Both the position numbers and the translations under genes were made by a program. Shown here in pieces: positions 1-45,304 of a DNA stretch of 45,304 nt; position 1 is the stretch's first letter; each line of letters opens with the position of its first letter. The notes beneath the pieces are model-generated. The model had not been told where the DNA came from. It did not search any database and saw only the letters and a program-made list of their open reading frames with translations. Where the stretch lies: contig NZ_PDNU01000044.1 in assembly GCF_002631185.1 (NCBI RefSeq), positions 1-45,304 of the forward strand, given 5' to 3'. The stretch is from Teichococcus rhizosphaerae. GTDB taxonomy: Bacteria; Pseudomonadota; Alphaproteobacteria; Acetobacterales; Acetobacteraceae.

Positions 1-1
1 C

Positions 2-1150
2 ACGCCCACGCTGCGCATCGGCGTGCTGGCCGACTTCTCCGGCCCCTATCGCGACACTTCCGGCCCCACCTCGGTGGCCTGCGCGCGGCAGGCCGTGGTG
101 GATCTCGGCCTGGACACGCGGGGCATCAACGTCGAGATCATCCAGGCGGACCACCAGAACAAGGCCGATGTCGGGCTCGGCATCGCCCGCCGCTGGTTCG
201 ACCAGGATGGCGTGGACGCGATCACGGAGGTGAACAACAGCGCCGTCGCCCTGGCGGTGGCCAACCTGGCGCAGGAGAAGGACAAGGTGGTGCTGGCTTC
301 CGGCCCCGCCAGCGCCGTGCTGACGGGCGAGCGCTGCACCGCCAACCTGGTCCACTGGACCTACGACACCTGGATGGCGGCCAATGTCGTGGGCAAGGCC
401 TCGGTGCGCGCCGGCAATGACAGCTTCTTCTTTCTCACCGCCGACTACAGCTTCGGCCACCAGCTCGAGCGCGACACCACGGCGGCGGTGCAGGGGGCGG
501 GCGGCAAGGTGCTGGGCAATGTGCGCTTCCCCTTTCCCGGCACCGCCGACTTCTCCTCCTTCCTGCTGCAGGCGCAGGGCTCGCGCGCCAAGGTGGTGGC
601 CATGGCCACCGCCGGCGCGGACACGGTGAACTGCATGAAGCAGGCGCAGGAATTCGGCCTGACGCGGCGGCAGAAGATGCTGGCCCTGATCGCCTTCATC
701 TGCGACATCCACGCCATGGGCCTGCCCGCCGCCCAGGGGCTGCTGCTGAACGAGACCTTCTACTGGGACCTGAACGACCGCACCCGCGCCTTCCTCAACC
801 GGGTGAAGGACAAGGTGCCCACCAACTGGCCCAACCAGGAGCATGCCGGCACCTATTCCGCCGTGCTGCACTACCTGAAGGCCGTGGCCGATCTCGGCCC
901 CGCCGCCGCCCGTGCCTCCGGCCGCGCCGTGGTGGAGCGGATGAAGGCCATGCCGACCGATGACGACTGCTTCGGCCCCGGCGAGCTGCGCGCCGATGGG
1001 CGCAAGATCCACCCCGCCCACCTGTTCGAGGTGAAGCGGCCGGAAGAAAGCAGCGGCCCCTGGGACTACTACAAGCTGGTCGGCACCGTGTCGGGCGCGG
1101 AGGCCTTCCGGCCGATGAGCCAGGGCGGCTGCCCGCTCGTCCGGAGCTGA
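2..1150 (+). CDS. ABC transporter substrate-binding protein, branched-chain amino acid type (5' end outside window)
   Basis: Periplasmic binding protein of the Leu/Ile/Val type (Peripla_BP_6 fold), which captures a small solute and delivers it to an ABC permease. The open frame runs in from the window edge. The first visible residues, TPTLRIGVLADFSGPYRD, are the usual first beta strand of the mature domain, so only the signal peptide and a few residues are missing. Further family marks are the central 'TADYSFGHQLERDT' stretch, which is the usual Y-x-x-G hinge segment, and a C-terminal aromatic 'PWDYYKLVGTV' motif. At least 383 residues are visible, as usual for the family. No transporter partners are in the window, so the ligand cannot be inferred. 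A strong hairpin follows the stop. Confidence 0.9.
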   Translation, partial: TPTLRIGVLADFSGPYRDTSGPTSVACARQAVVDLGLDTRGINVEIIQADHQNKADVGLGIARRWFDQDGVDAITEVNNSAVALAVANLAQEKDKVVLASGPASAVLTGERCTANLVHWTYDTWMAANVVGKASVRAGNDSFFFLTADYSFGHQLERDTTAAVQGAGGKVLGNVRFPFPGTADFSSFLLQAQGSRAKVVAMATAGADTVNCMKQAQEFGLTRRQKMLALIAFICDIHAMGLPAAQGLLLNETFYWDLNDRTRAFLNRVKDKVPTNWPNQEHAGTYSAVLHYLKAVADLGPAAARASGRAVVERMKAMPTDDDCFGPGELRADGRKIHPAHLFEVKRPEESSGPWDYYKLVGTVSGAEAFRPMSQGGCPLVRS

Positions 1151-1156
1151 AGGGCG

Positions 1157-1185
1157 GGCGCGGCGCCGGCACCTGGCGCCGCGCC
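1157..1185. terminator. Hairpin between convergent genes
   Basis: A perfect 11-base inverted repeat (GGCGCGGCGCC / GGCGCCGCGCC) with a 7-base loop lies 6 bases after the binding-protein stop and 5 bases before the end of the DUF3325-like frame on the other strand. No T-tract follows. It probably ends transcription in both directions. Confidence 0.6.
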
Positions 1186-1190
1186 GCTGC

Positions 1191-1405
1191 TCAGGCCAGG
1201 GCGCAGACGATGCCCAGGAGCAGCACGCCACCCGTCAGGGCCGGCACCGCGCGCGGCGCGTAGGACAGCGCCAGGGCCAGAACGGCCGCCGCCACGCTCA
1301 GCAGGCCGAGCCAGAGCGGCAGCGCCATCCCCCAGCCTTCGGCGGAAACGAGGAGGGCCAGGGCCGCGGCCAGCGACAGGAAGCCCGTGCCGCAAAGCAG
1401 CCGCC
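1191..1405 (-). pseudogene. DUF3325-like protein, N-terminally truncated remnant
   Basis: This frame encodes a hydrophobic stretch (FLSLAAALALL, then GWGMALPLWLGLLSVAAAV, then a 'SYAPR' turn and a last helix) that resembles the C-terminal two thirds of DUF3325 small membrane proteins. These sit beside siderophore receptors, usually after DUF3649 and PepSY genes. The expected N-terminus is absent. Upstream of about position 1405 the frame turns into non-family, Pro/Arg-rich sequence while the neighbouring frame carries DUF3649-like sequence. It has no plausible start of its own. I infer a deletion remnant joined to the DUF3649 piece. The family assignment is from memory of the pattern and is moderate. 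Confidence 0.5.
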
Positions 1406-1692
1406 GGCACGGCCAGCCCGAGCCAGGCCCGCAGCGGCCCGGAGGCGGCGAAGGCCCAGACAATGGCGCCGGCATGGACGGCGAAGCTCGCCATGGTGGC
1501 GGCCAGCACCGCCTCGGGGCGTGGCATGGGCAGGCCGAGCGAAAGCGCCATGGTGAACAGCGCCGCCAGCCCGTAGCCGCCGCCCACCCCCGCCAGCACG
1601 CGCAGGACGATGCCGCCGATCCGGCGCGCCTCCGCGCCCGGGCGGAGCCGGGTGCGGAGCGCCGCGCAAGGGCGGGCCGGCCAGGGTGGCAC
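1398..1692 (-). pseudogene. DUF3649-like iron-uptake-associated membrane protein, C-terminus lost
   Basis: A GTG at 1692 starts 8 bases after the siderophore-receptor stop, in the position expected for a co-transcribed DUF3649 gene. The frame shows a basic N-terminus, then two hydrophobic segments (GGYGLAALFTMALSLGLP and AATMASFAVHAGAIVWAFAA) and 'LRAWLGLAVPAA', the DUF3649 pattern. Past about 1400 the membrane-type sequence continues only in a different frame, which looks like DUF3325. The original frame stays open to 1069 but becomes Arg/Gly/Pro-rich, and it would overlap the convergent binding-protein gene. The unit therefore reads as a collapsed two-gene remnant. Confidence 0.5.
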
Positions 1693-1699
1693 GCGCCGC

Positions 1700-3961
1700 T
1701 CAGAACCGGTAGCGGATGGAGCCGGTGACGGTGCGGCCATAGCCATACCAGCAGCAGGCATAGGAGTAGCAGCTGGCGACGTAGCGGGTGTCGGCCAGGT
1801 TCTGGATGTTCACCGCCGCCTGCATGCCCTCGAGGTTGCGGCCGAGCTGGCCGAGGTCGTAGCGCAGCGCGGCATCGAACAGCGTGGCGGAATCCACCTT
1901 GAAGGTGTTGGCGTCGTCGCCGAAGGAGGAGCCGAGATAGCGCACGCCGCCGCCTAGGCCGAGGCCCATGAGGCGGCCTTCCGGCGCGGTGTAGTCGAGC
2001 CAGGCGGAGGCGTTGTGGCGCGGGATGCCGGTGGGCGTCTTGCCTTCCAGCGCCACGGTGGGGCCGGTGCGCGCGGGGCTGAAGCCGAAATCGACGGTGG
2101 AGGTGTTGCTGGTGCTGCTGAACTCCGCCTCCTGGTAGGCATAGGCGGCGGTCAGGCGCAGGCCCTGCGCCAGTGTCGCCTTCGCCTCCAGCTCGATGCC
2201 GCGCGTCGTCGTCTCGCCGGACTGGACGCTGAAGCCGAAATTGGCCGGGTCGGCGGACAGCACGTTCTGCCGCACCAGGTCGAAGGCGGCGACGCTCAGC
2301 AGCAGGTTGGTGCCGGGCGGCTGGTAGCGGAGGCCGACCTCGTGCTGGCGCCCGCGCGTCGGCTCGAACTGGTTGCCGCGCGCATCGGTGCCGCTCTGCG
2401 GCTCGAAGCTCTCACTGTAGCTGACATAGGGGGCGAAGCCGTTGTCGAACAGGTACACGGCGCCGGCGCGGCCGGTGAAGGCATGGTCGGTCGCGCGCGA
2501 GTTGGTGCGGCGGCCATTGACCAGATTGGTGCCCTCATTCGTGCTGTCGGACCAGTCCAGGCGGCCGCCGAACAGCAGCACCAGGCGGTCGATCCTGACC
2601 TGGTCCTGCAGATAGGCGCCGAGCTGGTTCTGGCGCTGGCTGCTGTAGCTGCTGAAGCCGGGCCAGCGGGTGTTCTGGCCCTGATAGACGGGGCTGAACA
2701 GGTTCTGCCGCCGGATCTGCGCCCCCAGATAGCTCTGGCCGGTATAGGTGTCCTGCAGCACGCGGTGATAGTCGAGCCCGGCCAGCACGGTGTGGCGCAG
2801 CGGCCCCGTATCGACGTTCAGCTGCAACTGGTTGTCGATGGTGAAGACGTCCACATCGGCGTCGGTGCCATAGACCGAACGGACCGAGCTCAGATAGTCG
2901 CTGGAGATGAGCGAGTTTTAGACGCTGCGGTACTCGCCCTGGGTGTGCAGGTAGCGGAAGTTCTGCCGCACCGCCAGTGTCTCGTTGAAGCGGTGCTCGG
3001 CGAGGTAGCCCACCATGTAGTGCTCGCGGTTGGAGCGCTCCAGGTCCGGGTCGCCGTCATAGAAGCGCACGCCGATGCGGCCGCGCGGGTTGGGCAGCGC
3101 CGAGCCCCAGGCCGGCACGTTGCCATAGGCGGCGGATTCCGGGTCCCGCTGGTAGTGGCCGAACAGGGTGACGCTGGTGTTCGCGCTCGGCCGCCAGGTG
3201 AGCGAGGGGGAGAAGAAGTAGCGGCGCTCCCGCGTCTCATCCAGCTCGCCATCGCCCTCGGCATAGGAGCCGATGAAGCGGCCGAGCCACTGGCCATCCT
3301 CGTCCAGCCGCCCGCTGAAATCGCCGGCCGCGCGGTAGCGGCCGCGCGTGCCCGCCTCCAGCAGCACCTCGCGGATGCGCTCGCCGGTGGGGCGCTTGCT
3401 GACGGCGTTGACGATGCCGCCGGGCGGCGCGGTGCCATAGAGCACCGAGGCCGGGCCGCGCAGCACCTCCAGCCGCTCCAGGCGATAGGCATCGATGCTG
3501 GGATTGGCGTCGCGCCCGCCGGCCAGCCGCATGCCGTCCAGATAGGTGGCGGGCGAGTAGCCGCGCAGGGTGAGCTGGTCGAGGCGCACGGCGGTGGCAC
3601 CGCGCGTTTCCGTCACCGCGCCCGCCGTGTAGCGGAGCGCCTGGTTCAGGTTGCGGGCGTTGCGCGCCTCGATCTCGTCGGCGGTGACCACGGAGATCGA
3701 TTGCGGCGTCTCGATGATCGGGGTGTCGGTCTTGGTGCCGGAGGCGCTGACGCCCGCCACGAAGCCGCGCACCGGGCTGTATGCGCGCTCGACGCCGGCC
3801 TGGACATTCACCTCGGGCAGCGCGATGGCGCCGGACGCCGCATCCGGCGCCGTGCCGCCCTGTGCCCAGGCCACGGAAAGGGGCAGGGTCACGGCGGCGG
3901 CGGTCAGCGCCATGAGCGGGCCCCTGTGCCGGGCAGGGGGGGCGTGTTCACCGTCAGGCAT
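1700..3961 (-). pseudogene. TonB-dependent siderophore receptor interrupted by one in-frame stop
   Basis: Outer-membrane receptor that would import a ferric hydroxamate-type siderophore using TonB energy. The ATG at 3961 has an AAGGA ribosome site and a signal peptide ending near 'SVAWAQG'. The plug domain follows (TPQSISVVTADEIEARN, LTLRGYSPATYLDGMR, ERLEVLRGPASVLYG), then the barrel, ending in the expected aromatic residue (SIRYRF). The C-terminal 'CYSYACCWYG' resembles the CYS-x3-C motif of ferrichrome/ferrioxamine receptors. After 'GEYRSV' there is a TAA at 2918-2920. The same frame then continues without loss for 405 more codons, so a single substitution separates the halves. Total length would be about 753 residues, normal for the family. 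Either the gene is recently inactivated or this is a base-call error. It has no extra N-terminal signalling domain, so it is not a FecA-type transducer. Confidence 0.85.
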
Positions 3962-3989
3962 GCGGTTGTCCTTGCGGCCGAGATGAAAG

Positions 3990-4004
3990 TGATAATCGTT
4001 CGCA
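3990..4004 (-). promoter_or_regulatory. Fur-box-like operator upstream of the siderophore receptor
   Basis: TGATAATCGTTCGCA matches the 7-1-7 Fur consensus (TGATAATnATTATCA) perfectly in one half and at 4 of 7 positions in the other. It lies 29 bases upstream of the receptor ATG within the only AT-rich patch of this region. Iron-dependent repression of the receptor is the natural reading. Confidence 0.5.
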
Positions 4005-4461
4005 TATTGCGGAGAGGCGTGGCTGGCAAGGGCTTCTTTGACAGGCCGCAGGAGGCTCGCCGGTTCGCGCCACCTTCGCGGCTTTGCGGCAATGGAACCG
4101 CGCCAGGGCGCCTGGAAGGGTTAGCACGCGCTGGAAAGGTTGAAGCTTCTGCCCGAACGTGCTGCGGTCCTGGGATGCGGGGGCGAAGCTGCCCGGCAGG
4201 CAGTGTCGCGGGGTTGTGATGCCGCCATCCCGCCTTCTTCTTTGTTGTTGAAGCTTGACCGGCTGGTCCCTCCTTCCGGCCCGTGGCGTCATGCCCGTGT
4301 TTCCGGAGAGGGCGCGGGGTGCCGAGGCGCCCGGGCCGGTTCTCCGCCAGAAGGCGTGGCGCCTGCCGCGCCGTCTTCCGCACCGATCGGAGTGTCTTCT
4401 TGCGAACCCAGCGTCCCGCCTGCCAGCCCTTCGGCCCGCCGCTCCTTCAGGAGCCGCGGCG
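4005..4461. other. Intergenic region between divergent receptor pseudogene and dehydrogenase
   Basis: No convincing gene. Frames extending upstream of the dehydrogenase start lack family similarity. The stretch holds a T-rich motif at 4235-4246 that recurs in the next divergent promoter region, and a TTGACA hexamer at 4038-4043 with no clear -10 partner. A good ribosome site (CAGGAG) precedes the ATG at 4462. It presumably carries the promoter for the dehydrogenase/oxidoreductase pair. Confidence 0.5.
4235..4246 (+). repeat. T-rich motif TTCTTCTTTGTT, copy 1
   Basis: TTCTTCTTTGTT stands out in a GC-rich background about 215 bases upstream of the dehydrogenase gene. Near-identical copies are at 9937-9947 and 10113-10126, all associated with transcription units of the carbohydrate cluster. 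Confidence 0.4.
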
Positions 4462-5445
4462 ATGACGGAGGCGGCTCCCGGCCCCACCATGCGCGCCGCC
4501 GTGCAGACCGGCCCCGGCCGGATGCAGATCCAGGACGTGCCCCGCCCCGAGCCCGGCCCGGGCCAGGTTCGGCTGCGGCTGGAGGGTTGCGGGGTCTGCG
4601 CCTCCAACCTGACGCCCTGGGCCGGGCCGGAATGGATGCGGTTTCCCGGCGAGCCGGGCGGGCTTGGCCATGAGGGCTGGGGGGTGATCGACGCGGTGGG
4701 GGAGGGGGTGAGCGGCCTCGCCCCTGGCCAGCGCGTCGCCGCCCTGTCCTTCCGCAGCTATGCCGAGTACGACCTGGCCGAGGCGCGCCACGTTCTGCCG
4801 CTGCCCGATGCCCTGGCAGGCCAGCCCTTCCTGGGCGAGCCGCTGGGCTGCGCCATGAACATCTTCCGCCGCGCCGGGATCGAGCCGGGGCAGAGCGTCG
4901 CCATCGTCGGCATCGGCTTCCTGGGCGCCATCCTGACGCGGCTGGCGACCGATGCGGGGGCCAGGGTCATCGCCATCTCGCGGCGGCCCTATTCGCTGGA
5001 TCTGGCGCGGCGCATGGGCGCGGCCGAGACCATCCCGATGGAGGACCATGCCGCCATCATCGAGCGGGTCCGGGAGCTGACCGGCGGCCGCTTCTGCGAG
5101 CGGGTGATCGAGGCGGTGGGCAAGCAGTGGCCGCTCGACCTGGCGGGCGAGCTGACGGCGGAGCGCGGCCGCTTGGTCGTGGCCGGCTACCACCAGGACG
5201 GGCCCCGCCAGGTCAACATGTGGCTCTGGAACTGGCGCGGCATCGACGTCATCAACGCGCATGAGCGGGACCCGGAGACCTACATGGCCGGCATGCGCGA
5301 CGCGCTGGAGGCGGTGACGTCGGGCCGGCTGGACCCGGCGCCGCTCTACACCCACCGCTTCCCGCTGGAACGGCTGGGCGAGGCGCTGGACGCCACGCGC
5401 GACAGGCCGGAGGGCTTCCTCAAGGCCGTGGTGACCCTGCCATGA
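4462..5445 (+). CDS. Zinc-type medium-chain alcohol/polyol dehydrogenase
   Basis: MDR-superfamily NAD(P)-dependent dehydrogenase of 327 residues, likely oxidising a sugar or polyol hydroxyl. Likely catalytic zinc ligands are Cys46 (GVC) and His70-Glu71 (GHE). The Rossmann fold follows with 'VAIVGIGFLGAI' and a second-strand 'VIAISRRP'. The four-cysteine structural-zinc lobe of classical alcohol dehydrogenases is missing, so it belongs to the shorter MDR branch. The start at ATG 4462 is chosen because CAGGAG sits 7 bases upstream and the family N-terminus (MRAAVQTGPGR) follows; the frame is open further upstream but without similarity. The stop overlaps the next start by 4 bases (ATGA), so it is translationally coupled to the Gfo/Idh oxidoreductase. 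The substrate is unknown; context points to inositol or a sugar intermediate. Confidence 0.85.
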   Translation: MTEAAPGPTMRAAVQTGPGRMQIQDVPRPEPGPGQVRLRLEGCGVCASNLTPWAGPEWMRFPGEPGGLGHEGWGVIDAVGEGVSGLAPGQRVAALSFRSYAEYDLAEARHVLPLPDALAGQPFLGEPLGCAMNIFRRAGIEPGQSVAIVGIGFLGAILTRLATDAGARVIAISRRPYSLDLARRMGAAETIPMEDHAAIIERVRELTGGRFCERVIEAVGKQWPLDLAGELTAERGRLVVAGYHQDGPRQVNMWLWNWRGIDVINAHERDPETYMAGMRDALEAVTSGRLDPAPLYTHRFPLERLGEALDATRDRPEGFLKAVVTLP

Positions 5446-6428
5446 GGCGCCCGCGGCTCGGCTTCCTGGGGATCGGCTGGATCGGCCGTCACCGGATGCA
5501 GGCGATCGCCGAGACCGGCCTGGCCGAGATCGCCGCCATCGCCGATCCCACGCCCGCCATGCTGGAGGAGGCGGCGCGGCTGGCGCCCGGCGCCCGCCGC
5601 GCCGGCACGCTGGAAGAGCTGCTCGCGCAGAACCTGGACGGGCTGGTGATCGCCACCCCCAGCGCCCTGCATGCCGAGCAGTCGATCCAGGCCCTGCAAC
5701 GCGGCGTCGCGGTGTTCTGCCAGAAGCCGCTCGGCCGCACCGCGCCCGAGGTGCGGGCGGTGGTGGAGGCGGCGCGCGCGGCCGACCGGCTGCTGGCGGT
5801 GGACCTTTCCTACCGCTTCACCGAGGGCATGCGGCGCATCCGTGACCTGCTGCAATCGGGCGAGCTGGGCCGCATCCATGCGGTGGACCTCGTCTTCCAC
5901 AATGCCTATGGCCCGGACAAGTCCTGGTTCTACGACCCCGCGCAGTCAGGCGGCGGCTGCGTCATGGACCTTGGCGTGCACCTGGTGGACCTGGCGCTGT
6001 GGGCGCTGGACTTCCCGGCGGTGGAGACGGTGTCCGGCACGCTGTTCGCCGGCGGCGAGCGCCTGGGCGCGCAGCCGGGGCGAGTCGAGGACTACGCCAC
6101 GGCCAGCATTGATCTCCAGGATGGCACGGCGGTGCGCCTGGCCTGCTCCTGGCGGCTGCAGGCCGGCTGCGACGCGATGATCTCGGCCGCCTTCTACGGC
6201 ACCGAGGGGGGCGCGGCGCTGCGCAACGTCAATGGCTCCTTCTACGACTTCGCGGCGGAGCGCTACCGCGGCACGGCGCGCGAGACGCTGGCCAGCCCGC
6301 CCGATGCCTGGGGCGGCCGCGCCGCGGCGGAATGGGCGCGCCGGCTGGCCGAGGGGCAGCGCCACGACCCTGCGGTGGAGCGCATCGTCGATGTGGCGCG
6401 GGTGCTGGACGGGATCTACGGCCGGTAG
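5442..6428 (+). CDS. Gfo/Idh/MocA family oxidoreductase
   Basis: NAD(P)-dependent sugar or inositol oxidoreductase of 328 residues, a normal length. The N-terminal Rossmann fold shows 'LGFLGIGWIGRHRM' and acidic 'AAIADPTP'. The family's catalytic lysine motif appears as 'CQKPLGRT' (Lys95-Pro96), with Gln in place of the usual Glu of EKP. In the C-terminal domain 'CVMDLGVHLVDLALW' gives Asp176 and His180, the usual D-x3-H pair. It overlaps the dehydrogenase by 4 bases. Members include inositol 2-dehydrogenases and nucleotide-sugar 3-dehydrogenases. The inositol-phosphate synthase in the same cluster makes an inositol-type substrate attractive, but that is an inference. It converges on the glycosidase gene, with hairpins between. 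Confidence 0.85.
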   Translation: MRRPRLGFLGIGWIGRHRMQAIAETGLAEIAAIADPTPAMLEEAARLAPGARRAGTLEELLAQNLDGLVIATPSALHAEQSIQALQRGVAVFCQKPLGRTAPEVRAVVEAARAADRLLAVDLSYRFTEGMRRIRDLLQSGELGRIHAVDLVFHNAYGPDKSWFYDPAQSGGGCVMDLGVHLVDLALWALDFPAVETVSGTLFAGGERLGAQPGRVEDYATASIDLQDGTAVRLACSWRLQAGCDAMISAAFYGTEGGAALRNVNGSFYDFAAERYRGTARETLASPPDAWGGRAAAEWARRLAEGQRHDPAVERIVDVARVLDGIYGR

Positions 6429-6436
6429 GCGGCGAG

Positions 6437-6460
6437 GGCGGGAAGGGCTCTCTCCCCGCC
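6437..6460. terminator. Hairpin between convergent operons
   Basis: GGCGGG and CCCGCC pair around a 12-base loop, followed by C-rich runs and a second short hairpin (CCGCC-GCAC-GGCGG, 6470-6483). It lies between the oxidoreductase stop (6428) and the glycosidase stop (6485). It probably acts in both directions; no T-tract. Confidence 0.45.
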
Positions 6461-6484
6461 CCCCGCCCCCCGCCGCACGGCGGC

Positions 6485-7372
6485 TCAGCCGGCGTAGCGC
6501 CGCACCATGCTGGCGCAGAACTCGGCGAACTCCTCCTTCACCTGCGGCGGGCTGGTGTGGTGCGGCGCGATGCCACGGTGCTCCGGCGTGAAGCAGAAGG
6601 TGGCGGTGACATGGAAGTCGCGCAGCGCCTCCATCTGCCGGTCGAACCAGGCGAGCGCGTCGGGGCGGAAGCTGTCGGCCCAGGACAGGCCGGTGCGCAG
6701 ATGCGTGACACCCAGGCGCTTGAGCCAGGTCACCGCATCGTCCAGCCTGTGGTCCTGGTAGTGAAACCACTGGCAGATGCCGAGATGCGGCGTGTGCTTC
6801 TCGAACTCCTCCATGGCCAGCTTCGGCGTGCCATCCTCGCGCAGCAGGCCCATGTGGAAGTGGCGGTAATAGGACGAGCCTTCCGCCTCCCGGTGCCGCG
6901 TCGTGGCTTCCCAGTGGGCCGGCAGGTCGTAGAGGCTGTACCAGTGGATGCGAGGCGCCTGGCCGATGAGCAGCTCCGCCGTGCGCTTCAGGCCCCAGAG
7001 CTGCACCTCCTCCGCGCCGAAGGTGGAGATGCCCACCTCCGAGACCCAGACCGGCAGGTGCGTGACCGCCTGGATCTCCCGCAGCTTCTCCGGCCACTCA
7101 TGGATCAGCCAGTTGTTCCAGTCGAGCGGGAAGCCGTGCACCGCGACGGCCTCCACCTCGTCCAGCACGCCGCGCTGCTGCATCTTCATGATGAACACCG
7201 GGTCGATCGGGGACATGCCGCCCAGCACGCGCGGCAGCGTGGCGTGCTCGGCGCGGATGGCCTGGCCGGCGAGCCGCGCCGTCTCGGCGAACATCACCCA
7301 GTCCGGGTCGATCTCCGGGTCCCAGTGGGACTTGTTGTTGGGTTCGTTCCAGATCATCACCGAGTCGAGCAT
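6485..7372 (-). CDS. Glycosidase-like TIM-barrel protein, apparently circularly permuted
   Basis: A 295-residue protein resembling retaining glycosidases of the GH5/GH39 (clan A) type. 'MIWNEPNNKSHW' holds the acid/base Glu10, and 'PVWVSEVGIS' holds the candidate nucleophile Glu112. In clan A enzymes these are on strands 4 and 7. Here strand 4 is at the very N-terminus. Strands 5-8 follow (VLGGMSPID, VAVHGFPLDW, VSEVGIS, HWYSLYDLP). The last 100 residues then look like strands 1-3 (HLGICQWFHYQD, HLRTGLSWADS, VTATFCFTPEHRG) and end at 'EFCASMVRRYAG', where a normal barrel would continue into WNEP. The start ATG at 7372 shares one base with the methyltransferase stop (TGATG). No signal peptide is seen, so it is cytoplasmic. 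It may trim or transfer a sugar (xyloside?) in the cluster's product; the substrate is unknown. Confidence 0.8.
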   Translation of the reverse strand: MLDSVMIWNEPNNKSHWDPEIDPDWVMFAETARLAGQAIRAEHATLPRVLGGMSPIDPVFIMKMQQRGVLDEVEAVAVHGFPLDWNNWLIHEWPEKLREIQAVTHLPVWVSEVGISTFGAEEVQLWGLKRTAELLIGQAPRIHWYSLYDLPAHWEATTRHREAEGSSYYRHFHMGLLREDGTPKLAMEEFEKHTPHLGICQWFHYQDHRLDDAVTWLKRLGVTHLRTGLSWADSFRPDALAWFDRQMEALRDFHVTATFCFTPEHRGIAPHHTSPPQVKEEFAEFCASMVRRYAG

Positions 7373-8121
7373 CAAGACGGGCCTCTCGCAGGATAGACGG
7401 CCGCCGAGCCGTAGGGCACCGGGGCGGGCCGACAGACATAGATCTCGCGGTCCGGGTGCTGCAGGATCTCGAAGCCCGCATTGCGCAGCATGGCCTCGGC
7501 GCCGGCGCGGTTCGGGATCCACCAGTTGGTGACGTCGCCCGCATAGCGGTGCTCGATGAAGTGCAGCCGCGGCCAGCCCGGCCGGGCGAACTGCTCCTCC
7601 GCCGTGAAGGGATAGTCCTCCCGCGCCGGCTCCACCTCGCGCGGGCCGCGCTGCATGCTCTGGAACACCAGCAGGCCGCCGACCACATGCTCGCGCAGCA
7701 GGTCGAGCGCCAGCAGCGGGTGCCGCAGATGGTAGAGCACGCCCATGAACAGCACGAGGTCGAAGCGCTCGCCCAGCGCGCCGACGTCATAGACCGACAA
7801 TTGGCGGTACTCGATGTCGAGGCCCAGCACGCCCGCCGCGAAGCGGGCCTGTTCCAGGTAGCGCGGATCGGAATCGACGCCGAGCACGCGCGCGGCGCCG
7901 CGCCGCTTCATCTCGATGGAGAAGAAGCCGGCGTTGCAGCCGATGTCGAGAACCGACTTCCCCGTGAGATCCTGCGGCAGGGCGTGGCTGAAATACTGCC
8001 AGACACAGGCGGGGTAGTTTCCCAGCGCATGCTCCGGCGCCGTGGGCACGCCATGCAGGAGAAGGTTGTGGAACCAGGGGCCGAGCTTCGCGGCTTCCTC
8101 GCCAATCCTGTCGGGGTTCAT
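7372..8121 (-). CDS. SAM-dependent methyltransferase (resembles the TIGR04290 / Rta_06860 family)
   Basis: Class I methyltransferase of 249 residues. Motif I is 'VLDIGCNAGFFSIEM', the acidic end of strand 2 is 'VLGVDSDPRYLEQAR', and strand 4 is 'FDLVLFMGVLYHLRHP'. The N-terminal 'LGPWFHNLLLHGVPTAPEH' with 'YPACVWQYF' matches what I remember of the TIGR04290 family, which occurs beside glycosyltransferase genes; family membership should be confirmed by profile search. It probably O-methylates a sugar or cyclitol. It overlaps the histidine-phosphatase gene by 4 bases upstream and the glycosidase by 1 base downstream, so the three are translationally coupled. Confidence 0.85.
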   Translation of the reverse strand: MNPDRIGEEAAKLGPWFHNLLLHGVPTAPEHALGNYPACVWQYFSHALPQDLTGKSVLDIGCNAGFFSIEMKRRGAARVLGVDSDPRYLEQARFAAGVLGLDIEYRQLSVYDVGALGERFDLVLFMGVLYHLRHPLLALDLLREHVVGGLLVFQSMQRGPREVEPAREDYPFTAEEQFARPGWPRLHFIEHRYAGDVTNWWIPNRAGAEAMLRNAGFEILQHPDREIYVCRPAPVPYGSAAVYPARGPS

Positions 8122-8732
8122 GCCGCCTCCTTTGCCGCGAAGGGCTGCTCGTTCAGGCCCAGCACCTTGCCGCCGCCCTTCCAGAGGACCAGCGTGGTGA
8201 GCGAGGCGGGCGCGATGTCGAAGCGCTCATAGCCCTGCAAGGGCAGGCCGAGGACATGGGAGATGGCGGCCTTGATGACGTCGCCATGGCTGACCAGCGC
8301 GATCCGCCCTTCCGGCTGGCGCTCCTGCACGGCGCAGATCCAGTCCAGCACGCGGCGCTGCACGGCGCGCATGGATTCGCCGCCCGGCGCCGCCGCCTCG
8401 TCGCGCGCGCTGTTCCAGTGCCGCCAGCGCGGGTCCTCCTGCAGGCGGGCGAAGGAGAGGCCGGTCCATTCGCCGAAATCGATCTCGGCGAGGGCGTCCT
8501 CGGCCAAGGGTTCGAGGCCCAGCGCGGCACCGATGGGAGCGGCGGTCTCCAGGCAGCGCCGGAGAGGGCTGCTGTGCAGCGCGGCGATCGCCTCGCCCCG
8601 CAGCCTCGCCGCCAGCGCGGCGGCCTGGGCGCGCCCGGCGGCGCCGAGGCCGATGCCCGCCATGCGCCCGCAAAGCGTATCCGCCACGCGGTCATGCGCG
8701 GCGTGACGCACGAGGAACAGTGTCAGCGCCAT
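8118..8732 (-). CDS. Histidine phosphatase family protein
   Basis: A 204-residue member of the phosphoglycerate-mutase-like superfamily. The phospho-accepting motif is 'FLVRHAAH' (Arg9, His10; Ala replaces the common Gly). 'SSPLRRCLETA' carries the second Arg, 'EIDFGEWTGL' the acid region, and 'ALVSHGDVIK' the second histidine (His149). The sequence resembles CobC/broad-specificity phosphatases rather than glycolytic mutases. It lies 9 bases downstream of the inositol-phosphate synthase gene and overlaps the methyltransferase by 4 bases. No SuhB-type inositol monophosphatase is in the cluster, so it may dephosphorylate inositol phosphate or a glycosyl phosphate; this is inference from position. 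Confidence 0.88.
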   Translation of the reverse strand: MALTLFLVRHAAHDRVADTLCGRMAGIGLGAAGRAQAAALAARLRGEAIAALHSSPLRRCLETAAPIGAALGLEPLAEDALAEIDFGEWTGLSFARLQEDPRWRHWNSARDEAAAPGGESMRAVQRRVLDWICAVQERQPEGRIALVSHGDVIKAAISHVLGLPLQGYERFDIAPASLTTLVLWKGGGKVLGLNEQPFAAKEAA

Positions 8733-8741
8733 GCCAGGCGG

Positions 8742-9824
8742 TCAGTCCAGGCCCTGGATGAAGCGCAGGGTGCGCTCGCGCGCCTCATGGTCGGTGTACT
8801 GCTTGGGGGGAGACTTCATGAAATAGCTGGAAGGCGCCGTCAGCGCGCCTGCCAGCCCGCGGTCCAGCGCGATGCGCGCGCAGCGCACCGCATCGATGAC
8901 GATGCCGGCGGAGTTGGGCGAATCCCACACTTCCAGCTTCAACTCCAGATTCAGCGGCACGCCGCCGAAGGCCGTGCCCTCGAGCCGGATATGCGCCCAT
9001 TTGCGGTCGCCCAGCCAGGGCACGTAGTCGCTCGGGCCGACATGCACGTCATTGGCCGGCAGCGGCATGTCGAGCTGGCTGGTCACCGCCTGGGTCTTGG
9101 AGATCTTCTTGGATTCCAGCCGCTCCCGTTCCAGCATGTTCTGGAAGTCCGTGTTGCCGCCGAAGTTCAACTGGTAGGTGCGGTCGAGCCGCACGCCACG
9201 CTCGCGGAACAGGTTGGCCAGCACGCGGTGCACGATGGTGGCACCGACCTGGCTCTTGATGTCGTCGCCGATGATCGGCAGGCCGCGCTCCTCGAAGCGC
9301 TTCTGCCAGCGGGCGTCGGAGGCGATGAAGACGGGGATGCAGTTGACAAAGGCGCAGCCGGCCTCCAGCGCGCGCTCCGCGTACCATTCGCTGGCCTGCT
9401 GCGAGCCGACCGGCAGGTAGGACACCAGCACCTGCGTGCCGCTGCGGCGGAGGACATCGGCGACATCGGCGGCTGGCGCGTCCGATTCCTCGAAGGTGCC
9501 GCGCACATAGCGCCCGAGCCCATCGAGCGTCGGGCCCCGCTCCACCCTCACCCCGGTGGGGGATGGCCGCGCGAAGACCTGGGTGTTGTTGGGTGCGGCC
9601 AGCACCGCCTCGGCGACATCGCGGCCGACCTTGGCGGCGTTGACGTCGAAGGCGCAGCTGACCTCCACGTCGCGCACATGGTAGCCGCCGAGATCGGCAT
9701 GCATCAGGCCCGGGATCGGCTCGTTCACGTCGGCATCGCGGTAATGGGAGAGCCCCTGCACGAAGGAGGAGGCGCAGTTGCCGACACCGACGAGGCCCAC
9801 ACGAAGAGATCTGGATGCCGACAC
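8742..9824 (-). CDS. ino1: Inositol-3-phosphate synthase
   Basis: Converts D-glucose 6-phosphate to 1D-myo-inositol 3-phosphate with internal NAD redox. It is 360 residues long, the short prokaryotic (actinobacterial/archaeal) form. Visible marks are the nucleotide-binding '[16 protein letters not shown]', '[16 protein letters not shown]', '[17 protein letters not shown]' with the active-site lysine region, '[18 protein letters not shown]' and '[13 protein letters not shown]'. I chose the GTG at 9824 because AAGGAGG lies immediately upstream; an in-frame ATG at 9854 lacks a comparable ribosome site. It is the first gene of a four-gene minus-strand operon, divergent from the epimerase/glycosyltransferase operon. 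The enzyme is uncommon in alphaproteobacteria outside special biosynthetic loci, which supports a dedicated inositol-containing product. Confidence 0.93.
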
Positions 9825-9936
9825 GAATCCTCCTTGCCCAGCGAACCTGCGCATTCCGGGCGCTCCGGCCGAGCGTCCCGCTGTGGCGTTCAGGCTAGAA
9901 CGTCACAGCGCATGGTGGCCACAACTCCCCACCAGC

Positions 9937-9947
9937 TTCTTTGTTCC
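9937..9947 (+). repeat. T-rich motif TTCTTTGTTCC, copy 2
   Basis: TTCTTTGTTCC followed 3 bases later by GCGCGGA. It is in the shared promoter region, 113 bases upstream of ino1 (in antisense orientation to it). Confidence 0.4.
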
Positions 9948-10112
9948 TTCGCGCGGATGACATGTTTGTGATGGCAAGGCCTTTCGCCGGCCGAGACTTT
10001 AAGCCTTGTGAAAAGAACGGTTTGGCATTCCAGTCACAGCGCGCCCCAGAAGCCTGCTGGCGGCGACAAAGTCTGCAACCCTGCGCGCACCCCGCTGTTC
10101 AGCTTCCACATC

Positions 10113-10126
10113 TTCTTCTTTGTTCC
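10113..10126 (+). repeat. T-rich motif TTCTTCTTTGTTCC, copy 3
   Basis: TTCTTCTTTGTTCC followed 7 bases later by GCGCGGA, 50 bases upstream of the first gene of the seven-gene operon. It shares its first 12 bases with the copy at 4235-4246 and its last 11 with the copy at 9937-9947. Confidence 0.4.
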
Positions 10127-10176
10127 CGCAGATGCGCGGAACGCCTCACGGCTTCGATGCGGGAGGGATCGCCAGA

Positions 10177-11292
10177 GTGCAAGAGACTGTTCTGATCACC
10201 GGTGGCGGAGGCTTCATCGGCTGCCACCTGGCACGACGCCTGTTGCACGCCGGCTATCATGTGCGGGTGCTGGACAGCCTCATCGAGCAGGTGCACGGCA
10301 CGCGCAGCCGGCCCGACCTGCTGGAGCCGGACGTGGAGTTCCAGAAGGGTGATGTGCGCGACCCCGAGGCGGTGCGCCGGGCGCTGCGTGGCGCCGACCG
10401 CGTGGTTCACCTCGCCGCCGAGGTCGGTGTCGGCCAGAGCATGTACGCGGTGGACCGCTATGTCTCGGTCAACGATTTCGGCACGGCGGTGCTGTTCCAG
10501 CAGTTGATCGACGCGCCGGTGAAGCGCGTGGTGGTCGCCTCCTCCATGAGCATCTATGGCGAGGGGATGTACCAGGATGCCGATGGCATGCTGCACGAGG
10601 ATGTCCGCCGCGTGCCGCGCCGCGGGCCGGATGCGCCATGGGACCCGCTGGATGCGCAGGGCCGCCCCCTGCGGCCGGTGCCCACGCCGGAAGGCAAGCG
10701 CCCCGCGCTCGCCTCGGTCTATGCCATCTCCAAGCACACGCAGGAATGCCTGACACTGACGCTGGCGCCGGCCTATGGCATGGAGGGCGTCGCGCTGCGG
10801 CTGTGGAACGCCTATGGGCCGGGGCAGGCGCTGTCCAACCCATATACCGGCGTGCTGGCGATCTTCGCATCCCGCCTGCACAACGGCCAGCCGCCGGTGA
10901 TCTTCGAGGATGGAAGGCAGCGCCGCGACTTCGTGCATGTCGAGGACGTGGCGCGCGCCTTCCACCTGGCGCTGGAACGGCCCGAGGCGGCCAACCAGGT
11001 CTACAACGTCGCCAGCGGGCATGACCGCACCGTGACCGAGGTGGCCCAGGCGCTGGCCGCGGCCATGGGCCGGCCGCAGATGGCGCCGGAGATCACCAAC
11101 AAGACGCGCAGCGGCGACATCCGCCACAACATCGCCGATATCGGCAAGATCCGGCGCGAACTGGGCTTCGCGGTGGACCGGGACTTCCAGGCCGACCTCG
11201 CCGAGCTGGCCGAATGGGTCGCGCGGCAGCAGGCGGAGGACCGCGTGCAGCAGGCCCGCAGCGAGCTCGAGACCCGGGGGCTGGTCGCGTGA
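10177..11292 (+). CDS. NAD-dependent epimerase/dehydratase (dTDP-L-rhamnose 4-epimerase-like)
   Basis: Extended short-chain dehydrogenase acting on a nucleotide sugar. The cofactor motif is 'LITGGGGFIGCHLA', the catalytic serine region is 'VVASSMSIYGEGMY', and Tyr-x3-Lys is 'YAISK'. 'NAYGPGQALSNPYTGVLAIF' and 'FEDGRQRRDFVHVEDVARAF' are the pattern I associate with the dTDP-L-rhamnose 4-epimerase branch; exact substrate uncertain. The start is taken as GTG 10177 (VQETVLITGGG) because AGGGA lies about 9 bases upstream; an upstream in-frame ATG at 10132 would add a non-conserved leader. Length is 371 residues. It is the first gene of a seven-gene operon, and its stop overlaps the next GTG start by 4 bases. 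Confidence 0.85.
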   Translation: MQETVLITGGGGFIGCHLARRLLHAGYHVRVLDSLIEQVHGTRSRPDLLEPDVEFQKGDVRDPEAVRRALRGADRVVHLAAEVGVGQSMYAVDRYVSVNDFGTAVLFQQLIDAPVKRVVVASSMSIYGEGMYQDADGMLHEDVRRVPRRGPDAPWDPLDAQGRPLRPVPTPEGKRPALASVYAISKHTQECLTLTLAPAYGMEGVALRLWNAYGPGQALSNPYTGVLAIFASRLHNGQPPVIFEDGRQRRDFVHVEDVARAFHLALERPEAANQVYNVASGHDRTVTEVAQALAAAMGRPQMAPEITNKTRSGDIRHNIADIGKIRRELGFAVDRDFQADLAELAEWVARQQAEDRVQQARSELETRGLVA

Positions 11293-12392
11293 GCGGGGCC
11301 GCCCCGCTCGCCATGCCGGCGCTGCGGCCAGGGGAGCGGGCGAGGCCGGTCCTGGTGACCGGCGGCGCGGGGTTCATCGGCTCCAACCTGGCGGACCGGC
11401 TGCTGCGCGACGGCCATGAGGTGCTGGTGTTCGACGCGCTGGCGCGCCCCGGCGTCGCGGCCAATCTGGAATGGCTGAAGCAGCAGCACGGCGCGCGGAT
11501 GATCCCCATGGTCGCCGATCTGCGGGACGATGCCGCCGTGCGGGAAGCGGCGCGGGACGCGCAGGCGGTGTTCCACCTGGCGGCGCAGGTGGCGGTGACC
11601 ACCAGCCTCCACGATCCGCGCGAGGATTTCGACGTCAACCTGCGCGGCACCTTCACCCTGCTGGAGGCGCTGCGCCAGCGCGGCGAGAAGGTGCCGCTGA
11701 TCTTCGCCAGCACCAACAAGGTGTATGGCAACCTGCCCGACATCGCCCTGGAGCGCAGCGGCGAGGCCTATGTGCCGGTCGATCCGGCGATCCGGGAGCG
11801 CGGCATCGGCGAGCAGCGGCCGCTCGACTTCCACACGCCCTATGGCTGCTCCAAGGGCGCGGCCGAGCAGTACGTGCTGGACTATGCGCGTTCCTTCGGC
11901 CTGCCCGGCGCGGTTCTGCGGATGAGCTGCATCTATGGCGAGCGGCAGATGGGCACCGAGGATCAGGGCTGGGTCGCGCATTTCCTGATCCGTGCCCTGC
12001 GGCGCGAGCCGATCACCATCTTCGGCGATGGCTGCCAGGTGCGCGACCTGCTGCAGGTGCAGGATGCGGTGGACGCCTACATCGCCGCCTGGCGCCGGAT
12101 CGGCGAGGTGCGGGGCGAGGCCTTCAACCTGGGCGGCGGCCCTGGCAACGCGGTCAGCCTGCGGCAGGTGATCGCCGCCATCGAGGCGCAGCTCGGCCAT
12201 CCGGTGGAGACCGTCTATGGCGACTGGCGCGCCGGCGACCAGCGCTACTACGTGTCGGACACGCGGCGGGTGACGGAGCGGCTCGGCCTCGGGGCGCCGA
12301 CGCCGTGGCGGCAGGGCCTCGCGGCGCTCGCGCGGTGGCTCGACGGCCGTCAGCGCGGCGCGGCGCTGGACGTGGTGAGCGCCGCGCAGTGA
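11289..12392 (+). CDS. NAD-dependent epimerase (CDP-paratose 2-epimerase-like)
   Basis: Extended short-chain dehydrogenase of 367 residues. 'VLVTGGAGFIGSNLADRLL' binds NAD, 'LIFASTNKVYGNL' gives the catalytic Thr/Ser region and 'TPYGCSKGAAEQYVLDYARSFG' contains Tyr-x3-Lys. The STNKVYG and GCSKGAAEQYV motifs are the ones seen in CDP-paratose 2-epimerases and their relatives. It probably epimerises a nucleotide sugar for the glycosyltransferases that follow. The GTG at 11289 overlaps the previous stop (GTGA), so this start is strongly supported by coupling. Its own stop overlaps the next gene by 4 bases. It is not closely similar to the preceding epimerase, so the two likely act on different sugars. 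Confidence 0.85.
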   Translation: MSGAAPLAMPALRPGERARPVLVTGGAGFIGSNLADRLLRDGHEVLVFDALARPGVAANLEWLKQQHGARMIPMVADLRDDAAVREAARDAQAVFHLAAQVAVTTSLHDPREDFDVNLRGTFTLLEALRQRGEKVPLIFASTNKVYGNLPDIALERSGEAYVPVDPAIRERGIGEQRPLDFHTPYGCSKGAAEQYVLDYARSFGLPGAVLRMSCIYGERQMGTEDQGWVAHFLIRALRREPITIFGDGCQVRDLLQVQDAVDAYIAAWRRIGEVRGEAFNLGGGPGNAVSLRQVIAAIEAQLGHPVETVYGDWRAGDQRYYVSDTRRVTERLGLGAPTPWRQGLAALARWLDGRQRGAALDVVSAAQ

Positions 12393-13507
12393 GGGCGGCG
12401 ACCCGGCCCCTGCACGTGCTGGTGACGGCCGATGCGGTGGGCGGCGTCTGGTCCTATGCCATGGCCTTGTGCCGCGGCCTGCTGGCGGGCGGCACGCGGG
12501 TGACGCTGGCGGTGCTCGGCCCTTCGCCCGGTGCCGCGCAGCGGCTGGAGGCGGCGGCGCTTCCGGGCCTGCGCCTGCTCGACACGCGGCTGCCGCTCGA
12601 CTGGATGTCGCCCAGTGCGGCGGCGGTGCGCGACAGCGGCCGCCAGCTCGCGGCCCTGGTACGGGAAAGCGGGGCGGAGCTGCTGCACCTCAACAGCCCC
12701 GCCCTGGCGGCCGGCAACCGCTTCCCGGTGCCGGTGCTGGCCTTCTGCCATTCCTGCCTGGCCAGCTGGTGGGACGCCGTGAAGGCCGGCCCGCTGCCGC
12801 CGGAATTCGCCTGGCACCGTGAGCTGCTGGCCGAGGGCTACGGCGGAGCGGACCTGCTCGCCGCCCCCAGCAGGGCCTTCGCCGACGCCACCCGGACGCT
12901 CTATGCCCTTCCGGAGCGGCCGCGCACCGTCCACAACGGCATTCCTCCGCTAGCTCTGCCGCCTGCCCGGGCGGAAGGGCCGTTCGCCTTCACGGCCGGC
13001 CGGCTCTGGGACGAGGGCAAGAACCTCGCCACGCTGGACGCTGCGGCGGCAGGGCTTCCAATCCCCTTCCTGGCCGCCGGGCCGCTGGAAGGCCCGGGCG
13101 GCGCCCATGCCGGGCTGCGCCACCTGCTGGCGCAGGGCAGCCTCGACCGCCCGGCGATGCAGGCCATCCTGGCGCGGCGGCCCATCTTCGCCTCCGCCGC
13201 GCGCTACGAACCCTTCGGGCTGGCGGTGCTGGAAGCGGCGCAGGCGGGCTGCCCGCTCGTGCTCTCCGACATCCCGACCTTCCGCGAGATCTGGGGCGGC
13301 GCCGCCGACTATGTCCCGTCCGGGGACGCCGCCGGCTTCGCGGAAGCGTTGCGCCGCCTCGCGGCCTCGCCCCGGCTGCGCGCGGCGCGCGGCCAGGCCG
13401 CCCGGCTGCGCGCCGCGCGCTACACGGCCGAAGCCATGGCGGCGGAGACCCTCGGCCTCTACCGCGCCCTGGTGCCCGCTCCCCACGCCCTGGAAGCGCC
13501 CGCATGA
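12389..13507 (+). CDS. Glycosyltransferase, GT-B fold (GT4-like)
   Basis: A 372-residue GT-B glycosyltransferase transferring sugar from a nucleotide donor. The N-terminal acceptor domain opens with 'HVLVTADAVGGVWSYAMALCRGL', where the GGV-x6-L loop is typical of GT4 enzymes. The C-terminal donor domain has 'FTAGRLWDEGKNLATL' and the E-x7-E motif 'EPFGLAVLEAAQAG', then 'LVLSDIPTFREIWGGAA'. It is cytoplasmic with no membrane segment. The GTG at 12389 overlaps the epimerase stop (GTGA). It differs clearly from the next three glycosyltransferases, which are of the CgeB-like type, so it probably makes a distinct linkage, possibly the first one onto the inositol acceptor (inference). Confidence 0.85.
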   Translation: MRAATRPLHVLVTADAVGGVWSYAMALCRGLLAGGTRVTLAVLGPSPGAAQRLEAAALPGLRLLDTRLPLDWMSPSAAAVRDSGRQLAALVRESGAELLHLNSPALAAGNRFPVPVLAFCHSCLASWWDAVKAGPLPPEFAWHRELLAEGYGGADLLAAPSRAFADATRTLYALPERPRTVHNGIPPLALPPARAEGPFAFTAGRLWDEGKNLATLDAAAAGLPIPFLAAGPLEGPGGAHAGLRHLLAQGSLDRPAMQAILARRPIFASAARYEPFGLAVLEAAQAGCPLVLSDIPTFREIWGGAADYVPSGDAAGFAEALRRLAASPRLRAARGQAARLRAARYTAEAMAAETLGLYRALVPAPHALEAPA

Positions 13508-14664
13508 AGATCGCCTATCTGACGCATTCCCTGCTGTCCTGCTGGAACCATGGCAACGCGCATTTCCTGCGCGGCGTGCTGCGCGAGCTGGTGCTGCATG
13601 GCCATGACGTCTCGGTGTTCGAGCCGGACGGCAATTGGAGCCTCGAGAATCTGCGCCGCGATGCCGGCGATGCCGGGCTGGACGCCTTCCGCACCGCCTA
13701 TCCGGAACTCTCCTCGCGCAGCTACGCCGATGCGGCGGAGATCGAGGATGCGCTGGGCGAGGCCGATCTTGTCATCGTCCATGAATGGAACGACCCGGCG
13801 GTGGTGGCGCGGATCGGCCGGCTGCGCGCGCGGGGCGGCCGCTTCCGCCTGCTGTTCCACGACACGCATCACCGCGCGGTCAGCGACCCGGAGGCGATCC
13901 GCGCCTTCGACCTGTCCGGCTATGACGGCGTGCTGGCCTTCGGCGAGACGCTCGCCGCCGTGTATCGCCGCTGGGGCTGGGGAAACCGCGTCTGGGTCTG
14001 GCATGAGGCGGCCGATCTGCGCCACTTCCACCCGCCCATTTCCGAAGGGCCGCGCCGGGGACTGGTCTGGATCGGCAACTGGGGCGATGGCGAACGCAGC
14101 GCCGAGATCGAGAGCTTCCTGCTCCGCCCGGCGCGCGAGGCGGGCCTGCCGCTCGACATCCATGGCGTGCGCTACCCGGCGGAGGCGCGGGCGAGGCTCG
14201 CCGCCCATGGCGCGCGCTACCTGGGCTGGCTGCCCAATGCCCGCGCGCCGGAAGCCTTCGCCCGCCACCTCGCCACGGTGCATGTGCCGCGCCGCTACTA
14301 CACGAAGCTGCTTCCCGGCATTCCGACCATCCGCGTCTTCGAGGCGCTGGCCTGCGGCATTCCCCTGCTCAGCGCCCCGTGGGACGACAGCGAGAACCTT
14401 TTCCGGCCCGGCACCGACTACCTCGCCGCCCGCGATGGCGGGGAGATGCGCCGCCACATGACGGCGATCCGCGAGGATGCCGCCCTGCGGGAATCCCTTG
14501 TCGCCCACGGCCTCGAAACCGTCCGGGCGCGGCATGGCTGCGAGCACCGCATGCGCGAGCTGCTGGCGATCGCCGACGCCCTGGCGGCATCGCCGGGGGC
14601 GCCAGGGAGCGGAGAGGCGGAAACCAGGAAGATGGGGCCCAAGAACATGGGGAATGCCGCATGA
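13504..14664 (+). CDS. Glycosyltransferase, CgeB-like (Glyco_trans_1_2), first of three
   Basis: A 386-residue GT-B enzyme. It opens with 'MKIAYLTHSLLSCWNHGNAHFLRG' and shows the CgeB-type donor domain: 'LVWIGNWGDGERSAEI', 'LGWLPNARAPEAFARH', then 'RVFEALACGIPLLSAPWDD' and 'LFRPGTDYLAARDGGE'. The same architecture recurs in the next two genes, with a shared N-terminal S-x-W-x2-G motif, so the three are probably ancient tandem duplicates with separate acceptors or linkages. The ATG overlaps the previous stop by 4 bases. The last 30 residues are low-similarity, Gly/Lys-containing and probably dispensable. Confidence 0.85.
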   Translation: MKIAYLTHSLLSCWNHGNAHFLRGVLRELVLHGHDVSVFEPDGNWSLENLRRDAGDAGLDAFRTAYPELSSRSYADAAEIEDALGEADLVIVHEWNDPAVVARIGRLRARGGRFRLLFHDTHHRAVSDPEAIRAFDLSGYDGVLAFGETLAAVYRRWGWGNRVWVWHEAADLRHFHPPISEGPRRGLVWIGNWGDGERSAEIESFLLRPAREAGLPLDIHGVRYPAEARARLAAHGARYLGWLPNARAPEAFARHLATVHVPRRYYTKLLPGIPTIRVFEALACGIPLLSAPWDDSENLFRPGTDYLAARDGGEMRRHMTAIREDAALRESLVAHGLETVRARHGCEHRMRELLAIADALAASPGAPGSGEAETRKMGPKNMGNAA

Positions 14665-15746
14665 AGATCGCGTTCTACGGCTCCAGCCTGCTGTCCTCCT
14701 ACTGGAACGGGGCGGCCACCTATTACCGCGGCATGCTGCACGACCTGTCCCGCCGCGGCCATGACATCACCTTCTACGAGCCCGATGCCTTCGGCCGCCA
14801 GCAGCACCGCGACATCGAGCCGCCGGACTGGGCGCGCGTCGTCGTCTATCCGGCGACGGAGGATGCGCTGCGCGGCGTGATGGCCGAGGCGCGCCAAGCG
14901 GATGTGGTGGTCAAGGCCAGCGGCGTCGGCGTGTTCGACGACGCGCTGATCGAAGGCGTCATGGACGCCGCCCGCGCCGATGCCCTCCGCATCTTCTGGG
15001 ATGTGGACGCGCCGGCGACGCTGGCCGAGATCACGCCGCAGCCGGACCACCCGCTGCGCCGCACCCTGCCGAAGCTGGATTTCGTGCTGACCTATGGCGG
15101 CGGGCCGCCGGTGGTCGCCGCCTACGAGGGCCTGGGCGCGCGGCGCTGCGTGCCGGTCTACAACGCGGTCGATCCCGCCACGCACCACCCGGTGCCGGCC
15201 GAGCCGCGCTTCCGGGCCGACCTGTCCTTTCTCGGCAACCGCCTGCCGGACCGCGAGGCGCGGGTCGAGGAGTTCTTCCTGCGCCCCGCCGCGCTGCTGC
15301 CGGAGCGCGCCTTCCTGATCGGCGGCAATGGCTGGGAAAGCAAGGCGATGAGCGGCAATGTCCGCCATCTCGGCCATGTCTACACGCGCGAGCACAACGC
15401 CTTCAACACCTCGCCGCTGGCCGTGCTGAACATCGCCCGCGACAGCATGGCGCAGACGGGATGGTCGCCCGCCACCCGCGTCTTCGAGGCGACCGGCGCC
15501 GGCGCCTGCCTCATCACCGATGACTGGCTCGGCCTCGACATGTTCCTGAAGGCGGGCGAGGAGGTTCTCGTGGCGCGCGACGGACAGGACGTCGCCGAGC
15601 ATGTCGCCACCCTGACGCCGGAGCGCAGCAGGGCGATCGGCGAGGCGGCGCGGCGCCGCATCCTCCAGTCCCACACCTACGCGCAGCGCGGCGCCGAGGT
15701 GGATACGCTGCTGCGCGCGGCCCTGGCGCGGAAGGACGCCGCATGA
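14661..15746 (+). CDS. Glycosyltransferase, CgeB-like, second of three
   Basis: A 361-residue GT-B enzyme. The N-terminus 'MKIAFYGSSLLSSYWNGAATYYRG' parallels the preceding gene, 'IFWDVDAPATLAEI' marks the end of the acceptor domain, and 'LSFLGNRLPDREARVEEFFLRPA' starts the donor domain. 'RVFEATGAGACLITDDW' and 'FLKAGEEVLVARDGQDV' form the donor-site signature. It is coupled by ATGA overlaps on both sides. The start at 14661 is fixed by this overlap; the frame is open further upstream but only inside the previous gene. Confidence 0.87.
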   Translation: MKIAFYGSSLLSSYWNGAATYYRGMLHDLSRRGHDITFYEPDAFGRQQHRDIEPPDWARVVVYPATEDALRGVMAEARQADVVVKASGVGVFDDALIEGVMDAARADALRIFWDVDAPATLAEITPQPDHPLRRTLPKLDFVLTYGGGPPVVAAYEGLGARRCVPVYNAVDPATHHPVPAEPRFRADLSFLGNRLPDREARVEEFFLRPAALLPERAFLIGGNGWESKAMSGNVRHLGHVYTREHNAFNTSPLAVLNIARDSMAQTGWSPATRVFEATGAGACLITDDWLGLDMFLKAGEEVLVARDGQDVAEHVATLTPERSRAIGEAARRRILQSHTYAQRGAEVDTLLRAALARKDAA

Positions 15747-16843
15747 GGCTGGTGGTGCTGGGGCTCACCCTGTCCTCCTCATGGGGCAACGGGCACGCGA
15801 CCACCTTCCGCGCCCTGCTGCGCGCCTTTGCCAAGCGCGGTCACGAGGTGCTGTTCCTGGAGCGCGACAAGCCCTGGTACGCCGCGCACCGCGACATGCC
15901 GGAGCCCGGCTTCTGCCGCCTCGAATTCTACCAGGAGCCCGAGGGGCTGCGCCGCTGGCGGGACGAGATCGGCGCGGCGGACGCGGTGATGGTGGGCTCC
16001 TACGTCCCCGACGGCGTCGCCGTCGGGCGCATGGCGCAGGAGATGGCGCGCGGCGTCCGCGCCTTCTACGACATCGACACGCCCGTCACGCTGGCCAAGC
16101 TGGAGAAGGGCGACGAGGAATACCTCTCGCCCGCGCTGATCCCGGGCTATGACCTCTACTGCTCCTTCACCGGCGGGCCGACGCTGGAGCTGCTGATGCG
16201 CCGATACGGCTCGCCGGCGGCGCGGGCGCTGTACTGCTCGGTGGACGCGGCGGCCTACCAGCCCGTGGAGACGCCCCGGCGCTGGGACCTCAGCTATCTC
16301 GGCACCTACAGCCCCGACCGCCAGCCGGTGCTGGAGCGGCTGCTGCTGGAGCCCGCGCGCCGCGCGCCGCAGCTCCGCTTCGCGGTCGCCGGGCCGCAAT
16401 ACCCGGCCGGGATCGACTGGCCGGCCAATGTGGAGCGGCTGGAGCATGTGCCGCCGAGCGAGCACCCCGCCTTCTACAGCGCCAGCCGCTACACGCTGAA
16501 CGTCACCCGCGCCGACATGGTGCGCGCCGGCTTCAGCCCCAGCGTGCGCCTGTTCGAGGCCGCTGCCTGCGGCAGCCCGGTGATCTCCGACCGCTGGGAC
16601 GGCATCGGCGACGTGCTCTCCCCCGGCACGGAGATCCTGCTGGCCGACGGCGCGGAGGATGTGCTGCCCATCCTGCTCGACCCCGACGACGCGGCGCGCG
16701 ACCGGCAGGCGGCGGCGGCGCGCCGCAGGATCCTCGCGGCCCACACGGCGGAGCACCGCGCCGCGCAACTCGAGGCCATGCTGCAGGCGGCGTGGCACGA
16801 CAGGACGACCCGCCACGCGGCCGATGAAAGGGCAAGCGCATGA
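15743..16843 (+). CDS. Glycosyltransferase, CgeB-like, third of three
   Basis: A 366-residue GT-B enzyme. The N-terminus 'MRLVVLGLTLSSSWGNGHATTFRA' carries the same S-x-W-x2-G signature, 'AFYDIDTPVTLAKLEKGD' and 'YDLYCSFTGGPTLELL' close the first domain, 'LSYLGTYSPDRQPVLERLLLEPA' opens the second, and 'RLFEAAACGSPVISDRWDGI' with 'VLSPGTEILLADGAED' forms the donor site. It most resembles the second paralogue in the D(V/I)D-x-P-x-TLA segment. Four-base overlaps join it to both neighbours. It presumably adds one sugar of the cluster's product. Confidence 0.87.
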   Translation: MRLVVLGLTLSSSWGNGHATTFRALLRAFAKRGHEVLFLERDKPWYAAHRDMPEPGFCRLEFYQEPEGLRRWRDEIGAADAVMVGSYVPDGVAVGRMAQEMARGVRAFYDIDTPVTLAKLEKGDEEYLSPALIPGYDLYCSFTGGPTLELLMRRYGSPAARALYCSVDAAAYQPVETPRRWDLSYLGTYSPDRQPVLERLLLEPARRAPQLRFAVAGPQYPAGIDWPANVERLEHVPPSEHPAFYSASRYTLNVTRADMVRAGFSPSVRLFEAAACGSPVISDRWDGIGDVLSPGTEILLADGAEDVLPILLDPDDAARDRQAAAARRRILAAHTAEHRAAQLEAMLQAAWHDRTTRHAADERASA

Positions 16844-17862
16844 GTGCAGCCAAGTCCCGGAACGTCCTGGTCGCCGGCGGCGCCGGCTTCCTCGGCTCCC
16901 ATCTGTGCGACGCGCTGATCGCCGAGGGCGCGCATGTCTTCTGCGTGGACAGCCTGCGCACCAGCTCGGGCGCGAATCTGCGCCACCTGCGGCGCTCGGG
17001 CCGCTTCACCTTCATCGAGGCCGACATCATCGATGAGTTGCCGGCCGCCGCCCTGCCGCGCAGGCTGGACCGGGTGTTCAACCTGGCCTGCCCCGCCTCG
17101 CCGCCGCAGTACCAGGCCGATCCCGAGCACACCATGATGACCAATGTGCTGGGCACGCGGAACCTCCTGCGCCTGGCCGAGCGGCACAATGCCCGGTTCC
17201 TTCAGGCCTCCACCAGCGAGGTCTATGGCGACCCGGAGGTGCATCCGCAGGTCGAGACCTATTCCGGCAATGTCAGCTGCACCGGCCCGCGCGCCTGCTA
17301 CGACGAAGGCAAGCGCGCGGCCGAGGCGCTGTGCTTCGACTTCGACCGCGCGCGCCGGGCGGAGATCAGGCTGGTGCGCATCTTCAACACCTATGGGCCG
17401 CGCATGCAGCCGGATGACGGGCGGATCGTCTCCAACGTCATCACCCAGGCATTGAGCGGCGCCGACATCACCATCTATGGCGATGGCAGCCAGACCCGCT
17501 CCTTCTGCTATGTGGACGATCTGGTGGAAGGGCTGGTGCGGCTGATGGCCTATGAGGGGCCGCAGCCCGGCCCCGTCAATCTCGGCAACCCCAACGAGCT
17601 GACGGTGCGCAGGCTGGTGGAGGATGTGCTGGCGATGACCGGCGGCCGCTCCGCCGTCACCTACCACCCCCTGCCCAAGGATGATCCGCGGCGCCGCAAG
17701 CCCGATATCAGCCGGGCCGGCGCGTTGCTGGGCTGGGCGCCGAGAACGCCCCTGGCCGAAGGCTTGCGGGCAACGCTCGAATGGTTCCGCAAGGTGGAGG
17801 AACCGGCCAGGCCGTCGGTGCAGCTGGCCAATGGGGCGATGCCGCTCTCGGCGGCGGATTGA
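16840..17862 (+). CDS. uxs: UDP-glucuronate decarboxylase (UDP-xylose synthase)
   Basis: Converts UDP-glucuronate to UDP-xylose. A 340-residue extended short-chain dehydrogenase with 'VAGGAGFLGSHLC' (NAD binding), the UXS hallmark 'ACPASPPQYQADPEHTMMTN', 'QASTSEVYGDPEVHPQ', and catalytic Tyr154-x3-Lys158 in 'GPRACYDEGKRAAE'. 'RIFNTYGPRM' and 'YGDGSQTRSFCYVDDLVEGL' are also typical. The normal family motif 'N(P)xGPR' reads 'SCTGPR' here. It is the last gene of the seven-gene operon, with a 4-base overlap upstream. It implies that xylose, or a sugar derived from UDP-xylose, enters the product, which fits the glycosidase-like gene in the divergent operon. Confidence 0.92.
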   Translation: MSAAKSRNVLVAGGAGFLGSHLCDALIAEGAHVFCVDSLRTSSGANLRHLRRSGRFTFIEADIIDELPAAALPRRLDRVFNLACPASPPQYQADPEHTMMTNVLGTRNLLRLAERHNARFLQASTSEVYGDPEVHPQVETYSGNVSCTGPRACYDEGKRAAEALCFDFDRARRAEIRLVRIFNTYGPRMQPDDGRIVSNVITQALSGADITIYGDGSQTRSFCYVDDLVEGLVRLMAYEGPQPGPVNLGNPNELTVRRLVEDVLAMTGGRSAVTYHPLPKDDPRRRKPDISRAGALLGWAPRTPLAEGLRATLEWFRKVEEPARPSVQLANGAMPLSAAD

Positions 17863-18041
17863 GGGCGGGATGCGGCTCCGGGTACGCCGGCTGACCCGTG
17901 CGCCATGTGTCAGCCCGCGCCGGGACCACGCCATCCAGGCCATTGACCAGCATCGGCGGCCCTGCATGACGGTCGGCCTCCATGGCGCCGGGCCTGCGCG
18001 CGACGATGCCGCTCAGGGGAGGGAGGTTTCCGCCGCGGGCC

Positions 18042-18461
18042 TCAGCCGCAGCCTTCGCCCTGCCTGCGGAAGTTCAGCACCCGGCCCTCACGCACCTCGA
18101 ACGTCACGAGGCAGGGGGTCGGCTCGTAGCCGGAGCCGCCCAGGGGAAAACCGATTCCGATGCCGGTGCCCACGCCGCCACCCCGCCCATGGCGGCCGCC
18201 GCCGAAGCTGCCCGCGCCAAGGCCGAAGCTGAAGCCCGAGGAGGGGGGCGCGGAGGCGCTGGCGAAGTCATATTCCAGGAAGCGCCGCTCCTCCGTCTCG
18301 TGGACGCGCTGGGGCACGCCCAGCCCCTCGACCAGCCGCACCTCCGGCTGCCCCACATAGGTTGCCATGCTGCGGTCGAAATCGGCCGTTCCGCCGGTGG
18401 CGCAGGCGGACAGCGCCGTCAAGCCGAGGAGAAGAGAAAGGCGGGCTGGGAGCTGGCGCAT
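18042..18461 (-). CDS. Glycine-rich lipoprotein of unknown function
   Basis: A 139-residue protein with a lipoprotein signal peptide: basic 'MRQLPARL', a leucine-rich core, then lipobox 'LSAC' with Cys20. Two small conserved-looking blocks flank a Gly-rich linker: 'YVGQPEVRLVEGLGVPQRVHE' with 'RRFLEYDFA' before it, and 'PCLVTFEVREGRVLNFRRQGEGC' after. This is the layout of small outer-membrane-anchored proteins that begin with a G-x-P-x-x-LV-x-x-LG-x-P motif (SmpA/OmlA-like in shape). Not assigned to a family. ATG 18461 is chosen for the signal peptide; the frame is open upstream without one. Confidence 0.7.
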   Translation of the reverse strand: MRQLPARLSLLLGLTALSACATGGTADFDRSMATYVGQPEVRLVEGLGVPQRVHETEERRFLEYDFASASAPPSSGFSFGLGAGSFGGGRHGRGGGVGTGIGIGFPLGGSGYEPTPCLVTFEVREGRVLNFRRQGEGCG

Positions 18462-18668
18462 GGCAATGGATTCTCCGGGCCATGCACAACGCGCATCCGT
18501 GGCAGGGGGTTTCCGGGGAATGCCGCTCGCCGCGACGGATCGGCGATCTCGCCTGACCTCAGCGTTGAGTCTCGTGACACTTGGCGGGCGGCGCCTGGCT
18601 TCCGGCGCGCCGTTCACGCGGCTTCCGGATCCGCGTGCGGGCCGGGCGCGGGGCGTGACACGGAAACG

Positions 18669-18800
18669 CTATTTGTCATGCTGACGCCGCGCATCCCGGC
18701 GCCGGCGGAACACCGCCCTGAACTCGGCATGGTTCAGGGCGACAAGAACAACGGCAACCACAATGATGACGACCAAGGGGACCAGCACGGAGTACGACAT
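18669..18800 (-). CDS. Small single-span membrane protein
   Basis: A 43-residue protein: 'MSYSVLVPLVVIIVVAVVLVALNHAEF' is one strong transmembrane helix, followed by a very basic tail with FRRRRDARRQ. A GGCGGAAAG purine-rich stretch precedes the ATG. Function unknown. Its small size leaves some doubt, but the clean helix plus basic tail, with no competing frame, supports it. Confidence 0.5.
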   Translation of the reverse strand: MSYSVLVPLVVIIVVAVVLVALNHAEFRAVFRRRRDARRQHDK

Positions 18801-19200
18801 CAGCTTTCCGCCTCTCCATCGATGGGCAAGGGCATGTTGTTCGTGAGGCTGAAACGGCCTGTGAACCCCGTTCATGCCCGGCAATCTGCCGTGTAAACGG
18901 CGCGCCTCGGCCATGGTCACGCGGGAGATGCCGTGGCGGGGCCGCCTGTCCTGCACGATTCAGTGTCCGGCACGATCCTGTGTGATGGCAGGAGGCCGGC
19001 CCTGCCGCCGCGCCGGAAGATCAGGCGCGGCGGCGAGGATTTGGCGTCACCAGCCGGCGTTCGGGGCCTTTGGGATGGCTTCCTCCGCGAGCGGCTCTGG
19101 GTGGCAATCAGCCGCTACTGCCCCGCAGGCCGCCGGGCTATGCTGCGCCACAGCCGCGCCGCCGCTGGTCCGGCGGCAGCCCCTGGATCTGGAACGGATG
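18801..19200. other. Intergenic region, nothing recognised
   Basis: 400 bases between the small membrane protein and the dehydrogenase. A frame in phase with the dehydrogenase is open from 18874, but its translation is Arg/Pro/Ser-rich and not family-like. No hairpin, repeat or promoter was identified. It presumably holds the divergent promoters. Confidence 0.4.
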
Positions 19201-20091
19201 ATGAGCAAGCAGCCTGCAATCGGCATGATCGGCATCGGCCTGATGGGCCATGGCATCGCCTGGAACATCGCGAAGGCGGGCCATGACCTGACCATCCTCG
19301 ACCACCCCGGGAACCAGCCCGTCGATGACCTGCGCGGCATGGGGGTGAAGGTGGCGGGCCGGATCGCCGACATCGCGCAGGCGGCCGACATCATCATCCT
19401 CTGCGTCACCGGCTCGCCGCAGGTGGAGGCGATCCTGGCCGGCGAGGATGGGGTGATCGCCCATCTGCGGCCCGGCACGGTGGTGATGGACTGCTCGACC
19501 GCCCTGCCGGAGTCCAGCCGGCGCATGGCGGCCGCGATCGCCGCCGCCGGGGGGCAGTTCCTGGACGCGGCGATGACCCGCCTGCCGCAGCACGCCCGCG
19601 CCGGGACGCTGAACCTCCTGGTCGGCGGCGACCCGGCCCTGCTGGAGCGGCTGCGCCCGCTGCTCGAGACCTTCAGCGAGAACATCACCCATATCGGCGG
19701 CGTCGGCTCCGGCCACCTGATGAAGCTGATGCACAACTATGTCTCGCTCGGCTTCCTGGCGCTGCTGGCGGAGGTCGCCGCGCATGGCCAGAAGGCGGGG
19801 CTGGAGATGGCGACGCTGATCGACGTGCTGGCCCAGGGCGGCGGCGGCGGCGCGGCCCTGCAGCGCATCTCCCCCTTCCTGCTGGAGGGCGACCCTTCCT
19901 CCGTGCCGTTCTACATCAGCAACGCCGCCAAGGATCTGGGCTATTACCGCCAGGCGGCCGGGGCCGCCGGCGCGCACCGCGTCATCGCCGATGCGGTGGG
20001 GAACACCCTCGACAGGGTGGTGGCCGACGGACACGGGCAGGATTTCGTGCCGCAGCTCGCGGAACTGCTGAAATCCTCCGGCAAGGCCTGA
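19201..20091 (+). CDS. NAD(P)-dependent beta-hydroxyacid dehydrogenase (3-hydroxyisobutyrate dehydrogenase family)
   Basis: A 296-residue cytoplasmic oxidoreductase. The N-terminal Rossmann fold has 'IGMIGIGLMGHGIAWNI', then 'VVMDCSTALPESSRRM' and the substrate-binding 'DAAMTRLPQHARAGTLNLLVGG', where the family usually has D(A/G)PVSGG-like sequence. The catalytic lysine is Lys175 in 'GSGHLMKLMHNY', and a helical C-terminal domain follows. ATG 19201 is used because GGA lies 7 bases upstream; an adjacent ATG at 19198 is possible. The substrate may be 3-hydroxyisobutyrate, tartronate semialdehyde, or another 2-/3-hydroxyacid. It is monocistronic as far as can be seen. Confidence 0.85.
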   Translation: MSKQPAIGMIGIGLMGHGIAWNIAKAGHDLTILDHPGNQPVDDLRGMGVKVAGRIADIAQAADIIILCVTGSPQVEAILAGEDGVIAHLRPGTVVMDCSTALPESSRRMAAAIAAAGGQFLDAAMTRLPQHARAGTLNLLVGGDPALLERLRPLLETFSENITHIGGVGSGHLMKLMHNYVSLGFLALLAEVAAHGQKAGLEMATLIDVLAQGGGGGAALQRISPFLLEGDPSSVPFYISNAAKDLGYYRQAAGAAGAHRVIADAVGNTLDRVVADGHGQDFVPQLAELLKSSGKA

Positions 20092-20195
20092 GGGGCCAAC
20101 CATCCGGAGCGGCGTGCCCGGCTCATCGGCGCGCCTCCAAAAGCCGGCAGGCAGCGCAGGGCCACCCATCCCGGCCATGAAAAGGCCCGCTGCCT

Positions 20196-20223
20196 GCCCC
20201 GGCGGCGGGCGCCGCGCCGGGGC
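20196..20223. terminator. GC-rich hairpin downstream of the hydroxyacid dehydrogenase
   Basis: A perfect 9-base inverted repeat (GCCCCGGCG / CGCCGGGGC) with a 10-base loop, 105 bases after the dehydrogenase stop and 137 bases before the Mfd-like gene. No T-tract. Possible terminator. Confidence 0.35.
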
Positions 20224-20359
20224 CTGTCCCGCCGCGCTCACCAAGACGCTATCGCCGGGGCGCTGAAATCGCTGCCTTTCAACCTGCTTCCCCCACGTTC
20301 CTCCCCTCGATGACGCCCCGTGGATGACACCGCGGCGCATGCACGGGATGGGAGTGAGG

Positions 20360-23300
20360 ATGATCGCATCGGAGCCGGACAGCCTCCTGTCCGCGTGGCT
20401 GGCCGAACAGGCCGCGGAGGCGGGCGCCACGGGCATCGTCCATGTGGCGCGAAGCGAGGCCCGCGCCGGCCGCGTCGCCCGGGCCGTCCGGGCGCTGGAG
20501 CCGGGTCTGGAGGTCCTGCTGCTGCCGGCCTGGGACTGCCTGCCCTATGACCGCGCCTCCCCCTCGCGCGCCATCATGGGGGCGCGCATGGCGGTGCTGG
20601 CGCGCCTTTCCCGCCCCTCCGCCGGGCCGCGCCTGCTCGTGGCGAGCGTCGAGGCGCTGGGCCAGCGCCTCCCCCCGGCGGAGGCCACGGCGGGCCTCGC
20701 CCTGCGCCTGGGGGACCCGTTCGACGAGGAAAGGATCGGCCGGGCGCTGACACGGCTCGGCTATGTGTTCGACGACCGGGTGGACGAGCCGGGCGAGGCG
20801 GCGCTGCACGGCGCGGTGCTGGACGTGTTTCCGCCCGGCGAGGACACCCTTCCTTGCCGCGTGGAATACGCGGAGGGACGCATCACCGCCATGCGCCGCT
20901 ACGACCCCCTGACCCAGCGCGGCGCGGAGGAGGAGGCCGAGCTGCTGCTGCTGCCCGCCTCCGAGGCTATCCTGCCAGAGGCGGCGGAGGAGGAGCGGGA
21001 GCCGGGGCTCGAGCATGCCCTGCCGGAGCTTTACGAGCGGCTGACGCCGCCGCTCGACCTGCTGCCAGGCGCCATGCTGGTGCTGGACCCGGAGGTGGAG
21101 GCGCTGCGCGGCGCCCGCGAGGCCGAGGTGACGGATGCGTACCGCACGCGCCTGGCGCTCACGCCGCCCACCGAGACAGCGCGGCGGCCTCCGGAGCCGG
21201 CGCGGCTCTTTCTCGACAAGGCGGACTGGGCGGCCGCGCTGGAAGGGCGGCGGGTGATCACCCTCGCCGAGCCGGAGGCGGACGCGGAGGGCGCGGGCAT
21301 GCTGCCCGCCTTCACGGAGGCGGAGGACCCGGCCGAGGCCTTCCTGGACCATGTGCAAGAGCGCCTCGCGGCCGGCGGCAGGGTGGCGCTCGCCGGAGGC
21401 GGCGGGCAGCGTGGCCGGACCCTGGCGCGCCTGGCCGCCGGGCGGCTGGGCGCGCCGCCCGTGCCGCTCGCGGGCTGGCTGGCGCTGCGCGCCTCGCCGC
21501 CCGGCACGCTGGGGCTGCTCCAGGGGGCGCTTGATGCCGGCTTCGCCACGGGCGGGGACGCCGTGATCGCCCCGGGCGATGTGCGGCCCGCCCCCGCGCG
21601 CGCGCCCGGACCGGCCCGCGCCACCGTGCTGCCGGGAAGCGGCCCGGGGCTGCAGCCGGGCGATGCCGTGATCCATCTCGACCATGGCCTCGGCGTCCTG
21701 CGCGGGGTGGAGACGGTGGAGCTCGGCGGCGCGTCGCTGGACTGCCTCAGGCTCGAATATGCCGGCGGCAACATGCAGCTCGTGCCGCTCGACGAGATGG
21801 ACCGGCTGTGGCGCTACGGCGCGGAGGCCGAGGGGCTGGCGCTGGACCGGCTGAACGGCGAGGCCTGGACAGAGCGGCGGGCCATGGTGGAGGCGCAGAT
21901 CGCCGAGACGGCCGCGGAGCTGGCGCGGCTGGCGCGGCGGCGCGAAGCCCGGAAGGCCGCGCCGCTCCGCCCGCCCCGTTCGCCCTTCAGCCGGTTCGAG
22001 GCACGCTTCCCCTTCGCCCCCACCCCCGACCAGGCGGACGCCATCGCGGCGGTGCTGGCCGACCTTGCCTCCGGCCGGCCGATGGACCGGCTGGTCTGCG
22101 GCGATGTCGGCTATGGCAAGACCGAGGTGGCGCTGCGGGCGGCGGCGGCGGCGGCGCTGGCGGGGCGGCAGGTGGCGCTCATGGCGCCCACCACCGTGCT
22201 GGTCCGGCAGCACCTGGAAGGCTTTCGCCGGCGCTTCGCCGGCACGGGCCTCCGGGTGGAGCAGCTTTCGCGCCTCAGCACGCCGGCCGAGGCGCGGGAG
22301 GTCAAGGCGGGGCTGGCCGATGGCTCGGTGCGGATCGTGGTCGGCACCCAGGCCCTGGCGGCCCGCAGCGTGCGCTTCAAGGAGCTCGGGCTGCTGATCG
22401 TGGACGAGGAGCAGCGCTTCGGCGCGTCCCAGAAGGCGGCGCTGCGCCGGCTGGCCGAGGGCGTCCACTTCATGGCCCTGACCGCGACGCCGATCCCGCG
22501 CACCCTGCAGCTGGCCCTGGTGGGGCTGCAGGATCTCAGCGTCATCGCCACGCCGCCGGCGCGCCGGCAGCCGATCCGCACCACCCATGTGGTCCTCGAC
22601 GACGTGGTGCTGCGGCAGGCGCTGATGCGCGAGCACCGCCGGGGCGGGCAGAGCTTCGTGGTCTGTGCGCGCATCGAGGACCTGCCGGCCATGCGCGAGC
22701 GGATCGCGCGGCTGCTGCCGGCGCTGTCGGTCACCGAGGCGCATGGTGGGATGCCCGCCGCCGAGGCGGACGCCGCCCTGCTGCGCTTCGCCGGCGGCGC
22801 GTGCGACGTGCTGCTGAGCACCAACATCGTGGAAACCGGGCTCGATGTACCGCGCGCCAACACCATGCTGGTCTGGCGCGCCGACCGCTTCGGGCTGGGG
22901 CAGCTGCACCAGCTGCGCGGCCGGGTGGGGCGGGGGCGGACGCGCGGCACGATCTACCTGCTGACGGACCCGGCCGAGCCGCTCTCCCCCGCCACCCTGA
23001 AGCGGCTGCGCACCCTGGAGGCCTTCGACCGGATCGGCGCGGGCTTCACCATCAGCGCCCGCGACATGGACCTGCGCGGCGCGGGCGACCTGCTGGGCGA
23101 GAGCCAGGCGGGCCATCTCAGGCTGATCGGCGTGGAGCTCTACCAGCACCTCCTCGGCCGCGCCCTGCGCGCCGCGCGGGGCGAGGCGGTGCCGGAGGAC
23201 TGGACGCCGCGCCTCGTGGCGGACATGCCCGCCTTCATTCCCGAAAGCTATGTCGAGGAGGAGGCGCTGCGGGTGGAGCTGCACGCCAGGCTGGGCGAGA

Positions 23301-23725
23301 TCCTGCGCCAGGAGGATGGCGGCGGGGCGGAGCATGCGCTGGAGGAGCTTTCCGGCGAGATCGCGGACCGCTTCGGGCCGCCGCCGGAGCCGGTGGGGAA
23401 CCTGCTGTCCCTGGCGAGGCTGCGGATACGCTGCCGCCGCGCGGGGGTGGCCGAGCTGAAGGTGGGGCCGAGCGCCGCCGCCGCGACCTTCCGGGACAGC
23501 GTGCCGGCCGCCGGGCCGCCGCTGGAGCGGAAGGGAGAGCGGCTGGTCCTGCGCCGCGAGAGCCAGGACGCGGCCGGCATGCTGGCGGCCGCGGCCGGGC
23601 TGCTGGACCGCCTGCCGCGCCGGGCCCCGGGCCCCGCGCGCGCCCCGAGGGGGAAGGCGGGCGGCGCCGCGCCGGAGCGCGCGGAGGCTGGCCGGGCGCT
23701 TCAGGAGGCGGGCCAGGAGGGGTGA
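20360..23725 (+). CDS. mfd: Transcription-repair coupling factor-like superfamily 2 helicase
   Basis: Mfd-type protein of about 1121 residues that uses ATP to push stalled RNA polymerase and recruit UvrA. The N-terminal UvrB-like region spans about residues 1-330. The CarD-like polymerase-interaction module is near 432-497 ('PGDAVIHLDHGLGVLRG'). Helicase motifs are 'GDVGYGKTEVALRAA' (near 580), 'DEEQRFGASQKAALRRL', 'ALTATPIPRTLQLAL', 'STNIVETGLDVPRANTML' and 'LHQLRGRVGRGR'. The C-terminal TRCF domain is at about 957-1040. ATG 20360 follows GGGAGTGAGG; an upstream ATG at 20324 is possible. Several motif variants (NIVETGLDVP, GASQK, the TISARDMDL segment) differ from the usual alphaproteobacterial Mfd, so it may be a second paralogue rather than the main Mfd. 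Confidence 0.88.
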   Translation: MIASEPDSLLSAWLAEQAAEAGATGIVHVARSEARAGRVARAVRALEPGLEVLLLPAWDCLPYDRASPSRAIMGARMAVLARLSRPSAGPRLLVASVEALGQRLPPAEATAGLALRLGDPFDEERIGRALTRLGYVFDDRVDEPGEAALHGAVLDVFPPGEDTLPCRVEYAEGRITAMRRYDPLTQRGAEEEAELLLLPASEAILPEAAEEEREPGLEHALPELYERLTPPLDLLPGAMLVLDPEVEALRGAREAEVTDAYRTRLALTPPTETARRPPEPARLFLDKADWAAALEGRRVITLAEPEADAEGAGMLPAFTEAEDPAEAFLDHVQERLAAGGRVALAGGGGQRGRTLARLAAGRLGAPPVPLAGWLALRASPPGTLGLLQGALDAGFATGGDAVIAPGDVRPAPARAPGPARATVLPGSGPGLQPGDAVIHLDHGLGVLRGVETVELGGASLDCLRLEYAGGNMQLVPLDEMDRLWRYGAEAEGLALDRLNGEAWTERRAMVEAQIAETAAELARLARRREARKAAPLRPPRSPFSRFEARFPFAPTPDQADAIAAVLADLASGRPMDRLVCGDVGYGKTEVALRAAAAAALAGRQVALMAPTTVLVRQHLEGFRRRFAGTGLRVEQLSRLSTPAEAREVKAGLADGSVRIVVGTQALAARSVRFKELGLLIVDEEQRFGASQKAALRRLAEGVHFMALTATPIPRTLQLALVGLQDLSVIATPPARRQPIRTTHVVLDDVVLRQALMREHRRGGQSFVVCARIEDLPAMRERIARLLPALSVTEAHGGMPAAEADAALLRFAGGACDVLLSTNIVETGLDVPRANTMLVWRADRFGLGQLHQLRGRVGRGRTRGTIYLLTDPAEPLSPATLKRLRTLEAFDRIGAGFTISARDMDLRGAGDLLGESQAGHLRLIGVELYQHLLGRALRAARGEAVPEDWTPRLVADMPAFIPESYVEEEALRVELHARLGEILRQEDGGGAEHALEELSGEIADRFGPPPEPVGNLLSLARLRIRCRRAGVAELKVGPSAAAATFRDSVPAAGPPLERKGERLVLRRESQDAAGMLAAAAGLLDRLPRRAPGPARAPRGKAGGAAPERAEAGRALQEAGQEG

Positions 23726-23726
23726 T

Positions 23727-23745
23727 GCGGCGGCGCCTCCGCCGC
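23727..23745. terminator. Hairpin between convergent mfd-like and hypothetical genes
   Basis: GCGGCGG and CCGCCGC pair around a 5-base loop, exactly filling the 21-base gap between the two stop codons (23725 and 23747). Probable bidirectional terminator. Confidence 0.5.
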
Positions 23746-23746
23746 G

Positions 23747-25096
23747 TCAGCGCGGCGGCTGCGCGACCAGGGGCAGGATCGTCTCCAGAAGCGCCGGCAT
23801 GGCGGCGGGCGGCACCGGCAGCCGCTCCGCTTCCAGCACGATCTCGTCCAGCAGCCGGCCGGAGCGGGTGTAGAGCGCCAGGCGGAGCTCGCCCTCTCCG
23901 GCACGGGGTAGGCACACCACCTCCTCGCCCGGCGCTTCCTGCCGCGCCATCTCGACGAAATCCCGGATCTCCCGCAGCCCGCCGGCCTGCTCCCCCGCCT
24001 CCTCCAGGAAGTCGGCGATTTCGGCGCCGGTCTCGGAAAGCGGCACCAGCGCCAGCGGCACGCAGCCGCCCTGCGCCTCGAAGGCGGCCCCGCGCCAGCG
24101 CTCGAAAGCCTCGGCCCGCATCGCCTCCTCCGGGGCGAGCGGCGCGTCCTCGGCCGGCGGCTCGGGCAGGCCGGCCAGGGCGATCTCCTCCCAGAGCGGC
24201 ACCTCCCAGTCGAGCTGCAGGCCGACCAGCACCCCGAAGCCGTCCCGCATCAGCGCCTCCGCCTCCGCGGCCGGCAGCATGGAGGGTTCCTCCCCCGCCG
24301 CCAGGGCGAGCAGCACCTGGCGCGTCCGCGTGGGGGTCAGGGCCGCGATGGCCTCCGGCGCGCGCCATTGCGGCAGCAGGCGCAGGGACCCCGCTTCCGG
24401 CAGGGCGCCGGAGGCCAGCAGGCCCTCCCCGAGCGCGACGGGGTCCGGCAGCGTGTCGTGCGGCAGGGCCACGGGCAGGGCCACCAGCGTGGCCCAGCCG
24501 GAAGGCCCCACCGGCGCGCCCTCCGCCAGCGACAGGAGATCCTGCGCCAGCTCCTCCGCCGCCTCCTCGCCATAGCGCAGCGCCACCTTGCGCGCCGCCT
24601 GCTCCAGCACGCCGTCCCGCCCCTGCGCGATCAGCGCCTCGGCCAGCGCCTCGAAGGCGGCGCCGTCCTCCCCGGCGAAGAGGCGCATCAGCCGGTCGGC
24701 CGGGGTTCCGGTGGCCTTCTCGGGGCGTGGCGTTGCGGCGCCCTCCAGCCCCAGCAGCCGCAGCGCCTCGGCGCCGTGCAGCACCGGGCCACGGCCGCGC
24801 CAGATGGAGTGGCCGGCGCTCCCGCCCGGCCGGGCGTCCCGCCAGCGCCGGGCACTGGCGCGGTCGGCCTGCTGCACCAGCACCACCACGCCGTGCCGCA
24901 GCATCTCGGCGGCCACGGCGCGGTTCATGACCCGCACCGCCTCCAGCGGCGCCTCGCCATCCGGGCGCAGGAGGTCCAGCGTCTCGGCGTCCGGATGGTG
25001 CGTCAGCACCACGGAGCGCAGCTCCGGCGCCAGCTCGCGAGCCCTGGCCCGGGCGCCGGCCACCATGTCCTCCCAGGGATCGACGGCTGATGCCAC
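23747..25096 (-). CDS. Hypothetical protein, 449 residues
   Basis: I do not recognise this protein. It starts at GTG 25096 with GGAG 9 bases upstream and 'VASAVDPWEDMVAGARARA'. It is rich in Ala, Leu and Glu, has no signal peptide or membrane segment, and is probably a cytoplasmic, largely helical protein. Notable stretches are 'ELRSVVLTHHPDAETLDLLRP', 'VVVLVQQADRASARRWRD' in the N-terminal third, a central 'AARKVALRYGEEAAEELAQDLLSL', and a C-terminal beta-like 'GEGELRLALYTRSGRLLDEIVLEAE'. Codon use and third-position GC match neighbours, supporting a real gene. It converges on the mfd-like gene with only a hairpin between. Confidence 0.7.
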   Translation of the reverse strand: MASAVDPWEDMVAGARARARELAPELRSVVLTHHPDAETLDLLRPDGEAPLEAVRVMNRAVAAEMLRHGVVVLVQQADRASARRWRDARPGGSAGHSIWRGRGPVLHGAEALRLLGLEGAATPRPEKATGTPADRLMRLFAGEDGAAFEALAEALIAQGRDGVLEQAARKVALRYGEEAAEELAQDLLSLAEGAPVGPSGWATLVALPVALPHDTLPDPVALGEGLLASGALPEAGSLRLLPQWRAPEAIAALTPTRTRQVLLALAAGEEPSMLPAAEAEALMRDGFGVLVGLQLDWEVPLWEEIALAGLPEPPAEDAPLAPEEAMRAEAFERWRGAAFEAQGGCVPLALVPLSETGAEIADFLEEAGEQAGGLREIRDFVEMARQEAPGEEVVCLPRAGEGELRLALYTRSGRLLDEIVLEAERLPVPPAAMPALLETILPLVAQPPR

Positions 25097-25134
25097 GCTG
25101 CGGTCTCCGCTGTCCGTTTCACAGGCGGGCAGCC

Positions 25135-25182
25135 TTAGAGCAGATCCCGCCCGGGTGAAATCACCCGAGCGGGTGAAGATGC
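25135..25182. repeat. Palindromic intergenic element
   Basis: A TTAGAGCAGATCCCG lead-in is followed by the perfect 16-base palindrome CGGGTGAAATCACCCG (25152-25167) and a third GGGTGAAGATG unit. The TTAGAGCA lead with a central palindrome has the form of dispersed palindromic repeats seen in alphaproteobacterial genomes; alternatively it is an operator. It sits in the gap between the hypothetical gene and ccoS. Confidence 0.4.
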
Positions 25183-25330
25183 CCCGGCCGCCCCGCACCG
25201 GCGGGCGCGTCCTCCGCAAGAAGCGCATTGCCCTGGCGGACGGGACCGTGGCTAGCTGGGAGGCCGCCATGGCAGGCCCGCCCGCGGGAGCGACCGTCCG
25301 GGGCCGGGCCATCGGATCGAGGAGGCAGGC

Positions 25331-25513
25331 ATGTACGCGCTGGTCTGGCTGTTGCCCATCACGCTGCTCGCGGCCGGCACCGCGCTCGTCCTGTTTCTCT
25401 GGTGCGTGCGCTCCGGACAGTTCGAGGACCTGGACGGGGCCGCCTGGCGCATCCTCCAGGACGACCCGCCGCGGCGCGCATCAGGGCGCGAGGCGGATCA
25501 CCGCGAGGGCTGA
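25331..25513 (+). CDS. ccoS: cbb3-type cytochrome oxidase assembly protein CcoS
   Basis: A 60-residue membrane protein needed for cofactor insertion into the cbb3 oxidase. 'MYALVWLLPITLLAAGTALVLFLWCVRSGQFEDLDGAAWRIL' is diagnostic: one membrane helix, then the W-x2-(R/K)SGQFEDL-(D/E) signature. GGAGGC precedes the ATG. Its last 33 bases overlap the 3' end of fixH on the other strand. In most genomes ccoS follows ccoI in the same direction; here ccoI is about 5 kb away. Confidence 0.9.
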   Translation: MYALVWLLPITLLAAGTALVLFLWCVRSGQFEDLDGAAWRILQDDPPRRASGREADHREG

Positions 25514-25924
25514 GCGGCCCTCCTCGTCGCGCGCGGCGAGCGTGACCTGCCACGCCCCGGCATCGGGCAGCACCACCTCCGCCCGCCAGCCGCCGCCACG
25601 GACGGGCTCGAACGGCAGCGGCTGGTCGGCGCCCGCATGGGTGGTGCGCTCGAGCCGCCCCTCGGCCATGGCGGCGGGCACGGGCGCGCCCGCGGCATCG
25701 CGCAGCCGCAGGGTCATCAGGTAGACGCCCCTGGCCCGCTTCTCGGCCACGGCGTCGAGGCGCAGCTCGGCCGTGGGGGCCAGCCGCGCCATGCCGAGGC
25801 GCCGGGGCGCATCGGCGACGAGCCCCGGATCGCTGCGCGTGGCCAGCACCGCCATGACCACGTCGGCCGCCATCAGCGCCAGCAGCGGGAACAGCGCCAG
25901 CAGGGGGATCCAGCGTCGCGCCAT
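25481..25924 (-). CDS. fixH: FixH family protein
   Basis: A 147-residue cbb3 oxidase assembly factor. An N-terminal membrane anchor ('WIPLLALFPLLALMAADVVMAVLA') is followed by a periplasmic beta-sandwich-type domain with 'YLMTLRLRDAAGAPVPAAMAEGRLERTTHAGADQ', the usual FixH layout, and 'GRSALAVIRLAP' at the end. It lies 6 bases after ccoP in the ccoNOQP operon. Its 3' end overlaps ccoS tail to tail by 33 bases. FixH is thought to assist copper delivery by CcoI; the function here is inferred from that. Confidence 0.85.
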   Translation of the reverse strand: MARRWIPLLALFPLLALMAADVVMAVLATRSDPGLVADAPRRLGMARLAPTAELRLDAVAEKRARGVYLMTLRLRDAAGAPVPAAMAEGRLERTTHAGADQPLPFEPVRGGGWRAEVVLPDAGAWQVTLAARDEEGRSALAVIRLAP

Positions 25925-25930
25925 GGCGGC

Positions 25931-26863
25931 CTACTCGCCCAGGCTGCGCAGGTGCAGCACCAGCTTGCGGATCATGTCCTCGGACAGCCGGCCGGCAAAG
26001 GCGGGCATGACGCCGCCACGGCCGTGCCAGAGGGATTCGTAGATCTCCTTGCGGCCGCCGCCATAGAGCCAGACGGCGTCGGTGAGGTTCGGCGCGCCCA
26101 TCTCCTGGTTCCCGCGCGCATCCTCGCCATGGCAGGAGGCGCAGTTCTCCAGGAAGGCGGGGGCGGCCCGGGCGGCGGCGGCGGCGTCGTGCTCCTGTCC
26201 CGAGGCGGCGCGCACCCATTCGACGAGGTCGAGGACCTGGCGCTGCTCCAGCATGCGCTGGGCGCCGAAGCCCGGCATCAGGCTGGTGCGCGTGTCCGGC
26301 GAGGCGGCCCAGCGGATGCCGACATGAAGGGTCTGCTCGATCGCCTCGGGCGTGCCGCCCCAGAGCCAGTCGCCATCCGTCAGGTTGGGGAAGCCCAGGT
26401 TCCCCCGCCCGTCGATCCCGTGGCAGGGGGCGCAGTTCTCCCCGAACAGGCCGCGGCCCGCGGCGGCGCCATAGCCGCGAAGCTCCGGGTCGGCGTTGAT
26501 CTCGTCCCAGCTCGCCGCCGCGAAGCGCCGGGCGATGGGCGGCGCGCCCGCCTCGGCCTGCTCGACGGCGCGCGAAAGCTCGGCGCGGGAGCTCCATTCG
26601 AAGTATCCCCGCGTGGCGCCGCCGAACCACGGCCATGCCGGATAGGCGAACCACAGCCAGAGCGAGGCCAGGAAGGTGAGGAGGTAGAGATAGGTCCAGA
26701 CCTTCGGCGGGCTGCTGTCGAGCTCCCGGATGCCGTCGAACTCGGGCAGGGCGTTGCGCAGGGGGGAATGCGGGTCGCGCTCCGGCGCGGGGCCGCCGGG
26801 CGGCGGGGTGGGGCGCGGGGGGAGCTGGTCGCCGAGGCGTCCTTCATCGGGCGGGGGTGTCAT
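25931..26863 (-). CDS. ccoP: cbb3-type cytochrome c oxidase subunit III (di-heme cytochrome c)
   Basis: Electron-entry subunit of the high-affinity cbb3 oxidase, 310 residues. A Pro-rich cytoplasmic N-terminus with the 'FDGIRELDSSPPKVW' signature is followed by a membrane helix (about 55-74) and two periplasmic cytochrome c domains. Heme sites are CAPCH (Cys144, Cys147, His148) and CASCH (Cys241, Cys244, His245). Axial methionines are likely in 'SLMPGFG' and 'GVMPAFAG'. The ATG overlaps the ccoQ stop (ATGA). Confidence 0.95.
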   Translation of the reverse strand: MTPPPDEGRLGDQLPPRPTPPPGGPAPERDPHSPLRNALPEFDGIRELDSSPPKVWTYLYLLTFLASLWLWFAYPAWPWFGGATRGYFEWSSRAELSRAVEQAEAGAPPIARRFAAASWDEINADPELRGYGAAAGRGLFGENCAPCHGIDGRGNLGFPNLTDGDWLWGGTPEAIEQTLHVGIRWAASPDTRTSLMPGFGAQRMLEQRQVLDLVEWVRAASGQEHDAAAAARAAPAFLENCASCHGEDARGNQEMGAPNLTDAVWLYGGGRKEIYESLWHGRGGVMPAFAGRLSEDMIRKLVLHLRSLGE

Positions 26864-27039
26864 CGGCCGTCCTTCCCATCGTCGCTGAAGGGGATGCTGG
26901 CCGCCTCGCGCGCCGCCTCGCGCGCGCCGGGGCGGAACATGGAGACCAGGAGGCCGACGAAGACCGCGAGGAAGAACAGCAGCAGCCCGATCTGCGCCAG
27001 CTGGGCGAGGCCCAGGGGGAGTATGCCGGGCCCGCTCAC
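26860..27039 (-). CDS. ccoQ: cbb3-type cytochrome c oxidase subunit CcoQ
   Basis: A 59-residue small subunit that stabilises the cbb3 complex. One membrane helix ('[24 protein letters not shown]') is followed by '[11 protein letters not shown]', a common CcoQ ending. It starts at GTG 27039, overlapping the ccoO stop (GTGA), and its stop overlaps the ccoP ATG. Confidence 0.88.
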
Positions 27040-27788
27040 CGCAGCATCTCCGGGCTGGGCCGCCGCCAGTCGAACTCGGCCAGCGTGCCGAGCATCTGGA
27101 GGTAGGCGACGAGGGCGTCCATCTCCGTCAGCCGGGGCTGCCCGTCGAAGTTGCGGGCCTGCGCCTTGGGGTAGCGCTCCATGAGGCCGCTGCTGTCGGC
27201 CTCGGGGTCGGCCTGGGCCAGCAGGTCGGCGCGCGCATTGGCCACCTGCTCCTCCGTGTAGGGGACGCCGACCCGGCCATGCGCGCGCATCAGCCGGTCG
27301 ACCTGCTCCACCGGCAAGGGGGCCGAGGCCAGAAAGGCGTAGGAGGGCATGATGGAGGCGGCGACGACGTCGCGCGGGTCGATCAGGTGGCGCACATGCC
27401 AGTCGTCGGAATACTTGTTGCCGATGCGGGCGAGGTCCGGCCCGGTGCGCTTCGAGCCCCACTGGAAGGGATGGTCGTACATGCTCTCGGCCGCCAGCGA
27501 GTAGGGGCCGTAGCGCTCGACCTCGTCGCGGAAGGGCCGGATCTGCTGGCTGTGGCAGACATAGCACCCCTCACGGATGTAGATGCCGCGCCCCACAAGC
27601 TCGAGCGGCGTGTAGGGGCGCATGCCCGCCACCTTCTCGACCGTGCCCTCGATGGCGAAGAGGGGCGCGATCTCGACGATGCCGCCGACGGAGATCACGC
27701 CCAGGATGGCGAGGGTGAAGCGGATGGCGCGCCGCTCGAAGCGGCCATGCAGCCGGGCGAAGCGGGGGGATGAGTTGTCCGTCGCCAT
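27036..27788 (-). CDS. ccoO: cbb3-type cytochrome c oxidase subunit II (mono-heme cytochrome c)
   Basis: Membrane-anchored cytochrome c of 250 residues that passes electrons to CcoN. The N-terminal helix is about 22-45, then '[23 protein letters not shown]' with heme ligands Cys75, Cys78 and His79, and '[26 protein letters not shown]', a strongly conserved CcoO segment. The distal Met is likely in 'SIMPSYAFL'. The C-terminal '[15 protein letters not shown]' is typical. It lies 6 bases after ccoN. Confidence 0.95.
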
Positions 27789-27794
27789 CGCCGC

Positions 27795-29264
27795 TCACTC
27801 CGCCGGGGCCGCCGGGGCCGCGGCCTCGGCAGTGGAGGGCTGGGGCTCGCTCACGGTCCGCCACACGTTCCAGGCCATGACCGCCGCGCCGCCGAGATAG
27901 AGCAGGCCGCCCAGGAAGCGCATCAGGTAGTAGGGCTTGGCCGCGATCACCGTGTCGAGGAAGGAATACCGGAGGAAGCCGAGCGAGGTGTAGGCGCGCC
28001 ACATGAGGCCCTGCATGACGCCCGCGCCCCACATGGCGGTCACGTAGAGCATGATGCCGGCCAGCCCGAGCCAGAAATGCCACTCGATGGCCGCGCGGGA
28101 ATGCATGCCCGGCCTGCCCCAGATCCGCGGCACCAGGTAGTAGATGGCGCCGAAGACGATGAAGCCGTTCCAGCCCAGCGCGCCGGAATGGACGTGGCTG
28201 ATGGTCCACTCGGTGTAGTGGGACAGGCCGTTCACCGTGCGCACCCCCATGAACGGGCCCTCGAAGGTGGCGACGGCGTAGAAGACCACGGCCACGATCA
28301 TGAAGCGCAGCACCGGGTCCGTGCGCAGCCGGTCCCAGCGGCCGGAGGCGGTCATGAAGCCGTTCAGCGCCGAGGCCCAGGAAGGCATCCAGAGCATGAT
28401 GGTGAAGGTCATGCCCAGCGTCTGCACCCAGTCCGGCAGGCTGGTGTAGTGCAGGTGGTGCGGCCCGGCCCACATGTACATGAAGACCAGGGACCAGAAG
28501 GAGATGATGGAAAGCCGGTAGGACCAGATCGGCGCGTCCGCCTGCTTCGGCAGGTAGTAGTACATGATGCCGAGGAAGCCCGCGGTCAGGAAGAAGCCCA
28601 CCGCGTTGTGGCCGTACCACCACTGCGTCATGGCATCCTGGACGCCGCCGAAGAGCGAGACGCTGTTGCTCTCGTTCCAGGCCAGCGGCACGGCGAGGTT
28701 GTTGACGACGTGCAGGATCGTCACGGCGACGACAAAGGCGAGGTAGTACCAGTTCGCGACGTAGATGTGGGGCTCGCGCCGCCGCAGCAGCGTGCCGACG
28801 AAGATGCCGAGATAGGTCAGCCAGACCACGGCGAGCCACAGATCCGTCAGCCATTCGGGCTCGGCGTATTCACGGCTCTGCGTCACGCCCATGACGTAGC
28901 CGAGCGCGGCCAGCACGATGAAGAACTGGTAGCCCCAGAACACGAACTCTGCCGCGAAGCGGCCGGGCAGCCGGGCGCGGCAGGTGCGCTGGACGCAGTA
29001 GAGGCTCGTGCCGATGACGGCGTTGCCGCCAAAGGCGAAGACCACGCCGCTGGTGTGGACCGGCCGCAGCCTGCCGAAGGTGAACCACGGCTCCGCGTTC
29101 AGCTGGGGCCAGACCATCTGCGCGGCGATGAACACGCCCATCGCCATGCCGACCAGGGCCCAGAAGACCGAGGCGAGGATGAAGAGGCGGACGACGTGGT
29201 CGTCGTAGTCGGGCGGTGCCTCCGCGCCTTGGAATGCTCCGACTTGCGTTCCGGTCCCGCTCAT
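27795..29264 (-). CDS. ccoN: cbb3-type cytochrome c oxidase subunit I
   Basis: Catalytic heme-copper subunit reducing O2 to water with high affinity; about 12 membrane helices in 489 residues. Copper and heme ligand regions are visible: '[16 protein letters not shown]', '[27 protein letters not shown]', '[14 protein letters not shown]' and '[14 protein letters not shown]'. The start at ATG 29264 is preceded by AAGGAA; the frame is open further upstream without family similarity. It is the first gene of the ccoNOQP-fixH operon. No convincing FNR/FixK box (TTGAT-N4-ATCAA) was found upstream. Confidence 0.96.
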
Positions 29265-29460
29265 CTGGATTCCTTCTATTATCACGGCCCTGTGACAACA
29301 TGGCAGGTCTGTAAGATTACTTGCTGCCCCTTCAATCCTGGCCGGCGCGAGTGTTCTTGCCTCTGCTCCCTTCTTGCCCGTAACCTTCCAGTGCTGCAAC
29401 CGTTCTTGCGTGGCGGACAACGAAGACGCAGCCCTTTGTGATCCGTACAGGGAGATCCCG

Positions 29461-29670
29461 ATGGCCCAGGACATGTCGCCGGCCCGACCAGACGCTGAGG
29501 GTTTCGGCTTCTCCCTTTTCGTGTGGGGAGCCTTCGCGGTCGCGCTCGTGGTGGGCGGCCTGCTGCTCGCGGCGCGCGCCGCCGACGACTACATGACCGT
29601 CAGCGGGTTCCTCTTCGCCCTGTTCGGCGTCTTCTGGGCCAGCCGAATCGTCACGCGGCTGCTGCCATGA
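29461..29670 (+). CDS. Small two-span membrane protein upstream of DUF2189 gene
   Basis: A 69-residue protein with two membrane helices ('[20 protein letters not shown]' and '[21 protein letters not shown]'). It has a GGGAG ribosome site before ATG 29461 and overlaps the DUF2189 gene by 4 bases. It is divergent from ccoN with 196 bases between. Function unknown; the position suggests a role in cbb3 oxidase biogenesis or respiration. Confidence 0.7.
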
Positions 29671-30524
29671 GCCGGCCCGTCCCCACGCCCGGCCGGTTCG
29701 AGGACGAGCCCGTCGGCGCCTCCGTCGATCCGGTCAGCGCTTCCGCGGAACTTGTCGCGGCGGGCATTCCCGTCCGGCGCGCCTCGCCCGAGGCCATCGC
29801 GCGCTGGGTCGGGGCGGGCTGGGCGGATTTCCGCCGCAGCCCCGTGCCCGGCCTCGTCGTCGGGCTGGTCTGCGTCGCGGTCGGCTGGTTCATCGTGCTC
29901 GCCCTGTGGCGCATCGAGAGCGCGGTCTTCGTGCTGCCGCTCATCACCGGCTTCATGCTGGCCTCTCCGCTGCTGGCGGTGCCGCTCTACGAGGTCAGCC
30001 GCCGCCACGCCCGGGGCGAGCCCGCCGGCGCCGGCGCCCTGCTTGCAGGCTTCCGGCGCAACCGCTGGGGCATCGGCTTCATGGGCGCGCTGCTCATGCT
30101 GTTCCTGTATGGCTGGCTGCGCGTCGCGACGATGATCTGGTTCCTGTTCTTCGGCCTCGAGGCGCCGCCGCTCGATGCCTTCCTGGCCACGGCGCTGTCG
30201 GATTTCGGCTTCGTCCTCGCCTCCTTCGGCATTGGCGGCGTGCTTGCCACGCTGGTCTTCTCCATCAGCGCCATCAGCCTTCCCATGCTGGTGGACCGGC
30301 CGGCCGATGCCATGACGGCGGCGATGACCAGCCTTCGCGCCTGCCTCGGCAGCCCGGCCACCATGGCGCTGTGGGCGTTCCTCATCTCGATCCTGACGCT
30401 CATCGGCATCGGTGCCGCCTTCTTCGGTCTGCTGCTCGTGGTGCCGGTGATCGGCCACGCGACGTGGCACGCCTATACGGACCTGGTCGGCTCCGCGGCC
30501 GAGCGCCAGCAGCTCCGGGATTGA
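29667..30524 (+). CDS. DUF2189 domain-containing membrane protein
   Basis: An integral membrane protein of 285 residues with about six hydrophobic segments. It shows the DUF2189 pattern: an N-terminal 'AIARWVGAGWADFRRSP', 'LPLITGFMLASPLLAVPLYEVSRR', central 'WLRVATMIWFLFFG', and 'AISLPMLVDRPADAMTAAMTSLRAC' near the end. The family is found near cytochrome oxidase genes; its function is not established to my knowledge. ATG 29667 overlaps the upstream small gene (ATGA). The copper-ATPase gene follows after 51 bases. Confidence 0.85.
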   Translation: MSRPVPTPGRFEDEPVGASVDPVSASAELVAAGIPVRRASPEAIARWVGAGWADFRRSPVPGLVVGLVCVAVGWFIVLALWRIESAVFVLPLITGFMLASPLLAVPLYEVSRRHARGEPAGAGALLAGFRRNRWGIGFMGALLMLFLYGWLRVATMIWFLFFGLEAPPLDAFLATALSDFGFVLASFGIGGVLATLVFSISAISLPMLVDRPADAMTAAMTSLRACLGSPATMALWAFLISILTLIGIGAAFFGLLLVVPVIGHATWHAYTDLVGSAAERQQLRD

Positions 30525-30575
30525 CGCGGCCCGCCGCCATGCCGGGCCGCGCCATCCCCGCGCGCGGAAGCGGCG

Positions 30576-32945
30576 ATGTCCGGCGCGGCCGCTGAGGCGC
30601 AGGGCCTTCCCCGCGCGGCCGCGGCGGCGCGGACGGGCTGCGCCCATTGCGGCGCAGCCTGCGCCGGCGGCGCGAGGTTCTGCTGCGCGGGCTGCGAGGG
30701 GGCGCACGCCCTGGTGTCCGGCCTCGGCCTTGATGCGTTCTACCGCCGCCGGGAGGTCGCCGATGGCTCCCTCCGCCCCGTGGCCGCGGCCCCCCTCGCG
30801 GATCTCTCGCCGCATGCGGAGGCGCTGGAAGGCGGCGAGCGGCGGATCGAGCTGATGGTGGTGGGCCTGACCTGCGGCGCCTGCGTCTGGCTCGTCGAGC
30901 AGAGCCTCGCGGCCGAGCCGGACGTGCTGCACGCGCGGCTTTCCCTGTCCAGCCGCCGCCTGACCGTGACATGGCGGGGAAGCGCGGAGCGCGCCAACGA
31001 ATACGCCGCCCTGCTGGCCCGGCTGGGCTTCCGCGCCATACCCTGGTCCGGCGCCTGTCTTAGGGAGGCGGAGGACGCCGAGGGCAGGGAGCTCGTGCGC
31101 TCCCTCGGCATCGCCGCCTTCGGCGCCATCAACGTGATGCTGCTCTCGGTCTCCGTCTGGGCCGGGTGGGACATGGGCGAGGCGACGCGGGGCGTCCTCC
31201 ACTGGCTCGCGGCGCTGGTCGGCGTGCCCGTGATCCTGCTCGCCGGGCGGCCGATCTACCGCAGCGCGCTGGGCAGCCTGCGGGCCGGGCGGCTCAACAT
31301 GGATGTCGCCGTGTCCGCGGCCGTCCTGGCCACCACGGCCATGTCGCTGCTCGAGGCGTGGCGCAACGGTCCCTTCACCTGGTTCGACAGCGCGACCGCC
31401 CTGCTGGCCCTGCTGCTCGCGGGCAGGGTCCTGGACCGCGCGGCCCGGCGCCGGGCCCGCCAGGCCGTTTCCGAGCTTCTGGCCCTCCAGGAGGGGGATG
31501 TCTCCCGCCTGGGGCCCGGCGGCGCGGTGGAGGCGGTGCCGGCCGGACGGATCGCGGCGGGGGACCGCATCCTCCTGGCCATGGGCGAGCGGCTGCGCCT
31601 CGACGCGGTTCTGGAAAGCGGCGAGGCGCTGCTCGACACCAGCATCACCACCGGGGAAAGCCTGCCGCGCCCGGCGGCCGCGGGCGATGCCGTGGCGGCG
31701 GGCGCCATCAATCTCGGCGGGGCCGCCATCTTCCGGGTTTCCCGCGCCGCGGGGGAGGGATCGCTCGCGGCCACGGCGCGGCGGCTGGAGCAGGGAGAGC
31801 AGGCGCGCGGGCGCTTCGTCCGGCTCGCCGACCGGGCCGTGCGCCTCTATGTGCCCATCGTGCACGGGCTGGCGGCGCTGACCTTCCTCGGCTGGTGGCT
31901 GGGGGCGGGAGCGGCGTGGCAGCAGGCCTTGGTCACCGCGGTCACCGTGCTCATCATCACCTGCCCCTGCGGGCTGGCGCTCGCCGTGCCCGCCGTGCAG
32001 TCGGTCGCGGTGGGCGCGCTGTTTCGCCGCGGCGTGCTGGTGGCGGATGGCAGCGCGCTCGAGCGCCTCGCCACGGCCGATCATGCGGTGCTGGACAAGA
32101 CGGGCACGCTGACGGCCGGGCGCCCCGTCCTCCTGCCCGGCGCCTGGTCGGCGGCGGAGCTCGGCGCCGCCGCGTCGCTGGCGCGCGCCAGCCGGCATCC
32201 GCTCGCCCAGGCGCTGGTGGCGGCCTGCCCCGCCGCGCCCTTGCGGCCGGATGTGCGGGAGGTCGCCGGTCAGGGCCTCGAGGCCGGCGGCGACCGGCTC
32301 GGCAGCGCCGCCTTCGCCGGCGCGGCGGAGCCGGCGGAGGCGATGGGGCTCTGGTTCCGCCAGGCCGGGCGGCAGCCGGTCGCCTTCCACTTCTCGGACC
32401 GGCTGCGCCCCGGGGCGCCCGCCAGCGTGCGGGCGCTGCGCGCCCTCGGGCTGGAGGTCGAGCTGCTGTCCGGCGACGTTCCCCGCGTGGTCTCGGAGGT
32501 GGCGCGGCAGGCCGGGATCGGGCGCTGGATCGCGGCGGCGACGCCGGAGGACAAGGTCGCCCGCATCGAGGCGCTGCGGGCGGGAGGCCGCCGCCCCGTG
32601 ATGGTGGGCGACGGCATCAACGACGCCGCCGCGCTGGCGGCCGCCCATGTCTCCGTCTGCATGGGCGAGGGCGCGGACATCGCGCAGCGCGCCGCCGACC
32701 TGGTGGTGGGCCCCGGCCGCCTCGACGCGCTGCCGGTGGCCATTGTGGCGGCACGCCGGGCGCGGCGCCTGATGCGGCAGAACATCGCCTTCTCCCTGGC
32801 CTACAACGTTGTCGCCGTGCCCATGGCCGTCACCGGCCACGTCATCCCCCTGTTCGCCGCCCTGGTGATGGCCTCGTCCTCGCTGGCCGTGACGCTGAAC
32901 GCCCTGCGGGCCAGGAACATCTGCGGAGGGAGCGGTCCCGGCTGA
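30576..32945 (+). CDS. ccoI: Copper-translocating P-type ATPase for cbb3 oxidase assembly (CcoI/FixI)
   Basis: P1B-type ATPase of 789 residues that moves copper across the inner membrane for cytochrome oxidase. The Cys-rich N-terminal cap (Cys22, 25, 29, 36, 37, 40) is typical of FixI. A metal-binding domain follows with 'GLTCGAC' (Cys100, Cys103). The transport motif is 'CPCGLALAVP' near 462, phosphorylation is at 'DKTGTLT' near 508, and the actuator loop is 'TTGES'. The hinge is 'GDGINDAAAL' near 678. The ribosome site is weak. Unlike the usual ccoGHIS order, it is separated from fixH and ccoS, and no ccoG is in the window. Confidence 0.93.
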   Translation: MSGAAAEAQGLPRAAAAARTGCAHCGAACAGGARFCCAGCEGAHALVSGLGLDAFYRRREVADGSLRPVAAAPLADLSPHAEALEGGERRIELMVVGLTCGACVWLVEQSLAAEPDVLHARLSLSSRRLTVTWRGSAERANEYAALLARLGFRAIPWSGACLREAEDAEGRELVRSLGIAAFGAINVMLLSVSVWAGWDMGEATRGVLHWLAALVGVPVILLAGRPIYRSALGSLRAGRLNMDVAVSAAVLATTAMSLLEAWRNGPFTWFDSATALLALLLAGRVLDRAARRRARQAVSELLALQEGDVSRLGPGGAVEAVPAGRIAAGDRILLAMGERLRLDAVLESGEALLDTSITTGESLPRPAAAGDAVAAGAINLGGAAIFRVSRAAGEGSLAATARRLEQGEQARGRFVRLADRAVRLYVPIVHGLAALTFLGWWLGAGAAWQQALVTAVTVLIITCPCGLALAVPAVQSVAVGALFRRGVLVADGSALERLATADHAVLDKTGTLTAGRPVLLPGAWSAAELGAAASLARASRHPLAQALVAACPAAPLRPDVREVAGQGLEAGGDRLGSAAFAGAAEPAEAMGLWFRQAGRQPVAFHFSDRLRPGAPASVRALRALGLEVELLSGDVPRVVSEVARQAGIGRWIAAATPEDKVARIEALRAGGRRPVMVGDGINDAAALAAAHVSVCMGEGADIAQRAADLVVGPGRLDALPVAIVAARRARRLMRQNIAFSLAYNVVAVPMAVTGHVIPLFAALVMASSSLAVTLNALRARNICGGSGPG

Positions 32946-33092
32946 GGCGGCGGCGCCGCTTCGGCCTGGCGCAACCCCTCCGGGCACCGGCCAGACCCCT
33001 TGCGGATGTGACATTTTTATTGCGATGCTGCCGCCCAGGACCAACGGCCCCTCCGGCCGCGGGGCCGGAAAGAACAGGGTGGGGAAACGAAG

Positions 33093-34445
33093 ATGCAGCG
33101 GTTGCTCATGACGCGGCGCGGGGCGCTTGGCATGGCTGCCGGCGCGGCGGCGGCGGTGAGTTCGGCCCCGGCCCGGGCACAGGCGGCCCTGGAGCCCCGG
33201 CTGGTCATCATCACCAGCTTTTCCCGCGACGTGACCACGCCCTTCGTCCAGGCCTTCGAGCAGCGCCACCCCGGCACCAAGGTGGAGGTGCAGAACCGCA
33301 GCACCACGGCCGCCGTGGCCTTCGTGCGCGAGACCCGCAGCAGCCCGCCGGACCTCTTCTGGGCCAGCGCGCCCGATGCCTTCGAGGTGATGAAGCAGGG
33401 CAACCTGCTCGCCCGCCCGCAGATCGACACCGCCGGCATCCCCGCCACCATCGGCGCGCAGCCGACGCATGACGCGGAGGGCCGCTATTTCGGCTTCGCC
33501 GTTTCCGGCTACGGCATGATGTACAACACGCGCTACCTGCGCGCGAACCGCCTGCCGGTGCCGAAGGAATGGGCGGACCTGAAGAACCCCGCCTATCAGG
33601 GGCATGTGGGCATCAGCTCGCCCAGCCGCTCCGGCACCACCCACCTGACCATCGAAACCATCCTGCAAGGGGAGGGGTGGGAGCCGGGCTGGGCGCAGCT
33701 CCTGGAGATCGCCGGAAATTTCGCACAGGTCTCGGACCGCAGCTTCGGCGTGCCGGACGCGGTGAACAGCGGGCAATACGGCATCGGCATCGTCATCGAC
33801 TTCTTCGGCTTCTCCGCCAAGGCCTCGGGCTTCCCGGTGGAGTTCGTCTATCCCACCGTCACCACGCTGGTGCCGGCCAACATCGCCATGATCGAGGGCA
33901 GCAAGTCGCCGAACGCGGCGCGCGCCTTCATCCAGTTCCTGCTTTCCCCGGCGGGGCAGGAGGTGCTGCTGGACCCCAAGGTGATGCGCCTGCCGGTGCG
34001 GCCCGAGACCTATGCCAAGGCGCCCGCCGGCTTTCCCAACCCGTTCCGGGACCAGTCCCTCGGCGCCCGCGTGAAGTTCGACAACGGCGTTTCGGAAGCG
34101 CGCTACGAGTTGCTGAACAGCCTCTTCGACCGCCTGATCACCTTCCGCCTGCGGGAGCTGACCGAGGCCTGGAAGGCGGTGCACGCCGCCGAGGCCGCCC
34201 TCGCCCGGAGCAACAGCGCCCAAGGGCGCGAATTGCTGGCCCAGGCACGCGCCCGCCTGACGCGCGTGCCCGTGACCGAGGCCCAGGCCGCCGACCCCGC
34301 CATTGCCGGCGCCTTCCAGCCCGCGCGCCCGGACCGGCCCGCCGGCCCCCGCCAGGCGCAGCTTGAGGAGGAATGGGACCGCGCCGCCGTGGCGGCTTAC
34401 GCGGAGGCGAGGCAACTGGCCGAGCGGGCCCAGCGCGCCAGCTGA
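33093..34445 (+). CDS. ABC transporter substrate-binding protein, ferric/phosphonate type, with C-terminal extension
   Basis: Periplasmic binding protein of 450 residues, longer than the usual 310-350. The export signal 'MTRRGALGMAAGAAAA' with a double arginine resembles a Tat signal. The ligand domain shows 'LVIITSFSRDVTTPFVQAFEQRHPG', 'RYFGFAVSGYGMMYNT' and 'WADLKNPAYQGHVGISSPSRSGTTHL', features of iron-, phosphoglycerate- and aminoethylphosphonate-binding proteins. After about residue 335 comes an extra, mostly helical, Ala/Arg/Glu-rich segment ('LTEAWKAVHAAEAALARS'). It is coupled to the permease by a TGATG overlap. The region before it (about 33000-33030) is AT-rich and may hold the promoter. 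Confidence 0.88.
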   Translation: MQRLLMTRRGALGMAAGAAAAVSSAPARAQAALEPRLVIITSFSRDVTTPFVQAFEQRHPGTKVEVQNRSTTAAVAFVRETRSSPPDLFWASAPDAFEVMKQGNLLARPQIDTAGIPATIGAQPTHDAEGRYFGFAVSGYGMMYNTRYLRANRLPVPKEWADLKNPAYQGHVGISSPSRSGTTHLTIETILQGEGWEPGWAQLLEIAGNFAQVSDRSFGVPDAVNSGQYGIGIVIDFFGFSAKASGFPVEFVYPTVTTLVPANIAMIEGSKSPNAARAFIQFLLSPAGQEVLLDPKVMRLPVRPETYAKAPAGFPNPFRDQSLGARVKFDNGVSEARYELLNSLFDRLITFRLRELTEAWKAVHAAEAALARSNSAQGRELLAQARARLTRVPVTEAQAADPAIAGAFQPARPDRPAGPRQAQLEEEWDRAAVAAYAEARQLAERAQRAS

Positions 34446-36187
34446 TGTCCACCACCGCCTTGCCTGCCGCAACCGGCCGCCCCTGGCGTGCCCGGCTGCG
34501 CTTCGACGCCTCGCCCGTGCAGGTGGCGGCGGCGCTGCTCGTGCTGGCCTTTCTGCTGGCTTTCCTGGTGGTGCCGGTGGGGCGCGTCTTCCTGGCCGCC
34601 TTCACGGATGGCGAGGGCCGCCTGACGCTGGTGCATTTCGGCGATTTCTTCCGCACCAGCCTGTTCCGGGAAAGCTTCCTCAACAGCCTCTATGTTGCGG
34701 GGATGAGCGTCGCCGTCGCCTCCGTCCTGGCGGTGCCGCTCGCCGTCATCGTCTCGCGCTTCCGCTTTCCCGGCGCGGCGCTGGTCAGCACGCTGGGCGT
34801 GCTGCCGCTGGTGATGCCGCCCTTCGTCGGCGCGGTGGCCATGCAGCTCGTCTTTGGCCGCAACGGCTCGCTCAACCTGCTGCTGATGGACTGGTTCGGT
34901 GTCCGGCTGGAGCTGATGGACGGGTTGAACGGCGTCGTCTTCGTGCAGGCGCTGCACTACTTCCCCTTCATCCTGATGAACCTCTCCGCCTCCCTCTCGA
35001 ACATCGACACGGCGATGGAGGAGGCGGGGCAGAACCTGGGCGCGCGGGGCTTCACCCTGATGCGCACCATCGTGCTGCCGCTGGCGCTGCCGGGATATCT
35101 CGCCGGCGCCTCGCTGGTCTTCGTGAAGGTCTTCGACGACCTCGCCACGCCGCTGCTGCTGAACGTCACCAACATGCTGGCGCCGCAGGCCTATCTGCGC
35201 GTCACCTCCGTGGGTCTGGGCGACCCGATGGGCTACGTCATCGGCGTCATCCTCGTGGTGGTCTCCATCCTCGCCATGGGCGGTGCTGCGCTGCTGCTGC
35301 GCGGGCGGGACTATTCCATGCAGCAGCGCGGCGGCGGCGGGTTGGGGCGGCGGGAGATGTCCGCGGGCCAGCGTGCCCTGGCCTGGGCCTTCGTGGTGCC
35401 CACGCTCCTGCTGGTGCTGGCGCCGCATATCGGCATCGCGCTGCTCTCCCTCGCCACGGTCTGGTCCTTCAGCCCGCTGCCCGATGGCTACACCCTGGCC
35501 CACTTCAGCACGGTGCTGCGCGAGACGCCGCAATTCCTGACCAACACCCTGCTCTATTGCGGGCTGGCCGGGCTGATCGACGTGGTGCTGGGCGTCACCA
35601 TCGCCTGGCTGGTGCTGCGCACCCGCCTGCCGGGGCGGCGTGTGCTGGACATGCTGGCCATGGCGGCGCTGGCCGTGCCGGGGCTGGTGCTCGGCATCGG
35701 CATCCTGCGCAGCTATTTCGGCGTGCAGCTTCCGGATGGCACGGCGCTGGCCACCTCCTGGATCATGCTCACCATCGTCTATGCGGTGCGGCGGCTGCCC
35801 TATGCGCTGCGCGCCGCAACGGCCGCCTTGCAGCAGGTCCACCGCAGCCTGGAGGAGGCGGCGGAGAACATGGGCGCGGGCAAGGTGACGACGCTGACGC
35901 ATATCGTCATCCCGCTGATGGCGGGCGGCCTCGCCGCCGCCTTCGTGACCAGCTTCGCCACCGCGGCGGTCGAGCTTTCGGCCACGCTGGTGCTCGCCAC
36001 GCGCGATGTCGATGCGCCGCTCTCCTACGGCATCTATGTCTTCATGCAGAGCCCGGCGGGGCGGGGCGCCGGCGCGGCGCTCGGCGTCATCGCCGTGCTG
36101 ACCGTCGCCGTCTGCACCTTCGCCGCCAACCGCCTGGCCGAGCGCGAGCGGCGGCGGCGCACGCGCCAGCAAGGAACCGCACCATGA
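34445..36187 (+). CDS. ABC transporter permease, two fused binding-protein-dependent units
   Basis: An inner-membrane permease of 580 residues containing two BPD_transp_1 domains in one chain, as in AfuB/FbpB-type transporters. First EAA-type loop: 'EEAGQNLGARGFTLMRTIVLPLALPG'. Second: 'EEAAENMGAGKVTTLTHIVIPLMAGG'. About 12 membrane helices are visible. It starts in a one-base overlap with the binding-protein stop and ends in an ATGA overlap with the ATPase, so the three form a coupled importer unit. Confidence 0.92.
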   Translation: MSTTALPAATGRPWRARLRFDASPVQVAAALLVLAFLLAFLVVPVGRVFLAAFTDGEGRLTLVHFGDFFRTSLFRESFLNSLYVAGMSVAVASVLAVPLAVIVSRFRFPGAALVSTLGVLPLVMPPFVGAVAMQLVFGRNGSLNLLLMDWFGVRLELMDGLNGVVFVQALHYFPFILMNLSASLSNIDTAMEEAGQNLGARGFTLMRTIVLPLALPGYLAGASLVFVKVFDDLATPLLLNVTNMLAPQAYLRVTSVGLGDPMGYVIGVILVVVSILAMGGAALLLRGRDYSMQQRGGGGLGRREMSAGQRALAWAFVVPTLLLVLAPHIGIALLSLATVWSFSPLPDGYTLAHFSTVLRETPQFLTNTLLYCGLAGLIDVVLGVTIAWLVLRTRLPGRRVLDMLAMAALAVPGLVLGIGILRSYFGVQLPDGTALATSWIMLTIVYAVRRLPYALRAATAALQQVHRSLEEAAENMGAGKVTTLTHIVIPLMAGGLAAAFVTSFATAAVELSATLVLATRDVDAPLSYGIYVFMQSPAGRGAGAALGVIAVLTVAVCTFAANRLAERERRRRTRQQGTAP

Positions 36188-37230
36188 GCGAGCCCGCCGG
36201 CGTCGCGATCGAGCATGTCAGCTTCGGCTATGGCGCCACCCGCGTGCTGGACGGCGTCTCGCTCGAGATCCGCAAGGGCGAGTTCTTCGCCTTCCTCGGC
36301 CCCTCGGGCAGCGGCAAGACCACGCTGCTGCGGCTGGTGGCGGGCTTCGGCACGCCGGATTCCGGGCGCATCCTGATCGGCGGGCGGGACGCGACGCGCC
36401 AGCCGCCCTGGGCGCGCAATGTGGGGCTGGTGTTCCAGAACTACGCGCTCTGGCCGCACATGACGGTGGCCGAGAATGTCGCCTTCGGCCTGCAACGCCG
36501 CCGCGTGCCCCGCGCCGAGCGCGACCGCCGCGTGCGCGCCGCGCTGGACCTCGTGGGCCTCGCGCATCTCATGGACCGCCGCCCGGCCCAGCTTTCCGGC
36601 GGGCAGCAGCAGCGCGTGGCCATCGCCCGCACCCTGGCCATCGAGCCGGAGGTGCTGCTGCTGGACGAGCCGCTCTCCAACCTCGATGCGGGCCTGCGGG
36701 CCGGCGTGCGGGCGGAGCTGGTGGAACTCCAGCGGCGCCTGGGCCTCACCACCATCCTGGTCACGCACGACCAGGAGGAGGCCAATGCCGCCGCCGACCG
36801 CATGGCCGTGCTGAACGACGGCAAGGTGCTTCAGGTGGGCCGCCCGGCCGAGCTTTACGACCGGCCGGCCTCCCGCTTCGTGGCGGGCTTCCTGGGCACC
36901 GCCAACCTGATCGAGGGGCGGGTGGATGGCGGCGCCTTCCAGGCCGGCGGCGCGCGCCTGCCGCTGCCGCCCGGCGCGGCCTCCGGCCCGGCGGTGCTGG
37001 CGCTGCGGCCGCAGGCGCTGCGCCTGCTGCGGGAGGGCGATGCCACGCTCCCCGCGCGGGTGCTGCGGGCCGAGTTCCTCGGCGGCCATGTCCGCTACAT
37101 CCTGGAGGCGGGGGAGGCCCTGACCCTGGTGGCGGAGGAGCCGCATCTGCGCGGCCTGGACCCGCTGCCGCCCGGCGCCCCGGTGGGCGTCGCCATCGAT
37201 GCCAGCCAGGCCACGCTGCTGCGTGCGTGA
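36184..37230 (+). CDS. ABC transporter ATP-binding protein
   Basis: ATPase of 348 residues. Walker A is 'GPSGSGKTT', the Q-loop '[12 protein letters not shown]', the signature '[15 protein letters not shown]', Walker B '[12 protein letters not shown]' and the H-loop 'VTHDQEEA'. The C-terminal TOBE-type regulatory domain begins near residue 240 ('[12 protein letters not shown]'). It overlaps the permease by 4 bases. It powers the first importer and resembles FbpC/PotA-type subunits. Confidence 0.94.
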
Positions 37231-37273
37231 GCCATCCGCCCATGAGCCTGAATCCATGACGAGGACATTCCCC

Positions 37274-38317
37274 ATGCGACCCATCGCATTCACCACCCTG
37301 GCGGCGGGCCTCGGGCTTGGCCTGGGTGCCGCCGCGCTGCCCGGCACGGCCGCCGCGCAGGGCACGCTGAACCTCTACTGCTCCGTGCAGATCGAATGGT
37401 GCCAGGCGGCCGCGACCAACTTCCAGCGCGACACCGGCATCCGCGTGAACATGACCCAGCGCGGCTCCGGCGAGACGCTGGCCGCGATCCGCGCGGAAAG
37501 CCAGAACCCGCGCGGCGATGTCTGGTTCGGCGGCACGGGCGACCCGCATCTGGCGGCGGCGGAGGACAACCTCACCCAGGCCTATGAGAGCCCGAACAAC
37601 GCCAATCTCCAGCCCTGGGCGCTGACGCAGTGGAACCAGTCGGGCAAGCGCGCCGTCGGCGTCTATGCCGGCGCGGTGGGCTTCGGCTTCAACACGGAGC
37701 TGCTGGCGCGCAAGAACATCGCCGCGCCCGCCTGCTGGGCCGACCTGCTGGAGCCGCGCTTCAAGGGCGAGATCCAGGTGGCCAACCCGAATTCCTCGGG
37801 CACCGCCTATGTCATCATCGCGACCCTGGTGCAGTTGATGGGCGAGGAGCAGGGCTTCGACTACCTGAAGAAGCTGCATGCCAACATCAACGCCTATGCC
37901 CGCTCCGGCACCGGCCCGATCAAGGCCGTGGCGCGGGGCGAGACGGGCGTGTCGCTGTCCTTCGTGCATGACGCGGTGGTGGAGAAGAACGCGGGCTTCC
38001 CCGTCGCCTACGCCACGCCCTGCGAGGGCACGGGCTACGAGATCGGCTCCATGTCCATCATCCGTGGCGCGCGCAATCTCGCCCAGGCGCGGCGCTTCTA
38101 TGACTGGGCCTTGACCGAGGCGGCGCAGCGCCTGGGCTACGAGGCGAGCGGGCAGCTCCAGACGCCCTCCAACAAGAGCGCGCCGCTGCCGCCCAATGCG
38201 CCGGACCTCGGCCAGATCAAGCTGGTGGAATACGACTTCGCCAAATACGGCCGTGCCGCCGAGCGCCGCCGCCTGATCGAGCGCTGGGACCGTGAGGTCG
38301 GCTCGCTGCCCCGCTGA
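37274..38317 (+). CDS. ABC transporter substrate-binding protein, paralogue A of three
   Basis: Ferric-type periplasmic binding protein of 347 residues. The signal peptide ends 'AAAQG' and the mature protein begins 'TLNLYCSVQIEWCQ'. Other marks are 'MTQRGSGETLAAIRAESQNPRGDVWFGGTGDPH', 'NPNSSGTAYVIIATLVQLM', 'PCEGTGYEIGSMSIIRGARN' and the C-terminal 'RWDREVGSLPR'. Cysteines at 'LYCS/EWCQ' and at 'ACWADLL/TPCEG' suggest two disulphides. ATG 37274 has GAGGA 10 bases upstream. It lies 43 bases after the first ATPase and is closely similar to the two genes that follow, and less so to the first binding protein of the run. Confidence 0.9.
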   Translation: MRPIAFTTLAAGLGLGLGAAALPGTAAAQGTLNLYCSVQIEWCQAAATNFQRDTGIRVNMTQRGSGETLAAIRAESQNPRGDVWFGGTGDPHLAAAEDNLTQAYESPNNANLQPWALTQWNQSGKRAVGVYAGAVGFGFNTELLARKNIAAPACWADLLEPRFKGEIQVANPNSSGTAYVIIATLVQLMGEEQGFDYLKKLHANINAYARSGTGPIKAVARGETGVSLSFVHDAVVEKNAGFPVAYATPCEGTGYEIGSMSIIRGARNLAQARRFYDWALTEAAQRLGYEASGQLQTPSNKSAPLPPNAPDLGQIKLVEYDFAKYGRAAERRRLIERWDREVGSLPR

Positions 38318-38346
38318 ACCGGACCCGCCCCGCAGGAGATGCCCGC

Positions 38347-39378
38347 ATGACGACCCGCTCCCTTCTGGCAGCCATGCCGGTCCTGGCCGCCCTGATGGCC
38401 TTCGCGGCGCCCGCCTCCGCGCAGGGCTCGCTCAACATGCTCTGCGCCCCCGCCGCGGACTGGTGCGAGGCGATCGCCGCCGCCTTCGAGAAGGAGACCG
38501 GCATCCGCGTCTCCATGGCCCGGAAGTCGGCCGGCGAGATCCTGGCGCAGCTCCGTGCGGAGGCGCAGAACCCGCGCACCGACATCTGGTTCGGCGCCTC
38601 GGCCGAGACGCATATCTCGGCGGCCGAGAGCAACCTGCTGCAGCCCTACACCTCGCCGAACATGGAGCAGTTGCACCCTTGGGCGAAGCGGGTGCACGAG
38701 ATGTCGAAGGGGCATTGCGTTGGCGTCTCCTCGGGCGCCATCGGCATCGCCTGGAACCGGGAGCTGCTGGCCCGCAAGAACCTGCCCGTGCCCACCAGCT
38801 GGGCGGACCTGCTGAACCCGGCCTACCGGGGCGAGATCCAGCTGCCGAACCCGAATTCCTCGGGCACCGCCTACACCATCATCGCCGGCCTTATCCAGCT
38901 CTGGGACGAGGACCGGGCCTTCGATTACCTGAAGCGGCTGCATGCGAATGTGAACGCCTACACTCGTTCCGGCGCGGCGCCGATGCAGGCCGTGGCGCGC
39001 GGCGAGACGGGGCTCGCGGTCAGCTTCAACATGGAGGTGACCTCGGCCGCGCAGGCGGGCTTCCCCATCGAGGTCGGCTATCCGGCCGAGGGCACGCCCT
39101 ATGAGGTGGCCTGCATGTCCATCGTCCGTGGCGCGCGCAACACCACGCAGGCACGCCGCTTCTATGACTGGTACCTGACGCCCGCCGCCATGGATATCGG
39201 GCCGGCCGTGAACCAATGGCATGTGCCCGCGCATACCGGAGCCAAGCCGGACCCGCGCATCCCCGACCTCGCGAGCATCAGGCTGGTGGACTACGACTTC
39301 GCCGCCTATGGCCAGAGCACGCGCCGCCGGCAGATCCTGGAACGGTGGGACCGCGAGGTGGGAGCGCTGCCGCGATGA
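38347..39378 (+). CDS. ABC transporter substrate-binding protein, paralogue B of three (divergent)
   Basis: A 343-residue member of the same family. The signal peptide ends 'APASAQG' and the mature start is 'SLNMLCAPAADWCE'. Core motifs are shared ('SAGEILAQLRAEAQNPRTDIWFGAS', 'NPNSSGTAYTIIAGLIQLW', 'RWDREVGALPR'). It has lost the 'GGTGDPH' loop and the second cysteine pair of its neighbours (APTSWADLL in place of ACWADLL, YPAEGTPYE in place of PCEGTGYE), and it gains 'GHCVGVSSG'. These are ligand-facing regions in relatives, so a different ligand is likely. AGGAG precedes the ATG, and the stop overlaps the next gene by 4 bases. Confidence 0.9.
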   Translation: MTTRSLLAAMPVLAALMAFAAPASAQGSLNMLCAPAADWCEAIAAAFEKETGIRVSMARKSAGEILAQLRAEAQNPRTDIWFGASAETHISAAESNLLQPYTSPNMEQLHPWAKRVHEMSKGHCVGVSSGAIGIAWNRELLARKNLPVPTSWADLLNPAYRGEIQLPNPNSSGTAYTIIAGLIQLWDEDRAFDYLKRLHANVNAYTRSGAAPMQAVARGETGLAVSFNMEVTSAAQAGFPIEVGYPAEGTPYEVACMSIVRGARNTTQARRFYDWYLTPAAMDIGPAVNQWHVPAHTGAKPDPRIPDLASIRLVDYDFAAYGQSTRRRQILERWDREVGALPR

Positions 39379-40403
39379 TCCGCAAGGCCATCCTCGCCGC
39401 CACCCTGATGCTCGCGCTGCCGGCGGCGGCGCGGGCGCAGGGCGCCGGCAGCCTCAACCTCTATTGCTCCGCCACGCTGGAATGGTGCCAGCCCATCGCG
39501 CGCGGCTTCGAGCGCGAGACCGGCATCCGCGTCTCGCTGACGCAGAAATCCACCGGCGAGATGCTGGCGCAATTGCGGGCCGAGGCGCGCAACCCGCGCG
39601 GCGATGTCTGGTGGGGCGGCACCGGCGACCCGCATGTGGCCGCCGGCGAGGAAGGCCTGACCGAGCCGCATGAGAGCCCGCGCATCAGCGAGCTGCATGA
39701 CTGGGCGCAGGCGCAGTGGCGCCAGACCCGGGGCCGCACCGTGGGCGTCTATGCCAGCGTGCTGGGCTTCGGCTTCAACACCGAGCTGGTCGCGCGGCGC
39801 GACCTGCCGGCGCCGCGCTGCTGGGCCGACCTGCTGAACCCCGCCTACAAGGGCGAGTTGCAGATGGCCAATCCCAACAGCTCCGGCACCGCCTATATCG
39901 TCATCGCCACGCTGGTGCAGATGATGGGCGAGGAGCCGGCCTTCGAATACCTGAAGAAGCTGCACGGCAGCATCAACGCCTATCCGCGCTCCGGCACCGC
40001 CCCCATCACGGCGGTGGCGCGGGGGGAGACGGCGCTCTCCATCTCCTTCGTCCACAACGCGGCGGAGGAGGCGCAGGCCGGCTTCCCGGTGGGCCATGCC
40101 GTCCCCTGCGAGGGCACGGGCTACGAGATCGGCTCCATGTCGATCATCAAGGGCGCCCGCAATGCCGGGAACGCGCGCCGCTTCTACCACTGGGCGCTGG
40201 GCGCCGAGGCGCAGATCACCGCCTCGCGCGAGGCGAAGAAGTTGCAGACCATGTCCAACAAGGGTGTGCCGCTGACCGATGGCGCCCCCAACATGGCGAC
40301 CGCCCGCATCATCGACTACGACAATGCCCGCTTCGGGGCCAGCGTGGAGCGGCGGCGGCTGCTCGCCCGCTGGGACAAGGAGGTCGGCGCCCTTCCGCGC
40401 TGA
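39375..40403 (+). CDS. ABC transporter substrate-binding protein, paralogue C of three
   Basis: A 342-residue periplasmic binding protein, closest to paralogue A rather than to its immediate neighbour B. The signal peptide is 'AILAATLMLALPAAARAQG', the mature start 'SLNLYCSATLEWCQ', then 'GDVWWGGTGDPHVAAGEEGLTEPHES', 'APRCWADLLNPAYKGELQMANPNSSGTAY' (pieces) and 'PCEGTGYEIGSMSIIKGARN'. Both putative disulphide pairs are kept. ATG 39375 overlaps the previous stop (ATGA), and only 3 bases separate its stop from the second permease, so it is the most likely partner of the second importer. Confidence 0.9.
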   Translation: MIRKAILAATLMLALPAAARAQGAGSLNLYCSATLEWCQPIARGFERETGIRVSLTQKSTGEMLAQLRAEARNPRGDVWWGGTGDPHVAAGEEGLTEPHESPRISELHDWAQAQWRQTRGRTVGVYASVLGFGFNTELVARRDLPAPRCWADLLNPAYKGELQMANPNSSGTAYIVIATLVQMMGEEPAFEYLKKLHGSINAYPRSGTAPITAVARGETALSISFVHNAAEEAQAGFPVGHAVPCEGTGYEIGSMSIIKGARNAGNARRFYHWALGAEAQITASREAKKLQTMSNKGVPLTDGAPNMATARIIDYDNARFGASVERRRLLARWDKEVGALPR

Positions 40404-40406
40404 ACC

Positions 40407-42644
40407 ATGAGCATGCTGACCCGTTCCTCGTTTCCCATCTGGCTGCTGGCCTGCCTGGGCACGCTGGTGCTGCCCTGGAACATGCAGCAGGACGGCGTCC
40501 GGCTCGCCGGTCTCATCGCCCTTGGCCAGCCGGACCCGGAGGCCTCCTCCGCCTTCTGGCAGGCCCTGGCCCATGGCCGCTTCTGGTTCTGGCCGGTGGT
40601 GGCGGCGCTGTTCCTGGCGCTGCCCGGCGCCCTGAAGGCGGGCAGCCGGGCGCGGCAGGCCGGCTTCCTGGTCTGGGGCGGCGGGCTGGGCCTCGCGGCC
40701 ATCGTGCTGCAAGGGCTGGCCATCGGCATCCAGGGATGGTCCTGGGGCTGGATGAACGCGCTGTTCGGGGAATTGCCGGACCGGCAGTTCGGCATGGGGC
40801 TGGGCGGCAGCCTGGCGGCCCTGGGCTTCCTCCTGCTGCTGACCGATGGGCTGGCCCTGCGGGGCTGGTTCAAGGGCGACCGCTTCGTGGCGGGGGCCGT
40901 GGGGGTGCTGGCAGGCTCCATCCTGGTCTTCACCGCCTGGCCGGTCGGCACGGTGCTGTCGCAGATCCTGACGCCGCGGGAGGATCTCGGCATCCTGGCC
41001 GCCACGGGCGCGCGCCTGCTGGACAGCAAGATCTGGGGCCTCTCCTGCGTCTCCGCGCCGGTCGGCTGCGGCGTGTTCTGGAACACGCTGATGCTGGCCT
41101 TCAGCACGGCGACGCTCACCACGCTGCTCGGCCTCTGCTTCGCGCTGATCGTCACCCGCAGCGGCTTCCGCGCCAAGCGCGCGCTGCGCCTGCTGACGGT
41201 GCTGCCGATCATCACGCCGCCCTTCGTCATAGGCCTCGGGCTGATCCTGATCTTCGGCCGCTCGGGCGTCATCAACCAGATGTTCGACGCGGTCTTCGGC
41301 ATCGAGCTGGGCCGCTGGATCTATGGCTATGGCGGCGTGCTGCTGGCGCAGGTCTTCTCCTTCACGCCCATCGCCTTCCTGGTGCTGATCGGCGTGGTGG
41401 AGGGCATCTCGCCGGCCATGGAGGAAGCCTCCCAAACGCTGCGCGCGAGCCGGATGCGCACCTTCACCGCCGTCACCCTGCCGCTGATGCTGCCGGGGCT
41501 GGCCAATGCCTGGCTGGTCAGCTTCGTGGAGAGCCTGGCGGATTTCGGCAATCCCATCGTGCTCGGCGGCTCCTTCGGCGTGCTTTCCACCGAGATCTTC
41601 TTCGCCGTGGTGGGCGCGCAGCAGGATTTCGGCCGCGCCGCCGCCCTGGCCGCCATCATGCTGGCCGTGGCGCTGCTGGCCTTCACGCTGCAACGCGTGG
41701 CGGTGGGCAGCCGCTCCTATGTCTCCATGACCGGCAAGGGCGACAGCGGCCTGCCCACGCCGCTGCCCCGGCTGGTGCGGAACCTCGCCTATGCCGTGGC
41801 GCTGCCCTGGGCGGTGCTGACCATCGTGGTCTATGCCATGGCGCTGGCGGGTGGCTTCGTGCGGGTCTGGGGCCGGGACTGGACGCCCACCCTCTCGCAT
41901 TTCACCCGCGCCTTCGCGCTGGAACGGGGGCCGGAGGGCGACCTGATCTTCTCCGGCGGCGCCTGGCACTCGCTGTTCACCACCATCGAGCTGGCGGCCA
42001 TCGCCGCGCCCATCACCGCCGGGCTTGGCCTGCTGGCGGCCTGGGTATTGTCGCGCCAGCGCTTCCGGGGCCGCACGGCGCTGGAATTCGCGCTGATGCT
42101 CACCTTCGCCGTGCCCGGCACCGTGATCGGCGTGGCCTATATCCTCACCTTCAACCTGCCGCCGCTGGAGATCACCGGCACGGCCATCATCCTTGTCGCC
42201 TGCTTCGTGTTCCGCAACCTGCCGGTCGGCGTGCGGTCCGGCATCGCGGCGATGAGCCAGCTCGACAAGTCGCTGGACGAGGCGGCCATCACGCTGCGCG
42301 CCTCCACCTTCCGCGCCCTGCGGACGGTGGTGCTGCCGCTGCTGAAGCCCGCCATCGTCACGGCGCTGGTCTATTCCTTCGTGCGCGCGATGACGACGGT
42401 CTCCGCCGTCATCTTCCTGGTCTCCGCGGAGTATGAAATGGCGACCGTCTTCATCATCAACCGTGTCATCAATGGCGACTACGGCCTCGCCATCGCCTAT
42501 TGCGCCGCGCTGATCGTGCTGATGATGGCGGCCATCGGGCTGATCAACCTGCTCGTCGGCCGCCGCCGCCTCGGCCGCCGCTCCGCCGCCCTGGCCGCGG
42601 CGCCGGCGGCCCCGGCCACCACCCCGGCGGGAGGCCGCGCATGA
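40407..42644 (+). CDS. ABC transporter permease, two fused units with extra N-terminal membrane region
   Basis: A 745-residue inner-membrane permease. Two BPD_transp_1 domains are visible, with loops 'EEASQTLRASRMRTFTAVTLPLMLPG' and 'DEAAITLRASTFRALRTVVLPLLKPA'. Before the first domain there are about 190 extra residues with some five or six hydrophobic segments ('WLLACLGTLVLPWNM', 'FWFWPVVAALFLALPGAL', 'FLVWGGGLGLAAIVLQG'), as found in some iron-type fused permeases. It ends in a 4-base overlap with the second ATPase. It is not closely similar to the first permease, so the two importers are not a simple recent duplication. Confidence 0.92.
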   Translation: MSMLTRSSFPIWLLACLGTLVLPWNMQQDGVRLAGLIALGQPDPEASSAFWQALAHGRFWFWPVVAALFLALPGALKAGSRARQAGFLVWGGGLGLAAIVLQGLAIGIQGWSWGWMNALFGELPDRQFGMGLGGSLAALGFLLLLTDGLALRGWFKGDRFVAGAVGVLAGSILVFTAWPVGTVLSQILTPREDLGILAATGARLLDSKIWGLSCVSAPVGCGVFWNTLMLAFSTATLTTLLGLCFALIVTRSGFRAKRALRLLTVLPIITPPFVIGLGLILIFGRSGVINQMFDAVFGIELGRWIYGYGGVLLAQVFSFTPIAFLVLIGVVEGISPAMEEASQTLRASRMRTFTAVTLPLMLPGLANAWLVSFVESLADFGNPIVLGGSFGVLSTEIFFAVVGAQQDFGRAAALAAIMLAVALLAFTLQRVAVGSRSYVSMTGKGDSGLPTPLPRLVRNLAYAVALPWAVLTIVVYAMALAGGFVRVWGRDWTPTLSHFTRAFALERGPEGDLIFSGGAWHSLFTTIELAAIAAPITAGLGLLAAWVLSRQRFRGRTALEFALMLTFAVPGTVIGVAYILTFNLPPLEITGTAIILVACFVFRNLPVGVRSGIAAMSQLDKSLDEAAITLRASTFRALRTVVLPLLKPAIVTALVYSFVRAMTTVSAVIFLVSAEYEMATVFIINRVINGDYGLAIAYCAALIVLMMAAIGLINLLVGRRRLGRRSAALAAAPAAPATTPAGGRA

Positions 42645-43696
42645 GCAAGACCGGCGCGGAACTCCGTCTCCAGGGCCTGGGCAAGCGCTATGGCGCGGTG
42701 CAGGCCGTGAAGCCGCTCGACCTCGCGATCAAGGGCGGCACGCTGACCACGCTGCTCGGCCCCTCGGGCTGCGGCAAGACGACGCTGCTGCGCATGATCG
42801 CGGGGCTGGAACAGGCCACCGAGGGGCGCATCTTCATCGGCGGGCGGGACGTGACCCTGCTTTCCGCCGGCGAGCGCAACGTCTCGATGGTGTTCCAGAG
42901 CTACGCGCTCTTTCCGCATATGAGCGTGCTGGACAATGTGGCCTATGGCCTCGTCTCCTCCGGCCTGCGCAAGCGGGAGGCGCATGCGAGGGCGGAAGCC
43001 GCGCTGGAGACGGTGGGGCTGAAGGGCTTCGGCACCCGCCTGCCATCCGAGATGTCGGGCGGGCAGCAGCAGCGCGTGGCCGTGGCGCGGGCGCTGGTGC
43101 TGGAGCCGGATGTGCTGCTCTTCGACGAGCCGCTCTCCAACCTCGACACCCGCCTGCGGCGCACCATGCGGGAGGAGATCCGCGCCCTCCAGCAGCGCCT
43201 GGGCCTCACGGTGGTCTATGTGACGCACGACCAGTCCGAGGCGCTGGCCGTCTCCGACATGATCGTGGTGATGCGCAACGCCGAGATCGCGCAGGCCGGC
43301 ACCCCGCACGAGCTTTATGCACGGCCCGACAATGTTTTCGTCGCGACCTTCATGGGGGAGGCCAACCATGTGCGCGGGCGGATCGAGCGCATCGACGGCC
43401 CGATGGCCGATGTCACGCTGGATGCGCTGCGGCTCACGCTGCCGCAGCGGGGCCTTGCCGCGGGGCCGGTGGATCTGGTGATCCGCCCGGAAGCCATCCG
43501 CATCAGCGATGCGGGCGGCGGCATCGCGGCCACCGTGGCGCGGGAGACCTATATGGGCTCCCACACGGAATATCACCTCGCCACGCCACTGGGGGAATTG
43601 TTCTGCGTGGCGCCTGACCGGCTGAGGCGGCGCCAGGCAGGGGAGGCGGTGTCCGTGACCTTCGACCCCGAGGGTGTGGTGGCCGTCCACCCCTGA
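42641..43696 (+). CDS. ABC transporter ATP-binding protein
   Basis: ATPase of the second importer, 351 residues. Walker A is 'GPSGCGKTT', the Q-loop 'FQSYALFPHMSV', the signature '[15 protein letters not shown]', Walker B '[12 protein letters not shown]' and the H-loop 'VTHDQSEA'. The TOBE-type C-terminal domain follows ('FMGEANHVRGRI ... LVIRPEAIRI'). ATG 42641 overlaps the permease stop. A transposase remnant begins 14 bases after its stop, so the operon's original downstream context may have been lost. Confidence 0.94.
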   Translation: MSKTGAELRLQGLGKRYGAVQAVKPLDLAIKGGTLTTLLGPSGCGKTTLLRMIAGLEQATEGRIFIGGRDVTLLSAGERNVSMVFQSYALFPHMSVLDNVAYGLVSSGLRKREAHARAEAALETVGLKGFGTRLPSEMSGGQQQRVAVARALVLEPDVLLFDEPLSNLDTRLRRTMREEIRALQQRLGLTVVYVTHDQSEALAVSDMIVVMRNAEIAQAGTPHELYARPDNVFVATFMGEANHVRGRIERIDGPMADVTLDALRLTLPQRGLAAGPVDLVIRPEAIRISDAGGGIAATVARETYMGSHTEYHLATPLGELFCVAPDRLRRRQAGEAVSVTFDPEGVVAVHP

Positions 43697-43710
43697 ACGT
43701 GGCGCGGTTC

Positions 43711-43962
43711 ATGTGGCACCTTCCGCAGCCTCAGGGCCTTTCGTAACTCCTGCCACTCGGCCACCAGGGCCGGCAACCTGCGGTACTGGGTCTGCAGGAA
43801 CTGGCGCAGCATCAGCAATGCAAAGAGCTGGGCCTGGGTGAGGTCGTGCCGGGAGATCCGGCTGCCATAGGCCGGAAAGCTTCGTCGCCCGACGGCCAGG
43901 ATCTCACATGCGATCCGCGCCGCCGATTTCATCATCCTGCGCATCGATGACCTCACACCCAA
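43711..43962 (-). pseudogene. Transposase N-terminal remnant
   Basis: About 84 residues resemble the start of a DDE transposase: 'RISRHDLTQAQLFALLMLRQFLQ', 'TQYRRLPALVAEW' and 'LRKALRLRKVPH', the pattern (tyr/his-T/S-Q-x-QL... F-x-T-x-YR... L-x-L-x-x-VPH) seen just before the catalytic core. Similarity stops abruptly after VPH, 14 bases from the ABC ATPase stop; the remaining frame runs antisense into that gene and is meaningless. No catalytic residues or terminal repeats remain. Confidence 0.65.
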
Positions 43963-44022
43963 GCCTCAGGTGCCTCCCCAGCGCCGCACCAGCCCAGAGA
44001 GCTTCAGCAGAGCATCGCCGGA

Positions 44023-45137
44023 TCAAGTTACGCACAGGACAGTCTCATCGGTCGCCAGGGCTATCAGCAACTTCGCCACGGCCTCCGGCTGCTCCTGCTG
44101 CACCCAATGCCCGCCCCTGGGATCAGGTGCAGGCCACAAAAATTGGTGCATGCTTCCTCCTGCATGCGTGCCAGGGCAAAAGGCGCCTGGTGGATGCCCC
44201 AGTCGCTGGCACCGGCCATGAAGAGGGTCGGTACCTCGATCCGCCTGCCGCTGAACAGGGTCAGGTCCGCCGCATTCGCTCCGCTCGTGCCGCAGCGGTA
44301 GGATTGCAGCCCGCCCGCGAAGCCCGTGCGGGAATACTCCGCGACATACACGGCCAGCTCTGCGTCGGTGAGCCAGGGTGCCTCGGTGGCCGGCATGTGA
44401 GGGGTCACCGCCTCCGGCATTGTCGCGTGCAGGGGCATGACATAGTAGTCCGGCATCTTTGCCAGTTCCTCCGCTGTCCAGCCACTCAACGGAAAGGGCT
44501 TGTTGCCGGGCCAGTCGGCGCTCTTGTGGTGGTAATAGGCGCGCAGGAAGGCATGGAGTCCCTGCGGCGGGCGGTCCATGTCCCCCGCCGCGCGGCGCTC
44601 GGCGTAATACCACTGATAGTGCTTACGCGGCACGTCCAGCATGGCAAGATCGGCATGCACGTCGCGCCCCGCGGGCGCCCCGAAGCGAGGAGGACCGGCA
44701 AAGGGCGCGCTCATCAGCGCTAGGCGCCGAAAGACATCGGGGCGAATCAGCGCGCACCAGGCTGCAACCGGGGAGCCGTAGTCGTGGCCGGCCAGCATAT
44801 GAACTTCCCCCAGATCCAGCGCCTGCACGAGCGCCAGCTGGTCGCGCACCATGTTCAGCATCTGGAAAGGCGCGAGCGGTTCGTCATAATCCGCGCTCCA
44901 TCCAGTGGTGCGCCCATAACCCCGCAGATCGGGGGCGATGACATGGAAGCCGGCAGCGGCCAGGGCCGGCATCACCTTGCGCCAGGAGAAAGCAAGTTCG
45001 GGAAAGCCGTGCAGCAGCAGAATGGCGGGCTGACCGGCGCTGCCGGCCTCTAGCAGATGCACGGACAGCCCGTTGACCCCCGCCAGGATGCGGCTGCGGA
45101 TGCCGGTGGGCAGCAGGGCAGGGTCAAGGGGTGTCAT
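44023..45137 (-). pseudogene. Alpha/beta hydrolase, epoxide-hydrolase-like, with a C-terminal frameshift
   Basis: A cytoplasmic alpha/beta hydrolase. Marks are the oxyanion motif 'LLHGFPELAFSWRK', the nucleophile elbow 'LAGHDYGSPVAAW' with Asp119, the form used by epoxide hydrolases and haloalkane dehalogenases, and 'APDLRGYGRT'. Near the end the first frame reads 'HLIPGAGIGCSRSS', whereas the expected 'GHWVQQEQPEAVAKLL', with the catalytic histidine, is in the next frame. One base missing in the run around 44108-44118 explains this exactly, and restoring it gives a normal 371-residue protein. The start at ATG 45137 has GGAAG upstream. It is broken in this sequence; a base-call error is possible because the site is a G/C run. 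Confidence 0.8.
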
Positions 45138-45273
45138 GCTGCAGGACTTCCATTGGTGAGTGGGGTTGTCTTCGCAATTCCCCCGCTATCAGGCAGCAGT
45201 TCTCTGTTGAAAGTAAATCGTCGGGAAATTGTCCGGAGACAGGAAGCGTGGGTCGTGTCCCATCGCGTGGTGT

Positions 45274-45288
45274 AGGAGCGGTGCTCCT
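45274..45288. repeat. Short hairpin at the window edge
   Basis: AGGAGC and GCTCCT form a perfect 6-base inverted repeat around GGT, followed by another GC-rich partial repeat that runs off the window. It may be a terminator of a gene to the right or the end of a mobile element; undecidable here. Confidence 0.3.
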
Positions 45289-45304
45289 CAGCGGGCTGAG
45301 CCGC

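Follow-up and report, generated by a model that had tools for sequence, protein, structure and literature searches.

The window analysed here, a 45,304-nucleotide stretch of Teichococcus rhizosphaerae DNA, carries a gene for a GH39-like glycosidase of clan GH-A (6485..7372, minus strand, stop included) whose 295-residue product very probably arose by natural circular permutation of a retaining β-glycosidase of the PslG-like GH39 type. In clan GH-A glycosidases, the WNEP motif is on strand 4 and the nucleophile on strand 7, after strands 1–3. In the window protein, sequence matches and a structural model together give the order 4-5-6-7-8-1-2-3: the chain starts at strand 4, with WNEP, and is predicted to form one eight-strand barrel. 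On the same evidence, the cut maps to the short loop that leads from helix 3 into strand 4, and a short linker appears to connect the original termini.

The gene and its boundaries

The reading frame runs from an ATG at 7372 to a stop codon at 6485–6487, which on translation gives 295 residues. WNEP occupies residues 8–11 (Glu10), SEVG starts at residue 111 (Glu112) and the C-terminus is EFCASMVRRYAG, all as described in a first-pass annotation of this DNA. That annotation also regarded the frame as closed by a translational overlap at the start and a hairpin at the convergent end. The overlap is there: one base is common to the start codon and the stop codon of the methyltransferase gene (TGATG). 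It is also conserved, since an ATG or GTG occupies the start position in 79 of 80 relatives (the best 80 of at least 575); in the remaining one (L038) a GTG is placed one or two codons earlier, from upstream bases. The hairpin is a weaker point than that annotation made it. Where the two genes converge, the GC-rich hairpin is no more stable than expected from base composition, with equally stable shuffles in 17/200 and 13/200 cases for the two strands, and the end of the gene does not depend on it.

A wrong start, with strands 1–3 encoded further upstream, was rejected because the methyltransferase gene reaches the start codon in the window and because the start is conserved. An assembly artefact was rejected because the permuted order is identical at all of the best 80 loci, which we take to be alphaproteobacterial.

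Active-site residues

The WNEP motif (7340..7351, minus strand) with the putative general acid/base Glu10 (codon 7343–7345) aligns with WNEP of PslG. The putative nucleophile Glu112 (7037..7039, minus strand), at the end of strand 7, aligns with the Glu of WSTEWG. Their counterparts, glutamates 139 and 250 of the PslG chain as counted from the alignment, are 111 residues apart. A spacing of 111 residues also separates the acid/base Glu165 from the nucleophile Glu276 of PslG, as given in PMC11912335. The clan GH-A signature is found in the model, in which Asn-Glu at 9–10 follows the strand at 2–7 and Glu112 lies within the strand at 108–113. Glu112 would serve as the nucleophile and Glu10 as the acid/base of a double-displacement reaction.

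Nine positions, chosen as presumed active-site or structural positions of clan GH-A, are identical in all 106 non-redundant permuted rows: N9, E10, H79, E112, W144, Y145, R226, W231 and P263. They include His79 on strand 6 (7136..7138, minus strand) and Arg226 on strand 2 (6695..6697, minus strand), the latter from the transposed C-terminal part; both are, we assume, active-site positions of the clan. Among the nine ordinary-order rows, N9, E10, H79 and Y145 are kept in eight, and E112, W144 and R226 in all nine.

This conservation bears on whether the permuted protein is an enzyme at all. It is encoded within a biosynthetic cluster and its chain begins seven residues before WNEP, which is too short a lead for a signal peptide; mature PslG, by contrast, is probably periplasmic (PMC11912335). 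Furthermore, one ordinary-order copy lacks WNEP, so a dead form can persist. Such observations would suit a catalytically inactive protein that serves the enzymes encoded next to it as a scaffold or by binding sugar. The invariance of N9, E10, H79, E112, W144, Y145 and R226 in 106/106 permuted rows argues against this, and we consider an inactive protein unlikely. An active glycosidase is the reading followed below.

Matches of the native and rotated sequences

In its native order (as a query with one extra leading residue) a search of Pfam families and PDB chains gave nothing at E ≤ 10, and no NCBIfam model matched the window protein at E ≤ 0.01. The rotated query was made by placing everything after residue 192 ahead of residues 1–192, with the join at 103/104. 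A continuous match across such a join had been proposed as a test of permutation, and the rotated sequence gave one: it matched PslG (GH39) over 9–156 with E = 6e-5. A native-order profile of 81 sequences (A2) matched PslG in two swapped pieces, 200–295 to 25–130 and 3–190 to 132–328; the C-terminal piece was weak (4.2 bits), and the other carried the match (E = 3.1e-5). A mixed profile of six rotated and five ordinary-order sequences matched PslG in one stretch over 6–288 (E = 3.8e-15), helped by its ordinary-order rows. Membership of GH39 by sequence similarity comes through PslG, from the rotated-query and mixed-profile matches.

A profile of the ordinary family, made from seven ordinary-order proteins of which three are from one genus, was scored on all 295 rotations of the window protein. 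The native order gave two domains (110.3 + 38.6 bits), and rotation 193 a single domain of 162.6 bits covering 4–289; the best of 200 shuffles reached 5.4 bits. No Pfam model reached its cut-off with the rotated or doubled window protein. The best E-values below cut-off were 0.0019 for PF11790 (doubled), 0.0027 for PF00150 and 0.14 for PF11790 (both rotated), and the Pfam GH39 model was absent among the matches of the native, rotated and doubled protein. Relatives are annotated as 'beta-xylosidase', 'glycosyl hydrolase' or 'hypothetical protein'. The permuted order may explain why profile libraries miss the family.

The ordinary-order relatives match the query at 194–294 and then at 6–187 (figures for G162) within one open frame with few residues between, and are 31–35% identical to the window protein over the rotated length. 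The C-terminal part matched their strands 1–3 part with E-values of 7.6e-9 to 1.9e-5 in six genomes. In the reverse search with an ordinary-order protein, the genomes with the permuted form showed the swapped order: the part matching 116–296 came first and that matching 11–110 second (figures for the window's genome). Both parts are thus homologous to ordinary-order proteins, in swapped order, the match of the C-terminal piece to PslG being weak.

Predicted fold

AlphaFold2, run with 81 sequences (the window protein and those of the best 80 loci), gave a model with a mean pLDDT of 92.0 and a pTM of 0.90; confidence is low for residues 151–170 (means of 67 and 58 over two blocks). A single-sequence model was discarded (pLDDT 38.7). 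As the first-pass annotation had counted, the total is eight strands, each of at least three residues. Strands 4–8 are predicted at 2–7, 48–53, 75–80, 108–113 and 142–145, within residues 1–191 (6800..7372, minus strand), which match the second part of ordinary-order relatives. Strands 1–3 are predicted at 198–200, 224–228 and 254–259, within residues 192–295 (6488..6799, minus strand), which match the first part. The numbering 4, 5, 6, 7, 8, 1, 2, 3 rests on these sequence matches. In the predicted fold, one catalytic Glu comes right after the first strand (β4) and the other ends the fourth (β7).

Foldseek, which keeps chain order, found weak generic barrel matches in the PDB. The best was an OMP decarboxylase (E = 6.4e-4), and among the 50 matches listed the query TM-score was at most 0.46 and a GH39 enzyme was absent. 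Weak sequential matches are expected of a permuted barrel but are not positive proof.

Taken by themselves, the lack of a Pfam family in native order, of a strong match in the sequential fold search and of more than 4.2 bits for the C-terminal piece against PslG could describe an incomplete barrel of strands 4–8 followed by an unrelated C-terminal domain, with strands 1–3 supplied by another protein. This we regard as very improbable, given the homology of the C-terminal part to strands 1–3 in the six genomes, the single 162.6-bit domain that spans both parts upon rotation, and the one confident model that holds all eight strands. The last 100 residues do not form a separate domain, as the same stretch directly precedes the WNEP part in ordinary-order relatives. 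Rotation matches, profiles and the invariance of Glu10 and Glu112 together bear out the original proposal of a natural circular permutant with both active-site glutamates.

Distribution of the two orders

A scan of a species-genome collection yielded the at least 575 confirmed relatives, of either order. In a class-level search of 289 genomes, 13 matched: six with the permuted order, including the window's genome, six with the ordinary order and one presumed chance match (G022, L014), an open frame without WNEP that was dropped. At the level of the phylum, a profile run on 398 genomes matched 31, of which 12 had swapped halves, two belonged to the fused ordinary family and 17 were more distant. 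In 12 of these 17, one match that starts before position 30 and ends beyond 160 spans the join in the ordinary order, and the matches of the other five are too short to tell.

Over four overlapping sets of 289, 398, 199 and 3 genomes, 25 genomes had the permuted form only, nine the ordinary form only and one (G734) both; the two forms rarely co-occur in the genomes searched. The ordinary copy of G734 (L145; L167 9617–10393) is fused to SDR2, lacks WNEP and no longer has Asn-Glu, His and Tyr at its active-site positions. Its permuted copy lies elsewhere in the genome, together with INO1, phosphatase, glycosyltransferase and methyltransferase genes. The ordinary form was found within the stretch read at 0/85 permuted loci.

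No relative was found in viral contigs. Among plasmid records 146 matched, and in 97 of them a single place covers 80% or more of the query; they include one Xanthomonas and one Sphingobium record. In Rhizobium and Geminicoccaceae plasmid records similar places are annotated as epimerase.

Gene neighbourhood

The glycosidase gene is the last of a run on the minus strand. An inositol-3-phosphate synthase-like gene (INO1; 8742..9854), scoring below the TIGR03450 equivalog cut-off and above the Pfam PF01658 cut-off, is followed by genes for a histidine phosphatase family protein (8118..8732) and a TIGR04290 family methyltransferase (7372..8121), whose stop overlaps the glycosidase start by one base. 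Divergent from this run, on the plus strand, are two genes of the NAD-dependent epimerase/dehydratase family, SDR1 (10180..11292, start codon approximate) and SDR2 (11313..12392, start chosen in this analysis). Four glycosyltransferase genes (12395–13507, with its start chosen here, 13504–14664, 14661–15746 and 15743–16843) and a gene for a UDP-glucuronate decarboxylase-like protein (16840..17862; E = 5e-95 to 4gll, UDP-glucuronic acid decarboxylase 1) complete the series. UDP-glucuronate decarboxylase-like enzymes make UDP-xylose. On the other side of the glycosidase lie genes for a zinc-type dehydrogenase (start chosen here) and a Gfo/Idh/MocA oxidoreductase (4456..6428, plus strand), the latter convergent with the glycosidase.

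Further out, a TonB-dependent receptor is split over two open frames on the minus strand (1700–2854 and 2918–3961), with the plug domain in one and most of the β-barrel in the other, so the gene looks broken or the assembly is in error there.

Within up to 9 kb of the 80 best loci, some of whose contigs end sooner, we found the methyltransferase in 74, the phosphatase in 73, INO1 in 71, SDR1 in 47 and SDR2 in 43. These neighbourhoods support the suggestion that the enzyme is dedicated to this cluster. At ordinary-order loci the arrangement is different: the SDR2 homologue carries the glycosidase at its N-terminus, in one open frame at 10/10 loci tested. The SDR1 and SDR2 matches are 852–996 bp apart in nine of these and 4326 bp in one, versus 6–42 bp in the eight permuted loci with a listed distance. 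An INO1 homologue was present in 5/5 permuted-only genomes tested (of the 25) and in G734 (1/1), versus 0/9 ordinary-only genomes.

The association of INO1 with the permuted glycosidase hints that the permuted version of the pathway has an inositol-containing product of its own. As a separate observation, related loci including L029, L032, L033, L141, L142 and L168 have an extra glycosyltransferase, 45–50% identical to the fourth of the window, adjoining the phosphatase, the methyltransferase or the permuted glycosidase; it is absent from the module of the window.

Evolutionary history

The glycosidase tree has 67 rows: 54 of the 106 permuted rows, nine ordinary rows and four outgroup rows (L021, L119 and L120, which matched in the strands 4–8 part only, and L118). 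L021 is a second, more distant relative in G277 and was not counted as an ordinary-form copy. Permuted and ordinary rows fall on separate branches (SH-aLRT 92 and 97), with the outgroup outside both. The value of 92 for a single permuted clade is below the star level of the tool, and the outgroup branches are very long. That the permuted order is ancestral and the fused form derived, as its higher frequency might suggest (26 versus 10 of the genomes searched, one in both), is hardly credible given the ordinary order of PslG, the ordinary order across the join in 12/17 more distant relatives (five being too short to tell) and the position of the outgroup.

The trees of SDR1 (30 rows) and SDR2 (28 rows), drawn from 33 loci and the window, each require, on starred branches, at least three changes between the permuted and ordinary labels, against a single one in the GT3 tree (30 rows). 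Bradyrhizobium L091, G623 (L142) and Devosia L058 have the permuted enzyme together with an SDR2 that, in its tree, groups with ordinary clusters, which suggests replacement. The ordinary cluster L170 falls beside permuted ones. The simplest reading, we infer, is that the chain was permuted once and that the fused form was then replaced repeatedly. The permuted form would have arisen once from an ordinary-order ancestor, travelled with the INO1–phosphatase–methyltransferase module and taken the place of the fused form in at least two lineages.

Possible function

Judged from its sequence and gene context, the protein most likely works in the cytoplasm as a retaining glycosidase, with the product of its own cluster or an intermediate as substrate; the cytoplasmic location is assigned because there is no room for a signal peptide. 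It would trim or transfer a β-linked sugar, which may be xylose, on whichever glycan or glycoside the cluster produces. Xylose is a guess from the UDP-xylose synthase in the cluster and the kinship with GH39, and the association with INO1 would also allow for an inositol glycoside. A link to apiose, suggested by PMC6193724, the only lead found in the literature on inositol or UDP-xylose clusters, was dropped because the chains most similar to the window enzyme are UDP-glucuronate decarboxylases.

Comparison with known systems

To our knowledge, whole TIM-barrel glycosidases that are circularly permuted in nature are rare, GH70 being a known precedent. Our literature search, which lay outside most subscription journals, found no circularly permuted clan GH-A enzyme, and nothing on TIGR04290.

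The nearest relatives found are the GH39-like domains fused to an SDR epimerase in alphaproteobacterial clusters. They have the same motifs in cyclic order, and their cluster genes are homologous to those of the window. They differ in their ordinary order, in the fusion to SDR2 and in the lack of INO1 in the nine ordinary-only genomes. Both orders thus survive in homologous clusters, and the permuted enzyme is small, single-domain and without added domains. This makes it a clean system in which to study the route to a permutation, its cost for folding and whether an enzyme can in this way be freed from a fusion partner.

PslG of Pseudomonas aeruginosa (5bx9) is homologous to the window protein over most of the barrel once the latter is rotated, and the catalytic glutamates align. 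PslG has the ordinary strand order and is longer (416-residue chains), whereas the window protein is permuted and minimal. The PslG gene presumably lies with exopolysaccharide genes; the neighbours of the window gene belong to another cluster, not Psl. PslG, an endoglycosidase associated with the Psl exopolysaccharide, belongs to GH39 and has a signal peptide (PMC11912335), in contrast to the window protein, which is too short at its start for one.

GH70 enzymes have catalytic residues different from those of clan GH-A. They belong to clan GH-H and are large extracellular multidomain enzymes with extra domains. Like the window protein, they have a naturally permuted glycosidase barrel, with the order α3-β4...β8-β1...β3 relative to GH13 (PMC11046441); non-permuted relatives of the glucansucrases exist (PMC9732880). 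The two cuts are nearly the same, that of the window protein being one helix further on. The helix 3/strand 4 loop may thus be a place where TIM-barrel glycosidases tend to be opened in nature. We lean moderately towards a joint reading in which the window protein represents the first natural permutant of clan GH-A, transfer of the INO1–phosphatase–methyltransferase module replaced the fused form in several alphaproteobacterial lineages, G734 is caught midway, and the barrel opened at the same favoured place as in GH70.
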